From NCBI RefSeq assembly GCF_023734095.1, contig NZ_AP024620.1:1794501-1858500 (forward strand): a stretch of DNA of 64,000 nt. Reading direction: 5' to 3'. Position numbers and translations under genes: made by a program. Below the pieces are notes generated by a model. It was not told the origin of the DNA. It saw only the letters and a list, made by a program, of their open reading frames with translations, and did not search any database. Below are positions 1 to 64,000 of this stretch, piece by piece (the stretch's first letter is position 1; every line of letters starts with the position of its first letter). Source of the DNA: Moorella sp. Hama-1. Its GTDB lineage: Bacteria; Bacillota; DSM-521; Neomoorellales; Neomoorellaceae.

Positions 1-169
1 CGGTTCCTGATTGGAAAAAATCCAGGTCGAAGGAACGACGGTGCCATATTTGCAAAGATAGGCCCGTACCTCCGGCCAGGTAAAATTTCCGGCCAATTTT
101 ACTTGCAGCCAATACTTCTAAAACCGCCTTTGTCCTGTCGCCCAAAATGTTTTCCCAGGCTGCAGCCAT
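1..169 (-). CDS. AbiEii/AbiGii-type nucleotidyltransferase, N-terminal part (runs off window)
   Basis: Only the first 56 codons lie inside the window; the gene continues beyond position 1. The start ATG at 169 has an AGGAG Shine-Dalgarno just upstream. The visible protein contains the run LAGGTGLSLQ followed by HRRSFDLDFF, the nucleotide-binding GG and paired-Asp signature of the AbiEii/DUF1814 nucleotidyltransferase family. Family members are usually toxins of type IV toxin-antitoxin or abortive-infection pairs, with an antitoxin encoded just upstream. No antitoxin gene is seen upstream here, so it could also be a solitary member. The call rests on the motif; the function is inferred. Confidence 0.7.
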   Translation of the reverse strand, partial: MAAAWENILGDRTKAVLEVLAASKIGRKFYLAGGTGLSLQIWHRRSFDLDFFQSGT

Positions 170-487
170 GATAATACTCCTATAAAAACCTTTTCCCAGT
201 CTCCGTTACCTTATCCCTATTAACAGTTTACACCAAAAAGCAAAACGCCACAAGGTTAAATATTACTTAACTGTCCACCCTCTACCTTCCTCCTACCATC
301 TCCGTACCCTCACCGTTTTATGGCCGTTTAGCACATTTAAAGACGCGATCTTAAATTTAAAAATATTGGCATCGATAACTTACGCTGGCCGCAATGTTAC
401 GGCTTGGCCAGGAATTTTAGCTGCTGTGATTTAATATCCCAGGCTGCAGGTTTCAGATGCATTAACACTGGCCGCTTGAGAAAAATA
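170..487. other. Intergenic stretch without a supported gene
   Basis: This AT-rich spacer separates the divergent AbiEii-type gene from the cooC operon. Short open frames exist in it, but none has a ribosome binding site or recognisable protein. Apart from the promoter at its right edge (488-516) I see nothing functional. Confidence 0.5.
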
Positions 488-516
488 TTGACAGCGAAGT
501 ATTTGCCTATTAAAAT
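488..516 (+). promoter_or_regulatory. Predicted sigma-A promoter for the cooC operon
   Basis: TTGACA-N17-TAAAAT lies 57 bases upstream of the cooC start codon, facing it. The -35 box is a perfect consensus match and the spacing is ideal. Confidence 0.7.
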
Positions 517-572
517 AGTAATATGCAACATATGTCCAATTTACCAATACCACTATAGGAGAGGCTGTTATT

Positions 573-1334
573 ATGCCCAAAATACTTATTACCGGACGGG
601 GCGGCTGTGGCAAAAGTACACTTGTTACTCTGTTAACCCGTAGTTTAAATAAACGTGGTAACGTCCTGGTGCTAGATGCAGATGAATCAAATCTCGGTAT
701 CTGTAATATGCTGGGACTGCAGCCGCCGGAAATGACTTTAATGGGTGTATTGGGGGGCAGATCAAAGATTAAGGTAAAGCTTTTAAGTTCCCCGGATGAA
801 GAGAAAAGAGTGTTCGTGGATAATTTGACAATCGATAAACTACCGGAGGAATGTCTAGGTGGAAGGTGGCCGGTTCGTTACCTGCGTATCGGCAAAATTG
901 AACGTAGCCTGGAAGGGTGCGCTTGCCCAATGGGGGCTGTGGCCCGTACTTTACTAAAAGAGCTTACAGTAGGGCCGGATGAATGGGTATTAATAGATAC
1001 CGAAGCCGGCGTTGAACACTTCGGGCGGGGGGTACCGCAAGGGGTAGATCGGGTGATAATAGTGGTCGATCCTTCCCAGGAAGCGCTTTTGCTTGCAATA
1101 AAAGCTCGAAAACTATGTGCTGACCTGAATAAGGACTATAAGGTTGTCATAAATAAGGCCGATGCCGCTGCCGCGGCTTACCTGCGCCAGGAGCTCGCTG
1201 CCAGAGGAATGGCCGTGGCAGTAACTATACCTTTTTTAAATAAAATCCAGCAAGCCAACATGCTGGGGGAAGCTCTGACGGCAAATATGGGCGGGAATGA
1301 AGTGGAGGCGTTGGTGAAAATGCTGGAGGAATAA
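573..1334 (+). CDS. cooC: CooC-type nickel-insertion ATPase (MinD/Mrp superfamily)
   Basis: A cytosolic P-loop ATPase of 253 residues. The deviant Walker A GRGGCGKST is at residues 8-16, and a C-x-C motif (C116, C118; context EGCACP) matches the metal-binding CxC of CooC, which helps load nickel into carbon monoxide dehydrogenase. The start has a well-placed AGGAG 10 bases upstream. It is the first gene after a consensus promoter and precedes a small Fe-S protein and a flavin disulfide reductase, so it may serve a redox enzyme encoded elsewhere. There is no CODH gene in the window. Other members of the CooC/MinD group mature different metalloenzymes, so the exact client is unknown. Confidence 0.75.
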   Translation: MPKILITGRGGCGKSTLVTLLTRSLNKRGNVLVLDADESNLGICNMLGLQPPEMTLMGVLGGRSKIKVKLLSSPDEEKRVFVDNLTIDKLPEECLGGRWPVRYLRIGKIERSLEGCACPMGAVARTLLKELTVGPDEWVLIDTEAGVEHFGRGVPQGVDRVIIVVDPSQEALLLAIKARKLCADLNKDYKVVINKADAAAAAYLRQELAARGMAVAVTIPFLNKIQQANMLGEALTANMGGNEVEALVKMLEE

Positions 1335-1359
1335 AGAGGAATAGAATGGAGGGACGTCG

Positions 1360-1569
1360 ATGTTGGTAGTAAGTATCGTTCAAGATAAATGCCGGCCGGA
1401 TGAATGTGAAAACGGTGTATGCACGGCGGTTGCTTCCTGCGCCTGGAAGGCGCTGGAACAAAGCCGGCCGTTTACCAGGCCGACTATTAATAGCAATACC
1501 TGCCTTGGATGTTTTCACTGTACTCTTTTTTGCCGGCATGAGGCTCTAATTGTATCTCCTTCCCGGTGA
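1360..1569 (+). CDS. Small 4Fe-4S ferredoxin-like protein
   Basis: A 69-residue, cysteine-rich protein. The C-terminal CLGCFHCTLFC is a canonical CxxCxxCxxxC cluster motif, and the N-terminal half carries further cysteines (DKCRPDECENGVC and a later C) that could hold a second, atypical cluster. GGAGGG precedes the ATG by six bases. It lies 25 bases after cooC and about 35 bases before the flavoprotein gene, so it is probably cotranscribed and may pass electrons to that enzyme. The partner is an inference; the Fe-S assignment is direct. Confidence 0.75.
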   Translation: MLVVSIVQDKCRPDECENGVCTAVASCAWKALEQSRPFTRPTINSNTCLGCFHCTLFCRHEALIVSPSR

Positions 1570-1603
1570 TAAAAATGATTAATGATTAGGGGGAATATTT
1601 TTG

Positions 1604-2950
1604 ATGATCAAATATGATGTGATCATTATCGGTGGCGGTCCTGCGGGCATCAGCGCTACAAGGGTTTTTGGCCAGGCAAACTCGGGATTAAGGGTTGCCC
1701 TTATTAGGCCCGAGCCCCACAGTATAATTTACTGCGCTATGCCCTATGTAATCGAGGGTGAAATCCTGCTGGAAAAGACTTTTAAAGCAGATGCCCTGGT
1801 GACGGATAATGGTGTAGATTTAATTCGCGATAAGGCAATCGCAGTGGATTTTAAGACCAGGGAAATTACTTGCGCTTCGGGTAATAAATATAGTTACCAA
1901 AAACTGCTTATAGCTACCGGAGCACAACCGATCCTGCCTGATATCAAGGGAAGAGAATTGCGGGGTGTCATAACTTTTAAGACTGAAGGTGACTTATCTG
2001 CCTTGATGGAGGACGTAGCCAGCGGCCTGAAGAAGGTTGTCGTCGTTGGTGCCGGGGCTATCGGCATCGAGCTGGCCCAGGCTCTTAAAGCCCAGGGCGT
2101 TGAAGTGCACCTTGTGGATATGCAGGACCACATTTTGCCGGCGCTGGTAGATCCGGAAATGGTGGTTGAGGCGCAAAAAATGCTACAGGATAAAGGTATA
2201 ATCCTGTACCTGAACAACAGAGTTGTTTCCCTGGAAGGAGAGGAAGGCGTCGACGAAGTAATTCTGGCCAATGGCAAGGGCATCAGTTTCGGTGGGGAGG
2301 AAGGTCTGGTTGTTTTTTGTGTAGGCATGAGGGCTGATATCGACTTTTTGCGGGGCACAGAATTAACGTTGGGCCGTAATGGCATCCCTGTCAACGCCGG
2401 CATGGAGACCAATCTTCCCGGAGTTTACGCCGCCGGGGATTGCGTGGAATATCAATGCGCCCTTACCGGCAGGGTTATAGAAGGCAAGCTGGCCACCAAT
2501 GCCGTGCCCATGGGTAAAGTCGCGGGCCGGCGTATCCTTGGCGATGATATTGAGTATGCCGGCTTTTATAATGGTGCTGCTACAAAAATATACACTCTCC
2601 GTATCGGGGGAACAGGTTTTACCGAAAGAGCTGCAAAAGAGAATGGGTATACTCCTGTAACCGGCTATGGGGAAACCACGACCAAATTTCCTATTATACC
2701 AGGAGCTAAAAAAGTAAAGATTAAGCTAATTGCCGATAAAGGATCCAGACGCATAATCGGCGGGCAGGTGGTAGGCGGCGAGGCTGTTGTTGAACGGGTG
2801 GACATTATTACTTTTGCTATGCAGAAGAAGGCTAGAGTCGACGAACTTGCAGCCTTAAGTTATGCCGCCCAACCTTACCAATCTTTTTACCCCGCTAACA
2901 ACGCTATCGTTATGGCGGCTGAGGAAATAGCCGGTAAACTTAAGAAATAG
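1604..2950 (+). CDS. FAD-dependent pyridine nucleotide-disulfide oxidoreductase (CoA-disulfide reductase/NADH oxidase type)
   Basis: A 448-residue two-dinucleotide-fold flavoprotein. The FAD-binding GGGPAG is near the N-terminus, a second GAGAIGIELAQAL fold near residue 150 binds NAD(P)H, and GVYAAGDC closes the FAD site. The single redox cysteine near residue 44 (YCAMPY) corresponds to the active-site Cys of CoA-disulfide reductases and NADH oxidases rather than the CxxxxC of glutathione reductases. The ATG at 1604 is preferred over the TTG one codon upstream; an AGGGGGA site precedes both. Its place after cooC and the small ferredoxin suggests a redox partner role, possibly in cluster or metal handling. 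The substrate is undetermined. Confidence 0.8.
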   Translation: MIKYDVIIIGGGPAGISATRVFGQANSGLRVALIRPEPHSIIYCAMPYVIEGEILLEKTFKADALVTDNGVDLIRDKAIAVDFKTREITCASGNKYSYQKLLIATGAQPILPDIKGRELRGVITFKTEGDLSALMEDVASGLKKVVVVGAGAIGIELAQALKAQGVEVHLVDMQDHILPALVDPEMVVEAQKMLQDKGIILYLNNRVVSLEGEEGVDEVILANGKGISFGGEEGLVVFCVGMRADIDFLRGTELTLGRNGIPVNAGMETNLPGVYAAGDCVEYQCALTGRVIEGKLATNAVPMGKVAGRRILGDDIEYAGFYNGAATKIYTLRIGGTGFTERAAKENGYTPVTGYGETTTKFPIIPGAKKVKIKLIADKGSRRIIGGQVVGGEAVVERVDIITFAMQKKARVDELAALSYAAQPYQSFYPANNAIVMAAEEIAGKLKK

Positions 2951-3004
2951 CCTGGTGCCATGGTGTATTTGATGGTGGGATAGGCAACATAGGAGGACGG
3001 TCAT

Positions 3005-3631
3005 ATGCAAGGTTATGCTATTGTAGCCTGCGGAACAATGCGGCCAGAGCTAGAGCGCTTAAAAGAAGAGGGCTTTTTAAAGACTGCAAAAATCTTTTAC
3101 ACTACTCCCGGCCTGCACCAGGAACCACCAGAATTAGCCCGGCAATTGGACCTGCAAATAAGTAAGGCTAAGAAATCCAGCAGGAAAATTATCGTCGTCT
3201 ATGGTGGTAAGTTTTGCTACATCAACATTAATGACCCTTACGATAATATCGATGCCCTTATCAGCAGACAACAAGAAGAGGGTTATACAATCTCCAGGAT
3301 CCAGGCCGAGAGGTGCTTTGATATGCTTGCCAGTAGCGAAGAAAGGGAAAAATTGGCTGCGGGCTCCAAGGTGTGGTGGCTTACGCCAGGTTGGATACTT
3401 TACCGTCATCAGGTATTTAAGGGTTGGGATAAAGCGCAGGCCAATGAAAATTTTCCCAAGCATGACGGCGGTGCCATTCTCCTGGACGGACTTGACTTTT
3501 TCAACCGTTACAGTTTGGAACATACGGAAGAACTCCTGGATTTTTCCGATTGGATGGCTCTGCCTATCCAGCCCTATAACCTTTCTCTGGAACGTTTGCG
3601 AACTTTGCTGGCAGCACAAATAAAAGAATGA
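3005..3631 (+). CDS. DUF1638 family protein
   Basis: A 208-residue soluble protein with the DUF1638 pattern: an N-terminal beta-strand ending in ACGTMRPE and a central VVYGGKFC segment. Members often lie near corrinoid methyltransferase genes, but their biochemistry is unknown. AGGAGG precedes the ATG, and the gene follows the flavoprotein by 54 bases, so it is probably the last gene of the cooC unit. No methyltransferase or corrinoid protein is encoded beside it here. There is no signal peptide or membrane segment. Confidence 0.65.
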   Translation: MQGYAIVACGTMRPELERLKEEGFLKTAKIFYTTPGLHQEPPELARQLDLQISKAKKSSRKIIVVYGGKFCYININDPYDNIDALISRQQEEGYTISRIQAERCFDMLASSEEREKLAAGSKVWWLTPGWILYRHQVFKGWDKAQANENFPKHDGGAILLDGLDFFNRYSLEHTEELLDFSDWMALPIQPYNLSLERLRTLLAAQIKE

Positions 3632-3682
3632 AAATATTATACCCGCATTGTGACCATTATCAATTAATATTAAAATATAGCG

Positions 3683-4771
3683 CTATAAGCCAAAGAGTTT
3701 GTAACAGTTGGTACACGGCGGGGGAGGCGCCGGCACTTCCGGGTTATCCAGGAGAAAAGGGTTGGTCAGGTCCAGGCGGTAACGGAAAGGCTGTTTAAAT
3801 TCTCGGGCGGCTTTATTTTTAATCACCCTGGTCAGGCCTTCAGTAATATTGCCATAATTCAAGGGCTTAAAGGGCGCTTCCTGCCGGCAAAAGTAACGGG
3901 GTACCCTGCCTTTATAGGGCAGCCCCAGATAGACGCAGGGGGACACTTCACCGTAACTGTTGACAAAAATATGTTTCAAGGGCCGGGCATCGCAGACCAT
4001 AACATCAGGATTAAACTGCAAAGGATAGACTCTTAAAGGGAGGCTCTGCCGCCGGGCCCTTTCTTCAGCGTCTTGGATGACAAGAAGATATTCTTGAGAA
4101 ATTACTTCTCCCGGGCAGGCAAAAGCCCTTAAATCTTCCAGCTCTGGAGAAAGAGTTAGATCCAGGTTGGTGACCACCACTTCATCGGCCCCGGCGCCGG
4201 CAGCTAATTCTACAAAGGCCGGCAGCTCATGGAGATTTCTCCTGGTCATCAGGTAGGAACAAACAATTTTGGGTAAAGGGCTACCTTGCTTTTGTTTGAT
4301 AGCCGCCAGGCGGCCAATGTTTGTCAGCAATCGTTTGAGGCTGGAGCCGGACCGTAACGCGGCATGGGTAACCGGATTGCCCCCGGCTACGGAAAGGCCC
4401 AGAATATCACTCTGCATTTCTACCAGCCGCTCCAAAACAGCGGGACCCAGAAGAACGCCGTTGGTAGTGAAGCCCACCCGGCAGCCCTGTTCTTGGGCCA
4501 GCTGCATCATATCAAATAGCCGCGGGTGCAATAGTGGTTCGCCCCAGCCCTGGAAGTAAATTAACCCTATCTGGCGCAGATAAGGGGCAATATAGCGCAC
4601 GAAGAGTTCCCACGTGAAGTCGGCGTCATACCAGCCGTCTTGCAAAAGGGTGTGGGGACAAAAAGAACATTTAAGCTGGCAACGGCTGGTGACCTCCAGT
4701 TGGAGGACCGGTATTTTTGGTGCTGCCGGTAAAAGTCCCCGGAAAATGGTTTTAAGGTTCGGCCATTGCAT
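3683..4771 (-). CDS. Radical SAM/SPASM domain protein
   Basis: A 362-residue protein with the radical SAM triad C31-x3-C35-x2-C38 (context CQLKCSFCP), a GWGEPL segment matching the usual GGEP SAM-binding motif, and a C-terminal cysteine set (C in MVCDARP, SPCVYLG, YFCRQ, and the final CTNC) typical of a SPASM auxiliary-cluster domain. Such proteins modify peptides or small molecules. No substrate peptide gene is seen next to it. It is convergent with the DUF1638 gene and is followed upstream by an MBL-fold gene on the same strand. The substrate is unknown. Confidence 0.8.
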   Translation of the reverse strand: MQWPNLKTIFRGLLPAAPKIPVLQLEVTSRCQLKCSFCPHTLLQDGWYDADFTWELFVRYIAPYLRQIGLIYFQGWGEPLLHPRLFDMMQLAQEQGCRVGFTTNGVLLGPAVLERLVEMQSDILGLSVAGGNPVTHAALRSGSSLKRLLTNIGRLAAIKQKQGSPLPKIVCSYLMTRRNLHELPAFVELAAGAGADEVVVTNLDLTLSPELEDLRAFACPGEVISQEYLLVIQDAEERARRQSLPLRVYPLQFNPDVMVCDARPLKHIFVNSYGEVSPCVYLGLPYKGRVPRYFCRQEAPFKPLNYGNITEGLTRVIKNKAAREFKQPFRYRLDLTNPFLLDNPEVPAPPPPCTNCYKLFGL

Positions 4772-4798
4772 CAGCTATCATACTGCTTTCTTTTAAGC

Positions 4799-5644
4799 CT
4801 ATTCACCGGTAAACCGGAAGGCACGTCCTGTTTCATTGTAAATAAACTTATTTCCCAAGGCCTGGTAGAGGGCGGAACTGGCCTGAAAGCCGGTGCAGTG
4901 GCAGGCTACCAGGTACCGGAGACCGAAACGCGGCAGGGCCTTGATCGTCTTCTCCAGTCGCTCCGGACCGGCGTCCTTTAAGTGGGTGCCGCCGATGACG
5001 GCGAAGATGCGGCTGGCACCGGTAAGGTCCAGGATGCGCTCCAGGGTGCTGATTAGCCCGGAGTGGGCGCAGCCCAGGAGCACCAGCGGCCCTTCCCTGG
5101 TAGTAATGATTAAAGACTGGTCGTCCCAGAGGTTGTCCTGGAGGTACTCACCACCGGCCAGGAGGCGAAATTCCCGGCTCAAGGCTTCAAAAGCCTGCCG
5201 GGGCCGGATTTCGCCGGTCAAGACAATTCCTTCTGCCAGCTCGACGGGTTGCCGGGAGAGGTGGAAAACCGCCCCGCTGGTTTCTAATTCTGCCCGCGAC
5301 CACGGGATGCCGATATACCTGGCTTCCTCCCCTTCCCGGAGGCGGTATTTGGCCGTAAAGACATCGGGGTGGGCGTATACGGGAAGGGGCCCGGTAATTT
5401 CGCAGATCTTTTTTAGGCCACCGGTATGGTCGTCATGGCCGTGGCTTAAGGCAATAGCTGTAATTTCCCGGGGATCGAGACCCAGGCTTAACATATTCTG
5501 CACAATGGCGCCTCCGGCCCCGGTGTCGAAGAGAATAGTCTTTTCCCCGGTTCGTACCAGAAAAGCCAGGCCGTGCTCGGCTATGAGGCCTCTGGTGGTT
5601 ACTGTATTGTCTACCAGGTTAATGATTTCTACGGTACCAGCCAT
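4799..5644 (-). CDS. MBL-fold metallohydrolase, dihydropterin-RFAP synthase-like group
   Basis: A 281-residue metallo-beta-lactamase fold protein. The zinc-binding HxHxDH is present as H68, H70, D72, H73 (SHGHDDH), with GCAHSG near residue 192 and a late CHCTGF supplying further ligands. This spacing and the LGCAHSG motif match the group that includes 7,8-dihydropterin-6-methyl-4-(beta-D-ribofuranosyl)aminobenzene-5'-phosphate synthase homologues. In bacteria most of these have no assigned reaction. It lies upstream of and in the same direction as the radical SAM gene. Confidence 0.75.
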   Translation of the reverse strand: MAGTVEIINLVDNTVTTRGLIAEHGLAFLVRTGEKTILFDTGAGGAIVQNMLSLGLDPREITAIALSHGHDDHTGGLKKICEITGPLPVYAHPDVFTAKYRLREGEEARYIGIPWSRAELETSGAVFHLSRQPVELAEGIVLTGEIRPRQAFEALSREFRLLAGGEYLQDNLWDDQSLIITTREGPLVLLGCAHSGLISTLERILDLTGASRIFAVIGGTHLKDAGPERLEKTIKALPRFGLRYLVACHCTGFQASSALYQALGNKFIYNETGRAFRFTGE

Positions 5645-5683
5645 CTTTATTTGTCCTCCCTTAAATTATTTCTATGGTTATTT

Positions 5684-5908
5684 CTAATCGCGGCAGCACC
5701 CGCCGGGCGGGCAGCTATCCGGCCGGGAATCCCTCTCGCAGCACAGCGTTTTCCCGCCGGCGTCGGGGCGGCTTTTTACTATATATGGTGCCGAGAATAC
5801 CCTTACTAATCTCGTGCTGCCGCAGTAAAGACAAATAGCTGCATCTTCACGCTTGTTAAATGTACTTACAGCCCCGCAATTGCTGCATGTGAATTCAAAT
5901 TCCGGCAT
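5684..5908 (-). CDS. FmdB-type zinc-ribbon protein with Cys-rich tail
   Basis: A 74-residue protein beginning MPEFEFTCSNCG and containing CLYCGS and a VRVFSAP segment, the two knuckles and conserved strand of FmdB-family regulatory zinc ribbons. The C-terminal tail adds a second cysteine cluster (CCERD ... SCPPGGCCRD) that may bind another metal ion. A strong promoter lies about 25 bases upstream (5934-5962). FmdB proteins are small and poorly characterised; a regulatory role is only a family-level expectation. Confidence 0.7.
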   Translation of the reverse strand: MPEFEFTCSNCGAVSTFNKREDAAICLYCGSTRLVRVFSAPYIVKSRPDAGGKTLCCERDSRPDSCPPGGCCRD

Positions 5909-5933
5909 TCGCTATTCATCCCTGCTAGATTCT

Positions 5934-5962
5934 AGTATAAATCTATAAAGAACATACGTCAA
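5934..5962 (-). promoter_or_regulatory. Predicted sigma-A promoter for the zinc-ribbon gene
   Basis: On the minus strand, TTGACG-N17-TATACT. The bases right after the -35 box read TATG, and the 29-bp element matches the promoter at 12075-12103 at 23 positions, including much of the spacer. Confidence 0.65.
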
Positions 5963-6187
5963 TATCGCCTTGAAAAAAACTTGTCAGCCCGCATCTTATG
6001 CTGGACGGTAGCCGCCGCACTTCCGCCGCTAACCAATACATCCGTTTGCTTCAAACCGGTCGTCCCTTTCCATGGGTTTTGTTAATACTAGAACTTAATT
6101 GCAGAAAAAGCGTAGTAATTATTGGGTTATACGTCAATATTAGTCAGGGGAAAAAATACGGTAGTATAATTGGTTTTATATTTATAT

Positions 6188-6811
6188 CTACCATGCAGCC
6201 TTTTTCAACGACCACTTATTCTCCCATCCGGTCCACAATGTTTCCACCGCTTCCACCAGCACCGCATCAAACTGGATGGCTTTGTTGGCTGCAACTTCTT
6301 CCCAACAGCGGTGCCAGGTCAAAGCCGGACGATATGGCCGTTCCGAGGTCATGGCATCGATGGCATCACATAAAGCAATAATCCGTGAGCCTAAGGGGAT
6401 GGTCTCGCCTTTTAAGCCGGCCGGGTAACCCTTGCCGTCCCACCGTTCATGATGATAAAGAACTAGTTGAGCTATTGGCTTCAATCGCGGCGATTTAGCC
6501 AAAATATTAAAACCTATTTCCGGGTGGCGCTGGATCGCTGCTCGTTCGTGAGGTAAAAGGCGCCCCGGTTTACGCAAAATCTGGTCCGGGACGCCAATTT
6601 TCCCAATATCATGCAAATGGGCGGCTATATGTATTTTCTCAAGTTCTGCGCCTTTAATCCCAATTCTCCTGGCCAGGTCAAAGGCCATATCCGCCACGCG
6701 TTGCGAATGTTCTTCACTATAAGGATCCCTGGCTTCCAGGGCGGCCGTTAAACATTCAATAATGTCATGGTAGACCCCATGGAGGTCACGCCCATATATC
6801 CAGGAAAGCAT
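6188..6811 (-). CDS. HD-GYP domain phosphodiesterase
   Basis: A 207-residue protein consisting almost entirely of an HD-GYP domain. HLHDIGKIG carries the HD pair, followed by LLPHERAAIQRHPEIG, YHHERWDGKGYPAGL (the GYP motif) and ALCDAIDAMTSERPYR. HD-GYP enzymes usually hydrolyse cyclic di-GMP. No sensor domain is attached. I chose the ATG at 6811, which has GGAAGGGG upstream; the frame is open to a GTG at 6892, but that extension overlaps the FeoB-associated gene and looks like intergenic read-through. It follows the feo genes on the same strand and could be cotranscribed with them. Confidence 0.85.
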   Translation of the reverse strand: MLSWIYGRDLHGVYHDIIECLTAALEARDPYSEEHSQRVADMAFDLARRIGIKGAELEKIHIAAHLHDIGKIGVPDQILRKPGRLLPHERAAIQRHPEIGFNILAKSPRLKPIAQLVLYHHERWDGKGYPAGLKGETIPLGSRIIALCDAIDAMTSERPYRPALTWHRCWEEVAANKAIQFDAVLVEAVETLWTGWENKWSLKKAAW

Positions 6812-6870
6812 CCCGTTTCCCCTTCCGGTTGTGAGAACCCCCTTTAATCGCCAAAAACCGCGGGAAGATA

Positions 6871-7008
6871 TTATCTTCCAGTTCTGTGACACCCGTCACA
6901 AGCTCCCCCGCAACCTGGGCAACCTGTTCCTCTCAAGGTTACCAGCAGATGCCGCGCCAGAATGCCAGCCGCCAGAATACCTGCTCCGGCTAAAACGGCA
7001 ATTTCCAT
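6871..7008 (-). CDS. FeoB-associated Cys-rich membrane peptide
   Basis: A 45-residue ORF directly downstream of feoB. It starts with a single hydrophobic helix (about residues 3-18, rich in Ala, Gly, Ile and Leu) and ends in a short soluble tail with four cysteines, CPGCGGACDGC, arranged as two CxxC pairs. Length, position and architecture match the FeoB-associated Cys-rich membrane proteins of Firmicutes, thought to assist ferrous iron transport or reduction. The feoB stop is 47 bases upstream. The gene is too short to be called by length-based ORF finders. Confidence 0.8.
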   Translation of the reverse strand: MEIAVLAGAGILAAGILARHLLVTLRGTGCPGCGGACDGCHRTGR

Positions 7009-7054
7009 TGCTTTCCCCCCTTATAGCGGCGCTCAAAACATTCCAGTACTCGTT

Positions 7055-9106
7055 TTAGCCAAGTCCTAGGATTCTCCCTACCTGGAAGACCAGCGCCGCC
7101 ATCACCCAACCCAGTACCAAACTATAACCTATGGCAAAGGCAGTCCAGCTCCAGGAATTAGTCTCCCGGCGTATGGCCGCGATAGTTGCTACGCAGGGAA
7201 TGTAAATCAGGGTCATAACCATAAAAGCGTACGCGGAAAGGGGCGTCCAGGAATTTGCAATAGCGCCTGTCAAGCCGTTTTCCTCTACTCCGTAGAGCAC
7301 CCCCAGGGTGCCGACGACCACTTCTTTAGCCAGGATGCCAAAAACCAGGGCTACCGCCGCTTGCCAGGTGCCGAAACCGGCCGGTTTAAAGATCGGCGCC
7401 AGCATAGTTCCCAGTTTCCCGATCAGGCTCGCCTGGCTGGCGTATTCCACCCCCAGGGGCAGGTTGGAAAGGAACCAGATCAGCACCACAACACCGACAA
7501 TAACGGTGCCGGCCTTGCGGACAAAAGAGCTCCCTCTTTCCCACATGTGAATCAAGGTGCCTTTAAGGGTCGGGACCCGGTAAGGCGGCAGCTCCATGAC
7601 AAAGGGAGCGGTTTCCCCTTTAAAAAGAAAGGTCTTAAAGATTTTGCCCATGATAATGGCCAGCACAATACCTAAAAGGTACAGGGAGAAGATTACCCAA
7701 CCCTGATTGGCTGTAAAGAAGGCGCCAGTGAAAAGGACGTAAACCGGTAAGCGGGCCGTGCAGGACATCAAGGGATTAATAAGAATAGTAATCAACCGGT
7801 CCTTACGATTTTCCAGCGTTCTGGTAGCCATAATAGCCGGGACATTGCAGCCAAAACCGATTAAAAGCGGGACAAAGGATTTGCCGTGCAACCCCATAGC
7901 ATGCATCAGCCGGTCCATAATGTAGGCAGCCCTAGCCATATAACCGCTATCTTCCAGGAGGGAAATGGCCAGGAAGAGCAAGAAAATGGGAGGGATAAAA
8001 ACAAGCACCGAACCCACACCCCCGATTATCCCCTCTGTTAAAAAGGAGGTCAGCAGTTGTGGCGCCCCCCCAGCTTCCAGCCAGTTGGTAGTAAGGCCTT
8101 TTAAACTCTCAAAAACGGTTTCCACCCAACCAATCATGGGGTCACCCAACTTAAAGGTAAACTGAAAAACAGCCCACATCGCCAGGAGAAAAATGGGAAG
8201 CCCCAGGTATCTATTTGTTACTATGCTGTCAATTTTATCTGATAAAGTAAGTCTTTCCTCCAGGGTCTGGCGCCTAGTAACAGCCTCTTTTACCAGGCCG
8301 TTGATAAAACCGTAACGGCGATCGGCAATAAGGGCTTCTGCTTCTTCCCCCAACTTTTCATTGAGCTGTTTTTTGCTTCGTGCTGCCAGTTCAAGGATCT
8401 GTTTGGCCCCTTCTTTTTGTAGCTCTTCCTGGATCCGTTCATCGTCTTCCAAAAGTTTTATCGCCAGCCACCTGGCCGGGTATTTAGCGGCAAGATTAGC
8501 TTCCTGCTTTATAATTTGCTCTAATTTATCCAGTTGTTTTTCAATTTCCGTTCCATAGTTCACTCTTAACGGCCGGTAGGCTGCCTCCCCGACTCTTTGG
8601 GCAACCGCCGCTACAAGTTCTTTAATACCCTCGCCACGCGTAGCTACGGTCGGCACTACCGGAACCCCTAACGCTTGCGCCAGGCGCAAGATATTAATTT
8701 CGATCTTGCGTGCCCTGGCCTCATCAACCATATTTAAAGCAACGATTACATTGGCCCCCATCTCCAACAATTGGGTAGTCAAGTATAAGTTGCGCTCCAG
8801 GTTGGAAGCGTCGACGACATTGACAACAGCCTCAGGTTTCTCAAAGAGGATAAAATTACGAGCGATCAGCTCGTCCTCACTGTAAGCGCCAAGGCTATAA
8901 GTCCCGGGCAAATCGATAATATTGAAGTTTTGTCCTTGATAGTACAGCTTCCCTTCTTTTTTCTCCACCGTCACGCCCGGCCAGTTGCCAACATGCTGGC
9001 GGGCGCCGGTCAAATCATTAAAAATACTGGTCTTACCTGAATTGGGATTGCCGACTAAGGCAATAATCTTCCCCCTTTCAGGTTTAGTCGTTAACGTTGC
9101 CTCCAT
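7055..9106 (-). CDS. feoB: Ferrous iron transporter FeoB
   Basis: A 683-residue inner-membrane protein. The N-terminal G domain has G1 GNPNSGKT near residue 19, G3 DLPGTY and G4 NMVDE, followed by a helical spacer and a polytopic membrane region from about residue 300 that includes the GFGCNVPA core motif and its later counterpart around PCVATI. It imports Fe2+ across the cytoplasmic membrane with nucleotide control by the G domain. Length is typical of clostridial FeoB. AAGGAGGGG precedes the ATG. Upstream are feoA and the DtxR-FeoA regulator; downstream is the Cys-rich accessory peptide. Confidence 0.95.
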
Positions 9107-9150
9107 GGGTTCCCCTCCTTATAAAATGACCATTTGCGACGAAAAGAAAC

Positions 9151-9168
9151 TGTTAAGCATGCCTAACA
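9151..9168. promoter_or_regulatory. Palindrome upstream of feoB, candidate metalloregulator operator
   Basis: TGTTAAGCATGCCTAACA is an 18-bp inverted repeat with one mismatched pair, about 45 bases upstream of the feoB start and within the 215-bp feoA-feoB spacer. Its TTAGGCATGC-type half resembles operators of the DtxR/IdeR family, and a DtxR-family regulator is encoded one gene away. Binding is inferred. Confidence 0.45.
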
Positions 9169-9321
9169 TTACCTTGCCAAAATATCATTTTCTACTAAAT
9201 GAGCGCCCATACCTATCAGGCATATCGCAATCATAATAAGCCCCTTTTTCATACCAACCAGCCGTATTTAAAATTTAAACGGCGAAATCCAACCTGAAAA
9301 TAGGAAAACCTAACAGCCAGG

Positions 9322-9576
9322 CTACTCTCCCACTGCTTCGACCATAATCTTATGGGCCATGCCCCGCCCGATTGCCAGGCGGCCGCTCCCCGTATCGTTC
9401 CCCAGCGAAATGATTATGGGACCGAAGTTATCGTTACGGATAATCCTGATGGTCGATCCCCGAACCATGCCCAGCTCTGTCAGTCGGTGCCGCAGGCTCA
9501 TGCCGCCGGCAACTTCCTTAATAACTGCCTCCCGGCCTGTATTTAAAAATTCCAAGGGTAATAAGCCGTTACTCAT
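9322..9576 (-). CDS. feoA: FeoA family protein
   Basis: An 84-residue SH3-like FeoA protein. Features include GGMSLRHRLTELGMVRGSTI, matching the family's LxxLGMxPGxxI signature, and a closing IGRGMAHKIMV segment. FeoA is a cytosolic partner needed for FeoB activity. The ATG at 9576 has GAGGTG upstream and is chosen over a GTG at 9594 that overlaps the regulator stop codon and lacks a ribosome site. It lies between the DtxR-FeoA gene and feoB. Confidence 0.9.
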   Translation of the reverse strand: MSNGLLPLEFLNTGREAVIKEVAGGMSLRHRLTELGMVRGSTIRIIRNDNFGPIIISLGNDTGSGRLAIGRGMAHKIMVEAVGE

Positions 9577-9593
9577 AAATGAACACCTCTTCA

Positions 9594-10310
9594 CTATTTA
9601 AGTTGCTCTACAAAAATAGCGGCTGCTTCTTTTTTACGCAAGCTCAAGTTGTAACCCTTAATTTTTAATTCAATGGGATCGCCTAACGGAGCTACTCCAG
9701 TAACAGCTACTTCCGTGCCGGGAACTACTCCCATGTCCAGCAACCGGCGGCGGATTTCGCCGGTAGCGGTAATTTTAATTACCCTGCCGCGGGCACCCTT
9801 CGTCAGCTCGCTTAAAGTACGGATGTTGCTGCTTTCCCTAGTCTCCATGGCAACAGCCTCCTTTCCCTGTTTTGTTTCCTTATAATTCATCACATATAAT
9901 TCATCACATAGCTCTTCACACCCGTTGCCGGTTTCTTTTTCGAGGTATTCTGCCAGCCTGGCTAAAGTTAACGGGCTTACTACATGTTCAATCAAGCAGG
10001 CATCCTTTTCGGCCGTCCCGGCATCGACGCCCAGGATTTCTACCAGGAAACGGTACAATAGCTGATGGCGGCGCTGAATTCTGGCCGCCTCCCGCCTGCC
10101 TGCCAGCGTCAGCTCGATGGGGCCATACCTTTCTTGCTTGATCAGCTTAAGGCTGGCCAGGGTGCTCATGGCCTGACTGACACTGGCCTTGGCGATCCCC
10201 AGACTGGCGGCAATATCAGTGACCCGCACAGGGCCCTCATTTTCGGTAAGTTTCAAAATAACTTCCAGGTAATCCTGCATGGCGGGAGAAATAGCCAATG
10301 CGCCGGTCAA
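9594..10310 (-). CDS. DtxR/MntR-family metalloregulator with C-terminal FeoA domain
   Basis: A 238-residue transcription factor. Residues 1-140 form a winged helix-turn-helix (TDIAASLGIAKASVSQAMSTL) and a dimerisation/metal-binding domain with CLIEHVVS, typical of DtxR/MntR/IdeR repressors. Residues about 163-238 are a FeoA/SH3-like domain (LLDMGVVPGTEV). The start codon is TTG with GAGGGCGG upstream. It heads the feo operon behind its own promoter, so autoregulation by Fe2+ or Mn2+ is likely. Nothing in the sequence decides between the two metals; the operon context favours iron. Confidence 0.85.
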   Translation of the reverse strand: MTGALAISPAMQDYLEVILKLTENEGPVRVTDIAASLGIAKASVSQAMSTLASLKLIKQERYGPIELTLAGRREAARIQRRHQLLYRFLVEILGVDAGTAEKDACLIEHVVSPLTLARLAEYLEKETGNGCEELCDELYVMNYKETKQGKEAVAMETRESSNIRTLSELTKGARGRVIKITATGEIRRRLLDMGVVPGTEVAVTGVAPLGDPIELKIKGYNLSLRKKEAAAIFVEQLK

Positions 10311-10339
10311 TTTACCGCCCTCTTCTCACGGCCGGAGAG

Positions 10340-10354
10340 TGATTTTCATTCTCA
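10340..10354 (-). promoter_or_regulatory. Fur/DtxR-like box at the feo promoter
   Basis: On the minus strand TGAGAATGAAAATCA agrees with the 7-1-7 Fur consensus at 11 of 14 defined positions. It sits about 14 to 28 bases downstream of the -10 box, where a bound repressor would block initiation of the feo operon. The match is imperfect, so this is a candidate only. Confidence 0.4.
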
Positions 10355-10367
10355 TTTACTCAATAAT

Positions 10368-10396
10368 AAAATAGCACTAACTTGTATCTCTGTCAA
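10368..10396 (-). promoter_or_regulatory. Predicted promoter of the feo operon
   Basis: TTGACA-N17-TATTTT on the minus strand, about 58 bases upstream of the DtxR-FeoA start codon. The -35 box is a perfect consensus match. Confidence 0.65.
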
Positions 10397-10677
10397 GCCT
10401 TTTATTGCCCCCCTGAAAAAACATGAGGATCTACAGGGACGTATTTAAGTTTTTCAGTAGCTTCCTGCCGGCATCTTACTGTAAGCAATTAATTGCTGGG
10501 CCATGGCCAAAAGACAATAAAATACCCGCCCGAGGTAGGCCCTGCAGCAGGCAGGTTCGATGTCCTAACCGGGGAGAAAAGTGCCGCGGCAGCAAATGCT
10601 CATCCCAGTTTACGCCGCCTTAGTATAGAACAAAAACTGGGGCGCAGTCAGCTTTTTCCCGAGGTAAGAACAGTTAC

Positions 10678-11949
10678 TCAACAGGCTGACAGCAGATAAT
10701 CGACCTTACCCAGGTAGTAATCTATCTCGCCCAGCCCGCCCTGGTATACTTTTCTAACCAGCTCCATAGTATCCTCCAACTTTTTGCCCACAATACCAGT
10801 ACCTGACTCCAAGATCGCTCCCTGACTGGCCATAAAGCCGGCCCGGACAGCTTCAACTGCTGCAGTACTTATTTTCAAAGCGCAACTCTCTTTGGCGCCG
10901 TCACAAATAATACAGCAAAGGTTGCCCAAGATTATTTGCATTGCGTTAATAATTTGCTCATGGCTGCCGCCTAAAAGCCAGCAGATGGCCGCCGCTACAC
11001 CGGCACCTCCGGTTACTGCCCCGCATAACGGTGATAGCTTGCCGGTATAAGCCCTCAGGTACATGTTGGTAAAATGAGCTACTGCCAGGGCCCGGGTTAT
11101 CTTTTTCGGATCTGCTCCCAGATTTTGGCTCATCAACAGCAGCGGTACTGCCGCCAGAATACCCTGATTGCCGCTACCGGCGCAGGTTAAGACGGGGTAT
11201 GTAGCACCCGCCATCCGCTCTGCCACCGCAATTCCGGTAAAGGTGCGGGCTTGTTCTGCTAAACCTCCTACCTCGGTACCTGGACGCCGGAAAAAGGAAA
11301 CCAGGGAAGATAGGGGCTCCCTCATACCTTGCTCGACTTCCCGGGCGAAGGCCAAAATCTCGTTAGCTCCCTGGTAAAGGAAATTTATCTCCTCCGTTGG
11401 AAGCGATAAAACCTGCTTTAGCAAAGTTTGGGAATCTTGCGCCAGCAAAGCTTCCAATTGTAGATCAAGATGCTCTCCCTGTCTACCGATTAATTGGCCA
11501 TCCAGCCATAAAGCCGCAAAGTTTTTATGATTGCCTTTTAACTCGACAATAACCTCATGCTGTTTTGATGTGGCTAGAGCCCGGGTATATAAGCCCTCCT
11601 TGTCGCCAATAACCCTGACCTTAATAGTTCCTTCCAGGATAAACTTCTTGGCCTGTTGCACCTGGTCGGGCGTTAAATAGGCCAGCAGGCGCTGGCCTGC
11701 CTCTACCGGCGCCAGCAGGCCCATAGCCGCCGCCATGGCCAAGCCCTTTTCTGCGGTTCCCGGCAAACCAACCCGACGGGCATTCTTCCAAACCGCCGAA
11801 CTGACGGAAATATCAACCATTTGTGGTAAAATACCCAATATCTCCCTGGCCTTAGCAGCAGCCAGGGCCACCATTACCGGTTCGGTACAACCGACTGCTA
11901 TATCGGCTTCTTGATGGAGTAGATTTATCAGGCTTCGCTGATCAAGCAA
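10678..11949 (-). CDS. L-cysteine desulfidase/UPF0597 (YhaM-type) family protein
   Basis: A 423-residue cytosolic enzyme of the serine dehydratase alpha-chain/UPF0597 fold. GCTEP near residue 20, CAGSGNQG near 264 and CCIICDGAK near 345 supply the conserved cysteines expected to ligate a [4Fe-4S] cluster. Characterised relatives break down cysteine to sulfide, ammonia and pyruvate. The start is TTG with GGGAGGG upstream. The gene is monocistronic with its own promoter at 12075-12103. The strand HFTNMYLRAY is encoded by a 50-base stretch that recurs at 32718-32767. Confidence 0.8.
   Translation of the reverse strand: MLDQRSLINLLHQEADIAVGCTEPVMVALAAAKAREILGILPQMVDISVSSAVWKNARRVGLPGTAEKGLAMAAAMGLLAPVEAGQRLLAYLTPDQVQQAKKFILEGTIKVRVIGDKEGLYTRALATSKQHEVIVELKGNHKNFAALWLDGQLIGRQGEHLDLQLEALLAQDSQTLLKQVLSLPTEEINFLYQGANEILAFAREVEQGMREPLSSLVSFFRRPGTEVGGLAEQARTFTGIAVAERMAGATYPVLTCAGSGNQGILAAVPLLLMSQNLGADPKKITRALAVAHFTNMYLRAYTGKLSPLCGAVTGGAGVAAAICWLLGGSHEQIINAMQIILGNLCCIICDGAKESCALKISTAAVEAVRAGFMASQGAILESGTGIVGKKLEDTMELVRKVYQGGLGEIDYYLGKVDYLLSAC
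11047..11096. repeat. 50-bp dispersed repeat, copy 1 (inside the desulfidase gene)
   Basis: This stretch and 32718-32767 are identical at 49 of 50 positions in the same orientation. Here it is in-frame coding sequence for the desulfidase; the single difference is silent in that frame (a valine third position). Confidence 0.9.
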
Positions 11950-12074
11950 GGCTTTCCCTCCCGGTCCCCTATCTGTCCTTCTCGTTTTACTAACGGCACC
12001 CAGCGTTGACTACGCCAGGCCCTTGCACCCATATTTAATTTTTGGTACCGTTGTTCACTTTCATTTACATTATT

Positions 12075-12103
12075 AGTATAAGACCATAGAGAGCATATGT
12101 CAA
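12075..12103 (-). promoter_or_regulatory. Predicted promoter of the desulfidase gene
   Basis: TTGACA-N17-TATACT on the minus strand, about 125 bases upstream of the start codon. The spacer begins TATG, as in the promoters at 5934-5962 and 35682-35710. Confidence 0.65.
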
Positions 12104-12186
12104 TATTTAAAATTAAAAAGTCAAAGTATGTTGCTGGCGTACCTGGCACGGGAACTTGACCGGATCGCCCTGCGGTCCGCAAGGAT

Positions 12187-12927
12187 TTACCGTACCTTTT
12201 GTACGACTACCACAGCAGCAATAAACAATAGGGCGGCATAGACCCCCAGCACGGCCAGGGAGACGGGCAGGAGGCCCTGACCCTGGGCCAGGGCTCGCAG
12301 GGCGTAACTGGTATGGGTCAGGGGCAGGGCTTTAATAAGGTAAGCCACGCCCAGGGGCAAGCGGTCCGGCAGGAAAAAGGTGCCGCTTAAAAAAGACATA
12401 GGCAAAATAACAAAAGTAGAAAAGTTGGCCATATCCTCATGGGAGTTGATGGTCATGGCCGCCACCACTCCCAGGGCGGCAAAAAGGAAACAGGTCAAAA
12501 TTATAATCACGAAAAACCAGGCGTTCAGGGCCAATTTTGCCCCGAATAAAAAGGCCAGGCCCAGGATAATTAAAGCAGCAATCAGGCCGCGCACCGTACC
12601 TGCCAGGACTTGTCCGAAAACAAAGGAGCCGGCGCTTAAAGGAGCGATCAGGTATTCTTCTAAGGTTTTATAGTATAAACGGCTGATGTTCAGGGAAATA
12701 CCCACGGCGTTAAAGCTGGTGTTCATGGCCGAGAGGGCGATAATGCCGGGCACGACAAATTCCAGGTAATTGCCGCCGTCCATGCGCATGCCCCGTCCCA
12801 GGCCCCAGCCGAAAGCCACCAGGTACAGCAAGGGGCTCACCAAGCGCGAGGCAAAAAATTTGTAGAAGGTACGCTTCAAGACAATCATTTCCCGCCAGAA
12901 GACCGTATAAAAATCCATCTCAATCAT
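12187..12927 (-). CDS. ABC-2 type transporter permease
   Basis: A 246-residue integral membrane protein with about six hydrophobic segments and the ABC-2 permease pattern (VVPGIIALSAMNTSF, then MSFLSGTFFLPDRLP near the C-terminus). It overlaps the upstream ATPase gene by eight bases, so the two form an exporter of the drug/lipid/daunorubicin type. It is the last gene of the riboswitch-headed chelatase array. Export of a tetrapyrrole or a toxic intermediate is conceivable but not shown by sequence. Confidence 0.85.
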   Translation of the reverse strand: MIEMDFYTVFWREMIVLKRTFYKFFASRLVSPLLYLVAFGWGLGRGMRMDGGNYLEFVVPGIIALSAMNTSFNAVGISLNISRLYYKTLEEYLIAPLSAGSFVFGQVLAGTVRGLIAALIILGLAFLFGAKLALNAWFFVIIILTCFLFAALGVVAAMTINSHEDMANFSTFVILPMSFLSGTFFLPDRLPLGVAYLIKALPLTHTSYALRALAQGQGLLPVSLAVLGVYAALLFIAAVVVVQKVR

Positions 12928-13759
12928 TCACCTTCCGCCCGGTTAATTCAATAAAAACGTCTTCCAGGTTAGTAGCGCGAATTAAAACATTTCCTGTTAC
13001 TTTGCGAGCATAATCCACAGCCTCTTCCCGGAAGGAAAAGAGTTTATAGCCTGTTTCCGTGCTCGCAAATGATTCAACTGCAACTTCCCCCACCTTATAT
13101 TTCAGCTCGCCGGGCGTACCCAGGGCAATGAGTTGCCCCCGGTCCATAATGCCCACCCGGTGGCAGAGCAGCTCGGCTTCTTCAATGTAATGGGTGGTCA
13201 AGAGTACGGTCATCCCCTCAGTATTCATCCGCCGGATTAAATCCCAGATTTTCCGGCGGGTCTGGGGGTCCAGACCCACCGTCGGCTCGTCCAGGAAAAG
13301 AACGCGCGGCCGGTGCATCAGCGCCCGGGCGATCATCAGCCGGCGCTTCATCCCGCCGGAAAATTTACTCACCAGGTCATCGGCCCGCTCCTCCAGTTCC
13401 ACATAAGTTAACAGTTCCTTAATCCTTGCTTGCCGCTCTTTAGCGGGCATCTTGTGCAGGCGGCCGTGCAGTTCCAGGTTTTCCCGAGCGGTAAGCTCCT
13501 GGTCCAGGTTCATCTGCTGGGGCACTACGCCGATTGCTTGTTTCACCTTGCTTAAATCCCGCGTTACGTCGCAGCCGTTGATCAGGGCCCTGCCGCTGCT
13601 AGGCCTGGTCAGCATGGTCAGCATCCGCACGGTGGTGGTTTTGCCGGCACCATTGGGGCCGAGCAAACCGAAGATTTCTCCGCTTTTGATCTGCAGGTTC
13701 AGCCCGGCTACGGCGACAATATTGCCGTAATGTTTGCTAAGCCCTTGAATTGCAATCAC
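12920..13759 (-). CDS. ABC exporter ATPase (DrrA type)
   Basis: A 279-residue ATPase with Walker [10 protein letters not shown], signature FSGGMKRR, Walker [13 protein letters not shown] and the H-loop TTHY. The long DrrA-like C-terminal extension is present. It overlaps the ChlI gene upstream by four bases and the permease gene downstream by eight, indicating translational coupling with both the chelatase and the exporter. The substrate is unknown. Confidence 0.9.
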
Positions 13760-14784
13760 TTTGCCAATACCTCCCGGAGTTTCTCGTCGTCGATATGCAT
13801 CTCCTGGAACGGCTGGCGGCGCATGCGGTGGAGCAGAACTAAGTTTACTATGGCGTAGACATCGTCGGGTATTACCTCGGTGCGCCTATCCAGGGCGGCC
13901 ATGGTTCTGGCCGCCTTCATCATCACCAGGTCGGCCCGGTGCCCGTCGACACCCATTTCAATGGCGATTTTCGCAATGAGGTAAAGAATCTCGTCTGTTA
14001 TTTTTACTTGCGGCAAAAAGTTTACAGCCGTGACAATTTGCCGGCGCAGCTTTTCCTGCGCCCCTTCCCACCGGGCAATAAACCCTTCCGGATCTTCTTC
14101 AAAGGCGACGCGGCGTTTAATGATTTCTACCCTTTCCCCGGGATCCAGGATGCCGGTGATATTGACGCAAAGGCCAAAGCGGTCTAAAAGCTGCGGCCTT
14201 AATTCTCCTTCCTCCGGGTTCATGGTGCCGACCAGGATGAAATTGGCCGGGTGGGTGAAGGATACGCCTTCCCGCTCGACAGTATTGACACCCATGGCTG
14301 CGGAATCCAGAAGCACATCCACCACATGGTCATCGAGAAGGTTTACTTCGTCTACATAAAGAATGCCCCGGTTGGCCTGAGCCAGGACACCGGGTTCAAA
14401 ATGCTTTTCACCTTTTTTTATGGCCCGTTCAATGTCCAGCGTACCCACCACCCGGTCTTCGGTGGCTGAAACTGGCAAGTCAACCACCCGCATTCGCCGC
14501 CGGCTCCGCGGCAGTTCTTCCCCGGCCTCTAGCCGCCGGCGACAACTTGAACACATGGTGGTAATATCCGCAGGATCACAGCTAAATGGACAATCAGCCA
14601 CCACCTCTATCTCCGGCAGCAAAGCCGCCAGGGCCCGCACGGCGGTTGACTTGGCCGTTCCTTTTTCCCCGCGAATGAGAAGCCCCGAAAGTTTAGGGTT
14701 GACGGCGTTTAAAAGCAAGCCTTTTTTCATTTCTTCCTGCCCTACCAGGGCAGCAAAAGGGTAAACTATTGTTCCTGGTTGCAC
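13756..14784 (-). CDS. chlI: Magnesium/cobalt chelatase AAA+ subunit, ChlI/BchI type
   Basis: A 342-residue AAA+ ATPase that, with a ChlD-type partner, drives metal insertion by the large H/CobN subunit. Walker A is GEKGTAKST near residue 38, Walker [14 protein letters not shown] near 143, and sensor segments [22 protein letters not shown] follow. A cysteine group, C-x3-C then C-x2-C ([14 protein letters not shown]), in the N-terminal insertion could bind zinc or Fe-S and is shared with ChlD. The start is GTG with GGGAG upstream. It lies 23 bases after chlD. Confidence 0.9.
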
Positions 14785-14807
14785 TCACTTCATCTCCCTT
14801 GAAAATA

Positions 14808-16886
14808 TTAAACAATATATTTCGCTTTCGCTGGCGGGAATATTAGTGCACTGGAACCTTGCATCTCCCGCACTACCTGGACCAGAGTGCCGGCTTTTAA
14901 GTCGTCGAGCCGGTAATATTCTGCTCCTAAAGCAACGGCCAGTTCCCGGACCAGGCCAAAGGTAACCAGGCCGTCTTTTTCTACATCTACCACTAGAGTT
15001 TTAATCCTGGCATCGTCACGGATTATCTCCGCCACCCGTCGCGCCTCCAGGAGGGGCTTATCCTCCCCCATGCTCACATTGGCGCGGCCGTCGGAAATAA
15101 GGATTAAAAGAGGGTCAAGGTTAGGGTCTTTATAAAAATGAGTTTTAATGATGTCATAGGCCTTGAGCAGGCCGGCCGCAAGGGGAGTCCGCCCGCCGGT
15201 AGGTAGTTCCTGGAGCAGTTTGTATCCCATTTCCACGCTGTTGGTAGGCGGCAGCAGTACTTCGGCCGTCTTTCCCTTGAAAGCTACCAGGCCTATTTTA
15301 TCCCGTTTCTGATAGGCATCCAGCAAAAGGGAAAGAATCGCCCCTTTAGTCTCTACCATCCGCTGCTGGGCGCCCATGGAACCGCTGGCATCCACCACAA
15401 AAAGCAGGAAATTGCCGATGCGTTTTTCCCGTACTTTGGAACGAAAATCGCCTTTTTCGATGGCGATGGCCATACCATTCTTTTCCCGGTAAACCTGATG
15501 AGGGGCCGCCGCCCTTAAGGTGGCGTCAAAGGCCAGGTCGTTATTTTGTAGCCAGGCAGTCGCCCGGACATACCTGCCTGCCCTGGTAGCCGTCCTGGTG
15601 CGCGAGCGACGGCCGGAGCCTTGGCGCAAAATGCGGTCCCGCCCGTGGGTAATCCGCCGGACGGCAAAAGGCTGGCCGGCGGCGAAGACCACGTCCTGCC
15701 CTTGCGGGGGCGCAGGAGAATTCTCTCCTTCTTCAGGCTCCCCGTTATGGTCCTGGCCATGGGTTTCTGGCCCTGATTCCTGGCTGTTGTTTTCCAGGGG
15801 CTGTTCAGGCGGAGCTTCCGCCTGCTCCGGCGTTGATTCAGGATTTTCTTCTTGCTGCGGCGGTTCCTCCTGGGTTTCAGGCGGCTGGGATTGTTCTGGA
15901 GGCGGCGCCGGGGCTTCCCGCACCCGGTGAGGCAGGACCAGTTCCGCTGCCTCCCGTACGTCGGCCTCGGTCACTTCTTCCCGCCCGGCGAGAGCGGCGA
16001 TGGTGCGCGCTGTTGCCGTCATAACGATGTCAGCCCGGTGGCCGGCGGTACAGGATTCTACGCATAACCGGGCTATTAATGCCAACAATTCTTCCCTGAT
16101 AGTTACCCGGGGTAAGATTTGCCGCGCGGAAAGTATTTTTTTGCATAAACATTCTTCTTCTCCTGCCCATTGGGCGAGAAATCTTAAGGGGTCGGCTTCA
16201 AAGTCCCCCCGGCGTTTAATTATTTCTACCCGCTGCCCGGGGTCGTGTACACCTTCAATCTGCACGCAAAGGCCAAAGCGGTCCAAAAGCTGGGGTCTTA
16301 GCTCCCCTTCTTCCGGGTTCATGGTACCGACGAGGATGAATTCTGCCGGGTGGGTATAAGAAATTCCTTCCCTTTCGACGATATTTACCCCCATGGCGGC
16401 TGCATCCAGCAGGACATCTACCAGGTGATCGTCCAGCAGGTTTACTTCGTCCACATAGATGATGCCGCGGTTGGCCCGGGCCAGTATTCCCGGTTCAAAG
16501 CGGGGCCGCCCGTGTTTGATGGCGTATTCGAAGTCCAGGCTCCCCACCAGGCGGTCTTCGGTGGCAGATATGGGCAGGTCAATGACCGGCACCCGGCGCC
16601 CGGCTCTGGGCAGCCTTTCTCCCCGGGCCAGTCTTTCCCTGCAATTATGGCACAGGCGGGTATAATCCTCAGGGTCGCAATTATAAGGACAACCGGCGAC
16701 TACTTCTATTTCCGGCAAAAGGGCTGCGAGGGCCCGCACAGCCGTAGATTTGGCCGTGCCCTTTTCTCCCCGGATGAGGATCCCGCCCAGGCGAGGGTTA
16801 ATGGCATTTAAGATTAACCCTTGCTGCATTTTCTCCTGGCCGATGATGGCGGTAAAAGGGTAGATAAATCTTTTATAAGTAAGCAC
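14808..16886 (-). CDS. chlD: Magnesium/cobalt chelatase AAA+/VWA subunit, ChlD/BchD type
   Basis: A 692-residue protein with an N-terminal AAA+ module closely resembling ChlI (Walker [10 protein letters not shown], Walker [13 protein letters not shown], residues about 1-320), a Pro/Glu/Gln-rich linker at about 335-395, and a C-terminal von Willebrand A domain with the MIDAS motif DASGSMG near residue 492. It bridges ChlI to the CobN-type large subunit. Its AAA+ half keeps Walker residues, unlike many phototroph ChlD proteins. The start is GTG with GAGGAGGTG upstream. It is the only D subunit for two different CobN homologues in the array. Confidence 0.9.
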   Translation of the reverse strand: MLTYKRFIYPFTAIIGQEKMQQGLILNAINPRLGGILIRGEKGTAKSTAVRALAALLPEIEVVAGCPYNCDPEDYTRLCHNCRERLARGERLPRAGRRVPVIDLPISATEDRLVGSLDFEYAIKHGRPRFEPGILARANRGIIYVDEVNLLDDHLVDVLLDAAAMGVNIVEREGISYTHPAEFILVGTMNPEEGELRPQLLDRFGLCVQIEGVHDPGQRVEIIKRRGDFEADPLRFLAQWAGEEECLCKKILSARQILPRVTIREELLALIARLCVESCTAGHRADIVMTATARTIAALAGREEVTEADVREAAELVLPHRVREAPAPPPEQSQPPETQEEPPQQEENPESTPEQAEAPPEQPLENNSQESGPETHGQDHNGEPEEGENSPAPPQGQDVVFAAGQPFAVRRITHGRDRILRQGSGRRSRTRTATRAGRYVRATAWLQNNDLAFDATLRAAAPHQVYREKNGMAIAIEKGDFRSKVREKRIGNFLLFVVDASGSMGAQQRMVETKGAILSLLLDAYQKRDKIGLVAFKGKTAEVLLPPTNSVEMGYKLLQELPTGGRTPLAAGLLKAYDIIKTHFYKDPNLDPLLILISDGRANVSMGEDKPLLEARRVAEIIRDDARIKTLVVDVEKDGLVTFGLVRELAVALGAEYYRLDDLKAGTLVQVVREMQGSSALIFPPAKAKYIV

Positions 16887-16955
16887 TCAAACACCTCCTC
16901 AATTATTTGCAGCCTAACAGCCTGGCCCCTCTTTACTGCAGTTATGGTCCATCTT

Positions 16956-17759
16956 CTACAGGGTAACGGCCGCCAGGGCTGCTTCCCCGCCGGCCACTGG
17001 TCGTAAGGGAAAAACTTGCAAGCCGTATTTGCCATTGTTCACTACCGCCTCCACCCCGTAGACCGCAGCAACATTTTCCGCGGTTAACACCCTCTGTGGT
17101 TTGCCGGCGGCAAAAATACAGCCATCTTTGAGGAGAATAAGCTTTTCCGAAAACCTGGCGGCAAGGTTGAGATCGTGCATTACCATCAGTATGGTGCGTC
17201 TGTACTGATGGGCCAGGTTCTTAATTAACCCCAGTACCTCTAACTGGTGTCTGATGTCCAGGCTGGAGGTGGGCTCATCCAGGAGCAATATGTCTGGCTC
17301 CTGGGCCAGCGCCCGCGCCAGTAAAACCTTCTGCTTCTGCCCGCCGCTGAGCTGGTCGAGACAACGGCCGGCCAGCGGTTCGAGGCCCATATACCGGAGT
17401 ATATCTCCCACAACGGCCAGATCCCTCTTGCTTACTCCCCACTTAAGGTGGGGTTTCCGGCCCATGAGCACCGTTTCCAGCACCGTGAACGGAAATACCT
17501 CTGCGCCGGCCTGCGGGACATATCCCAGCCTTTTCGCCAGTTCACTTCCATTTAAAGCCGCGATTTCCTTACCGTCCAGATAGATTACGCCCTGCCGGGG
17601 TTTCAGGATACGGGCGGCGCAGCGCAAAAGCGTAGACTTGCCCGAGCCGTTGGGGCCGACGATGCTCACTGCCTCACCCTCCCCTGCCTCCATGGTCAAA
17701 CCATGGAGTACGGGGAAACTACCGTAAGAAAACGAAACATCTTTAACTACCAGCCGCAT
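16956..17759 (-). CDS. ABC importer ATPase (FepC/BtuD family), system 1
   Basis: A 267-residue ATPase with Walker A GPNGSGKST, signature LSGGQKQKV, Walker B ILLLDEPTSSLD and H-loop VMHDLNL. The family energises FecCD-type importers for cobalamin, siderophores or haem. It lies between the substrate-binding lipoprotein gene upstream and chlD downstream, and completes importer system 1 with the genes at 17813 and 18905. Substrate choice cannot be read from the ATPase. Confidence 0.9.
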   Translation of the reverse strand: MRLVVKDVSFSYGSFPVLHGLTMEAGEGEAVSIVGPNGSGKSTLLRCAARILKPRQGVIYLDGKEIAALNGSELAKRLGYVPQAGAEVFPFTVLETVLMGRKPHLKWGVSKRDLAVVGDILRYMGLEPLAGRCLDQLSGGQKQKVLLARALAQEPDILLLDEPTSSLDIRHQLEVLGLIKNLAHQYRRTILMVMHDLNLAARFSEKLILLKDGCIFAAGKPQRVLTAENVAAVYGVEAVVNNGKYGLQVFPLRPVAGGEAALAAVTL

Positions 17760-17812
17760 CTTCCTTTATACACCCCCTTACCGTGCCATTTACGCCCCGG
17801 TTCCAGCATTAC

Positions 17813-18877
17813 TTAGATTCCAGGGTAAACCCATTTTCCCTGGAACGGCACACCAACCCAGCGTTCAAAGTATTCTTTCAGGACCTGTTCAGGATTTACA
17901 TCTTTAAATCGCTCCGGATAGAACCACCTGGCTAAGAAAAAGGCTCCGATATATGTCTTATCTCCGCCCAGGAGCTTGGTTTGGATAATATAAATGTTAC
18001 CTTTTTTACCTGCTTCCGTTTTGCTTAAAATTTCGTTTTCGCTCGCCTTCTTACTCAGCTTCTCCACAGAGGTATAATCGGCTACGGCATAACCTAACTC
18101 CTGGTCATCATACGTTCCGATAACGCTATAGCTCGGATTTTGCTTAAGTATCCATTCAGAACTTATCTCAGGGTAATCCTTCAATTCACCAGCTACATTT
18201 ATACCGCCTGCCATTACAATGCCCTGGTGCACACTCGTTCCCTGAGCAAAAGTTTTCCATTTACCCAGGTTATTGGCCCACATAGCAAACACCTTGACTT
18301 TTTGTTCTGAAGGCAGGCCCTTTAGCTTACTGGCTAGAACAGCCGTTTTTTCTGCTTTCCATTGGAGAAAACTTTCCGCTTCTTGACCCTTGCCAAACAT
18401 CCTGGCCAGAGATTTTAAATCGCTATCATATGTTTCTGGCTTAAACAAGTCCAGCCTTACTACTTTGATGCCCGCAGGCTCTAGTTTTTGGGTCAACTCT
18501 TCCCCGGGGGTCTTACTATAGGTAATAACCACCTGGGGCTTCAACTCTACAATCTTCTCGTAACTGGGCGCGTTCCACTTCCCGACGACAATTTTATCTT
18601 GCATTTTAAGATAAGGGTTTTTCTGAACCGTGTCACCGATGCCGATTATCGTGTCCTGCGTTTTTAAGATGCGCATGGCTTCGGCAGCGTCGGAGTTCAG
18701 CACCACTACCCTGTTTAAAGGTTGCGGCACCGCAATATTACGTCCTGTCGAATCGGTAATGACGACTTCGTTAACAGCCCGGGTTCCTGGCTTTGACTGA
18801 TTACACCCGGACAAAAGTACTATGCTAATTAACAGAGCGACTATGATGGCAACTAATGATGTTTTTAACTTATTCAC
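17813..18877 (-). CDS. Substrate-binding lipoprotein (BtuF/FepB type), system 1
   Basis: A 354-residue exported lipoprotein. An N-terminal hydrophobic signal ends in the lipobox LLSGC, followed by a periplasmic-binding-protein type III fold (VVVLNSDAAEAMRIL, GKWNAPSYEKIVELKPQVVIT). Such proteins deliver corrinoids, haem or iron chelates to FecCD permeases. It lies between its permease and its ATPase genes. The fold family is clear; the ligand is not. Confidence 0.85.
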   Translation of the reverse strand: MNKLKTSLVAIIVALLISIVLLSGCNQSKPGTRAVNEVVITDSTGRNIAVPQPLNRVVVLNSDAAEAMRILKTQDTIIGIGDTVQKNPYLKMQDKIVVGKWNAPSYEKIVELKPQVVITYSKTPGEELTQKLEPAGIKVVRLDLFKPETYDSDLKSLARMFGKGQEAESFLQWKAEKTAVLASKLKGLPSEQKVKVFAMWANNLGKWKTFAQGTSVHQGIVMAGGINVAGELKDYPEISSEWILKQNPSYSVIGTYDDQELGYAVADYTSVEKLSKKASENEILSKTEAGKKGNIYIIQTKLLGGDKTYIGAFFLARWFYPERFKDVNPEQVLKEYFERWVGVPFQGKWVYPGI

Positions 18878-18904
18878 TGTCCTTATACCCCCAGATACAA
18901 ATTT

Positions 18905-20029
18905 TTAAGACCACCACTGTTTTTTCTTTTTAATTAGCAGGTAAATAAAGAACGGCGCGCCGATAAGGGAAGTAACAATCCCCACGGGGATCTCAGTCGG
19001 GGCCATAACACTCCGGGCCAGGGTATCGGCCAGCAAGAGGATTATCCCCCCCGTAAGACAGGAACAGGGGATCAGGAACCGGTGATCATTACCAATAACA
19101 AGGCGACAAATATGGGGGCATACCAGGCCCACGAAACCTATAATCCCGGTAAAAGCGATGGTAGCCGAGGCGGCAAGGGTGGCCAGCATCAGGAGGACCA
19201 ATCGCAGCCGGTTGACATTCACACCCAGGCTGGTGGCCACGTCTTCCCCTGCCACCAGGGCGTTAAGTTCCCAGGAGTAACGCAGGAAGAAGGCCGTACT
19301 GACGAGCACCAGGGGCACAAGCAGGACTACCGTGCTCCAACTGGCGCCCCACAGGCCGCCCATCAGCCAGACCACCAGTTCCTTTAAGGCTTCATTTTGC
19401 GAAACGTACTTTAGAGCTGATACGCCGGCCGAAAAGAGATAACCGATAGCCACGCCGCCCAGGAGCAAGGTTTCCGGGACGGTCCCTTTTAACCGGGCAA
19501 TGGCATAGACGCAAAGCATGGTCAGGCAACCGAAGAAGAAGGCGTTGGTGATGATCAGGTACCGGCCAACGATATTAAACGCCGTTCCCAGGATACCCGT
19601 CCCCAGGACAATAGCCATGGCTGCACCAAAAGCGGCGCCGCTGGAAAGTCCCAGGGTGTAAGGGCAGACCAGGGGATTGCGCAAGATACCCTGCATAACC
19701 ACACCAGCACCGGCCAGGCTGATCCCGGTCAGAACCGCCAGGCAAATCCGGGGCAACCGCAACTGCCATACCACCGTTGCAGCCAGGTCGTTGACCGGAG
19801 CCAGAGGCAGGCCGGGGATAATCTTTGTCAGGATAACCCGCCAGACATCCCCTACGCTTATCGCCGCCGCCCCCGTGACTGCAGCAACCATCCCCGTTAC
19901 CACAAGGAAGAGGACCAACCCCACCAGCAAGGCTACCTTGCGGGCCGTGTGGTGCGAGTATATTGACTGGATTTCATCATTGTCAGTGATACCAGCCGCC
20001 AGTCTGGTTGCGGATAAACTCATGTCCAC
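18905..20029 (-). CDS. FecCD-family ABC importer permease, system 1
   Basis: A 374-residue polytopic membrane protein with the FecCD pattern: LRLPRICLAVLTGISLAGAG, GILRNPLVCPYTLGLSSGAA, and the late FTGIIGFVGLVCPHICRL coupling region. About nine to ten hydrophobic segments are visible. The start is GTG 20029 with AGGAG four bases upstream; the ATG at 20023 is an alternative. It follows cobN1 after a 167-base spacer containing a large inverted repeat. Confidence 0.9.
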   Translation of the reverse strand: MDMSLSATRLAAGITDNDEIQSIYSHHTARKVALLVGLVLFLVVTGMVAAVTGAAAISVGDVWRVILTKIIPGLPLAPVNDLAATVVWQLRLPRICLAVLTGISLAGAGVVMQGILRNPLVCPYTLGLSSGAAFGAAMAIVLGTGILGTAFNIVGRYLIITNAFFFGCLTMLCVYAIARLKGTVPETLLLGGVAIGYLFSAGVSALKYVSQNEALKELVVWLMGGLWGASWSTVVLLVPLVLVSTAFFLRYSWELNALVAGEDVATSLGVNVNRLRLVLLMLATLAASATIAFTGIIGFVGLVCPHICRLVIGNDHRFLIPCSCLTGGIILLLADTLARSVMAPTEIPVGIVTSLIGAPFFIYLLIKKKKQWWS

Positions 20030-20077
20030 GCAGCTCCTAACCTGGATATAAATGCCCCGGTGTTCATATCTCTACCC

Positions 20078-20146
20078 TGAAAATAACTTTGCTCCAGGCT
20101 GGCATTGTTTTGCTCGCTCCAAAGAAATGCCAGGCCGTTATTTTCA
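20078..20146. repeat. Intercistronic inverted repeat between cobN1 and its importer
   Basis: The outer arms TGAAAATAAC (20078-20087) and GTTATTTTCA (20137-20146) are perfect complements, and the inner arms GGCTGGCATT and AATGCCAGGCC continue the pairing. The RNA would fold into a long stem without a downstream T-run, so it is more likely a processing or stability element, or a degenerate mobile repeat, than a terminator. Confidence 0.6.
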
Positions 20147-20196
20147 TCCTTCTGATGGTGCCGCGTTAGCGGCATGTGGGTCTTGTATGTTAGATC

Positions 20197-23100
20197 TTAA
20201 CCCTCCAGCTTGGCCTTAATCTCCCGCATCCTGGCACCCCAGTCGGCCACCTCTGCGGAAGTCAGGATATCAACGGCGCCCCCCTGGAAGTCGCCCCTGA
20301 CGTCGCCCATGCGTTCTTCCAGCCAGCCCTCGACCTCCAGGTAGTGCTCTTTTAAACCGGCCAGTACTTCCGGATCCGCGTTCCAGAGGCCGCGCTGGCG
20401 GGCCTCCAGGAGGCGGCGGGCAATTTCTTCCATGGCCCAGGGATTGTGCTCCTCGAAAAACTTGCGGTTTTCCTCGTCGAGTACAAAAGTCCTGGTAATA
20501 TCATCAAAGATCCAGTCATCTACTTTTCGGGTGGAGGCCTCCCAACCGTATACGCGCCCGATCCGCTTCGAGATGTCGCCGGCCCCCTTGTACCCGTGCC
20601 GTTTTTGCCCCTCGATCCACCTGGGGTTAAGCAGCTTGGTCCTGACTACCCGCCGGATTTCGTCGGCCAGGGTTCTTACCTCCACATGCTCCGGTTCCCT
20701 GGTATCGCCGTAGTAAGTACGTACCTCCTTGCCCGAGGCTACCCGCGCTGCTGCAGTCAAGCCGCCATGGGTGCCGAAGTAACAGCAGCAGCCAAAAAGG
20801 TCATACTCATCGCTGACCACTTTGTTGTAAGTAACATCTACTGTTTTCAGGTTTAACTGCAGTTGCTTGAAGGCTTCCTTACCATATATCCCTTTGCCGT
20901 AGGCGTAGCCATTCCAGTAAACGAAGACGTCGGCCAGGTCTTTTTCTTCCTGCCAGGCCGAAGCGTAAACGGCCAGGTTGACCCCCGCCTGGTAGGTTCC
21001 AGGTTTAGAAGCAAAGATCCTGAAAGTCGCATCGCGCCATGCTCCAGCATCAGAATGGTTATCCAGTTGCGCCAGGGTATGTTTGCGGATGAAGTTCATT
21101 TCCACCGGCTCGTCCAGGGCTGCCACTGTTTGGATGGCCTCGTCTAAAAGTTCGATGCAGTTGGGGAAATTATCCCGCGTAATTCCTGAAACGCGTACCG
21201 TGAGGTCGATACGCGGGCGTTTGAGGTCTTCCAGCGGGATAACCTCGATACCCCCGACGCGGCCGTTGGGGAGCCATCTGGGGCGGCAGCCTAACAGGTA
21301 AAGCATCTGCCCCAGGCCCTCGCCGTCGGCCCACATGATGTCGTTACACATCCAGTAAATGGCGATATTCTCCGGGTAGCGCCCCTCTTCAGTGAGGTGT
21401 TTCTCCAGCACCTTTTCTGCCAGGCGTTTCCCTACTTCCCAGGCCGCCCTGGTCGGGACACGGTGGGGGTCCAGGGAGTAGAAATTACGCCCGGTTGGTA
21501 ACACGTCATCCCGGCCGCGGGTGATGAGCCCGGACGGTCCGGCGGGGATATAGCGGCCGCTAAAACCGTCCAGGAGCGCTGCAATTTCGCACGAAGCTTC
21601 CACGCGTTTATTGAGGTCCAGCACCCGGGGCAAGAGACTGTTCAGTTCCTCAAGATGTTCCGGAGCCAGCAGAGCCTCACCAAGGGCTGCCGCCGCATCG
21701 TCCGCCGTAACAGCCCGCCCCTGGAGGAAGATGCTGATAAAGGCTTTTGAAACCGCGTCAACCTGCTCCAGGAGCGCCCCGTAGGACTTGCCGTGTTTAA
21801 TGGATACCCTTTCCTGATTAGCAAGGAGTTCGGCCAGTTCAAGGCCCATCAGTCTGGCCACCGTCCGCCGGAGCGAAATGTCCTCCCCCGCGTCATGCCG
21901 CAGGATGGCGTGTAGGAACTCTACCCGGCGCTCGCCTTCCGGGATCGCGCCAAAGATGTGCTGGCCGTCTTGAATTTGGGTATTGCGGATGACGGAAAGC
22001 ACGGCATGCGCCTTTTCAATGATGAAGTCAAAGTTTTCGTGCCCTCCCTCAAGGGGGACCTGCTTATCCAGGTTGGTCTTTTTTATCTGCTCTATAATGA
22101 GGTGTTGTAAGGTATGCGCCCTGGCGGGGTCGGCAATCCTGGCCTTGTCGTATTCCTCCAGGTAGCGGTCCAGTTCGGCCAGCTCGTCGTAGAGTCCGCC
22201 CTGGGTGAGAACTGTCTGCATGTGGTCCACCAGCGCGGCGTAGCTGCGCCGCTTGGCGATAGTTCCTTCCGGTGGGTTATCGGCGTTGTAGATATACAGG
22301 TGAGGAAGAGTGCCAATGGCCAGGTCGGGATAACATTCCCCGGAGAGGCCCACGCCCTTGCCGGGCAAGAATTCCAGGTTCCCGTGGGTACCCACGTGCA
22401 CAATCACGTCCGCACCGAATTCCCGCTCCAGCCAGCGGTAAGTGGCCAGATACTGGTGTGGGGGCGGGACGTCCGGGTCGTGCAGGATCTTGCAAACCTG
22501 CCCGTCACAACGTGCCCCGGCGCAGCCGCGCTTGGGCTGGACGCAGACCACCGCATTGCCGGATTGCACACCGGTAATGACGATCTGGCCCTGGTAAACC
22601 ATGGCTGCCGGGATACCGTTTTTGGCTTCCCCCGGTGGGTTACCCCAGGCCTCGGTCAGCCTCTCCTTAACGCGGGAAGAAAGGGTATCGAACCATTGCC
22701 GGTACTCTTCCACCGGCATCAGCTTCAACGCCCCGCCTTTAGAAACAATTTCGTCGGCAGTAGTCCAGCGGAACTCCGAGATGGCCTTGCGCTCCATTAT
22801 GGTGTCAATAAGCTCTTTACCGCTGGCTGGAAACTCGACAGCATAACCTGCCTCGTGCATCTGTTTTAATATACGAGCAACGCTTGCCAGGGTGTCCAGG
22901 TGCGCCCCGCTGCCTACCGTGGCTTCTACAGAAGCGCAAGGGTTGTTGTGCAGGATGAAGGCCACGCGCCGCTCGGCCACCGGCTTTTGCTGCAGACGCA
23001 CCCACTGTGCCACTCGGTCAGCGATGCGCTCAACGCGTTCCGGTACAGGCTGCCTGACCTCTAGTTCCCCCTCCCTGCGGGAGGCGCCTAAAAAGACCGG

Positions 23101-24051
23101 CTCAATAACCCCTTCGAACTCCGGCAAAGCAACCGACCAGGCGATGTCCTGCCCCAGCCCCTGCGGGTCGGCCGCCCACTCCTCTACCGTCTTGTAGAAG
23201 GAAACGGCGGGCTGGAAGACCGGTACACCGAGTTGTTTCAACAGCTCGACGCCGGAGGCGGCTCCTCCCTCCCGGAGAAAGTCGTCCGTTTGCGCCAGGG
23301 CCGTCAGGAAGAAAGAAAGAAGCTTCACCATGGCCGCGATCCGCGGCCGCACGTCCGGACCAAGGAAAAACTCCTGGACTACTTCCCCTGAACCCTTAGT
23401 GCCCATCCCCTCGTCCTTAAGGGAGTAACAGAAGGCCGGGATGACGCCGAGCTCCCTGGCCTCCAGCGCCCGGATGAGGGCGTCCTCTACAGCCAGGGTC
23501 TTATTCACCCACTGGTTGCGGGCGAAAAGAAGCCCGATCAGCGGAACCTCGCGCCTGTACCAATTAAGATAATCTTCTACCCTGGTGAAGTGGGCAGGGG
23601 CGTCCGGATGGTAAATCCCTTCCCAGGGGTAAACCTCGGGTTCTTCCACTGCAAAGGGCGCGCCAAGGGCAACCGCCGCCACGTAGCGGAGCATGCGGGC
23701 AAAGTTCTCCTCCCCGCCCTGCACTATGTAGGAGTAGCTCCTGGCCACTACCTCCACCGGTACGGTAGAAAGGGTCCATAGGGCCGGGTCGTGGGCCACG
23801 CAGACCACCGGCCGGTAAAGCCCGCGCACAGCCCCTTCCATCTCATCCCAAATCGTCTCACCCGTAGAACGGTATAAAAAGACGAGGTCGGCATTTGCCA
23901 GATCCGCCCGGGCGCTGTCCAGGTCTTCCTTGCCTTCCTGTAAATTGCGGGCGGAATATACCTTAACCGCAAGATGTCCTGCTACCTTTGCCGCTGCTTT
24001 GCGCAGCGTTGTCGCGTGACTGTGCCACACTATAGCGGTGATCCTGTACAT
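20197..24051 (-). CDS. cobN: CobN/BchH-type chelatase large subunit 1, with Cys-containing insertion
   Basis: A 1284-residue CobN/magnesium-chelatase H homologue, the tetrapyrrole-binding subunit where metal is inserted. The core motif [17 protein letters not shown] is near residue 550, followed by [19 protein letters not shown]. Unlike ordinary CobN it carries a three-cysteine segment ([12 protein letters not shown]) near residue 510, just before the [11 protein letters not shown] motif. The ATG at 24051 ([12 protein letters not shown]) has GGGGGG upstream and is preferred over a TTG 57 bases further upstream without a ribosome site. It shares ChlI/ChlD with cobN2 and sits next to importer system 1. 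Cobalt, nickel or magnesium chemistry cannot be told apart by eye. Confidence 0.85.
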   Translation of the reverse strand: [1284 protein letters not shown]

Positions 24052-24217
24052 AATCTCGCCCCCCGCCAATAAATTGCCATCTGGCAAAAGAAAAAACCAT
24101 AGAAGCAACTCCGCGCTGGCGCAGAACCTCCATGGTTCTCATTAAACCTTATAACATAATAACCAAACCCCTGGCTTCATGCCAGGCATTATATGATAAA
24201 ACTATACGCCATAACAT

Positions 24218-25297
24218 TTAAAATTCCTCCTCCTGCACCCATAACATGAATATTTTTCTCAACTCGCAGTCCCCCGGAAAAGCTACATCCACCCGCCCGC
24301 TATAAGCATAGGCACGGGCTAGACATCCCCCGCCGCAGAGGAGCCTCTCCGGGCAGTCCCGGCAGCCCTGCATCTCCTCAACATTGCGCCTCCACCACGC
24401 TCTCCTCACCATGGCCTCCTGGTGAGAAAAATCAGGGTCCAGGATGGAACCCAGATAAAAATCCGGCAACCCGCCCAGGGAAGCACAGGGGTAAACAGAG
24501 CCGTCGGGTAGCACCGCCAGGGACTGGCCGGTGGTGGCGTAACAGTAATACCGCCGTTCCCCGCTCTGGGTCAACAGGTATTTCAGCCTCTCTACCTCCC
24601 GGAATCTGATCAGCGGCCCACCCTGGCGGGCTATTGCCCGCGCCCGTTCCAGGGCCGCCCTGACCTGACGGCGGAGCAAGTCCGGATCCGGACCTGTGCA
24701 CTCACCTTCCGCACCCCTGCCCAGGGGGCGTAACAAGTCCAGGGACAGGCCGTGAACGCTGCCTAAATAAGCAGCCAGCTCAACCAGCCTGGGAAGCTGT
24801 TCTGTACTCGCGGCCGTTAAAACTACCGTCAGGCCTGCTTTGACCCGCTCTGCCGCCAGGTTCTGTAATCCCTGGATAGTCGCCAGGGTCGATCCCTTGC
24901 CGTCAGGAAAAGGACGCAAGGCATCATTAACTTCCGGCATACCGTCAAGGCTTACACCCAGGGCCAGGCCCAGTTTTTTTATCTCCCGGACCATAGCTGG
25001 CGTAAGCAAAGTGCCGTTGGTTTGCAGCTGGAAGGCCGCAGCCAGGTTACGTTCCTGCACATAGGCGACTACTTTTTTGATCAGGGGCAGGTTTAAGAGC
25101 GGTTCACCGCCGGAGAACTGGATTTTAAAATGGCCGCTGCGGGCGGCTACATAGTCCACCGCCCGCCGGGCCACCTCCCAGGGCATATCTCTCTTGCTTT
25201 CGCCCCCGCGGGCATAACAGTAACGGCAATAAAGGTTACAGGCATCAGTTACGCGTAAAACAAGCAATTTAAGAGAATTTTCTCCATGTGCCGTCAT
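24218..25297 (-). CDS. Radical SAM/SPASM protein of the anSME/PqqE-like class
   Basis: A 359-residue protein between the two cobN genes. The radical SAM motif is CNLYCRYC near residues 20-27, GGEPLL follows, and the C-terminal SPASM domain shows YPCASLGG, then CRDCPERLLCGGGC and a final C, enough for two auxiliary [4Fe-4S] clusters. Relatives mature sulfatases and peptides; other SPASM enzymes (AhbC/AhbD, NirJ) act on haem side chains. Its place inside a chelatase operon makes a tetrapyrrole or corrinoid substrate plausible, but this is inference. It lies 13 bases after cobN2. Confidence 0.85.
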   Translation of the reverse strand: MTAHGENSLKLLVLRVTDACNLYCRYCYARGGESKRDMPWEVARRAVDYVAARSGHFKIQFSGGEPLLNLPLIKKVVAYVQERNLAAAFQLQTNGTLLTPAMVREIKKLGLALGVSLDGMPEVNDALRPFPDGKGSTLATIQGLQNLAAERVKAGLTVVLTAASTEQLPRLVELAAYLGSVHGLSLDLLRPLGRGAEGECTGPDPDLLRRQVRAALERARAIARQGGPLIRFREVERLKYLLTQSGERRYYCYATTGQSLAVLPDGSVYPCASLGGLPDFYLGSILDPDFSHQEAMVRRAWWRRNVEEMQGCRDCPERLLCGGGCLARAYAYSGRVDVAFPGDCELRKIFMLWVQEEEF

Positions 25298-25310
25298 GTT
25301 AAGACAACCT

Positions 25311-28300
25311 TCACTCCGTCCGGGCTTCTAATTCCCCTTCTATATCCAGGTACAATTCCTTTAAGGCGGCAGCAGTTTCCGGCCGGGCCTGCCACATTCC
25401 CCTTTCGATGGCTTCTAAAAGCTGGGCCGTGATCGTCTGCAATGCCCAGGGGTTGACCTCCTTAAACCATTCCTGCATCCCCGGATCCAGGGCATACTTT
25501 TGCGCCAGGGCTTCATAGAGCCAGTCTTCCAGCACTTCCGCCGTAGCGTCCCAGCCAAAGGAATGTTCCACAAGGGCGGCCAGGTCACCAGCACCCTTAT
25601 ACCCGTGGCGCTTCATGCTTTCAATCCACCTGGGGTTAAGCACCCGCGCCCGGAAGATATGCCGGGTCTCCTCCTCCAGGGTACGTACCCGTACCCGCCT
25701 GGGGTCGCTGCTGTCGCCGCTGAAGGAGAGGGGTAGTTCTCCTTTGATGGCCTTAACTGCCGCCACCATGCCGCCATGGTAGGAGTAAAAGTCATCACTG
25801 TCAAACATGTCTGCTTCCCGGCTGTCCTCGTTCTTTACCGTTGCGGCCACCGTAGCGAGGCGGCGCCGGAAGGTATCCTGTGCCTCCCTGCCATAAGTAC
25901 GACGGCTGTAGGCATAGCCGCCCCAGGTAACGTAGACTTCCCCCAGGTCCTTAGCATCCTGCCAGTTCTTTGCCGTGATTAAATTGCTTACACCGGCGCC
26001 GTAGGTACCAGGCCGGTCGCTAAAAATACGCCACCTGGCTTCCTCCCGGGCTTGTACCTCCTCTACGCCAGCGGCTATCCGTGCAGCTACTTCGGCTTTT
26101 ACATGGGCCGCCACAAAATTCATTGTCTCCGGTTCGTCCAGCCCGGCTACCATTTCCACCGCCCGGTCAAGCAGGTGGATGACATTCAGGAAGGCATCGC
26201 GAAACATCCCGGAAGCCCGGATAGTTACATCAACCCGCGGCCGCCCCAGCTCCTCAAGGGGTAACACCGCCAGTCCTTTAACGCGCCCGCTTTTTTCTTC
26301 CCATACCGGTCGTACCCCCAGCAGATACAGGGCCTGGGCGATATCCTCGCCCCCGGTACGCATATTGCTGGTGGCCCAGATCACCATCCCGACGTTTTCC
26401 GGATAGTCCCCTTTTTCCTGCTGGTAGCGCTCAAGGAGAGCCCCTGTCAGTTTCTTGCCCACTTCCCAGGCCGCGCGGGTAGGTATGGCCTGGGGATCAA
26501 TAGAGTAAAAGTTGTGACCTGTAGGCAGGATATCGGCCATACCCCGGGTAGGCGCACCCGAAGGACCGGGTGGAATGAAACCCCCCGCCAGGGCCTTAAG
26601 CGAGTTTCCGATTTCTTCCACCGTAGCTTCCAGGGCCGCTACCAGGTTGCCGGTAATATATTTACCCAGCCTGATAATTTCTTCATCCCGGTACCCCAGG
26701 CTCTCTTCTAAGACTACGGGTATGACTTCCTCGCTGAAGCCAGAGGCCGCCAGGGCTTTGATAAACTCCCTGCTTAGTTGTTCGATTTCGTCCATGATTT
26801 CAGCGTTAGTACGCCCCTGCACCGGGTCGAAGAACCCCGGCTCAACCAGTAACTGGTCGTATTTGTATCCCATCACCAGAGCCAGTCGTTCCCGTAAGGC
26901 GGGGAGATCATTGTTGGGCAACCGGGTTAAAGCCAGGAGCATTTCTACCAGTGCTTCATCGCGAGGTGCCTGGCCCAGGATGTGGAGGCCGTCCCGGATG
27001 AGGGTATCCTTTACCTCATACAAGTAAGAATGCAGCCGTTCCAGAAAGCCTTCCCAGTCTTGCTCAGCCTCCTCTTTCTCCAGGCCCAAATCACGATCAA
27101 GCTGGCTGGCCGCTGCTTTTTCCCAGATCAACTCGCGTAAAGCCGGCAGCTTACTCTCGTCCAGGGTTTTTGCCATGTGGTACTCTTTGACCAGGACTTC
27201 TATCTCGGCCAGCTCGTCGTAAGTATCGGCCCTGGTCATAACCGGGGGCAGGTGGGCAATGATCCCGGCATGGGCCCGCCGCTTGGCCTGGGTACCTTCG
27301 CCGGGGTTGTTAATAATGTAAGGGTAAACGTGGGGCAGGTCATCGATAGCCAGGTCCGGGAAGCAGGCCGCCGACAGCCCCACCCCCTTGCCCGGCAGCC
27401 ACTCCAGGGAACCGTGCTTGCCGATATGGAAAACCATATCCGCCTGGAAAACGTCCCGCAGCCAGCGGTAATAGGCGAGATAGTGGTGGGTTGGCGCCAG
27501 ATCCGGGCTGTGGTAAATTGTGGCCGGATCCTCGAGAAAACCCCGGGGCGGCTGGATGCCGATAAAAACGTTCCCCAGCAAGAGGCCCGGGACGAGGAGC
27601 TGGCCCTGGTTATTAAATACTTCTCCCGGAGGCTCACCCCAATTGCCGGTTAAATGCTCCTGGGCCTGGGGAGGAAAGGCCTCAAACCAGGCCCGGTAGG
27701 TATCCTCGTCAACCCGAGCGGCCGCCCGGCGATCCAGCTCCCGCGGGTCGAGCCAGCCACGCTCGTTGGTCAGGCCGGACAGGATCTTCTCCATCAGAGC
27801 CGCCCCATCCGGCGACAAATCCTCTACCCGGTAGCCGGCGGCCTGCATGGCCACCAGCAGGCGGTGGACGCTGGCCGGGGTATCCAGGCCAAAGGCACAG
27901 CCGATGCGGTCATTGCGTGGCGGGTAGTTATGCAGGATAATGGCCACCCTTTTCTCCTGGTTGGGTTTGTGCCGTAGTCGGGCCCAGCGCAGGGCCAGGG
28001 AGGCAACCTTGCTTACCCGTTCAGGAATAGGTACATACTGGCTTAAAACAGCACCGGTCGAGGGATCCTCCTCGGTCTCTTCCCGGGTTGCAATAGGTAC
28101 GCTGATAAGATCCCCGTCAAATTCGGGTAAGGCTACACTCATAACTACATCCAGGGGGCCCAAACCCTGGAGGCTTTTTTGCCACTCGTCAAAGGGAGTC
28201 AGGGACACGATGGCTTTAATCAGGGGTACGCCCAGCCGCTGGTAAAGCCCTTTTTCTTCCACCCGGCTAAAGGTGGGCGTGGCCATGGTCTGGGAGAACA

Positions 28301-29069
28301 TCAGGGTATTAACCACTACGTCTACCACCGGCCGGCCGTCCCGGCTAAAATAATTTTCCAGCACCCAGGCCAGGCCGCGGCTACCCAGCTCGTCGTTCCT
28401 GGTGGCGTAAAGGAACACCGGCAAGGCTATGCCGCCCTGTTTTTCTATCTGCCGGACAAGTTCATCGATAAATGCTGTATTGCCTGCCACCCAGGCACTC
28501 TGGTAGAAAAGTATCCCTACTACCGGACGGCGGCTTTCTTTGAGCTTTTCCTTTAAATAATTAGCCGCCGCTTCCGGTGCCGGGTAGTCCGGGTGGTAGA
28601 AACCTTCCCAGGGTAACGGGCGGGGCTCGGCTGCCGCCACTTCGGCGCCGCCATAACGACCGGCGGCCCAAAGAAGCAGGTTTTTTAGGTTATCTTCGCC
28701 GCCATAAGCGACATAAAGGCGTACCTGGTGGTAATCTTCCGGCATCATATTGCTAAGGGACAAAAGCTGCCGGCTATCGTCTCCCATCGATGGCAACACA
28801 GCCAGGGGGATATTTTTTTGCCTGGCCAGCTCTACCAGGTCCTGGAGCCCCGGCAGGGAATCCGGCCCCCCCATGAGGTGGACGATAATCAGATCAGCGC
28901 CACCGGCAAGTTGAAAGATTTCTCCCGTCGTTCGCCCGCCTTCTCCCCGCTTCGAGGAGGCCATGACTTCAACTAGCCGGCCGTAATCCTCCTGCACCCG
29001 CCGGACAGCCCGGCTTAAGCTGCCCAGTTCACCTTCAATGGCCGTATAAAAGCATATTTCTAAAGCCAT
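25311..29069 (-). CDS. cobN: CobN/BchH-type chelatase large subunit 2
   Basis: A 1252-residue CobN/BchH homologue. [20 protein letters not shown] near residue 550 is the core motif, with [20 protein letters not shown] before it and [17 protein letters not shown] after it. It lacks the cysteine insertion of the paralogue at 20197 and looks like a regular bacterial CobN. The gene follows importer system 2 (29087-32111) and precedes the SPASM radical SAM gene. It presumably uses the same ChlI/ChlD motor. As CobN normally inserts cobalt into hydrogenobyrinate diamide, an aerobic-route substrate, its role in an anaerobe is unclear. Confidence 0.9.
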   Translation of the reverse strand: [1252 protein letters not shown]

Positions 29070-29086
29070 AACCCTCCTCCTTCGGC

Positions 29087-29878
29087 TTAAAGCTTTGCTC
29101 TCCCGTTAGCCGGGCAGATGGGCAACACCTGCACTCCCAGGTCATCCTGCCGCACCCGGGCTTCGACATCATAGACGGCGCGGATATTTTCCGGGGTGAG
29201 CACCGCCTGCGGGCTACCGGCAGCAAAGATGCGACCCTGATGCAAAAGCATCAGCTTTTGGGAAAAACGAGCCGCCAGGTTTAAATCATGCAGGACCATG
29301 AGTACCGTCCTCTTCTTTTCCCAGGCCAGAAACTCCAGGATGCCCAGCACTTCCAACTGGTGGCGGATGTCCAGGTTGGAGGTGGGTTCATCCAGCAAGA
29401 TAACCCTGGGCTCTTGGGCCAGGGCGCGGGCGATCATAACCCTCTGCTTTTCGCCCCCGCTTAAACTGGCCAGGGTTATTCCCGCCAGTGGTTCAAGTTG
29501 GAGGAAGCGCAGAATTTCTTCTACCACCCGCCGGTCCCTTTTGCTAACTGCCCAGGTTATATAAGGCCTGCGGCCCAGTAAAACAGCTTCATACACAGTA
29601 AGGGGAAATACCTTCGTCCCTTCCTGGGGTACATAGCCCAGGAGCATAGCCAGGGCCCGGCCCGACAGGTTGGTTATATTGCGGCCATCCAGGTAGATTA
29701 CGCCCTGTGCCGGCAGCAATATCCTGGCCAGGCACCGCAGGAAGGTGCTTTTTCCTGAACCGTTGGGCCCAATGAGGGTCACTATCTCCCCGGGCTCAAT
29801 AGTTAGTGTTACTTCATTGAGGACCTGGTGACTGTCGTAACTAAAAGATAAACTGTCCACAGCCACTTTCATGACCAC
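29087..29878 (-). CDS. ABC importer ATPase (FepC/BtuD family), system 2
   Basis: A 263-residue ATPase with Walker A GPNGSGKST, signature LSGGEKQRV, Walker B VILLDEPTSNLD and VLHDLNL. It closely resembles the system 1 ATPase, so the two importers probably arose by duplication. The GTG start at 29878, preceded by AAGGAGG, overlaps the permease stop by ten bases. It energises the FecCD-type permease encoded just upstream. Confidence 0.9.
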   Translation of the reverse strand: MVMKVAVDSLSFSYDSHQVLNEVTLTIEPGEIVTLIGPNGSGKSTFLRCLARILLPAQGVIYLDGRNITNLSGRALAMLLGYVPQEGTKVFPLTVYEAVLLGRRPYITWAVSKRDRRVVEEILRFLQLEPLAGITLASLSGGEKQRVMIARALAQEPRVILLDEPTSNLDIRHQLEVLGILEFLAWEKKRTVLMVLHDLNLAARFSQKLMLLHQGRIFAAGSPQAVLTPENIRAVYDVEARVRQDDLGVQVLPICPANGRAKL

Positions 29879-30981
29879 CAGCGCCTCCTTTCCCGGAACA
29901 GCAGGGAGAGAAAAAAGGGTACACCGATTAGAGAAGTAATCACCCCTACCGGGATTTCGATGGGGCTGGCCACCGTCCGGGCCAGGGTGTCGGCCGCCAG
30001 CAAAAGGAGAGCTCCCAGCAAACAGGAAGCCGGGATCAGGTAACGATAGTCGCTGCCGACCAGGAATCGGCCCAGGTGGGGGGCCACCAAGCCAATGAAA
30101 CCAATAATCCCGGTAAATGCCACCGTAGCGCTGGCCAGCATGGAGGCGCCGACGGCACCGTTGCGGCGCAGCCGGCTAAGATTAACGCCCAGGTTGGCGG
30201 CCACTTCCTCCCCGGCTCCCAGGGCGTTGAGGTCCCAGGCATAGCGCCAGAGGAAACCCAGGGCAGCAAGGCAAACAGGAAAAAGCAAAAATAAAGGTTG
30301 CCATTTAGCCCCGGCCAATCCTCCCATGAGCCAGAGAGTGAGTTCACGCAGTTCTTCATGGGAAGACAGGTACTTCAGTAAAGAAACGCCAGCGGAAAAG
30401 AGATAACCCAGGGCCACGCCGGCCAGGATGAGGGTCTCCGGGGCCAGGCTCCGGAGACTGGCTAATCCATAGATGACAAAAGTTGTCAGCAGGCCAAAGG
30501 TAAAAGCGCAGGCAACGACAATATAACCTTTCGCCAGGGTGAAACCGGCGAGCTTTCCCAGGCCCAGGACCACCGCCAGGGCCGCCCCGAAGGAAGCACC
30601 GGAGGAGATGCCCAGGATATAAGGATCGGCCAGGGGATTGCGTAAAATTCCCTGCATCACCACCCCTGCTCCGGCCAGGCTGCAGCCGGCCAGGGTGGCC
30701 AGCAGGGCCCGGGGCAGGCGGAGATTCAAAATGACTGTCCGGGCCAGTTTGTTCCCTGTCTCCGGGCCGGAGGAGGCGGTTGTTACCGCCCCCTTGATAA
30801 TCTGCCAGAGCTCCTGGAAACTGATATTGGCGCTGCCAAGGCCAAGGGAAATTGCCAGAGCACCTAGCAAAGCCAGGCTTAAAAGAATGATTATCAATAT
30901 TTTATGACTTGCCAGCCGCGCATAAAAATCACCCTCGGCATCGCCGGTAGCATTTTTCCCGGCCATACTACTATGCATCAT
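29869..30981 (-). CDS. FecCD-family ABC importer permease, system 2
   Basis: A 370-residue polytopic permease with LRLPRALLATLAGCSLAGAG, GILRNPLADPYILGISSGAS and FTGIIGFIGLVAPHLGR. The ATG at 30981 has AAGGGGG six bases upstream; an in-frame ATG at 31029 would add 16 residues with a weaker site. It works with the lipoprotein encoded upstream and the overlapping ATPase gene. Confidence 0.9.
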   Translation of the reverse strand: MMHSSMAGKNATGDAEGDFYARLASHKILIIILLSLALLGALAISLGLGSANISFQELWQIIKGAVTTASSGPETGNKLARTVILNLRLPRALLATLAGCSLAGAGVVMQGILRNPLADPYILGISSGASFGAALAVVLGLGKLAGFTLAKGYIVVACAFTFGLLTTFVIYGLASLRSLAPETLILAGVALGYLFSAGVSLLKYLSSHEELRELTLWLMGGLAGAKWQPLFLLFPVCLAALGFLWRYAWDLNALGAGEEVAANLGVNLSRLRRNGAVGASMLASATVAFTGIIGFIGLVAPHLGRFLVGSDYRYLIPASCLLGALLLLAADTLARTVASPIEIPVGVITSLIGVPFFLSLLFRERRRWWS

Positions 30982-31067
30982 TAATGCCCCCTTAAGTGGG
31001 TAGACACTTATACCAGGACTTATCCCCATCGTCTTCCAAGGATGAAAAAGGAGGTTGGCAGGTTAGC

Positions 31068-32111
31068 TTATTTAGATTCCGGGTAAACCCAGGTACCCTT
31101 TAATTCCATGTGGTAGAACTCCTGCAGTAACTGGCGGTGAACAGCTTCCGGGTCGAGGTCGGCAAAAACGCCGGGGTGGAACCATTTGGCCCAGTAAAGG
31201 GAACCGATTACCGACCTGATCCCGGTGCCCAGGCCCCAGCTCATGATATAGACCTTTTTCTGGCTAACCGCTGTCGTCTGCTTTAATGCCGGCCTGGCCA
31301 GGATTTCATCGTAGAGGGCCTTCATTTCATCCGCGGCATCCCGGCTGGCCATGCAGATAATGATCTGGGGATCTTGCCCGGCCAACCATTCAGGAGCTAG
31401 TTCGGGATATTTAACCTTCTGGCTGGCGGCAATATTTTTACCGCCTGATAAGGTAATACGATCGGCAGCAGGGGTTTTATCGCCGGCACTGTAGTAAGGT
31501 TTATTCCACTCGTAGTAAACCCGGGGCTTTTTGTCCTCTGGTATCTTGGCTACCCTTTCCTTAATAATCTGGTAGTATTTATCGCTAAAGGCAATAAGTT
31601 TGGCCGCTGTTTCCTCTTTCCCCGTCAGTTCGCCCATTTGTTTAGTTACTAGGGCGGTTTCGTGGGGATAAGAAGTCGTATAGACCAGGACCGGCAGGCC
31701 GGCCTCTTCCAGCTTGGCCCGCAGGTCGTCCTTCAACATGGTATCGGCAATGACTACATCCGGGGCGCTCTGGATGATGGTTTCCAGGTTGGGAGCAAAA
31801 GAAGATTTAGCCATGACCGGGATTTTCTCCAGGGCAGCCGGGAAGATCGAGTAGCCGTCACGCCCGATGATCTTATCAGCGCTGCCTAAAGCATAAAGAA
31901 TTTCTGACACACCCGAAGTAATACAAACGATTTTATCCACCGGGCAGGAAATTTTTACTTCTTTGCCGGTGCCGTCAACAAACGTTTTGACTGTTTTCCT
32001 GGTATTACCGTTTTGAGTGCCAGTTGTTTTGCTGCTACACCCGGTTAGAAAGATTATTATCAGTATTAGCAGGCATATTGTCCTGGCGGCAAAACCATAT
32101 TTTTTGCTCAT
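31068..32111 (-). CDS. Substrate-binding lipoprotein (BtuF/FepB type), system 2
   Basis: A 347-residue lipoprotein with a signal peptide ending in FLTGC and a type III binding-protein fold (VDKIVCITSGVSEILYALG, then SAPDVVIADTMLKDDL). It is the first gene after the cobalamin riboswitch leader and would bind the imported ligand for system 2. Riboswitch control makes a corrinoid or cobalt-related ligand likely (inference). The ATG at 32111 follows a GTG in the same frame, and GGAGGAGG lies upstream. Confidence 0.9.
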   Translation of the reverse strand: MSKKYGFAARTICLLILIIIFLTGCSSKTTGTQNGNTRKTVKTFVDGTGKEVKISCPVDKIVCITSGVSEILYALGSADKIIGRDGYSIFPAALEKIPVMAKSSFAPNLETIIQSAPDVVIADTMLKDDLRAKLEEAGLPVLVYTTSYPHETALVTKQMGELTGKEETAAKLIAFSDKYYQIIKERVAKIPEDKKPRVYYEWNKPYYSAGDKTPAADRITLSGGKNIAASQKVKYPELAPEWLAGQDPQIIICMASRDAADEMKALYDEILARPALKQTTAVSQKKVYIMSWGLGTGIRSVIGSLYWAKWFHPGVFADLDPEAVHRQLLQEFYHMELKGTWVYPESK

Positions 32112-32149
32112 CACTTTTTGATAGCCTCCTCCTTACTTTATTTAGAAAC

Positions 32150-32211
32150 AAAAAACGGCCTCATCCTAACACCTCCCTGAGAACTCCCCGGGTGGGTTAG
32201 AATAGGCCGTC
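32150..32211 (-). terminator. Long hairpin with T-run just upstream of the operon's first gene
   Basis: On the minus strand, ACGGCCTATTCTAACCC pairs with GGTGTTAGGATGAGGCCGT across a loop and is followed directly by TTTTTT. It ends about 40 bases before the lipoprotein start, so it is a likely attenuator for the whole chelatase operon. Confidence 0.75.
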
Positions 32212-32325
32212 CAGGTACCGGTCCCGGCGCATCGGGACTTCCAGTTATCTTCCCCTTTGGAAGCCCCTTGCCGGACCGGCTGGCAGCATTTGAGCCCGGC
32301 CCCTCGGGGCCAGACACCTACCCTT
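32205..32325 (-). ncRNA. Unassigned structured leader segment between two attenuators
   Basis: Between two predicted terminators the minus strand can form at least four small hairpins: GGCCCC-GA-GGGGCC, GCCGG-T-CCGGC, CTTCCA with TGGAAG, and GTCCCG-ATGCGC-CGGGAC. The segment has the look of a compact aptamer upstream of its own terminator (32150-32211), but it does not match the conserved boxes of cobalamin, SAM, TPP, FMN, glycine, c-di-GMP, fluoride or NiCo riboswitches that I can recall. Function is unknown. Confidence 0.45.
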
Positions 32326-32361
32326 TAAAAACTAAAACCCCTGCTCCATTATGAACAGGGG
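32324..32361 (-). terminator. Hairpin with T-run after the cobalamin riboswitch
   Basis: Minus-strand CCCCTG pairs with CAGGGG around a short loop, followed by TTTTAGTTTTT. It sits about 45 bases after the riboswitch core and is its likely expression platform. Confidence 0.7.
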
Positions 32362-32404
32362 GATACACTATTTCCCCATCCTGCGTAGGGAGCATTAGCT
32401 CGAT

Positions 32405-32645
32405 AACAAGCACCCGGTATCCTGGCTCGGGTTCACCGCTCCCCCACGCCTTCCCAGTCCAGCACCCAGCTCCTTTTACTGCACCACCCCGGGTACTTTT
32501 CCTACTAAAAGGAATTTACCCGTAGCGGCAGAGATCTTGCTGCGTGCCGGGCCAGTGGCCCGCTGTGGGGTCGCTCCCCCATACAGTGGCGCGACCGCGC
32601 CGGCTTTACACCGGCTTCCCTTGATGCCTGCGCTATTTTATTTTC
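32405..32645 (-). promoter_or_regulatory. Cobalamin riboswitch
   Basis: On the minus strand the conserved boxes occur in order: AAGGGAAGCCGGTGTAAAGC, then CCGGCGCGG, GCGCCACTGT, and after a variable arm GAAGGCG, GAACCCGAGCCAGGATACC. These are the B12-box elements of adenosylcobalamin-type riboswitches. It is the first regulatory element of the chelatase/importer array and should reduce its expression when cobalamin is abundant. Boundaries are approximate. Confidence 0.9.
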
Positions 32646-32717
32646 GATCGCTTAAGGTATTCTACATATCGTACCAGAATCCTGCCTGGCAGGATTTATT
32701 TTTTAATCGCTACATCA

Positions 32718-32767
32718 ATAAGCCCTCAGGTACATGTTGGTAAAATGAGCAACTGCCAGGGCCCGGG
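32718..32767. repeat. 50-bp dispersed repeat, copy 2 (intergenic)
   Basis: A near-perfect (49/50) copy of 11047-11096, which encodes an internal piece of the desulfidase. Flanking sequence on both sides is unrelated to the desulfidase gene, so only this fragment was copied. It lies just downstream of the Mrp-type ATPase stop codon, before the riboswitch. Confidence 0.9.
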
Positions 32768-32774
32768 CCTTCCA

Positions 32775-33722
32775 CTACTTGCTGTTAAAAGCCTTCACCA
32801 ATTGCACCTGCAAGCTGTCCCACAGAGCCTCGACGGCGGTGGCTGCTATCCCGCGGGAACAGGCTGTAAGGGGTACGGCATTGACCAGAGCCCTGGCTAC
32901 GTCGACATCAAAGGGGATCTTGCCAGCCACGGCCAGGCCCTGCTCGTAACAGTAAGCCTCGATCTCCCGGCTCTTCTCCGGGGCCAGGTCATACTTGTTA
33001 ATGCAAACGGCTACCGGTACTTTAAAGTGATCGGCCAGTTTAACCACCCGTTCTAAATCGTGCCACCCGGCTACCGTCGGTTCCGTCACCACCAGGGCCA
33101 GGGTTACTCCCGTCAGGGAAGATATGACCGGGCAGCCGATGCCGGGAGGGCCGTCAGTGATGATCAGCCAGGCATTATTCTCCTCGGCCAGGCGCCGGGC
33201 TTCCTGGCGAACCTGCGTCACCAGTTTGCCGGAATTATCTTCCGCCAGGCCGAGCTGGGCATGCACCAGGGGGCCGTAAGGGGTTGCCGAGATATACCAG
33301 TACCCGGCCAGATTAGATTTCATAGTAATGGCCCCGGCCGGGCAGGTATGGGCGCAGACACCGCAACCTTCACAGGCTATGGGGTCCACCTGAAAAACGG
33401 GAGTTGACTGCCGCGAACCAGAGGACGGAGACTGGCCGGAACCGGATAAAGCCCGGGCTGGTGCTCCATCCGTGATAGCCTGATAGCGGCAAACCTCCCT
33501 ACACCGGCCGCACCTGGTGCAGAGATCGGCATTGATCACTGCTTTTGAGGAACCGTAGAATTCGTTGACGCTCTCCACCTCCGGCCGAAGAAGCAGGTGC
33601 AGGTCGGCAGCGTCCACATCGCAGTCGGCCAGGACTTTATCCTCCGCCAGGGCCGCCAAAGCGGCTACCAGGGAAGTTTTCCCGGTCCCGCCCTTACCGC
33701 TAATTACCAGCAACTCTTGCAT
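32775..33722 (-). CDS. Mrp/MinD-type ATPase with inserted ferredoxin domain (second of pair)
   Basis: A 315-residue P-loop ATPase. The Walker A GKGGTGKTS is near residue 9, and two [4Fe-4S] motifs, CTRCGRCREVC and CEGCGVCAHTC, are inserted between strands, followed by ITDGPPGIGCP, the switch region with a conserved cysteine. Such proteins usually occur in pairs and are linked to Fe-S cluster carriage or NifB-like maturation. The gene overlaps its partner by 23 bases. The inserted linker between the two cluster motifs is unusually long and Ser/Gly-rich (about residues 92-108). Confidence 0.85.
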   Translation of the reverse strand: MQELLVISGKGGTGKTSLVAALAALAEDKVLADCDVDAADLHLLLRPEVESVNEFYGSSKAVINADLCTRCGRCREVCRYQAITDGAPARALSGSGQSPSSGSRQSTPVFQVDPIACEGCGVCAHTCPAGAITMKSNLAGYWYISATPYGPLVHAQLGLAEDNSGKLVTQVRQEARRLAEENNAWLIITDGPPGIGCPVISSLTGVTLALVVTEPTVAGWHDLERVVKLADHFKVPVAVCINKYDLAPEKSREIEAYCYEQGLAVAGKIPFDVDVARALVNAVPLTACSRGIAATAVEALWDSLQVQLVKAFNSK

Positions 33723-34566
33723 GCTGTGACACCAACCTCTCTATCTCCTGCCAGAGGCCGACAAAGGCCGCTACCCAATCAGGGTATTCTTCCACCAGGC
33801 ATTTTCCCCGGGCATAGGTGGCAGCATAGCGTTTATCAAAAGGTATTTTTAGGAGGACCGGGATTCTCTCCTGGCGGCAATAACGCTCCACCCGCTGGTC
33901 ACCCAGGCTGGAACGATTGATAACTACCGCAAAGGGAACCCCCAGTTCCCGCACCATGCCGACGGCCAGCTTCAGGTCGTTGAGCCCGAAGGGGGTGGGT
34001 TCGGTAACCAGCAGGCAGAAGTCGCTATCCTTTACGGCGGCGACCACCGGGCAGGAAGTACCCGGCGGCGCGTCGATAAGGGTCAGCCCTTCCCCGGCGG
34101 CTCTTTTTTTCACCGCTTTAATCACCGGCGGCGCCAGGGGATGGCCCACGTCGATCATCCCATGGGCAAAAGCAATCCTGCCGGCCTGGCCCCTGGCCAC
34201 CACTCCGATACGGTGGGGCTTTTCCGTAATGGCTCCCTGGGGGCATACCAGCGCACAGCCGCCGCAACCGTGACACATCTCCGGGAAGGTAATTACCCTC
34301 CCGCCGGCGACGGCCAGGGCGTGAAAAGCGCAGGCCTCGCTGCATTTACCGCAGCCATCGCACTTATTACTATCAACTTCGGGTACCGGCAGGGTCACCT
34401 CCTCCTCTTCCTGAAATTCCGGATGCAGGAAGAGATGGGCATTGGGTTCTTCGACATCACAGTCCAGGACCTGGACCGGCATTTTACGGGCCAGGGCCAG
34501 GGCCAGGTTAGTCACGATGGTCGTTTTCCCCGTGCCTCCCTTGCCGCTGGCCACTGTAATAATCAT
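33700..34566 (-). CDS. Mrp/MinD-type ATPase with inserted ferredoxin domain (first of pair)
   Basis: A 288-residue ATPase with Walker A SGKGGTGKTT, two [4Fe-4S] motifs CDGCGKCSEAC and CHGCGGCALVC, and LIDAPPGTSCPV with the conserved CxxC-like switch cysteine. The ATG at 34566 (MIITVASGKGG) is the family's usual start; GTG codons at 34578 and 34575 are alternatives. It follows a 2[4Fe-4S] ferredoxin gene by 15 bases and overlaps the second ATPase gene, so the three are probably one unit that also includes the NifX-like proteins upstream. Confidence 0.85.
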   Translation of the reverse strand: MIITVASGKGGTGKTTIVTNLALALARKMPVQVLDCDVEEPNAHLFLHPEFQEEEEVTLPVPEVDSNKCDGCGKCSEACAFHALAVAGGRVITFPEMCHGCGGCALVCPQGAITEKPHRIGVVARGQAGRIAFAHGMIDVGHPLAPPVIKAVKKRAAGEGLTLIDAPPGTSCPVVAAVKDSDFCLLVTEPTPFGLNDLKLAVGMVRELGVPFAVVINRSSLGDQRVERYCRQERIPVLLKIPFDKRYAATYARGKCLVEEYPDWVAAFVGLWQEIERLVSQHARVAGN

Positions 34567-34581
34567 TGGCTTCACCACACC

Positions 34582-34752
34582 CTACTCAAGGCTAATGGCA
34601 CCATTGGGGCATTCGTCGACGCAGGCGCCGCATTCCAAACACTCGTCAGGATCAATTGTGGCTATATTATCGATTGTAATGGCTTCTACAGGACATACTT
34701 CGGCGCAGCTACCGCATCCGGTGCATTTATCCTCGTCAACCCTGGCTGCCAT
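34582..34752 (-). CDS. 2[4Fe-4S] ferredoxin
   Basis: A 56-residue clostridial-type ferredoxin with CTGCGSCAEVCP and CLECGACVDECP, the two cluster motifs, and the pseudo-twofold symmetry of the family. The ATG at 34752 follows GGGAGGGGG. It is too short for length-based ORF calls but sits cleanly between the NifX-like genes and the Mrp pair, for which it may supply electrons. Confidence 0.93.
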   Translation of the reverse strand: MAARVDEDKCTGCGSCAEVCPVEAITIDNIATIDPDECLECGACVDECPNGAISLE

Positions 34753-34794
34753 ATGCTATCCCCCTCCCTATTTTTCCTGTTCACCGGTGACAGG

Positions 34795-34873
34795 CGCTAC
34801 CATAGATGGTAGCCGGCTTCACGGAGACACCCTGGTATCTCAGCGCGCATTTATTTTGGCGTAGCAGGGTGTC
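34795..34873. repeat. Hairpin-rich spacer between the NifX-like and ferredoxin genes
   Basis: GCTACC-ATAGAT-GGTAGC (about 34795-34812) and the arms GACACCCTG (34826-34834) and CAGGGTGTC (34865-34873) can form two stems. Neither is followed by a T-run on the minus strand, so transcription may continue through into the ferredoxin and ATPase genes. Confidence 0.5.
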
Positions 34874-34897
34874 GCCATAAACGGCACCCCCTGTTTC

Positions 34898-35260
34898 TCA
34901 GTGATCGCAGCCCTCGTGACCCTCAAGGTCATGGTTACAGGTACCGCCGGTACTCTGGAGATTTCCATCAAGGTAGGCCTTCACAGCGGCATCTACAGGG
35001 CCAGCAGCACCGCTGATGACCTCAATACCCTGCTCGCAAAATAACTCTACGGCCCGGCTGCCGATGCCGCCGACAATAACGCAAGTAACGCCTAAATCGG
35101 CCAGGTAGCCGGGCAGGAAACCAGGCTGGTGACCGGGATTGGCAATGACTTCTTTGCTGCTTACCTTACCATCGGCAACGTTAAAAAGGCTGTACTGGGA
35201 GCAGTGACCAAAGTGCTCGGCTACCATGCTTCCTTCAGTTGCAACGGCGATTTTCATCAT
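34898..35260 (-). CDS. NifX/NifB-type dinitrogenase cofactor-binding domain protein (second)
   Basis: A 120-residue protein of the NifX/VnfY/NifB-C domain family. HFGHCSQYSLF is the typical metal-cluster-binding start and GVTCVIVGGIGSRAVE the conserved core. The C-terminus is rich in His, Cys and Asp (CNHDLEGHEGCDH), a possible metal-binding tail. It overlaps the first gene by four bases (ATGA-type coupling). Together with the Mrp ATPases it probably handles an Fe-S or Fe-Mo type cluster; no nitrogenase genes are seen. Confidence 0.85.
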   Translation of the reverse strand: MMKIAVATEGSMVAEHFGHCSQYSLFNVADGKVSSKEVIANPGHQPGFLPGYLADLGVTCVIVGGIGSRAVELFCEQGIEVISGAAGPVDAAVKAYLDGNLQSTGGTCNHDLEGHEGCDH

Positions 35261-35637
35261 CTTCTACCTCCTCGACCCATACCAAAATGGGAACCTACGT
35301 TAGCCTGGGATAAAGGTGCGGCCCCGCCGGCCTGCCATTGCTGTAACGCGGCCTGGACCGTCGACGCCGGGGTTGAGTAAACCTTAATCCCGGCGCCCTG
35401 TAAAACCCGCAGGGCATTGGGGCCAACGTTACCGGTCAGGACTACTTCCACCCCGCGATTGACCAGCACCTGGGCCGTAGCCACACCCGCGCCGCCCCCG
35501 GCGGCCAGATTATCATTGGCCACAGCTGTAAAGGTTCCTTTTTCCGTGTCCGCGATGACAAAATACTGGCAGCGGCCAAAGCGGGGGTCGGTGGCTGCCG
35601 CCAGGTCGTTACCCTGGGCCGTGATAGCTACCTGCAT
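35257..35637 (-). CDS. NifX/NifB-type dinitrogenase cofactor-binding domain protein (first)
   Basis: A 126-residue protein of the same family: TDPRFGRCQYFVIAD near the N-terminus, AAGGGAGVATAQVLVNRGVEVVLTG in the core. The C-terminus is Gly/Arg-rich. A near-consensus promoter lies about 45 bases upstream, so this is the first gene of the NifX-ferredoxin-Mrp unit. The physiological cluster cargo in organisms without nitrogenase is not established. Confidence 0.85.
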   Translation of the reverse strand: MQVAITAQGNDLAAATDPRFGRCQYFVIADTEKGTFTAVANDNLAAGGGAGVATAQVLVNRGVEVVLTGNVGPNALRVLQGAGIKVYSTPASTVQAALQQWQAGGAAPLSQANVGSHFGMGRGGRR

Positions 35638-35681
35638 TCCTTCGTCCTCCTTTACTTTTTAGTGGCCATTTGTTCAATAGC

Positions 35682-35710
35682 ATTATATAACTATTATGGC
35701 CATACGTCAA
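35682..35710 (-). promoter_or_regulatory. Predicted promoter of the NifX/ferredoxin/Mrp unit
   Basis: TTGACG-N17-TATAAT on the minus strand. TATGG follows the -35 box, and the A/T-rich spacer contains CATAATAG with a near-mirror copy over the -10 region. Confidence 0.75.
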
Positions 35711-35928
35711 CATATTATTATGTTCCTGGATAGACCGGGCAAAAAAATAGCCGGGCTATAACATCCCAGCTCCCGGTACTTAATATATTCCCTGTAGATC
35801 GTCTCAAGACGCTTATGCCGTCGGGAAGCGCTAGCAGATGCACCAGCAGAAGAGGTAAACATTAAAAAATGCCGTTTCCAGGGTGGGGCAGTTTCCTGCC
35901 TGTTATAATGAGTTACACTCCCAATCTA

Positions 35929-36237
35929 TTAAAATATTTCCCACGGTTTAACCTGCATATTCGCAACATCCCTGCTGGTATGAATAATAGCGAGAATAAT
36001 TACTCTTTCATTTTCTACGTGGTAAATTACCCTATGCCGTCCGGCGATTATTTCTCTAATATCTGGCCTTGCTACTTCTGGAACCATATGGCCGCTATAA
36101 GGAAACACGCCAAGTCCTTCTATAGAAGTGAAAAGCCGGGATATATATCTTTTCGCTTTTTCTATAGAATCCATCGCTATATAACTATAAATTTCCTCTA
36201 AGTCTGCTGCCGCAGGTTCCGTCCAATCAATTCTCAT
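35929..36237 (-). CDS. ParE/RelE-family toxin
   Basis: A 102-residue protein with the ParE/RelE fold: IDWTEPAAADLEEIYSYIA at the N-terminus, then MVPEVARPDIREIIAGRHRVIYHV, matching the catalytic/binding strands of the family. It overlaps the antitoxin gene by 11 bases, the usual arrangement for a type II module. Members block gyrase (ParE) or cleave ribosome-bound mRNA (RelE); the motifs favour the ParE side but do not settle it. Confidence 0.85.
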   Translation of the reverse strand: MRIDWTEPAAADLEEIYSYIAMDSIEKAKRYISRLFTSIEGLGVFPYSGHMVPEVARPDIREIIAGRHRVIYHVENERVIILAIIHTSRDVANMQVKPWEIF

Positions 36238-36412
36238 GTTTAATAAACCTTTGCTTTATTTCTTCATGAGAAAAAATCATCCCTTGTTTCAGGGCTGCCA
36301 GTCCTTCTTCAACTTTCTTTTTCACATAAAGTTGATATAAAATAGCATCCCATGTAACAGGTTCTGGTATGGCATCAATTAAACTTTTAGCCTCTTCCCT
36401 GATATTTTGCAC
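36227..36412 (-). CDS. Antitoxin of the ParE/RelE module
   Basis: A 61-residue acidic/helical protein upstream of the toxin. The segment DAILYQLYVKKKVEEGLAAL and the tail GMIFSHEEIKQRFI match short antitoxins paired with ParE-type toxins, in which the C-terminal part wraps around the toxin. The start is GTG with AGGGTGA upstream. It is followed immediately by the overlapping toxin gene. Confidence 0.8.
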   Translation of the reverse strand: MQNIREEAKSLIDAIPEPVTWDAILYQLYVKKKVEEGLAALKQGMIFSHEEIKQRFIKHEN

Positions 36413-36453
36413 CTAGCTCACCCTATTCCTTCTTAAGATATTAAGTTACACCA

Positions 36454-36482
36454 ATTATAGCATTTCAACATTATAATGACCA
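36454..36482 (-). promoter_or_regulatory. Predicted promoter of the toxin-antitoxin pair
   Basis: TGGTCA-N17-TATAAT on the minus strand about 42 bases upstream of the antitoxin start. The -10 is perfect, the -35 weak (4 of 6). The adjoining TATGGTCATTATAATG resembles the sequence after the -35 box of the promoter at 35682-35710. Confidence 0.5.
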
Positions 36483-36550
36483 TACGCTTACCCCAAAGTT
36501 ATTTTACGACTTGACCTGGCTGGACCAATGAATAAAGGTGACGGCCGTTC

Positions 36551-36991
36551 TTAGCGCTCCCTCTTTCCCCGGCAGTGTTCGCAAAGACCGTAGACCTCAA
36601 AGTGGTGCTCCGTAGGGAGAAAACCCTTCCCGGCCAGCTCCGCGGCCATGGCCTCCAGGGGACAAAACTTGACGGGGATGGAAGCCCCACAGCCCTTGCA
36701 GATAACATGGTGGTGGTGGCCTTCTTCCCGCCGCAGCTCATACAAATCGCCGCCGGTTTCCCGGCTGATGCGACACAAAAGTCCCCTGGCCAGCAGGGTA
36801 TCCAGGTTGCGGTAGACGGTGGAAAAGTTGGTCCCCGGCAGGATCTTGATAACTTCTTGAAATAACTCCTGGACGTTCATAACCGCCCGTGTACCGGCCA
36901 GCACGGACAGGATAGCCTTGCGCTGGGGGGTAACCTTGAGGTCCTTTTCTTTTAAGATTGCTTCTACATTTATCTGATCCACCTGATCCAC
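36551..36991 (-). CDS. zur: Fur-family regulator, probably Zur
   Basis: A 146-residue Fur-family repressor with the winged helix (KVTPQRKAILSVL ... TNFSTVYRNLDTLLARGL), the HHHHVICKGCG metal-binding stretch and two CxxC pairs (CKGC and CEHC) forming the structural zinc site. Its place as the last gene of the znu operon points to zinc sensing (Zur). It overlaps the permease gene by 22 bases. Fur or PerR roles cannot be excluded from sequence alone. Confidence 0.85.
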   Translation of the reverse strand: MDQVDQINVEAILKEKDLKVTPQRKAILSVLAGTRAVMNVQELFQEVIKILPGTNFSTVYRNLDTLLARGLLCRISRETGGDLYELRREEGHHHHVICKGCGASIPVKFCPLEAMAAELAGKGFLPTEHHFEVYGLCEHCRGKRER

Positions 36992-37791
36992 CTGCTGCTT
37001 GCTCCTTTCGCGAGAATGACTGCCACCAGGATGGCGGCGGCGATGAGGACAATGGTTCCCCCGGGGGCCACGTCGAAAACGAAGGCGGTATAAAGCCCGC
37101 TGACGACGGCGATTAAAGCCACGCCGATGGCTATGCCGAAGGTAGCCTTGAAACTACGGGCGAGCTGCAGGCTAACTGCCGGCGGGATCACCATCAGGGC
37201 CGCCACCAGCAGTGTCCCCACCACCCGCACCGCCAGGGCCACGGTCAGGGCCGTGAGCAACGTAAAATAGATATTGACGGCCCGGACCGGTATCCCGGTA
37301 AGATAAGCCGCCTCCTCGTCGAAGGTAATGGCGAAGAGTTCGCGATGCAGCAGGGCTATGGATACGATAATTACCAAACCGGCGCCGGCGATGACCCGCA
37401 CATCGGCCGGGGATACAGCCACCAGGCTGCCGAATAAATAGGAAAACAAATCAGCGTTAAAAGCCTTCCCCAGGCTGATCAGTACTACGGCCAGGGCCAT
37501 GCCGCCGGACATGACCACCGCCAGGGCGATTTCGGCATACCTCCGGAAAGCGCCGCGGATAAACTCAATCACCAGGGCAGCGCCGGCGGCGAACAACAAA
37601 GCACCGTAGAAGGGATAAAAGCCCAAAAGCATCCCAGCGGCCACCCCGGCCAGGGAGGCATGGGCCAGGCTGTCCCCTACCAGGGACATACGCTTTAAGA
37701 CAATAAAGACGCCCATAACCGCAGCCAGGATGGCGGTAATAATACCCGCCAGGAAGGCCCGCTGCATGAAAGCAAAACTAAAGATGTACAT
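36970..37791 (-). CDS. znuB: Zinc/manganese ABC importer permease ZnuB
   Basis: A 273-residue polytopic membrane protein of the ZnuB/MntB ABC-3 family: MQRAFLAGIITAILAAVMGVFIVLKRMSLVGDSLAHASLAGVA at the start is the family hallmark (quoted in part: MSLVGDSLAHASLAGVA). Seven to eight hydrophobic segments follow. It overlaps znuC upstream by 14 bases and zur downstream by 22, so all three are coupled. Confidence 0.9.
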   Translation of the reverse strand: MYIFSFAFMQRAFLAGIITAILAAVMGVFIVLKRMSLVGDSLAHASLAGVAAGMLLGFYPFYGALLFAAGAALVIEFIRGAFRRYAEIALAVVMSGGMALAVVLISLGKAFNADLFSYLFGSLVAVSPADVRVIAGAGLVIIVSIALLHRELFAITFDEEAAYLTGIPVRAVNIYFTLLTALTVALAVRVVGTLLVAALMVIPPAVSLQLARSFKATFGIAIGVALIAVVSGLYTAFVFDVAPGGTIVLIAAAILVAVILAKGASSRWIRWIR

Positions 37792-38599
37792 GGCTCGCTC
37801 CTATCCGGTAACCCAGTACCCCGGCGAGATGATCCTGGTCTACCTCGCTGAGATTGGTGTGGACATAAACGCCCCGGTCGCGTACGCAGCCGACCTTCTG
37901 CACCCGGGCCAGGGCGGACTGGACATCATGGGTAATGATAACTATCGTGAGGCCTTCGTCCCGGTTGAGATGCTCCAACAGCCGGTAAAATTCCTCCCGG
38001 GCGGAAGGGTCGATGCCGGTAGTCGGCTCGTCCAGAAAAAGGGCCGTCGGCCGGGACACCAGGGCCCGGGCCAGGAATACCTTCTGGCGCTGGCCACCGG
38101 AAAGCTCGCCCACCAGGCGACCGGCCAGTTGGGGGATCCCCACCAGCTCCAGGGCCCCTTGGACGGCCCTTTGCCTGGCCCTGGCTGTGAACATTCCCCG
38201 CCAACGATGGTAATACCCCGACGCCACCACCTCGGCTACGGTGGCGGGAAAAGAGGTGTTAATGTGACCTGCATTCTGAGATATATAGCCGATGCGGTGC
38301 CATTCCCGGAAGCGCCTGATGTCCTGGCCCAGCAGCTCCACTTTCCCCGCCCGGGGTTTTAAGAGTCCCACCATGATCTTCATCAGGGTAGTCTTGGCGG
38401 AGCCATTGGAGCCGATGAGAGCCAGAAAATCCCCGGCGGTTACCGCCAGGTTGACGTTTTCCAGAACATCAACGCCGTTGTAGGCAAAGGAGACCCCTTT
38501 AAGCCGTACCATCTCTTCAATGGAGGCCGGATGCTGGAAGTCCGAAGTCGAAATATCCGTAGAAACCGGCGCCGCTAGCTCCCCTTTGCAGGCTGCCAT
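37778..38599 (-). CDS. znuC: Zinc/manganese ABC importer ATPase ZnuC
   Basis: A 273-residue ATPase with signature LSGGQRQKV, Walker B ALFLDEPTTGID and H-loop ITHDV. The Walker A reads GSNGSAKTT, with Ala in place of the usual last Gly before the catalytic Lys, a variant known among some metal-importer ATPases. The ATG at 38599 has GAGGAGG upstream and is preferred over a GTG at 38695 lacking a ribosome site; residues 1-29 still form an unusual N-terminal extension before the conserved MVRLKGVSFAYNG. Confidence 0.88.
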   Translation of the reverse strand: MAACKGELAAPVSTDISTSDFQHPASIEEMVRLKGVSFAYNGVDVLENVNLAVTAGDFLALIGSNGSAKTTLMKIMVGLLKPRAGKVELLGQDIRRFREWHRIGYISQNAGHINTSFPATVAEVVASGYYHRWRGMFTARARQRAVQGALELVGIPQLAGRLVGELSGGQRQKVFLARALVSRPTALFLDEPTTGIDPSAREEFYRLLEHLNRDEGLTIVIITHDVQSALARVQKVGCVRDRGVYVHTNLSEVDQDHLAGVLGYRIGASHVHL

Positions 38600-38820
38600 C
38601 CTGGCCTTCCTCCTCTTCCCTATAGAGGGTTCTAATACCTTCACGGACCTTGGACGGGGCCAAATATAGCCCTTCAGGCAAAAAAATTTAGCCACGCTGT
38701 TTGCCCGGGCCGCTCAGCCCCTTGCATTAAGGCGCAAATGCCTCCTCCCGCAACTGCCGTGGTTCAGGCAGGGGGGCATTACCACACTAGTAAGGGGCTC
38801 CCTTGCTGGTATGGTAGCAC

Positions 38821-39738
38821 TTACTCCAAAGCCTTTTTCAGGTTGGCCAGGTTTTTGGCCATAATAGTGAAATAATCTTCCCCAGCCTTTACTTCCTCCG
38901 GTGTCAAACCACCAACGGGGTTTAAGACCAGGGTTCCCGCTCCCGTTTCCCGGGCCAGGGTCTCCGCTAGTTTCGGGCTGGCCAAGGTCTCGAAAAAGAT
39001 ATATTTCACGCCTTTGCTGCGGCATAGGGTAACGAGCCTGGCCATCTGTTGCGGCGCGGGTTCTTCCTGGGGGGAAAGCCCGCTGATGGCTATTTGCTCC
39101 AGGCCGTAACGTTGGACCAGGTAAGCAAAAGCCGCGTGGGAGGTGACGATCTCTTTCCGGGGTAGACCTGTCAGGGTTTGCCGATATTGTCTATCCAGGG
39201 TGTCCAACTTTTGTTCCAGCGCGTGCAGGTTCTGTTCATAGTAATCTTTATTGCCCCCGTCGGCCGCTACCAGGGTGCTGCATATCCGCCGGGCCATCTC
39301 CTTGGCCAGGACCGGATCGAGCCAGATATGGGGGTCGTTATTCACCATCAGCCCCTGGCCTGCTGCCAGGGTGATGACCCCGTCCTTCTTCAGCTGGTCC
39401 TGTATCTTCCCGGCCCAGGGGTCCATCATCCCGCCCAGGAAGATAAAAACCCGGCCCGTGTAAAGGTTCGCCACCTGCTGGGGCGATGGTTCAAAATCAT
39501 GGGGTTCCACCCCCACCGGCTGCAGGTTTATTACATCGGCCTTATCGCCGGCGATTTTCTTGGTAAAATCGTAAAGGGGATAAAAAGAGGTGTAGACTTT
39601 AATCGCCCCCGGCTGATCCTGGGGTGCCAGGGCTTGTTTTCCTGCAGTTTTTCTGGTTGTACACCCGAAAGCCAGCCAGGCTATACTAAAAACCAGCAGT
39701 GCCAGCGCCACCAGGCGATAGCCCCGTCTCAACTTCAT
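38821..39738 (-). CDS. znuA: Zinc-binding lipoprotein ZnuA
   Basis: A 305-residue cluster A-I substrate-binding protein. The signal peptide ends in the lipobox LAFGC. Metal ligands appear in GVEPHDFEPSP, NDPHIWLDP and TSHAAFAYL, with a late acidic ligand region in FFETLASPKLAET. The His-rich loop of many ZnuA proteins is missing, so manganese cannot be ruled out; the adjacent Fur-type regulator and operator favour zinc. A consensus promoter and a 19-bp palindrome lie immediately upstream. Confidence 0.88.
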   Translation of the reverse strand: MKLRRGYRLVALALLVFSIAWLAFGCTTRKTAGKQALAPQDQPGAIKVYTSFYPLYDFTKKIAGDKADVINLQPVGVEPHDFEPSPQQVANLYTGRVFIFLGGMMDPWAGKIQDQLKKDGVITLAAGQGLMVNNDPHIWLDPVLAKEMARRICSTLVAADGGNKDYYEQNLHALEQKLDTLDRQYRQTLTGLPRKEIVTSHAAFAYLVQRYGLEQIAISGLSPQEEPAPQQMARLVTLCRSKGVKYIFFETLASPKLAETLARETGAGTLVLNPVGGLTPEEVKAGEDYFTIMAKNLANLKKALE

Positions 39739-39752
39739 TATGCCGCCCCCTT

Positions 39753-39771
39753 AATGCAAATGGTTTGCATT
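39753..39771. promoter_or_regulatory. Candidate Zur operator at the znuA promoter
   Basis: AATGCAAA-TGG-TTTGCATT is a perfect 8+8 inverted repeat, starting eight bases downstream of the -10 box and ending 15 bases before the znuA start. Its position over the transcription start and its 19-bp size suit a Fur-family dimer. Confidence 0.65.
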
Positions 39772-39778
39772 TGCTCCT

Positions 39779-39807
39779 ATTATATAGTTTATGCCCTTGC
39801 AAGTCAA
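39779..39807 (-). promoter_or_regulatory. Predicted promoter of the znu operon
   Basis: TTGACT-N17-TATAAT on the minus strand, 41 bases upstream of the znuA start and directly adjoining the palindrome at 39753-39771. Confidence 0.75.
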
Positions 39808-39927
39808 GAAATACCAGCACGTTGCGGATCTCTTATCCTAACTACAGCTCGCAGCAGCCGTCCTGTCAAGGATAGTGATAGTATGAAAACCCCTTCCCTG
39901 TTTCAAACTAAGGCCGGAGGTAAGCTT

Positions 39928-40450
39928 ATGCCAGACAAATACGACCGCCTTGATAAGGTCATCAAGGTTTACGGCCGCCAGCCCGGGCAGCTGATCCGCA
40001 TCCTGCACCAGGCCCAGGGCCTCTTCGGCTATCTCTCCCCTGAGGTCCTGGCCTACCTGGCGGCCAAATTAAATATCCCCCTGGCCGAGATCGCCGGGCT
40101 TTTACTCCCTTTTTAATACCGAACCCGGGGGCAAGTATACCATCAGCGTCTGCCTGGGCACAGCCTGCTATGTCCGGGGCTCCCAAGAGATCTTTCAGGC
40201 CTTTAAAGAAGAGCTGGGCCTGGACGACGACGATACCACCCCGGATGGCCTCTTTACCCTGCGCTCGACCCGCTGCATGGGGGCCTGCGGCCTGGCGCCG
40301 GTGGTGGCCGTCAATGACGACATCCACGGCCAGGTCAAACCCGGGGATGTAAACACTATTTTAGCCCTTTACCGGGTAAAGGAGTCCGGCGATGATCACG
40401 AGCTTGAACGACCTGGAGCTTATCCAACAGCAGCAACTCCCCCTCATTGA
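39928..40450 (+). pseudogene. hydC: hydC/nuoE-like hydrogenase subunit, frameshifted
   Basis: The 24-kDa [2Fe-2S] subunit of NADH-type bifurcating hydrogenases. The first frame (39928-40116) encodes the helical N-terminus up to IPLAEIAG and then runs into TAA. The rest continues in another frame from about 40100: FYSLFNTEPGGKYTISVCLG, with CLGTACYVRG and RCMGACGLAP holding the four cluster cysteines, to a stop at 40450. Compared with the family's usual GVVTFY, about eight bases are missing after the GGG at 40096-40098. As written the gene cannot make a full subunit. A sequencing error is possible but would need an eight-base loss. Confidence 0.85.
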
Positions 40451-40995
40451 AGCCCGCCTTGGTAAAGATACCCCCGCCGGGGAATACCAGATACTGGTCT
40501 GCGCCGGTACCGGCTGTAGCTCCGGGGGTAGCCACGGGGGCTATATCTATGTCCGGGCCGAGTACCCCATCGCCGTCGACCGCCTGGAACGGGCCATCCG
40601 CCAGGCGCGCCGGGCCGGCCTCCTGGGCCAGAATATCCTGGGCAGCGGTTTTGACTTCGACGTCGATATCAGGCTGGGGGCCGGCGCTCCTGGAGTTTTC
40701 CCAGGACGAATCCTGCGGCCGCTGCACCCCCTGCCGGGTGGGCACCAAACGCCTGCTGGAGATCTTAAAACGCATCACCTCCGGTGCTGGTAGCCTGGAC
40801 GATCTGAAGCTATTGGAAGACCTGAGCCACGACGTTAAGGAGGCCTCCCTCTGCGGCCTGGGCCAGACGGCGCCCAACCCCATCCTGTCGACCCTGCGTT
40901 ACTTCCGGGACGAGTATGAAGCCCACGTGCGGGACAAATTCTGCCCGGCCGGGGTCTGCCGCGATTTAACCCGGCGGCCGGCGGTGCTGCACTGA
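40392..40995 (+). pseudogene. hydB: hydB/nuoF-like hydrogenase subunit, internally deleted and frameshifted
   Basis: Remains of the NADH/FMN-binding subunit (normally near 600 residues). The N-terminal thioredoxin-like piece ([13 protein letters not shown]) jumps directly to [20 protein letters not shown] from the middle of the flavin domain, and after DIRLGAGA the text jumps again, in a different frame, to [19 protein letters not shown], the late [4Fe-4S] motif. The NADH-loop, most of the FMN site and the C-terminal ferredoxin domain are missing; the last residues are [17 protein letters not shown]. Three lesions in one gene argue for decay rather than a single error. Confidence 0.88.
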
Positions 40996-41013
40996 AGGAG
41001 GAAACATCTACTT

Positions 41014-42912
41014 ATGCCTATAAACAAACTAAACTTCGACCCCGTGTCGCCCGTCAGCCGGGAAGAAGAAGCGCCCCGGCCCGCCACCGGGAAAAAGGTC
41101 CGTTTCTGGATCGACGGCCGCGAAGTCGTGGCCGAAGAAGGCATCTCCGTCCTGGAGGCCGCCCACCGGGCGGGGATCGAGATTCCCAGCCTCTGTTACC
41201 TGAAAAACATCAACGAGATCGGTGCCTGCCGGGTGTGCCTGGTAGAGATCGAAGGCTCCCGGAACCTGCAGGCGTCCTGCGTCTATCCTGTTGCCGCCGG
41301 TCTCAAGGTCCGTACCAGCACACCCCGGGTCCTGCGGGCGCGGCGTACGGTGGTAGAACTCCTCCTTTCCGATCACCACCGGGAGTGCACCAACTGTATC
41401 CGCAACCTCAACTGCGAGCTGCAGCACCTGGCCGATACCCTGGGGATCCGCAATATCCGTTTTACCGGCGAGACCCCCAACTACCCTATTTTTAACCAGA
41501 ACCCTTTCATCGTACGCGATTACAACAAGTGCATCAAGTGCCGGCGCTGCGAGGCCATCTGCAGCAACGTCCAGGAGGTCCACGTCTACGCCGCCCAGAA
41601 CCGGGGATTTAACACCGTCATTGCCCCTTCTTTCATGAAAGACCTGGCCGAGGTGGCCTGCATCACCTGCGGCCAGTGCGTCATCGCCTGCCCTACGGCC
41701 TCCCTGACGGAAAAGGAGTGTATTGACGAGGTCTGGCAGGCCCTGGCTGACCCCGACAAGTACGTTGTCGTCCAGACGGCCCCTTCCATCCAGGTCACCC
41801 TGGGCGAGGTCTTCGGCCTGCCGGTAGGTACCGTGGTCACCGGCAAGCTGGTAGCCGCTTTGCGCCGTCTGGGTTTTGCTAAGGTCTTTGCCACCGACTT
41901 CACCGCCGACCTGACCATCATGGAGGAGGCCCACGAGCTCCTGGAGCGGCTGGAGGGTTGCGGTGGCCCCCTGCCCCTCCTCTCCTCTTGCAGCCCGGGA
42001 TGGGTCAAGTTCTGCGAGCACTTCTACCCGGAGTTTCTGCCCAACCTCTCCACCTGCAAGTCGCCCCACGAGATGTTCGGGGCCATCACCAAGACTTATT
42101 TTGCGGCTAAAGAAGGCCTGGACCCGCGCCGAATAGTCGTCGTGGCCGTCATGCCCTGCACGGCGAAAAAATACGAGGCCAGCCGGCCGGAGATGGGTCC
42201 GGGGGAATGGCAGGATGTCGACTTTGTCCTGACCACCCGGGAGCTGGCGCGGATGATCCGCCAGGCCGGCATCAACTTCCACCAGCTGCCGGACGAGGAA
42301 TACGATACGCCCTTAGGAATCGCCAGCGGTGCCGGCACCATTTTTGGCGCCACCGGCGGCGTCATCGAGGCTGCCGTGCGGACGGCCTACGCCCTGACCC
42401 ACGGCCGCGAGATGGGGGTTATTGACTATGAGGAATTCCGGGGCTTGAGCGGCGTCAAGGAGGCCTGGGTGGAGTTAAAGGGCCGGAAGATCAAGGTGGC
42501 CATCGCCCACGGCACCGGCAATGCCCGCAAGGTCCTGGATCGGATGAAGGAGGGCGAAGAATTCGACTACGTGGAAATAATGGCCTGCCCGGGCGGGTGC
42601 GTGGGCGGCGGCGGCCAGCCCATCTTCGGCAGCCGCGAGCACAAGGAGATCTCCCTGGACTACCGCCACAATCGCGCCGACGCCCTCTACCGCATCGACT
42701 ACTCGCGCCGCATCCGCCTCTCCCACGAGAACCCGGCGGTGCAGAAGATCTACGCCGAGTTCCTGGGCGGGCCCTTAAGCCCCATGGCGAAAAAGCTGCT
42801 CCACACCCATTACACCCCGCGGGGGCCGTTGCCGGGGTATGCGGCCAACCCGGTCGAGCCCATTGTCAATGCGCGCTCAGGCGGGAATAACACGGCCGGC
42901 AGGCAGGTCTGA
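41014..42912 (+). CDS. hydA: [FeFe] hydrogenase catalytic subunit HydA (NADH-type, multi-cluster)
   Basis: A 632-residue enzyme that interconverts protons and H2. In order: a plant-type [2Fe-2S] domain (C61, C72, C75, C89), a HxxxCxxC...C [4Fe-4S] segment (HHRECTNCIRNLNC), two ferredoxin motifs CIKCRRCEAIC and CITCGQCVIAC, then the H-cluster domain with SSCSPGWVKF, MPCTAKKYEA and MACPGGCVGGGGQP all intact. AAGGAGG precedes the ATG. It is the last gene of the hyd operon whose NADH/flavin subunits are broken, so it may now accept electrons from another donor or work with a second HydBC copy elsewhere. Confidence 0.95.
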   Translation: MPINKLNFDPVSPVSREEEAPRPATGKKVRFWIDGREVVAEEGISVLEAAHRAGIEIPSLCYLKNINEIGACRVCLVEIEGSRNLQASCVYPVAAGLKVRTSTPRVLRARRTVVELLLSDHHRECTNCIRNLNCELQHLADTLGIRNIRFTGETPNYPIFNQNPFIVRDYNKCIKCRRCEAICSNVQEVHVYAAQNRGFNTVIAPSFMKDLAEVACITCGQCVIACPTASLTEKECIDEVWQALADPDKYVVVQTAPSIQVTLGEVFGLPVGTVVTGKLVAALRRLGFAKVFATDFTADLTIMEEAHELLERLEGCGGPLPLLSSCSPGWVKFCEHFYPEFLPNLSTCKSPHEMFGAITKTYFAAKEGLDPRRIVVVAVMPCTAKKYEASRPEMGPGEWQDVDFVLTTRELARMIRQAGINFHQLPDEEYDTPLGIASGAGTIFGATGGVIEAAVRTAYALTHGREMGVIDYEEFRGLSGVKEAWVELKGRKIKVAIAHGTGNARKVLDRMKEGEEFDYVEIMACPGGCVGGGGQPIFGSREHKEISLDYRHNRADALYRIDYSRRIRLSHENPAVQKIYAEFLGGPLSPMAKKLLHTHYTPRGPLPGYAANPVEPIVNARSGGNNTAGRQV

Positions 42913-42950
42913 ACCTGGCTTCTGGGGTGAGGCAGGTTCCTTAATTTTTT
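42911..42950 (+). terminator. Rho-independent terminator of the hyd operon
   Basis: GAACCTG and CAGGTTC form a stem around a 15-base loop, followed by CTTAATTTTTT. The stem starts at the end of the hydA stop codon. Confidence 0.75.
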
Positions 42951-43038
42951 AACTGTAGTTGGCAGATTAATTGAAATAGGGGATCAAGGTCACCCGTTAA
43001 TCTAAATATAACTTAACTAAAAATTAATTAAAACTCCA

Positions 43039-43067
43039 TGGGCAAATTTAGTAAAAAAGGATATAAT
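43039..43067 (+). promoter_or_regulatory. Predicted promoter of the small unknown gene
   Basis: TGGGCA-N17-TATAAT. The -10 is perfect, the -35 matches at 4 of 6. Transcription would begin near 43074, which fits a start codon at 43108 better than the GTG at 43075. Confidence 0.5.
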
Positions 43068-43107
43068 AGATGATGTGTTTTCAAACAGGAAAGGAGGACA
43101 TCGTTTT

Positions 43108-43473
43108 TTGTTACCCCAGGAAACATCCCGCTCGCCGGAACCCCAGCGTAAAGCCGACATCACCATAAAATTATCGGAATTTGAAATCCCGCCTATGCAG
43201 GATATCTTGCTCGTCGGTAAAAGAGCTCCTATCGGTCCCGAAGCCGTCAGGCGGATGGTTGATGCGGTCTCACCGGAACAATATGAGATAGTCCGCCTCA
43301 ACCATGAAGTTTTTGAAGCTGTAGTAGTAAAAAAGTCTCTCTTAAGACTCCTACCCAAAGAAAAGCTTTTACCGATTGTAATCGAAGAAGGAAAGCGCAT
43401 CGCCGATGACAACATGGTGGTTAAGGCCCAGATCAATATTACCATCCAGATCAGCAGGACGGTGGATTTGTAG
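43108..43473 (+). CDS. Conserved-looking protein of unknown function
   Basis: A 121-residue soluble protein that I do not recognise. A TTG start at 43108 is chosen because AGGAAAGGAGG lies nine bases upstream; the frame is open from a GTG at 43075 without a site. It has a charged, possibly disordered first 15 residues, an alternating strand/helix middle (ILLVGKRAPIGPEAVRRMVDAV) and a C-terminal amphipathic strand ending in ISRTVDL. No cysteine, signal peptide or membrane segment is present. It stands alone, with its own promoter, between the hydrogenase operon and decayed DNA. Confidence 0.6.
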   Translation: MLPQETSRSPEPQRKADITIKLSEFEIPPMQDILLVGKRAPIGPEAVRRMVDAVSPEQYEIVRLNHEVFEAVVVKKSLLRLLPKEKLLPIVIEEGKRIADDNMVVKAQINITIQISRTVDL

Positions 43474-43552
43474 TGCCTACGGTAGAAGGCCTGATAAGCC
43501 AGAAACTTTATACCAAAGAAACTGTAGGCACGTAGCATGTGCGCCATCTTAC

Positions 43553-43790
43553 ATAGTAAAACATAGTAAAAGCCGGGCAGGGCAATGACCGTCCTGGTTT
43601 TACGTGCCCGTCGCCGGCGGTGATAATGCGGCAGGCTTCCCGGTGGGACCAGGCGGGCTTATAACTGCGTTTATTTTTCAAGGCGTCATAAATATCAGCC
43701 AGGGCCACAATCCTCCCTGCCAGGGAAATATCCTCCCCTCTTTAAGCCGGCCGGATAGCCGCTGCCGTATCTCCAGGCAGCGGTAATATC
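43553..43790 (-). pseudogene. HD-GYP domain remnant
   Basis: Minus-strand fragments read GSGYPAGLK and, after a two-base frame change near 43736-43742, [20 protein letters not shown] then [20 protein letters not shown]. These are the GYP motif and following helices of an HD-GYP response-regulator output domain. The catalytic HD half is absent, and the frame then degenerates. It is a decayed relic unrelated in detail to the intact HD-GYP gene at 6188. Confidence 0.75.
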
Positions 43791-43806
43791 ACCGCCAGGG
43801 GAATCC

Positions 43807-44094
43807 TTACCACATACCGATTCCCCGGGCTACCAGGCGCCGCCGGCAGCCAACTCGTTTTATTTCCAATCTCAGGCCGGAAGCATCCACCGGGTCGCCG
43901 CGGCGAACATATACCTGGATACCTTCCGGCGTCGTCGTTTCCTCATAGTTTTCTTTATCCCCAGGCACGCTGGTAAAAACTACCGCTTCAATGGCCGGGC
44001 CACCGGCCGTACCGACGCTCTCCAGCCGGACGGTTACCGCCCCACCGTTTTTGAGGATAAACTCCCGGGCTTCTTCGGTAATGGTTACCTTCAT
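43807..44094 (-). CDS. Small HesB/IscA-like protein, CC/Se-motif family relative
   Basis: A 95-residue protein starting MKVTITEEAREFILKNGGAV, with GIQVYVRRGD and LRLEIKRVGCRRRLVARG near the end, a pattern reminiscent of HesB/IscA-type folds and of the CC/Se-motif (seleno)protein family. The double Cys (or Sec-Cys) expected in the ESVGTAGGP loop is missing; only one cysteine remains near residue 84, so cluster binding is doubtful. The ATG at 44094 with AAGGTG/GGAGG upstream is preferred over a further-upstream in-frame start at 44148. Confidence 0.5.
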   Translation of the reverse strand: MKVTITEEAREFILKNGGAVTVRLESVGTAGGPAIEAVVFTSVPGDKENYEETTTPEGIQVYVRRGDPVDASGLRLEIKRVGCRRRLVARGIGMW

Positions 44095-44252
44095 CAAGCA
44101 CCTTACCTCCATCATAAAAACTTTTGTCCAAAAAATAATGCCCCCCATTTATCTGCAGATATGCCGCTGGGGGTATGGAGTCTCGTCTACCTTCCCTGAC
44201 ATTATACCCTAATTCTAACCACCTGGAAAAGGGGCGATTTCCCTGGCCCCAT

Positions 44253-45269
44253 TCAAGGGTTTGACCGGCGGGGGAGGGCCTGCCAGAAAACGGGGCCACC
44301 GATGATTATCTGCAGGTAGTAGGTGAAAAAACGCCAGACGGCAATAAAGCCACCCAGGAAATGAGAAGGTAGCAGAGGTTTGAAAACGAGGGCGGCCCCC
44401 ATTTCCGCCAGGCCGCTGCCGCCGGGCAGGGGTATGGTCGAGATAACGAAGTAGATGACTATCTGCTGGGCAACCACCTGCAACCAGGGGGCGGGGATAC
44501 CGATGCCCTCCAGGAGCAGGGGGCCATTGAGAAAAACGCATCCCCAGGTAACCGCCGTCCAGAGGGTGACGGGTATTAACCCCCGGGCCTTTGAGCTCAG
44601 CATCAGGGCAAAGGTGCGGGAAACAAGTAAAACCTCGTGGTAGACCCGCCGGGCCAGGGAGTGGCGGCGCCGGGAAAGCCTGCCGGGAACGAACCGGCAG
44701 AGCCTTACGGTTGCTAAATAAATAAAACGCGGGTAACGTAAAAGCCAGCCGACGCCCAGGACCAGAAGCAAAAGCCAGCTAATGCCCAGCAAGAGCAAGG
44801 AGCCTACCTCACCCGGATTGTGACCAAAACCCAGCCAGAGGGCCAGGGGTAAAACGGGTAAAAAGAAGCCCAAGGTCCAGGCTGCCTGGACAGCAGCCAC
44901 CGTCAGGCTCTTATCCAGGGAGATACCGTAACGGGTAAGTAAATAGGTCTGCACCGGTGGCCCGCCGGCGCCAAAGGGGGTTACCCCCAGGGCAAAGGCC
45001 GTACTCAGGGCCACCGTTAAAGCCAGGTGAAAGGGCATCTTCTCCCCCAGCAAGTCCAGGATGACCTGGACCCTGACGGCCTCGGCCACCCACAGGCCGA
45101 AGGATAAGACAAAAGCCAGGCCCAGGTAAAGGGGCTTAAACCGGCCCAGGATGGCAAGCATTTCGCCGGGGGAAAAGCCGCGCCCGGCCAGGGCCAGGCC
45201 GCAGATACTCAGGATGACTGCGGCCAATAAACCTGTACGGAAGGATTTGATTACCCTGGTTTGCATCAC
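44253..45269 (-). CDS. Lysylphosphatidylglycerol-synthase TM-region/flippase-like membrane protein (UPF0104)
   Basis: A 338-residue integral membrane protein with about eight hydrophobic segments and the family motifs GVTPFGAGGPPVQTYLL and IPLPGGSGLAEMGAAL. Members lacking the soluble MprF synthase domain, as here, are thought to move lipids or lipid-linked compounds across the membrane. It is transcribed toward the HesB-like gene. An insertion sequence sits about 195 bases upstream of its start and may have changed its expression. Confidence 0.85.
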   Translation of the reverse strand: MMQTRVIKSFRTGLLAAVILSICGLALAGRGFSPGEMLAILGRFKPLYLGLAFVLSFGLWVAEAVRVQVILDLLGEKMPFHLALTVALSTAFALGVTPFGAGGPPVQTYLLTRYGISLDKSLTVAAVQAAWTLGFFLPVLPLALWLGFGHNPGEVGSLLLLGISWLLLLVLGVGWLLRYPRFIYLATVRLCRFVPGRLSRRRHSLARRVYHEVLLVSRTFALMLSSKARGLIPVTLWTAVTWGCVFLNGPLLLEGIGIPAPWLQVVAQQIVIYFVISTIPLPGGSGLAEMGAALVFKPLLPSHFLGGFIAVWRFFTYYLQIIIGGPVFWQALPRRSNP

Positions 45270-45448
45270 CGTTATTAACCTTTCAGCTATAGATTTAAAG
45301 TGGCCTCACCCGATTTCTACCTGGACGGGCTTCGGCCCGGAGGCAAGCCCGGCCAATTACCTTTTTATGAGCGCCACCTGTGCCGCCGAACGGCACCGGC
45401 AGACGGGGTTATCCTTATAATTATACAGGATTATACCTAAAAATCCCA

Positions 45449-45464
45449 TCAAAATATCTGGCTC
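45449..45464 (+). repeat. Target-site duplication, left copy
   Basis: TCAAAATATCTGGCTC, repeated exactly at 46907-46922 on the other side of the insertion sequence. Confidence 0.9.
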
Positions 45465-46906
45465 TGTCACCGGACTGTGATATTGTCACCCTGTAAGCGG
45501 ACTGAGAAAATGTCACTATGAGAGGAGAAATCTTTTTGAGTGCCAAAGAGTCCCGCAGGGTGTTTGTGATTGAGAAAGCCATCGAAGGCAAAATTACTAA
45601 CAGGCAGGCTGCCGAGGTCTTGGGCTTAACTGAACGCCAGGTCATTCGCTTGAAGGAGAGGATGAAAGCTGAAGGTGTTGCGGGCCTGGCTCATAAAAAC
45701 AGAGGTCGGATTCCTAAGCATGCCGTGCCTAAAGACACTAGAAAGAAGGTGGTCATGTTGGCCCGGGGCCCTCTTCGTGATGCTAGCTGCCAGCAGGTGG
45801 CTGAGCTCCTGGAGGAGTTCTATGAGACCATTCTTTCGGCTAAGACCGTGGGCCGGATTTTGAAGGAGGCTGGTATTCCTCTGGCTCATACCCACAGGGC
45901 GCCCAAGCGCCAGAAGTCGCGTGACCGCATGCCCCAGGAGGGCCTCCTTTCCCAGATCGACGCCAGTCCCTTCGCCTGGCTGGAGGATCGCGGCCCGGAG
46001 CTTGCTTTGCACGGTTCCATCGACGATGCCACTGGCAAGGTTCAGGGGCTACATTTTGAACTCCACGAGTGCCTCCACGGTTACTTGCAGCTGCTGTCCC
46101 AGGTGGTGCAGAATTGCGGCGTGCCCAGGAGCCTATACTCTGACCGCCACACTATCTTCTTTTCCCCTAAGGGGGACAGGCTCTCGATCGAGGAGGAACT
46201 GGCCGGCCAGACTGCCCCTTTAACCCAGTTCGGCCGGGCCATCTCTGAGCTGGGGATTAATCATATTAAGGCCCGTTCACCACAGGCCAAGGGGCGCATA
46301 GAGCGCCTCTGGGGCACCCTCCAGGGCCGCCTGATGATTGAACTCCGCCTGGCTGGTATCTCTACCCTGGAGGCGGCTAATGCCTTCCTGCCGGGCTTTA
46401 GGGAGAGGTTTAACCGGCGTTTCACCGTTGCCCCTGCTGACCCGGCACCGGCTTACGCCCCTTGTCCGCCACCGGCTAGGTTGAAGCAAATCCTTTCGAC
46501 GCGTGAGGATCGCAAGGCGTCCCGCGGTTCTTCTATCTCCTATCTGGGCCGCACTTACCAGTTAGTGGATACTAGGGACGCTGTCGTTCCTTTGCGCCCG
46601 CGGGCGACTGTTGAGGTGCTTACGCATCTGGATGGTTCTTTGAGTGCTCTGTATGGCGGTAATTACTATGCATTACAGGAGTTTACCCCGGCGCCTGCGG
46701 TGAAGGCTGAAGAACCTAAAAAGGCTCCTGCCAGTAAGGCTCATACTCCGGCCCCAGACCATCCCTGGCGCCGGATACCTATTAACCAGACCAAAAAAGC
46801 GATGCCTTTACCTGTGGATAATTCCTTGCCCCTTACTCAAGAGGGGTGACATTTTCTCTGTCCCATTAAGGTGTTTTTATAGTGACATTTTCATTGTCCC
46901 TTGACA
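45465..46906 (+). mobile_element. ISNCY/IS1202-type insertion sequence, apparently complete
   Basis: A 1442-bp element with terminal inverted repeats at 45465-45489 and 46882-46906 that match at 19 of 25 positions and begin TGTCA. Each end carries a second, inner copy of the same box (GGACTGAGAAAATGTCAC at 45499-45516, and its one-mismatch partner at 46846-46863), probably paired transposase-binding sites. An exact 16-bp duplication flanks it; long target duplications are known in the IS1202 group. It encodes one uninterrupted transposase, so it may be active. Confidence 0.88.
45536..46849 (+). CDS. ISNCY/IS1202-type DDE transposase
   Basis: A 437-residue transposase. An N-terminal helix-turn-helix (KITNRQAAEVLGLTERQVIR) binds DNA; the integrase-like core has SQIDASPFAWL (first Asp), LYSDRHTIFF (second Asp) and KGRIERLWGTLQGRL (Glu). 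A Pro/Ala/Lys-rich tail follows a C-terminal beta domain. The TTG at 45536 has GAGGAGA upstream; the ATG at 45518 has none. No frameshift or stop interrupts it. Confidence 0.88.
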   Translation: MSAKESRRVFVIEKAIEGKITNRQAAEVLGLTERQVIRLKERMKAEGVAGLAHKNRGRIPKHAVPKDTRKKVVMLARGPLRDASCQQVAELLEEFYETILSAKTVGRILKEAGIPLAHTHRAPKRQKSRDRMPQEGLLSQIDASPFAWLEDRGPELALHGSIDDATGKVQGLHFELHECLHGYLQLLSQVVQNCGVPRSLYSDRHTIFFSPKGDRLSIEEELAGQTAPLTQFGRAISELGINHIKARSPQAKGRIERLWGTLQGRLMIELRLAGISTLEAANAFLPGFRERFNRRFTVAPADPAPAYAPCPPPARLKQILSTREDRKASRGSSISYLGRTYQLVDTRDAVVPLRPRATVEVLTHLDGSLSALYGGNYYALQEFTPAPAVKAEEPKKAPASKAHTPAPDHPWRRIPINQTKKAMPLPVDNSLPLTQEG

Positions 46907-46922
46907 TCAAAATATCTGGCTC
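46907..46922 (+). repeat. Target-site duplication, right copy
   Basis: Exact copy of 45449-45464, directly abutting the right inverted repeat of the insertion sequence. Confidence 0.9.
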
Positions 46923-47054
46923 ACCATAAAAAGGGTAGCTGCTGCGGTCCCCTAAGAATATACCTTTATAGCTTATGCCAGTTACACAAGGGTATTAATC
47001 ACGCTCCCGACTGCCATGGAACCCTGCGCGCCGGCTGCAACCATTGTCGACCCA

Positions 47055-48434
47055 TTACTCCAGGGGCAACCGAACCTTAAAGGTTGTCCCCCGCCCCACG
47101 GTGCTTGCCACTGTGATCCGGCCGCCGTGGGCCCGGGCGATCCAGTCGCAGATGGCCAGGCCCAGGCCGAAACCGCCCTCGGCCCGGGAGCGGGCTTTAT
47201 CAACCCGGTAGAAACGCTCAAAGATATGGGGCAGGTGTTCCGCCGGGATGCCGACCCCGGTATCCTGGACCTGGAGCAGGGCCTCCCGGCCGGACCTTTC
47301 CAGGGTGATAGTCACCTCACCCGCCGGCGTATATTTGATGGCGTTTTCCACCAGGTTGGCCAGGAGCTGGGTCAGGCGTGTCTGGTCGCCCTGGATTCTC
47401 AACTGGTCCTTGATCCGCGTCTTTAACAACAACCCCTTATCTGCCGCCATCCCCTGGAATTCCGCCGCCACCCCGGCTACCAGGTCGCCTAAATCCAGGG
47501 GCTCCCTTTCCAGTTGCTCCTGGCTGTCGTCGCTGCGGGCCAGGATGAGAAGTTTAGCCACCAGGTTGCCCATCCACTCCGTCTGGTCGCGGATGACCTC
47601 CAGGGCCTGGCGGTATTCCCCAGGCGAGTGCTGTCGTTGCAACACCGCCTCGGCCTGGCTGCGGATGACAGCCAGGGGGGTGCGGAGCTCGTGGGAGGCG
47701 TCGGCAGTAAACTGCCGCTGGCGCTGAAAGGCCCGATCCAGGCGGTCCAGCATCTCATCCAGGGTAGCCACCAGGTGCCCTACTTCATCATTGCCGTGGG
47801 GCAAGTCCAGGCGCCGCTGCAGATCGGTGGCGCTAATCCGTCGGGCCTTGGCGGCAATGTGGTCAATGGGGCTCAAGGCCCGCCGGGCCAGGAAAAGGCC
47901 GCCGCCGGCCGCTAACACCAGGGTTAACGGAATGGCGATAAGGATAAATAATAACAGGCGGTCCAGGGGATTTTCGGCCTCTTCCTCGGAACGCGCCACC
48001 AGAACCCGGTACGCTTGCTGTCCCTGTTCTCTGACCGGGACCAGCAGAACCCGCCATTCGGTCCCCGGGGTTTCCACCGTAGCCGGCTGGTTACCCGCCA
48101 GGTCCGCCACCGGCATCCTGGCGGCCAGGTCCGCCGGCAGGTTGGTGCTTACGATTTTGCCGTTGGCGTCGTAGAAGGCGAAATAGGTCCCCGGCAGGAG
48201 GGACAGGTTGGGGTCCAGTCGCGGCCGCCCGTTTTCGGTATCCATGCTGCTTAAGACCTGTTCCCCCTGGGATAACAGCACGGCGTCCAGCCCCTTTTTC
48301 AGGCTCAGGGACATATTAACGTAGATGAAAGCGCTGAAGCCGCCCAGGATAACAGCCAGCAGTAAGACGTACCAGGCCGTGAGGCGCCAGCGCAGGGGTA
48401 TATCGCCCAGGCGGGCCCATATTCTATGCCGCAA
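47055..48434 (-). CDS. Sensor histidine kinase (OmpR-type two-component system)
   Basis: A 459-residue membrane kinase. Transmembrane helices at about residues 15-37 and 160-183 bracket an extracytoplasmic sensor domain; HAMP follows, then the phosphoacceptor motif TADASHELRTPL with the His near residue 248, and the ATPase boxes NLVENAIKYTP (N), DTGVGIP (G1) and GFGLGLAICDWI (G2). It phosphorylates the regulator encoded upstream at 48584-49264, from which it is separated by 150 bases with no visible gene. The signal is unknown. Confidence 0.92.
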   Translation of the reverse strand: MRHRIWARLGDIPLRWRLTAWYVLLLAVILGGFSAFIYVNMSLSLKKGLDAVLLSQGEQVLSSMDTENGRPRLDPNLSLLPGTYFAFYDANGKIVSTNLPADLAARMPVADLAGNQPATVETPGTEWRVLLVPVREQGQQAYRVLVARSEEEAENPLDRLLLFILIAIPLTLVLAAGGGLFLARRALSPIDHIAAKARRISATDLQRRLDLPHGNDEVGHLVATLDEMLDRLDRAFQRQRQFTADASHELRTPLAVIRSQAEAVLQRQHSPGEYRQALEVIRDQTEWMGNLVAKLLILARSDDSQEQLEREPLDLGDLVAGVAAEFQGMAADKGLLLKTRIKDQLRIQGDQTRLTQLLANLVENAIKYTPAGEVTITLERSGREALLQVQDTGVGIPAEHLPHIFERFYRVDKARSRAEGGFGLGLAICDWIARAHGGRITVASTVGRGTTFKVRLPLE

Positions 48435-48583
48435 ATTTAAGTCTCCTAAAAATCGCTCCTGCCGCTAACGTAGCGCCAGCAGAATGATACGTGGGTTCGA
48501 AGCATGTTTAATCCTGGTACCTGCATGATAGCGCAGCTGATGCTCCTGGCTATTAATTAGATATCTCTTATACCCGCCGGCCT

Positions 48584-49264
48584 CTAGTCAGCGGAGGGTT
48601 CCCGCAGGCTATAACCGCTGCCGCGAATAGTATATAGTAACTTGGGCTCAAAATTATCATCAATTTTACGCCGCAGGTAGCGGATGTAGACGTCGACTAT
48701 ATTAGACATGCCGCTGAAGTCATAATCCCAGACGTGCTCGGCGATCTGGGTGCGGTTAAGGACCCGGTTGGGATTACGCATCAGGTATTCCAGCAGGGCG
48801 TACTCCTTGTTGGTCAGGTTAATCTCCTTCTCCCCCCGGCGTACCTGGCGGGAGACCGTATCCATAGTTAGGTCCCCAACCTGCAGGACAGTACTCTTAT
48901 TCTCACTCTCCCGCCGTAATAAGGCGCGGACGCGGGCCAGGAGCTCGGCCAAAGCAAAGGGCTTGGTCAGGTAGTCATCGGCCCCGGCATCCAGCCCCCT
49001 GACCTTGTCGGCCACCGTATCCCGGGCCGTAAGCATGAGGACCGGGGCCTGGATGCGCTCATTGCGCAGGCGCCGGATAACCTCCATGCCGTCCAGCCGG
49101 GGCAACATGAGATCCAGGATTATCAGATCATAGATAACCGTTTCCGCAAAGGCCACCCCTTCCTCGCCGTCGTAGGCTATATCAGCGGCGTAGCCTTCCT
49201 CCCGCAGGCAACGGGCCAGGGTGTTGGCCAGGGTAGTCTCATCTTCAACGATCAGGATGCGCAA
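48584..49264 (-). CDS. OmpR/PhoB-family response regulator
   Basis: A 226-residue regulator. The receiver domain has the acidic pair E7/D8, phosphoacceptor D51 (LIILDLMLPRLDG) and the later T/K (LTARD ... TKPF). The C-terminal winged helix includes NRVLNRTQIAEHVWDYDFSGMSNIVDVYIRYLRRKID (in part: VDVYIRYLRRKID). It is the cognate partner of the kinase downstream. Two 17-bp tandem direct repeats lie 31 bases upstream of its start and may be an autoregulatory site. Confidence 0.93.
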   Translation of the reverse strand: MRILIVEDETTLANTLARCLREEGYAADIAYDGEEGVAFAETVIYDLIILDLMLPRLDGMEVIRRLRNERIQAPVLMLTARDTVADKVRGLDAGADDYLTKPFALAELLARVRALLRRESENKSTVLQVGDLTMDTVSRQVRRGEKEINLTNKEYALLEYLMRNPNRVLNRTQIAEHVWDYDFSGMSNIVDVYIRYLRRKIDDNFEPKLLYTIRGSGYSLREPSAD

Positions 49265-49294
49265 TCATGCCGCCTCCCCTTTTCTCCTGCTAAC

Positions 49295-49328
49295 TTTAAC
49301 TGTTTCAGCTATTTAACTATCTCAGCTA
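49295..49328 (-). promoter_or_regulatory. Tandem 17-bp direct repeats upstream of the response regulator gene
   Basis: On the minus strand TAGCTGAGATAGTTAAA is followed without a gap by TAGCTGAAACAGTTAAA (15 of 17 identical). GTTAAA hexamers are thus spaced 17 bases apart, and OmpR/PhoB-type regulators often bind direct repeats. Candidate autoregulatory site; spacing is longer than the usual 11. Confidence 0.45.
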
Positions 49329-49468
49329 TCTATAATAACATCCTTTCGTTAAAAGAAGATGAAAAAACCTGGCCGTGGTCAACAGATTTTGCTTTGCTTA
49401 ATTTTTTACAGTCAGGTATGGCCACAGCCGCTGTTTCACCAGGTCCCCCCAACCCAGTATTAAAGCAA

Positions 49469-49492
49469 GAGGGCAGCCATATTGCTGTCCCC
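49469..49492 (-). terminator. Possible terminator of the stressosome/diguanylate cyclase operon
   Basis: Minus-strand GGGGACAGC and GCTGCCC(T)C pair around AATATG, extended by CAAG/CTTG. The following CTTTAAT is a poor T-run, so this may be only a 3'-end stabilising hairpin. Confidence 0.4.
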
Positions 49493-49495
49493 TTG

Positions 49496-50794
49496 CTAAA
49501 AGACCCTTTCCTTGTCAGACCGCCATCTGTCAGCTTTACCGAACACCCGGACCATGTTTTTCCCCTGTCCCTTGGCCATGTAAAGGGCACTGTCGGCAGC
49601 GTCAATCAACTCCCCGACTGTGGCGGCATCCAGGGGGTAGGTGGCCAGCCCGATACTCACCGTCAACACCCGGCCCGGGCCGCAGCCCTCATTGTCGATA
49701 GCAGCGTTCATGATATTCCGGCGTACCCTTTCGGTTACAGCAGTTGCTTCCAGGGTGTTAGTTTCCGGCATGATCATGACAAATTCCTCGCCGCCGTAAC
49801 GCGCTGCTATATCGACCTCCCGGATGCTGGATTGGATGATGGCTGCTATTTTTTGGAGGGCTTTATCCCCCTGCCGGTGGCCGTGGGTGTCGTTGTAAAT
49901 CTTAAAGTCATCGATATCGAGCATGGCTAAGGTAAAGGTACGCTGGTAACGCCGGGCGCGGGCCAGCTCTTTTTCTAATAAGTCCATCAGGTGCTGGTAA
50001 TTATATAAACCCGTTTTGGCGTCAATGGTGGCCTGGCGTTTCATGGTCTCGTACAGCTGGGCGCGCTCAACGGCCAGGGCGGCATACCCGGCGATGATCT
50101 CCACCAGCCGTACCTCGTCGGCGCTAAATCCCCCGTCTTTTTGTAAAAAGACAGCGCCGCCAACCTCCTGGCCGATGACCAGGGGCAGGGTCAAGTCCCG
50201 CCCTGCCAGCCTGGCCGACTGCCCGGCCCCGGCTGCCAGGACTCCCAGCGGGGTATTATTTACCGGTGTATCTTCCGGGGTATAATTCCGCCATTCGCCG
50301 GTGCTGCTGACCAGGTACACGCCACCTTCGCAATGGAGCAACTCCCGCAGGTGCCTGGTAATGGCCCTGGCTGTTAGCTCAAGGTCCAAACAGGAACCCA
50401 ATTCCCTGGTCATGTCCTGGATTACCGTAAGCTCTTGCACTTTCGTTTCCAGGTCGCTGTTGGCGGCAGTCAATTCCTGATTGAGGGTTTCCAGGCGGGC
50501 AATAAGCCTGTCTTTTACCTCCAGGTATTCCCGGAAACTAAGGGCGTAGGCCATCATCACTTCCAGGAGCAGGTCGAAGGACATGAGAATTAATCCCGGT
50601 ACCCGAAGGGGTGAGATGTCCTGGAACATCTTTTCCAGGGCCTCCAGGTGATACTGGACCAGATCTTCGGGCCCAACGCCATTCTCCACCAGGGCTTTGC
50701 TCAGCTTTGAAGCTTCATAAAGGATGGCTTCACTCTGCTTGCGGCTATACTGGCGTAAGAGCTCGAGGTAGGCTTCCTGCCATTGTACTTTCAT
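49496..50794 (-). CDS. Diguanylate cyclase with RsbU-N and GAF domains
   Basis: A 432-residue enzyme making cyclic di-GMP. The N-terminal helical domain (ALVENGVGPEDLVQYHLEAL near residue 35) matches the RsbT-binding domain of RsbU; a GAF domain covers about residues 125-255; the C-terminal GGDEF domain has the active-site variant GGEEF (ARYGGEEFVMI). It is the last gene of the stressosome operon, in the place RsbU holds elsewhere. RsbT released from the stressosome is therefore expected to switch on this cyclase, as described for Moorella thermoacetica. Confidence 0.92.
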   Translation of the reverse strand: MKVQWQEAYLELLRQYSRKQSEAILYEASKLSKALVENGVGPEDLVQYHLEALEKMFQDISPLRVPGLILMSFDLLLEVMMAYALSFREYLEVKDRLIARLETLNQELTAANSDLETKVQELTVIQDMTRELGSCLDLELTARAITRHLRELLHCEGGVYLVSSTGEWRNYTPEDTPVNNTPLGVLAAGAGQSARLAGRDLTLPLVIGQEVGGAVFLQKDGGFSADEVRLVEIIAGYAALAVERAQLYETMKRQATIDAKTGLYNYQHLMDLLEKELARARRYQRTFTLAMLDIDDFKIYNDTHGHRQGDKALQKIAAIIQSSIREVDIAARYGGEEFVMIMPETNTLEATAVTERVRRNIMNAAIDNEGCGPGRVLTVSIGLATYPLDAATVGELIDAADSALYMAKGQGKNMVRVFGKADRWRSDKERVF

Positions 50795-50810
50795 TCTGGG
50801 ATGCCCTCCA

Positions 50811-51389
50811 TTACCTGGCGACTATAACGGCGACATCATCATCCCGTCGGCCATGCTCTTCCCCTATTAGCCGGGCCAGTTCCTGCGGGGGAAGGGGGGA
50901 ATTCACTAGAGCGGCCGGAGAAACCGCGCCTTCCTGAATACCGTCCGAGTGGATTAAAAAAAGATCCCCCTCCTGATATGGCCCCCGATCAATTAAAAGC
51001 CGGCGCGGGTAATTATAACCCAGGATACCAGGAGTAGTCAGAGGGGTTACTATCTTGCCGGCCAGGATCTGTAAAAGGATATTGCCCACAACGGCTGCCT
51101 GCCAGAGGCCCTTTTTCTTGTCAACCCGGCACAAGGCGGCAACGGCTCCCCTGGTCCCCATTAACCGTTGATGACAACGCCGGAATATGTTTTCCAGGCC
51201 GACATCCAGGCCGGTTTCCAGGCAAGCGATAGCTGCCGCCGCAGCCCGGGCGGCTTCTGGTCCGTGGCCAATGCCGTCAACTACGGCCAGGTTAAAAATA
51301 CCTGCTTCGTCCTTGACCAGGCAGGCATCACCGCAGGTGAATTCCCCTTCCCTGGCCCGGGTATAAACTCCTACTTCCAGCTCTTCCAC
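50811..51389 (-). CDS. rsbX: PP2C-type phosphatase RsbX
   Basis: A 192-residue SpoIIE/PP2C-like serine phosphatase. VVDGIGHGPEAA near residue 37 and the late HSDGIQEGA and RRDDDVAVIV segments carry the metal-binding aspartates. Short length and position after rsbT identify it as RsbX, which resets the stressosome by dephosphorylating RsbS and RsbR. It overlaps rsbT by 19 bases. Confidence 0.9.
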   Translation of the reverse strand: MEELEVGVYTRAREGEFTCGDACLVKDEAGIFNLAVVDGIGHGPEAARAAAAAIACLETGLDVGLENIFRRCHQRLMGTRGAVAALCRVDKKKGLWQAAVVGNILLQILAGKIVTPLTTPGILGYNYPRRLLIDRGPYQEGDLFLIHSDGIQEGAVSPAALVNSPLPPQELARLIGEEHGRRDDDVAVIVAR

Positions 51390-51778
51390 TTCCCAATCCT
51401 GATGGTGGTACCCCGGCCGGCCCGGGATTCTATGGCAAAGGTATCCATTAGTCGCTTAGCTCCAGAGAGGCCCGCACCCAGGCCATTACTGGTCGAATAG
51501 CCGTCCCTTAAAGCCAGCTCGATATCGGTAATGCCTGGTCCCCGGTCGCTGACGGTGATTACGATGCCCTGGCGTTCTCCCTCGGCAACCGCTTCAATAT
51601 CCACCTTGCCGGAACCGGCGTAAAGGACCACGTTGCGAGTCAGTTCCGAGACGGCCGTGGCTATCCGTACCTGGTCCACTGTGTTGAACCCTATTTGCCG
51701 GGCCAGTTCCCGGGCTGCCTGCCGGGCCGTAATTATATCATATTCGCTGGTGATAGGGAGGGTTTGCACAGACGTCAT
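51371..51778 (-). CDS. rsbT: Stressosome serine/threonine kinase RsbT
   Basis: A 135-residue GHKL kinase with the N box TAVSELTRNVVLYAG, G1 VSDRGPGI and G2 GLGAGLSGAKRL. RsbT phosphorylates RsbS and RsbR, then leaves the stressosome and activates a downstream partner, here most likely the RsbU-N-domain diguanylate cyclase. It overlaps rsbS by four bases and rsbX by 19. Confidence 0.93.
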   Translation of the reverse strand: MTSVQTLPITSEYDIITARQAARELARQIGFNTVDQVRIATAVSELTRNVVLYAGSGKVDIEAVAEGERQGIVITVSDRGPGITDIELALRDGYSTSNGLGAGLSGAKRLMDTFAIESRAGRGTTIRIGKWKSWK

Positions 51779-52146
51779 TTTGGTTCCCCCCTGGCCCTGC
51801 CTTTTAACATATCCAGACCCTTTTGCAGGTTCAAGGCCGTGGCCATACCCTGGAGATCCAGGCCCATCTCCGTTAGGGTAATGGCTACCGCCGGGCTGAT
51901 GCCTGTCAGGACAAAGGGCAGGCCCAGCAGCCCGGCCAGCCTGCTGATCTCCATGAGGACCCTGGTCACGAAACTGTCCACCACTTCCAGGGCACTGATA
52001 TCAATCACCAGACCCTCGCCGGCATCCCGGGTGATATTCTGTAATAATTCCTCCTTAAACTGGATAACGCTCTGGTCGTGGAGGGTTTCCTCAATAGTCA
52101 CCAGCCAGAAATTATCTACTTTAAGGATGGGTACCCGGTTATGCAT
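51775..52146 (-). CDS. rsbS: Stressosome STAS-domain scaffold RsbS
   Basis: A 123-residue single STAS-domain protein that forms the stressosome core with RsbR. The phosphorylatable serine lies in DISALEVVDSFVTRVL near residue 60. The ATG at 52146 overlaps the rsbR stop by eight bases; the frame is open upstream but that extension only reads the antisense-like phase of rsbR. It is translationally coupled to rsbR and rsbT. Confidence 0.93.
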   Translation of the reverse strand: MHNRVPILKVDNFWLVTIEETLHDQSVIQFKEELLQNITRDAGEGLVIDISALEVVDSFVTRVLMEISRLAGLLGLPFVLTGISPAVAITLTEMGLDLQGMATALNLQKGLDMLKGRARGEPK

Positions 52147-52957
52147 CGTCTCGTTCCACCTGTTCCAGCTTATAACCCAGCCAGCGAAAAGCCAGTTCCA
52201 GCCCGGCCTGAAGGTTATTTTTGGTAACAATATCCTGAAAGTCAATCCCCAGCCGGACAATGGTCTGGGCCAGTTCCGGCCTGATGCCGACTAAGATGCA
52301 GCGGCTGCCTAAAAGCCTGGCGGCCTTGACGGTTTTGATCAAGTGATGGGCTACCTGGGTATCCACCACCGGCACGCCGCTAATGTCGATAAGGGCAACC
52401 TCGGCCTGGTATTGGACGATGCCTTCCAGGAGATTATCCATTATTTCTTTGGCCCGGCGGGTATCGATGGTGCCGATTAACGGCAGCAAAAGGATGTCCT
52501 GCATTAAAGGGATGACCGGAGTAGACAGCTCCATTAAAGCTTCGTTTTGCTTCTCGATAACCTCGCGCTGGGTCTGCAGGGCTGTTAGCAGCAAGAAGGT
52601 CGTTCCTTTAAAGATATGTTCCCGCACAGTGCTTATATAAGGTACTGCTGCCTGGAGATCGGTAGCCTGATCCTGTAAAGTCCCGATAAAGCTATCCAGA
52701 ATTTTTTCCAATATTAGCTGGAGGGTTTCAATATGGTAACCCCGGGCAAAGAGTAGCTTAACTTTATCTGCAATTTCTTTCTCCAGCTCCGCCGTCGTAA
52801 AAGCAGGCTGCTCAATATCTGCCGCCAGGGCCAGGCAGAGATCACGGGTTAAACCGGGAATCTCGTTCCAGGGTAGGTCGACCCGTCCCTCTTTTTTTAA
52901 GAGTTCAATGGCAGCATTAATAATAGTTTCTGGTTCGGTTTCACCGAACACACCCAC
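52139..52957 (-). CDS. rsbR: Stressosome sensor RsbR
   Basis: A 272-residue protein with an N-terminal helical, possibly globin-like, sensor domain (about residues 1-125) and a C-terminal STAS domain (about 150-265) with DISGVPVVDTQVAHHLI, where the Thr is the expected RsbT phosphorylation site. It heads the stressosome operon behind a near-consensus promoter. The signal sensed is unknown; no haem-binding His is obvious by eye. Confidence 0.9.
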   Translation of the reverse strand: MGVFGETEPETIINAAIELLKKEGRVDLPWNEIPGLTRDLCLALAADIEQPAFTTAELEKEIADKVKLLFARGYHIETLQLILEKILDSFIGTLQDQATDLQAAVPYISTVREHIFKGTTFLLLTALQTQREVIEKQNEALMELSTPVIPLMQDILLLPLIGTIDTRRAKEIMDNLLEGIVQYQAEVALIDISGVPVVDTQVAHHLIKTVKAARLLGSRCILVGIRPELAQTIVRLGIDFQDIVTKNNLQAGLELAFRWLGYKLEQVERDDA

Positions 52958-52996
52958 GACTTTTTCCCCCTTAATCTGACATTGAGATACAAAGTA

Positions 52997-53025
52997 ATTA
53001 TAGAAGCGCCCTTTCTAGCCGTCAA
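52997..53025 (-). promoter_or_regulatory. Predicted promoter of the stressosome operon
   Basis: TTGACG-N17-TATAAT on the minus strand, about 40 bases upstream of the rsbR start. A vegetative-type promoter rather than a sigma-B type is indicated. Confidence 0.75.
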
Positions 53026-53347
53026 GAAAATTTTATCTTGATGGGGGTTATTTAATGTCCCTTTAATCTTTATGTTTTATATTTAACCTTAACATTCCCC
53101 CGGTTGAACTGGTTAAGTAAACCGGTTAAGCCCATATTTCGCACCCTGAATAATCATTCACGCGAATGCATAGTCATACACACTATTTGCTATTTGACGC
53201 CAGAAATCCCGATAAGCCCCGGTAAATATATGCCATCAATGCAAGTTCCAGGGATATTGGGTGTATAAATATAAAATGAGCTTGCATATCTATTCAAGGT
53301 GCGGAATACGGGGTTAAGTAAAGGAGAAAGAAAAGGAGGTCATCCCT

Positions 53348-53413
53348 ATGTACATGTATGTGTTTGAAGTTCTCAACAACCTGGCCATCCCGGTCCAGGT
53401 CCAGCGCCGGTAA
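53348..53413 (+). CDS. Predicted 21-residue peptide
   Basis: A very short ORF with an excellent site (AAAGGAGGT nine to ten bases before ATG), starting MYMYVFEVL and ending PVQVQRR. It is followed within 50 bases by a strong hairpin terminator, so ribosome site, peptide and terminator form a complete small transcription unit. The peptide has a hydrophobic/aromatic N-terminal half and a basic end. I do not recognise a family; a leader, signalling or small membrane-associated peptide is possible. Confidence 0.5.
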   Translation: MYMYVFEVLNNLAIPVQVQRR

Positions 53414-53460
53414 AAACGCGGGCCTTAGCCAAGTGCGGACTGCCCGGTTTTGGAACAGCA

Positions 53461-53496
53461 AAAAAATCCCTGCTTCTATAAAAGCAGGGATTTTTG
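53461..53496. terminator. Bidirectional rho-independent terminator
   Basis: AAAAATCCCTGCTT and AAGCAGGGATTTTT pair around a short loop, with T-runs in both directions. It ends the small plus-strand unit at 53348 and the minus-strand surface-protein gene at 53540. Confidence 0.9.
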
Positions 53497-53539
53497 CCGC
53501 TTTACGCGGCAGGTAAAGAGGAGGTCGTTGTAGTTGGCG

Positions 53540-54481
53540 CTAGGATGGAAGGAGTAGTTGGGGTAAAGGAGTAGTTGGTGTACTGGTACCTGTTGTTGCG
53601 GGAGGTGTGGGGCTGGTACCTGTCGGTACTGTCGAAGTTGTTGGACTGCTGTTAACCGGGCTTTCAGGCGCCGTTGTACCAGGTGGTGGAGTCTCAGTAC
53701 CTTGCTCTGCTTCGTTTTCGTTGCCTTCTTCAATATCAATGTCGCCGGTTGCGGGATCATAATTCACTTTATCTTTAAATACCTCACCCAAAAATCTCAA
53801 GGGTACAAAAGTACGGTTGCTGATTAATGCCGCAGGGACATCCAAATTTATTTTGGTGTCATTGACAGTTACTTCCGTACTCCCAGGTATAAGCACTACT
53901 GTAATTCCATTTTTTGTTATGGTTACGGTATTGGTTGCCGCATCCCAATTAACAGTTGCGCCTAGACCCTGGGTAACCGCCCTGACGGGGATAAGGGTCC
54001 GGTTTCCTTTAATCACCGGCGGTACATCAAATTTTATTTCTTTATTCTTAACCCGGATTCTACTTTGGAATTTCACCAGACCGGCATTTTGGGTTTCTTC
54101 CCTTACCTGGTTTTCTTCCCTCGCCTGTGCTTCCGGGGTAACCTGGAGCCCGGTAATTTCCTTTTCCAGGTATCCTTGCATTTCTTTTTCTTCCTTTGTC
54201 CTGGCCCCCTCCTGCGATTTTATTTCTTGTTCTTTAGGTTCGATTTCTTTCCCGTTTCTCGTCTCATCTTGATCTTCGGTTGTCCGATCTTCTGACTCAT
54301 CTTCTAATTGTTTATCTTCCCCTTTAACCTTAATCCCATAGTTAGCCCCTCCAGCGGTAACTACTGTATATTGGCCAGGACTATGGTTGTCATTACCATT
54401 ACCCGGGTTAGCATAAACTATGCCGGCCGGCAATAGCAGGCTGGTTATGGCCAGTGTGCTGATTAATTTTTTATACTTCAT
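53540..54481 (-). CDS. Exported copper-amine-oxidase N-terminal-domain protein
   Basis: A 313-residue secreted or wall-associated protein. The signal peptide ends near YANPG; residues about 50-130 form a very charged Glu/Lys-rich linker; about 140-250 carry two copper-amine-oxidase N1-type repeats (PPVIKGNRTLIPVRAVTQGL and AALISNRTFVPLRFLGEVF); the last 60 residues are Pro/Thr/Ser-rich. This domain is common in clostridial surface proteins and need not bind copper. Expression is controlled by a c-di-GMP riboswitch in its leader, so it is probably part of a surface or biofilm response. Confidence 0.88.
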   Translation of the reverse strand: MKYKKLISTLAITSLLLPAGIVYANPGNGNDNHSPGQYTVVTAGGANYGIKVKGEDKQLEDESEDRTTEDQDETRNGKEIEPKEQEIKSQEGARTKEEKEMQGYLEKEITGLQVTPEAQAREENQVREETQNAGLVKFQSRIRVKNKEIKFDVPPVIKGNRTLIPVRAVTQGLGATVNWDAATNTVTITKNGITVVLIPGSTEVTVNDTKINLDVPAALISNRTFVPLRFLGEVFKDKVNYDPATGDIDIEEGNENEAEQGTETPPPGTTAPESPVNSSPTTSTVPTGTSPTPPATTGTSTPTTPLPQLLLPS

Positions 54482-54504
54482 CCAGCATACCCCTCTGTAA
54501 AAAT

Positions 54505-54540
54505 TTTAGGACAACCCGCCTCAGCCTGGGTTGCCCGTTA
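54505..54540 (-). terminator. Attenuator hairpin of the c-di-GMP riboswitch
   Basis: Minus-strand GGGCAACCC and GGGTTGTCC form a stem, followed by TAAAATTTTT. The first arm could instead pair with the GGGTTGCC at the 3' end of the aptamer, giving the alternative fold expected of an expression platform. Confidence 0.65.
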
Positions 54541-54564
54541 TCGCCAAAAAATTTCAATATGGCT

Positions 54565-54660
54565 TACCCGGCAACCCGGCTGCCATAGCCTGTCAAGGCT
54601 TTAGGCCCGTGGCTTTGCGCCCCCGCCTTTCGGTCGGGTTCGCCCTTTGCGGCTCTTAAA
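54565..54660 (-). promoter_or_regulatory. Cyclic di-GMP-I riboswitch (GEMM-I)
   Basis: On the minus strand the aptamer reads GCCGCAAAGGGCGAACC, a GAAA tetraloop (ACCGAAAGGCGG), GGGCGCAAAGCCACGGG, then CCTAA and a second arm with CAGCCGGGTTGCC. These are the conserved GEMM-I boxes, including both CGCAAAG segments and the tetraloop-receptor pieces. It controls the surface-protein gene downstream, and lies about 4 kb from a diguanylate cyclase gene. Confidence 0.9.
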
Positions 54661-54715
54661 AAGAATCATCGGCATATCTAATAATTTCTTGACGGCCTGG
54701 CAGCAAATTAATTAT

Positions 54716-54881
54716 ATGATTCTCCTGCAAAAACCTCTTCGCTATCTTTCTAGTGGAGGAATCGTCCTACTCCAGACCCGATATTAGGCTGAGTTCAGCA
54801 ATATGATACCCTTTTACGGTCCAAAGTGGGGACTAATATCATGGCCAACAAACCGAAGGAGGCTTTTTGCAGCAGAATCAT
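54716..54881. mobile_element. MITE-like element with imperfect terminal inverted repeats
   Basis: The left end (54716-54741, beginning ATGATTCTCCTGCAAAAA) is the near-complement of the right end (54854-54881, ending TTTTTGCAGCAGAATCAT). The 166-bp interior encodes nothing and has partial internal symmetry around GATATTAG. Both ends adjoin TAT. Size, lack of coding capacity and long terminal repeats suggest a MITE or the relic of a small insertion sequence. Confidence 0.55.
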
Positions 54882-55151
54882 TATATATTATCCATCTTTC
54901 ATGCACCTGCACTTCCACCAAGTTATGCATGTCAGTTAAAGGGTTGCGCCGGCAGCCAGTTTGATCCGGAAATAGTTATTGGGATTAGTGGGGCTTAATA
55001 ACATTCTTTCGCCCTCTTTACCGGTAGTTATTGCATATTTTTTTATTCGACACTGTTTACCTAAATCCTCCAGTTTCCTATATAATTTCGCTCTTTATAG
55101 TTCTTGCAAGCGGTAACATAATATTTCGTGACCAGGTGTGAATTTCTTGCT

Positions 55152-55183
55152 TAAAAACGAGGACAGCTAATTCTGCTGTCCTC
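55152..55183 (-). terminator. Terminator of the OsmC-family gene
   Basis: GAGGACAGC and GCTGTCCTC form a perfect 9-bp stem; on the minus strand it is followed by GTTTTT. The osmC stop codon lies about 57 bases upstream. Confidence 0.85.
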
Positions 55184-55240
55184 ATTCTCTCACTCTACCG
55201 GCCGCTATGCTGGTAAAAACTCCGTCAAGCCGCCCTCAAA

Positions 55241-55684
55241 TCAAGGCGCCGGGGCAACGGCGCTGCGGTTACCGTTGATCTCATAGCAGTAGGAGATGGG
55301 CATAGCCTTCTTCATGGTGTTGACCATGCCGCAGTATTTACTTAAGGATAGCTCGATGGCCTGCTTCACCTGGTTCTCGGGCAGGTCGGGCCCCTCAAGG
55401 CGATAGATAAGGGTGGCGGCGGTAAATACTTTCGGGTGCTCCGGCGCCCGGTCGGCCTCAACGTCGATGGCCAAAGAAGTCAGTTCGAGGCGTTTTTTCT
55501 GGAGAATGCTCAGGACATCCAGGGCCGTACAGCCGGCCATCCCCATAAGGAGTACTTCCGAAGGCCTGGCCCCGGCGTTCTGGCCGCCATGGTCGGTACC
55601 GGCATCCATGGCCACCGGCTGGCCGGAAGCCCCCACGCCCTGGAGACGCATCTTGTCCCCGGCCCAGGTTACAGTTACGTGCAT
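55241..55684 (-). CDS. OsmC/Ohr-family protein
   Basis: A 147-residue OsmC-type protein with the two redox cysteines C52 (GMAGCTALDVL) and one near residue 118 (LSKYCGMVNT), and the ARPSEVLLMGMAGC family signature. Such proteins reduce organic hydroperoxides with thiols. YhfA-like members of this length have less clear roles. It has its own terminator downstream. Confidence 0.88.
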   Translation of the reverse strand: MHVTVTWAGDKMRLQGVGASGQPVAMDAGTDHGGQNAGARPSEVLLMGMAGCTALDVLSILQKKRLELTSLAIDVEADRAPEHPKVFTAATLIYRLEGPDLPENQVKQAIELSLSKYCGMVNTMKKAMPISYCYEINGNRSAVAPAP

Positions 55685-55762
55685 CTTTTTCCCTCCTGTT
55701 GCTATTTTTGGCTATTATACACCAGTAGCCCAATCAGGGCAAGAAAGAGCACGGTGTAGACT

Positions 55763-56740
55763 TCAGCCTCTGCTCTCACCCGTCTCACTGCCGCCGTTGG
55801 CAAAGGCCAATTCATAAGCCTGGCGGGATATTTCTTCGTAATAGCCTTCTAAAAGCCGGTAAAACTCCGGGGCCTCACGTCCCAGGGGCGGCGGTCCCAG
55901 GCGTTTTAAAACCCCCCGGGGTATGGCCGGGGGAGTTATCTGCACCTGAAAGGCGGCCAGGTCGGCCCCGGCCTGCCAGAAGGTAACCGGGTCGGTGGGT
56001 AGTTCCGGGTTTAAACTCTTTCCCCGGGCTTTCGGTTGCACCTGCCTCCTATCCTCACTTGACGGCAAAGCACCGTCCCTATACCCTGGCTCAGGGGATA
56101 CCCCCCGTTCCCCTTCACCGGCTGGCACCGTAACGCTGCCTCCGGCTAGGGCCATCCGCCGCTCCCGCAGGGCGGCCAGCAGGGTTTCCCGGTCGCGACC
56201 GCGCAGGAGGAAGAGCAGGAAGGGGTCGCTGTCGAACTTCTCCCCCAGGAGGTAGTAAACGGCGGCAATGTGCTTACAGGGATTAGCCCAGTCGGGACAG
56301 GAGCAGCTGGTCTCGATATCCCCCGGGCTGTCGGGGAAAAGGGAGAGGCTCGCCCCGGCAAAGGCCGTCTCGATGTCCTCCGGCATCTCACCGGCCAGCA
56401 GGCGGGCGGCAAAGGCGGCCTGGCCGGCCAGGGCGGCGATTACCCGCTCCCAGTCCCGGTCGGCCAGGGGGTTAATTTTTATTTTCACCGTGTAAGGCCG
56501 GGGCCGGCTCCCCTGGACCTTTGCTGTGACCGCCCCGGGGGCCAGGTCGATACTCAGGACGTTACCCCGCCGGGCATAGGTCCGCCCCCGCTGCAGGCGG
56601 CTGTCCCAGCCAAAGGACTCCAGCACCTCCAGCCAGCGCCGGGCCCACCAATTACTAACGAAATTACGCCTGGCAGCCATCTCCCATATCCTCCGAAAAC
56701 AGGTTTCTGCCCAAAATGGTTCCTGTCGGTATGCGTACAA
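55763..56740 (-). CDS. SWIM zinc-finger protein
   Basis: A 325-residue protein with the SWIM motif CxCx(n)CxH as CSCPDWANPCKH near residue 168. The N-terminal segment WWARRWLEVLESFGWDSRLQRGR is typical of bacterial SWIM proteins encoded next to SNF2 helicases, which they accompany in chromatin- or repair-like complexes. It lies about 100 bases after the SNF2 gene in the same direction. Confidence 0.88.
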   Translation of the reverse strand: MYAYRQEPFWAETCFRRIWEMAARRNFVSNWWARRWLEVLESFGWDSRLQRGRTYARRGNVLSIDLAPGAVTAKVQGSRPRPYTVKIKINPLADRDWERVIAALAGQAAFAARLLAGEMPEDIETAFAGASLSLFPDSPGDIETSCSCPDWANPCKHIAAVYYLLGEKFDSDPFLLFLLRGRDRETLLAALRERRMALAGGSVTVPAGEGERGVSPEPGYRDGALPSSEDRRQVQPKARGKSLNPELPTDPVTFWQAGADLAAFQVQITPPAIPRGVLKRLGPPPLGREAPEFYRLLEGYYEEISRQAYELAFANGGSETGESRG

Positions 56741-56843
56741 GGAGCTGGTGGATAAAAGGAGCCTGTACCCACCAATCTCTTAACCCAGCCTGGATTTTTC
56801 TCTTTTTTAGTTGGGTCGCAGCCCCCATGCAGGATATCCCGCA

Positions 56844-59800
56844 TTATAGCTCTATCCCTTGATCCCTTAAAGCGAGGAGTTCCCGCAGTTCGCCCGTCGA
56901 CATCTCCGTAAGCCAGCCTTCACCGGTGCCGACGATTTGCTGCGCCAGGCCGCGCTTGGCTTCGATTAGGGCGTCGATGCGTTCCTCCAGGGTCCCGGCG
57001 CAGATGAATTTATATACCTGGACGTTCCTTTGTTGGCCGATGCGGAAGGCACGGTCGGTAGCCTGGTCTTCCACGGCCGGGTTCCACCAGCGGTCAAAGT
57101 GAAAGACGTTGTTGGCCCTGGTAAGGTTAAGGCCCACCCCGCCGGCCTTGAGGGAAAGGATAAAGAAGGGCTGGTTCTCCCCGTCTTCCTGGAAGCGCCG
57201 GATTAGCTCTTCGCGCCGGGACCGGGGCACGCCGCCGTGAAGAAAGAGAACCTCCCGGTTAAAAATCCCCTGCAGGTACTCCTGGAGCATCTGGCCCATA
57301 ACGGCGAACTGGGTAAAGATGAGGGCCTTCTCCCCGGCCGCCAGGACTTCTTCCAGCATCTCCTGCAGCCGGGCCATTTTCCCGGAACGACCGGCCAGGG
57401 GGCTGCCGTCGCCGAGGAACTGGGCCGGGTGGTTACAGACCTGCTTCAACTTGGCCAGGGTGGCCAGAACCAGTCCCTTACGTTCAATTCCTTCAGCCGT
57501 TTCAATCTTCTGGAGCATATCCTGGACCACGGCTTCGTAAAGGGTCGCCTGCTCCCGGGTCAGGTGGCAATAAACCTTGATTTCCTGTTTGGCCGGTAGG
57601 TCCTGGATAATGGCCGGGTCGTTCTTGAGCCGGCGCAAAATAAAGGGTTGAACCAGGCGTTTCAGGCGGGCGGCCCGCTCCCCGTCACCATAGCGTTCAA
57701 TGGGGATCATGAAGCGGCTGCGAAAACCCGCCTGGCTACCCAGGTAACCGGGATTTAAAAACTCCATCAAGGACCAGAGATCGCCCAGGTTGTTTTCTAC
57801 CGGCGTACCGGTAAGGGCGATGCGGAAGCCGGCCCGGAGCCGGCGGATACTCCTGGTCTGCCTGGCTTCCGGGTTTTTAATGTTCTGAGCCTCATCTAAC
57901 ACCACCCCGTCCCAGGCCACGGCCGTTAGCTCCTTTTCATCCCGGGAAGCCAGGGTGTAGGTACTTATAACCAGATCGTAGCTGACCGCCGTTTTGCTAA
58001 AATCATCGCCGCTGAGGCGTCCGGGGCCGTGATGGATCAGAACCCTCAGGGAAGGGGCGAAGCGGGTTACTTCTCGCTGCCAGTTGCCGACCACCGAGGT
58101 AGGGCAGATAATCAGTACCGGGCCGGCGGCCAGGCCAGTCCTTTTCCGGTGGAGGAGGAGGGCCAGGAGCTGGATGGTCTTACCCAGGCCCATATCATCA
58201 GCCAGGCAGGCTCCCAGGCCATAACTGGTAAGGAAATGGAGCCAGGAAAAGCCCCGTACCTGATAAGGCCGTAAATCACCCTGAAACCCGGGGGGTTGGG
58301 ACAGGAGGGTTAGGGGTTGGTTCCCCTGGAGCCGGTCCAGGTGATCAGCCAGGGACCCCTCGGCGACGACTTCCAGTATCGGTAGGAGGGTGTTCCCCCT
58401 CCCCCCGGCGGGCAATCCCGACGGTCCTTCGGCCTCGTCCCCACCCAGCAGGCCGTAACGCAACGCCTCGGGCAGGGTCATAATCCCCCGGTCTTCCCGC
58501 TCCTGCCAGAACCGGGCCGCCGCCAGTTCCTCCGGCCGGACTTCCACCCACTGGCCCCGCACCTGGACCAGGGGCACCTTCAAAGCGGCCAGCCGCTCAA
58601 ATTCCTGGCGTTTAATCACCGTATCTCCCAGGGCTACTTCCCATTCATAATTGACCAGGGTTTCCAGACCCAGGCCGGCCGCTGTTACCGGACCCTTCTT
58701 CCGGGTATGGCGGGCCTGCTCCCTGGCCTTTAACCGCAGGCGCAGCCCCAGGTGGGGTTTATGCTGCCCCCACCAGGAAGGCACCAGCACGCCAAAGCCG
58801 CTTTCAGCCAGAAGGCCGGCAGCCTCCCGCAGGAAGACGTAGGCCTCGCTGGTGGTCAGGGAGCAGGTTTCCGGGGAAGGATTCTTAAGGCTCCGCTCCA
58901 GGGGCGGAAATAAGCGCGCCGCTCGTCCCAGATCAGCCAGGAGGCGCTCCTGGGGATTGGCAAAACGGCGGTTTAAAAACTGCAGGATGTTGCCTCCCTC
59001 CTGCCAGACCCTGCCGGCAGGGACCAGGAGACTGGGGTCATCGCTGGCCTGGAGTAAAAACTGCAGCTGCCAGGCCGGCTCTGTATTATCCTGCTCTCCG
59101 GGTCGATCCTCACCAGATCCTCCCGCCGGGGGCTCCAGACGGAAGCAGGTACGAAAGGCCACTGCATCCGGCTGGACGGTTAAAGTCCCCATCCAACCGG
59201 CAACTTTTTCCAGCAGGTCCCTGGTCTCCAGGAGTGGGCCGCTGAAGGTGGCCTTTTCTGTAGCCAGGGCCGCGACCCATTTTTCCGGTAGATCGGCGTC
59301 GGCCCTGACCCTCCCCTCCAGGGGTGAAGTCGCCAACCAGTAACGGGCCAGGGCATCGACAGCACCGTGGAGGAAATTCTCGACCAGCTCGGCGGGGTCC
59401 AGGGGAGCCGTCTCCGCCGGAGCCCGGCAGGCCGGCGGCATGCCGGCTGCCAGTATCTCCACCCGCCGGGCGTCCTCCGGCTGGTCCAGGAGAGCCCGCC
59501 AGGCTGCCTGCAGGGCCGGCCTGGGGGTAGTAGTGTGCCGGTTCCGCTTCCTGGCCGGAACTTTTTCTACTGCCAGGGCCGCCGGGATAAAGCGTTCCCG
59601 AGCCAGGAGTTCCAGGGCGAGTTTGGCTGCCAGGCTCCAGAAGAGTAAATCGGCAGCTAAAACGTAGCCCTGAGCGATTCCCCGGTCCCCTTCCCGGAGG
59701 CGGGTGAGGACATTAACAACCCACACCGGGGAAACGGCCAGGCCTTTAACCTCCCAGGGGGCCAGGACCGGGGAGGTTTCATTAAGCGGCCGCCTGGACC

Positions 59801-60191
59801 GGCCTGCACGGCCGCTACCGGGCAGGTGCTGCCCTTCCGGTGCCGGTAAGGGCCCGCTCCTGGTGGATGGCAGGAGCAGCTCCATCCGATCCAGGCCGGG
59901 CGCCGCCAAGGGAATACTCTTATAGAGGCCGGCACTTAAATTCCGGAGGGAATTAATCAACTCCTGTTCTGAGGCCTGGTAGGGGTGGGCGGGCGGCTTA
60001 CCGGCAGAAGCCCGGGAAGGGCTGTTACCCTGCCACCTGGCCCCGGCCGGGGTTTCCCCCCAAACAAAAAAACGTCCCCCGGCTCCTTGACCTGTACCCG
60101 GTATCCAGGTGCCGTGGAGGACCACCGTCGACCTGCTCCGTCCTGCCACCTCCAGGGCACCGGACCCGGGGGGTGTATGGTAGGCAACCAT
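56844..60191 (-). CDS. SNF2-family DEAD/DEAH-type helicase/translocase
   Basis: A 1115-residue protein. The C-terminal half is the SNF2 motor: LADDMGLGKTIQ (motif I), VVLDEAQNIKN (DEAQ box, motif II), LTGTPVENNLGDLWS (III), and the helicase-C motifs LKAGGVGLNLTRAN and ATDRAFRIGQQRNVQVYKFI. The N-terminal half (about 1-600) is the SNF2-associated region of bacterial members. It presumably moves along DNA to remodel protein-DNA complexes, with the SWIM protein encoded next. Upstream lie ligD and ku on the same strand. Confidence 0.92.
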   Translation of the reverse strand: MVAYHTPPGSGALEVAGRSRSTVVLHGTWIPGTGQGAGGRFFVWGETPAGARWQGNSPSRASAGKPPAHPYQASEQELINSLRNLSAGLYKSIPLAAPGLDRMELLLPSTRSGPLPAPEGQHLPGSGRAGRSRRPLNETSPVLAPWEVKGLAVSPVWVVNVLTRLREGDRGIAQGYVLAADLLFWSLAAKLALELLARERFIPAALAVEKVPARKRNRHTTTPRPALQAAWRALLDQPEDARRVEILAAGMPPACRAPAETAPLDPAELVENFLHGAVDALARYWLATSPLEGRVRADADLPEKWVAALATEKATFSGPLLETRDLLEKVAGWMGTLTVQPDAVAFRTCFRLEPPAGGSGEDRPGEQDNTEPAWQLQFLLQASDDPSLLVPAGRVWQEGGNILQFLNRRFANPQERLLADLGRAARLFPPLERSLKNPSPETCSLTTSEAYVFLREAAGLLAESGFGVLVPSWWGQHKPHLGLRLRLKAREQARHTRKKGPVTAAGLGLETLVNYEWEVALGDTVIKRQEFERLAALKVPLVQVRGQWVEVRPEELAAARFWQEREDRGIMTLPEALRYGLLGGDEAEGPSGLPAGGRGNTLLPILEVVAEGSLADHLDRLQGNQPLTLLSQPPGFQGDLRPYQVRGFSWLHFLTSYGLGACLADDMGLGKTIQLLALLLHRKRTGLAAGPVLIICPTSVVGNWQREVTRFAPSLRVLIHHGPGRLSGDDFSKTAVSYDLVISTYTLASRDEKELTAVAWDGVVLDEAQNIKNPEARQTRSIRRLRAGFRIALTGTPVENNLGDLWSLMEFLNPGYLGSQAGFRSRFMIPIERYGDGERAARLKRLVQPFILRRLKNDPAIIQDLPAKQEIKVYCHLTREQATLYEAVVQDMLQKIETAEGIERKGLVLATLAKLKQVCNHPAQFLGDGSPLAGRSGKMARLQEMLEEVLAAGEKALIFTQFAVMGQMLQEYLQGIFNREVLFLHGGVPRSRREELIRRFQEDGENQPFFILSLKAGGVGLNLTRANNVFHFDRWWNPAVEDQATDRAFRIGQQRNVQVYKFICAGTLEERIDALIEAKRGLAQQIVGTGEGWLTEMSTGELRELLALRDQGIEL

Positions 60192-60255
60192 AGACCTGCT
60201 CGCTCCTGTCAGCTGTATATCTAAGATATATTCGCCGCGGGAATTAAATCTTCCT

Positions 60256-61221
60256 TCAAGGTGAATTACACTCCTCCGATTCTTTGTCCCAGCGCAGGCC
60301 GCGGTAGCCGGGGTGCCGGAGGCGGCCCTCCGGCGTCAACTCCAGGTACTCAACCTGGCAGACCAGCCGGGGCTCCACCCAGCGCGTTTTTTTAAGTTCC
60401 GGGATATCTTCTTTAAAGGGCGGGGGCGCCGCCGGCAGCCGCTGCAACCCGGCCAGGAGCTCCTGCTCTTCCCTCCGATCAAAACCGGCACCCACCTTGC
60501 CCCGGTAAACCAGGCGCCCCTCCTGGTAAACCGCCAGGATCAGGGCGCCCAGGGATCGCTCCCCGCGCCCCGGCTCATAACCGGCAATAATAAATTCCCC
60601 GGTGAGGGTATGCCGGAATTTCCGCCACAGGGGCGAGCGTTTACCGGGGAGGTAGGGGCTGTTTAGTTCCTTGGCCATGACTCCTTCCAAGCCCTGGCCG
60701 ACGCAGGCCTGATAGAAATTGATTCCCTGGTTGACAATAAACTGGGAGACGACCAGGTTCGCCGCGGCCTGGACTCCTGCCCCGAGGATCTCTTTTCGTA
60801 AATGGAGGGGCTCCGCCATGACATTCTCGCCCTGGTGGTAGAGGATATCAAAGACCATAAAAATAGCCGGCGTCTGCCGGGCGGCCTGCCTGATTTTAAA
60901 GGGGTCCCCCAGCCGGCCCCGGGCCTGGAGGAGGCTAAAGGACGGCTTACCGTCCGCCCCGGGAATGATAATCTCTCCGTCCAGGACCGCCGGGCGCCGC
61001 CGGAACAATTGGTGCAGATCGGCCAGATCCGGAAAAACCGGGGTAATATCCACCAGGTTGCGGGACTGGAGGATGGTCTTCTCCTCCAGGTAGGCCAGGC
61101 AGCGGTAGCCGTCCCACTTGACTTCGTAGATAAAGGATGGGGAATCGAAGGGCCGGCTGGTAACGGCCAGCATGGGCCTGATCTGGAAAACCGGTAGCCG
61201 GTTACTTCTCCCGGCCGTCAT
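60256..61221 (-). CDS. ligD: ATP-dependent DNA ligase, LigD ligase-domain type
   Basis: A 321-residue ATP-dependent ligase. The nucleotidyltransferase motif I is EVKWDGYRCLAY with the adenylated Lys near residue 34; FMVFDILYHQGENV, EGVMAKELNSPY and the OB-fold segment IAGYEPGRGERSLGALILAVY follow. The polymerase and phosphoesterase domains of full LigD are absent. It overlaps ku by four bases, so the two make a minimal bacterial non-homologous end-joining system. Confidence 0.92.
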   Translation of the reverse strand: MTAGRSNRLPVFQIRPMLAVTSRPFDSPSFIYEVKWDGYRCLAYLEEKTILQSRNLVDITPVFPDLADLHQLFRRRPAVLDGEIIIPGADGKPSFSLLQARGRLGDPFKIRQAARQTPAIFMVFDILYHQGENVMAEPLHLRKEILGAGVQAAANLVVSQFIVNQGINFYQACVGQGLEGVMAKELNSPYLPGKRSPLWRKFRHTLTGEFIIAGYEPGRGERSLGALILAVYQEGRLVYRGKVGAGFDRREEQELLAGLQRLPAAPPPFKEDIPELKKTRWVEPRLVCQVEYLELTPEGRLRHPGYRGLRWDKESEECNSP

Positions 61222-62051
61222 GAGGTCTTACGCCGGCGGCGGGGTTTGTCTGCCGCCGTGCCGGCAGTCACTCCTTCCTTTTCCTTTTTGGCCAGCTCGA
61301 TACTGGCCTTTAAGGCCTCCATGAGGTCGACTACCTTGCCGGCCTCCGGCCGGGCCGGGACGGCCACTTCATCCCCGGCTATTTTGGCCTCGATAACCTT
61401 CATTAAATCCTGGCGGTAGGTGTCGGTATACTTCTCCGGTTGAAAACTGGTGGCCAGGCTCTTGATCAGGGTGACGGCCATCTTGACTTCGTTGGCGTGG
61501 AGGTCAACCTGGAAATCCAGTTCCGGTAGGGCACTTATCGCCCTTACTTCCGCCGGGTAAAACATGGTGTTTATCACCAGGGCCGGGCCGTAGACCCGCA
61601 CTGCCGCCAGGGATTCCCGGGTACGTAAGGTCACCCGGGCTATAGCCACCTTCCCCGTCTCGGCCATAGCCTGCCTTAACAGGGTATAGGGTTTCTGACC
61701 CATTTCACCGGGAACCAGGTAATAGGAACGGGCAAAATAGACGGGGTCAATCTCCGGCAGGTCGACGAAGTCCATGATGTTAATGCTGTGGGTGGTATCG
61801 GCCGGGATACCTGCCAGGTCTTCTTCCCGGATGATTACGTACCGGCCCTTTTCGTACTCGTAACCGCGCACGATCTCCTCCGGCGGCACTTCAGCCCGGC
61901 AATGGGGACAGTATTTCCGGTACTGGATGGGCGTTTGGCAGCGGGAGTGCAGGTAATTGAATTTAAGGTCCTGGCTCTCCGTGGCCGGATAGAGTTTCAC
62001 CGGTACGTTGACCAGGCCAAAGCTAATGGCGCCCTTCCACAGGGGCCGCAT
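61218..62051 (-). CDS. ku: Ku protein (bacterial NHEJ)
   Basis: A 277-residue Ku homodimer subunit that binds DNA double-strand ends and recruits LigD. WKGAISFGLVNVPVKLYPAT is the family start; YEYEKGRYVIIREEDL and RSYYLVPGEMGQKPYTLLRQAM are core segments; a CPHC pair and other cysteines near residue 38-53 may hold zinc. The ATG at 62051 follows GAGGTG; a GTG at 62060 is the alternative. The Lys/Arg-rich C-terminal tail is short. Confidence 0.92.
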   Translation of the reverse strand: MRPLWKGAISFGLVNVPVKLYPATESQDLKFNYLHSRCQTPIQYRKYCPHCRAEVPPEEIVRGYEYEKGRYVIIREEDLAGIPADTTHSINIMDFVDLPEIDPVYFARSYYLVPGEMGQKPYTLLRQAMAETGKVAIARVTLRTRESLAAVRVYGPALVINTMFYPAEVRAISALPELDFQVDLHANEVKMAVTLIKSLATSFQPEKYTDTYRQDLMKVIEAKIAGDEVAVPARPEAGKVVDLMEALKASIELAKKEKEGVTAGTAADKPRRRRKTS

Positions 62052-62111
62052 GGCTCTCACCTCGGGCTTTTTTAATAGTATCCCCGCCAGAGCAGGGGGA
62101 GATACGGGAAA

Positions 62112-62136
62112 AGGAAAAACCCGGGAAAACCCGGGC
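62112..62136 (-). terminator. Terminator of the aminotransferase gene
   Basis: CCCGGG-TTTT-CCCGGG on the minus strand, directly followed by TTTTTCCTTTT. Confidence 0.7.
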
Positions 62137-62175
62137 CTTTGCTTTACCCTTAAGCGATTAAGTTTTCCCTACCAA

Positions 62176-63366
62176 TTACTCCAGCTCGCTGATAAAGGCT
62201 TTGAGCCGTTCCAGGCCGGTTTCAATCTGGTCCATGGCCGTGGCGTAGGAGAGGCGCAGGTACGGGTCGGCACCAAAGGCCACGCCGGGGACCACAGCTA
62301 CCTGGTATTCATTCAAAAGGATCGTAGCCACATCGGTGGAATTGGACAACTCCTGGCCGCGGAACTTCCGGCCCAAGAGCTTGCCGATATATGGAAAAAC
62401 ATAGAAGGCACCGCCAGGCTGGTTGCAGTCCACCCCCGGCAAATCCCGCAGTCCCGCCAGGATGCGGTTGCGGCGTACCTCAAACTCCCGGCGCATGGCT
62501 TCCACCGGTGCCTGGCTGCCGTTCAGGGCGGCTACTGCTGCCTTCTGGGCGATGGAGGTGGGGTTAGAAGTCGAATGGCTCTGGAGATCGGTCATGGCTT
62601 TAGCGATAGCCCGCGGCGTGGCGGCGTAGCCAATCCGCCAGCCGGTCATGGCGTAGGTTTTAGAAACCCCGTCTATCAGGATGGTCCGTTCCTTAATCTC
62701 CAGTCCCAGGGAGGCGATGCTGGTGTGGGTGAGGCCGTCATAAAGCAGGGCGGCGTAGATTTCGTCAGAAATGACCAGGAGATCGTGGGCCAGGATAACC
62801 TCCGCCAGGGCTTCCAGCTCAGCACGGCTGTAGACAGCCCCGGTAGGATTGGCAGGTGAATTAAGGATCAACAATTTTGTCCTGGGGGTCAAGGCCGCCT
62901 CCAGGGCGGCCGGAGTTACTTTGAAGTCCCCATCGGCGCCCGTCTGGATGACCACCGGTACCCCGCCGGCGAGCTTGACCTGTTCAAAGTAACTCACCCA
63001 GTAGGGGGCGATCAGGATTACCTCGTCCCCCTCGTTAAGTAAGACCTGCATGGCGTTATACAGGGAGTGCTTGGCGCCGCAGGAGACGACAATATTCGCC
63101 GGTTCGTAGTTCACCCCCCGGGCCGCCAGGCTGGCGGCTACCGCCTGGCGCAGCTCCGGGATACCGGCCACCGGCGTGTAACGGGTAAAGCCGGCGGCCA
63201 GGGCGTCAACGGCCGCCTGTTTAATATGCTCCGGGGTACCAAAGTCAGGTTCGCCGGCGCTGAAGTTTATTACTTTAACCCCCCTGGCCTTCATGGCCTT
63301 GGCCTGGGCGTCAATGGCCAGGGTGGGTGAAGGGCTGATTCCGGCAGCCCGCCGGGCAAGTTCCAC
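62176..63366 (-). CDS. aspB: Class I aminotransferase, aspartate aminotransferase type
   Basis: A 396-residue PLP enzyme. FSAGEPDFGTPEHIK, RYTPVAGIPELRQAV, NSPANPTGAVY, and the PLP-lysine motif DGVSKTYAMTGWRIGY are all in place. It transfers amino groups between aspartate (or related amino acids) and 2-oxoglutarate. The GTG at 63366 gives the usual family start (MELARRAAGISPSPT) and has GGAGGG seven bases upstream; ATG 63381 and longer versions would put that site inside the gene. Confidence 0.9.
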   Translation of the reverse strand: MELARRAAGISPSPTLAIDAQAKAMKARGVKVINFSAGEPDFGTPEHIKQAAVDALAAGFTRYTPVAGIPELRQAVAASLAARGVNYEPANIVVSCGAKHSLYNAMQVLLNEGDEVILIAPYWVSYFEQVKLAGGVPVVIQTGADGDFKVTPAALEAALTPRTKLLILNSPANPTGAVYSRAELEALAEVILAHDLLVISDEIYAALLYDGLTHTSIASLGLEIKERTILIDGVSKTYAMTGWRIGYAATPRAIAKAMTDLQSHSTSNPTSIAQKAAVAALNGSQAPVEAMRREFEVRRNRILAGLRDLPGVDCNQPGGAFYVFPYIGKLLGRKFRGQELSNSTDVATILLNEYQVAVVPGVAFGADPYLRLSYATAMDQIETGLERLKAFISELE

Positions 63367-63552
63367 TATAAATCCCTCCATGTCCTTGATATTTTTATTA
63401 TTTATCAGTGACCAGGGTTTTGTAAAGGCATTTCCTACTTGTACACAGTATTTCTCCAGCCGGGGCAACTACATCCGGGTGAACCACATTCCCCCTCTCT
63501 CCTCTTTCACCGCCGGCAAGGGGGTAAGCCCGTACCGGTGTTACCCGTGGGT

Positions 63553-64000
63553 TTAAGCCTGCTGTACTTCCGGGCCGGCGACCCGGTTGACCAGGCTGCC
63601 GATCTGCTCCACCCGGATCTCAATGGTATCCCCAACCTGCATGGGGCCTATGCCCTCGGGGGTACCGGTTAGGATTAGATCGCCGGGCTGCAGGGTCATT
63701 ACATGGGAGATGAAGCTCACCAGGTGGGGAACGGAGAAGATTAACTGGGATGTCCGACCGTCTTGTTTTTGTACCCCGTTTAAGAAAGACTGGACTCGGA
63801 GATCAGCCGGGTCGATACCCCTGACGATCCAGGGCCCGCAGGGCAAAAAGGTGTCAAAGCCCTTGGCCCTGGTCCACTGGCCGTCCTTTTGCTGCAGGTC
63901 CCGGGCCGTAACGTCGTTGGCTACGGTGTAACCGAAGATATAATCCCCGGCTTCCTCTTCCCTGATGTTATGGGCTTCCCGGCCGATAACCACTGCCAGT
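63553..64000 (-). CDS. Fumarylacetoacetate hydrolase-family protein, C-terminal part
   Basis: The last 149 residues of an FAH-family enzyme whose 5' end lies beyond the window. VVIGREAHNI, YTVANDVTARDLQ, KGFDTFLPCGPWI and GDLILTGTPEGIGPMQVGD are the usual motifs; the metal-binding Asp is in the ANDVTARD segment. Members hydrolyse or decarboxylate 2-oxo-alkenoate-type acids; the substrate here is unknown. It ends 187 bases before the aspB start. Confidence 0.9.
   Translation of the reverse strand, partial: LAVVIGREAHNIREEEAGDYIFGYTVANDVTARDLQQKDGQWTRAKGFDTFLPCGPWIVRGIDPADLRVQSFLNGVQKQDGRTSQLIFSVPHLVSFISHVMTLQPGDLILTGTPEGIGPMQVGDTIEIRVEQIGSLVNRVAGPEVQQA

Follow-up and report, generated by a model that had tools for sequence, protein, structure and literature searches.

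Stressosomes are complexes of approximately 1.5 MDa that are phosphorylated by RsbT. The Bacillus subtilis stressosome/sigma-B pathway is composed of RsbR, RsbS, RsbT, and RsbX modules and an RsbT partner that bears an RsbU_N domain, this effector being a PP2C phosphatase. Among the closest described systems is the Moorella thermoacetica stressosome with the diguanylate cyclase MtG, encoded in the order rsbR, rsbS, rsbT, rsbX, and RsbU_N-GAF-GGDEF cyclase. There, GGDEF activity is governed by RsbT and by the N-terminal domain of RsbU (Quin et al. 2012, as related in PMC12143880 and PMC4976288), and the wiring of a stressosome to a cyclase is thus already known from this species. On the side of the c-di-GMP response, the class I riboswitches of Clostridioides difficile (e.g. 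Cd1 before flgB) are uniformly OFF switches, and some other class I riboswitches, such as Bc2 of B. thuringiensis, are ON switches (PMC6366702).

We analysed a 64,000-nucleotide stretch of the Moorella sp. Hama-1 genome (the window), in which a sequence-only reading had described a stressosome, a c-di-GMP synthase, and a c-di-GMP riboswitch target within 5 kb as a suspected local circuit. All of the parts that it named are found in the window by Pfam and Rfam searches. In our preferred interpretation, to which we assign a probability of roughly 0.78, they belong instead to two separately working and individually known modules that are neighbours by an accident of gene order and are linked via the global c-di-GMP pool.

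The stressosome-cyclase operon

The stressosome genes form a minus-strand operon with the order rsbR-rsbS-rsbT-rsbX-DGC (49496-52957), and two predicted elements separate it from the surface-protein gene:

49496..50794, minus strand: diguanylate cyclase (DGC, MtG-like), RsbU_N-GAF-GGDEF (Pfam; alignment; sole RsbU_N protein of the genome)
50811..51389, minus strand: rsbX-like PP2C/SpoIIE phosphatase, in the RsbX position (Pfam)
51371..51778, minus strand: rsbT, switch kinase (HATPase) (Pfam; alignment)
51775..52146, minus strand: rsbS, STAS scaffold (Pfam; PDB 2vy9 match)
52139..52957, minus strand: rsbR, STAS sensor/scaffold (Pfam; orthologues)
52997..53025, minus strand: predicted rsbR-operon promoter, sigma-70-type, TTGACG-17-TATAAT (11/12 matches; consensus match only)
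53462..53495, no strand assigned: terminator-like 15-bp hairpin between the surface-protein gene and the stressosome operon (sequence; kept in the close sister genome G008)

The RsbR and RsbS STAS proteins and the RsbT kinase of an RsbRST stressosome are therefore all encoded in a single operon. RsbS matches M. thermoacetica RsbS (PDB 2vy9) with an E-value of 4.7e-60 and 103/121 identical residues, and the expected Ser/Thr positions for phosphorylation by RsbT seem, by eye, to be retained. Since the RsbS of a related genome (G005) is identical to 2vy9 at 121/121 residues, we take G005 to stand for M. thermoacetica and the window to come from a different Moorella species.

The cyclase, encoded after rsbX, joins an RsbU_N domain to a GGDEF domain (Pfam E-values: RsbU_N 4.4e-19, GAF_2 1.3e-6, GGDEF 1.6e-45) and is 74% identical to the G005 cyclase. 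In an alignment its GG[DE]EF active site is intact (GGEEF, residues 334-338), and an inhibitory RxxD I-site is present at residues 325-328 (motif identified by eye). A genome search returned no second RsbU_N protein, and for this reason the cyclase, and not a sigma-B phosphatase as in B. subtilis, is read as the partner of RsbT. This result bears out the sequence-only reading on two points, namely that the stressosome acts through an RsbU_N/GAF/GGDEF cyclase and that the arrangement is that of M. thermoacetica: gene content and order are the same as in the published system (Quin et al. 2012, to the extent related in the same two articles). A stressosome-to-cyclase output in the window species is well supported by domain content, and activation of this cyclase by RsbT would be expected by analogy. 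The upstream side of rsbR differs: in G005 it is occupied by genes for an exported PepSY protein and a histidine kinase/response regulator pair, and in the window by the surface-protein gene and its riboswitch.

Such an output might still leave the surface-protein gene untouched, if too little c-di-GMP were made by the cyclase or if it were made while the sigma-28-type promoter described below is silent. The genome encodes eight GGDEF proteins, seven of them besides the stressosome cyclase, and the I-site would limit the output of the latter; set against this are the GGEEF motif, which has been kept, and the retention of a complete stressosome operon. We regard a stressosome that never affects the surface gene as quite unlikely.

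Shared transcription of the two units was considered and appears to be ruled out by the predicted terminator at 53462-53495 and the near-consensus promoter before rsbR. A riboswitch in the rsbR leader, which would suggest operon feedback, was sought, and none was found in the window. A 21-codon open reading frame (MYMYVFEVLNNLAIPVQVQRR, 53348-53413, plus strand) with a strong ribosome-binding site lies between the surface-protein gene and rsbR; it is absent from the corresponding place in G008 and is without conservation there.

The riboswitch leader of the surface-protein gene

Upstream of the operon, the second unit consists of a single gene and a leader with the following features:

54666..54692, minus strand: predicted sigma-28/SigD-type promoter, TCAA-N15-GCCGATGA (aptamer begins 11 nt downstream; the genome encodes a FliA-type sigma factor)
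54567..54654, minus strand: c-di-GMP-I (GEMM-I) riboswitch aptamer (Rfam RF01051, 78.9 bits)
54570..54579, minus strand: predicted antiterminator strand, the aptamer 3' strand CCGGGUUGCC (complementary to the 5' arm of the terminator)
54499..54536, minus strand: predicted terminator, GGGCAACCC...GGGUUGUCC then UAAAAUUUUU (leader sequence, alignment, folding)
53540..54481, minus strand: gene for a probably exported Cu_amine_oxidN1 protein, the predicted riboswitch target (Pfam 1.5e-35; orthologues)

The RF01051 match spans the entire model (1-87 of 87) with an E-value of 7.6e-14 and a score far above the gathering threshold of 35 bits. On the basis of this covariance-model score the element is a c-di-GMP-I aptamer, predicted to bind c-di-GMP. 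The N-terminus of the gene product resembles a signal peptide by eye. Thus, of the GEMM-I riboswitch with an exported surface protein described in the sequence-only reading, the aptamer holds and export is likely, and attachment to the surface is putative.

An attenuator had also been claimed. The stretch separating the aptamer from the gene contains a hairpin (54509-54536) with a U-rich tail after it, which fits this description, but in the window four As displace the U tract, and this tract is non-canonical in both the window's genome (G000) and G008. The hairpin itself (GGGCAAC...GGGUUGUC) is conserved in six orthologues, of which G003 and G010 have a long U tract, and CCGGGUUGCC at 54570-54579 is complementary to its 5' arm GGGCAACCC (54528-54536). 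In folding predictions for these six orthologues, the aptamer plus terminator and the antiterminator are mutually exclusive, as would be expected of an expression platform: left unconstrained, the leader takes the antiterminator as its minimum-energy structure, by a margin of 2.4-9.5 kcal/mol over the best aptamer-enforced fold. When the aptamer is enforced, the terminator forms in G008, G005, and G003 and fails to form in G000, G004, and G010, where other pairings win. Because the terminator forms in only three of the six aptamer-enforced folds, an OFF switch is the better-supported reading of this leader, short of demonstrated. The predicted direction agrees with that of the C. difficile class I riboswitches, which resemble this leader in the order of class I aptamer and terminator and in their link to motility. 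In contrast to Cd1, this leader has one exported Cu_amine_oxidN1 protein as its sole predicted target, and a sigma-28-type promoter of its own lies directly before the aptamer. In a further genome (G011, locus L117), the aptamer upstream of the surface-gene orthologue seems reduced to its first half, followed by a terminator; by eye, this appears to be a decayed riboswitch.

The putative promoter is an exact match to a sigma-28 consensus. Boxes of the TAAA-N15-GCCGATAW type stand at the right distance, the start site being a prediction, and the genome encodes a FliA-type sigma factor that scores above the curated cut-off. The block is found at an equal distance from the aptamer in G008, G005, G004, G003, and G010 (looser in G012), with upstream sequence that fails to align across the orthologues. 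The box was spotted post hoc, and the pattern alone is unspecific genome-wide (220 sites with one mismatch allowed versus 133 for a reversed control); it is position and conservation, not the pattern, that make the promoter credible and suggest that sigma-28 is used at the surface gene.

Genome-wide, about nine c-di-GMP-I aptamers score over the cut-off, along with one weak match. Judged from the downstream open reading frames, the others precede two HD-GYP-type genes, two chemoreceptor-like genes, one GspF/PilC-like gene, and one flagellar rod-like gene (one HD-GYP-type target is confirmed as HD by Pfam; the chemoreceptor, GspF/PilC, and flagellar rod names were given by eye only), placing the surface gene as one member of a motility/surface set. 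An HD-GYP phosphodiesterase gene at 6188 had been noted in the same window as the proposed circuit; an HD-GYP-like gene is indeed present (6188-6892, motif by eye), but at about 43 kb from the operon it is no neighbour. The window also contains a cobalamin riboswitch (32395-32667, minus strand, 74.7 bits, Rfam).

Conservation and chance of the adjacency

If the stressosome-cyclase and the riboswitch gene had been selected as one acting unit, their neighbourhood should be kept among relatives that have both parts. It is not. The riboswitch-surface-gene pair is found together in G000, G008 (surface protein 92% identical), G005, G004, G003, G010, and probably G012, and lies beside the stressosome in G000 and its sister G008 only. 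In G005 the aptamer (457331-457418) and gene (457502-458362) are approximately 960 kb from the stressosome (1415-1419 kb). In G010 the pair is at 33 kb and the stressosome, of a second lineage (lineage B, see below), at 1835 kb, a separation of approximately 1.8 Mb; in G004 the pair is on contig C12 and a lineage-B stressosome on C32. In G003 the pair is on contig C4, and a search of that genome for RsbR and RsbT matches found none. The G004 pair shares its OsmC/SWIM neighbourhood with the pair in the window and adjoins the orthologue of window gene 41014 without an intervening stressosome; the stressosome block in the window lineage hence sits where G004 has none, an arrangement that either stressosome loss in G004 or gain in the window line would explain equally well in the present comparison. 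The pair and its promoter are conserved independently of stressosome position, and the conservation proposed as a check on the local circuit turned out negative.

Proximity can be weighed against chance. In the window genome, the chance probability that any of the 8 GGDEF genes falls within 5.1 kb of any of the 9 c-di-GMP-I aptamers is 0.20; for the stressosome DGC alone p = 0.026, which speaks for the local circuit. Among Moorellaceae other than G000, four of nine stressosome carriers (G008, G009, G010, G017) have an aptamer within 6 kb, with 0.37 expected (p = 0.0003 if the loci are independent). G008 is a repeat of the window event, and a single arrangement is common to G009, G010, and G017; counted this way, the four loci come down to roughly two independent events, which differ in their target genes, and the probability of two or more events is 0.05. 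At 80 further RsbT loci from other genomes, no c-di-GMP-I aptamer was found within 10 kb, and other loci of the phylum gave weak or unrelated aptamer matches only. An automatic count of GGDEF genes near RsbT (52 loci) was dropped as a statistic, as it includes RsbU-type phosphatases matched via RsbU_N.

Together with separate predicted promoters, an intervening terminator, and a diffusible messenger shared by eight GGDEF genes and about nine riboswitches, the synteny comparison largely refutes the local circuit, and we consider a selected local unit very unlikely.

Lineage-B stressosomes and a shared c-di-GMP pool

The lineage-B stressosomes of the relatives have an RsbR about 40% identical to that of the window lineage (lineage A). 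Their genes are ordered as in lineage A, and the last one encodes a short cyclase of approximately 265 residues. The N-terminus of this cyclase is below the Pfam cut-off for RsbU_N. A profile comparison with the lineage-A cyclase N-terminus (E 4.6e-5, probability 69%) makes a relationship to RsbU_N likely, not certain. Lineage B is present in many families of the phylum.

At three lineage-B loci, in G009 (L022), G010 (L023), and G017 (L016), a c-di-GMP-I aptamer lies within 1 kb of rsbR, divergent from it and before an HD-domain gene. The HD-domain proteins of G010 and G017 have weak CBS matches, and the gene in G009 lacks its 5' end. Further aptamers precede a FapA gene and an MCP-like gene at L016, and G002 has a shortened aptamer beside a cyclase copy. 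Taken with G000/G008, the three loci suggest that adjacency may not be wholly random. Moorellaceae stressosome-cyclase operons might have repeatedly gained riboswitch-gene neighbours, giving a stress-messenger-response module with local feedback or immediate output whose targets would be the surface protein in lineage A and the CBS/HD-domain protein divergent from rsbR in lineage B (in G017 also FapA and a chemoreceptor); we think this unlikely.

One candidate for a riboswitch in an rsbR leader (G288, L028:8382-8474, with a terminator directly before rsbR) was rejected: it scores 28.3 bits, below the Rfam gathering threshold of 35, and is absent in the sister G265. Lineage-B operons from three families (L016, L023, L024, L030, L031, L034) each have a soluble chemoreceptor gene of a single type no more than 10 kb away, and a stressosome-chemotaxis link is possible. 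Six lineage-B stressosomes (L013, L017, L018, L021, L035, L058) have as neighbour a conserved KaiC-like gene, with another GGDEF gene after it.

Under our preferred interpretation of two modules sharing a messenger, a functional link via the c-di-GMP pool is likely and independent of proximity. Upon stress, the RsbR/RsbS/RsbT stressosome would release RsbT, with RsbX resetting the system, and freed RsbT would engage the RsbU_N domain of the cyclase and raise c-di-GMP. Transcription of the surface gene would start at a sigma-28-type promoter of its own. In the absence of c-di-GMP, pairing of the aptamer 3' strand with the 5' arm of the terminator would allow the gene to be read; with c-di-GMP, aptamer and terminator would form and transcription would stop. 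Stress would in this way switch off the surface gene with the genome's other c-di-GMP-I targets via the common pool.

New here are the sigma-28-type promoter, the antiterminator/terminator switch, both as predictions, the set of about nine riboswitches genome-wide, and the lineage-B survey; worth keeping are the conserved leader of the exported-protein gene, with its sigma-28-type promoter and predicted OFF riboswitch, and the wide occurrence of lineage B. With the window, the published stressosome-to-c-di-GMP wiring extends to a second Moorella species, for which concrete candidate downstream genes can now be named. That a conserved exported protein should have both a sigma-28 box and an OFF-type riboswitch points to possible repression of a late motility-class surface gene by stress, via c-di-GMP, and the breadth of lineage B suggests that cyclase output from stressosomes may be commoner in the phylum than the single published example would indicate.
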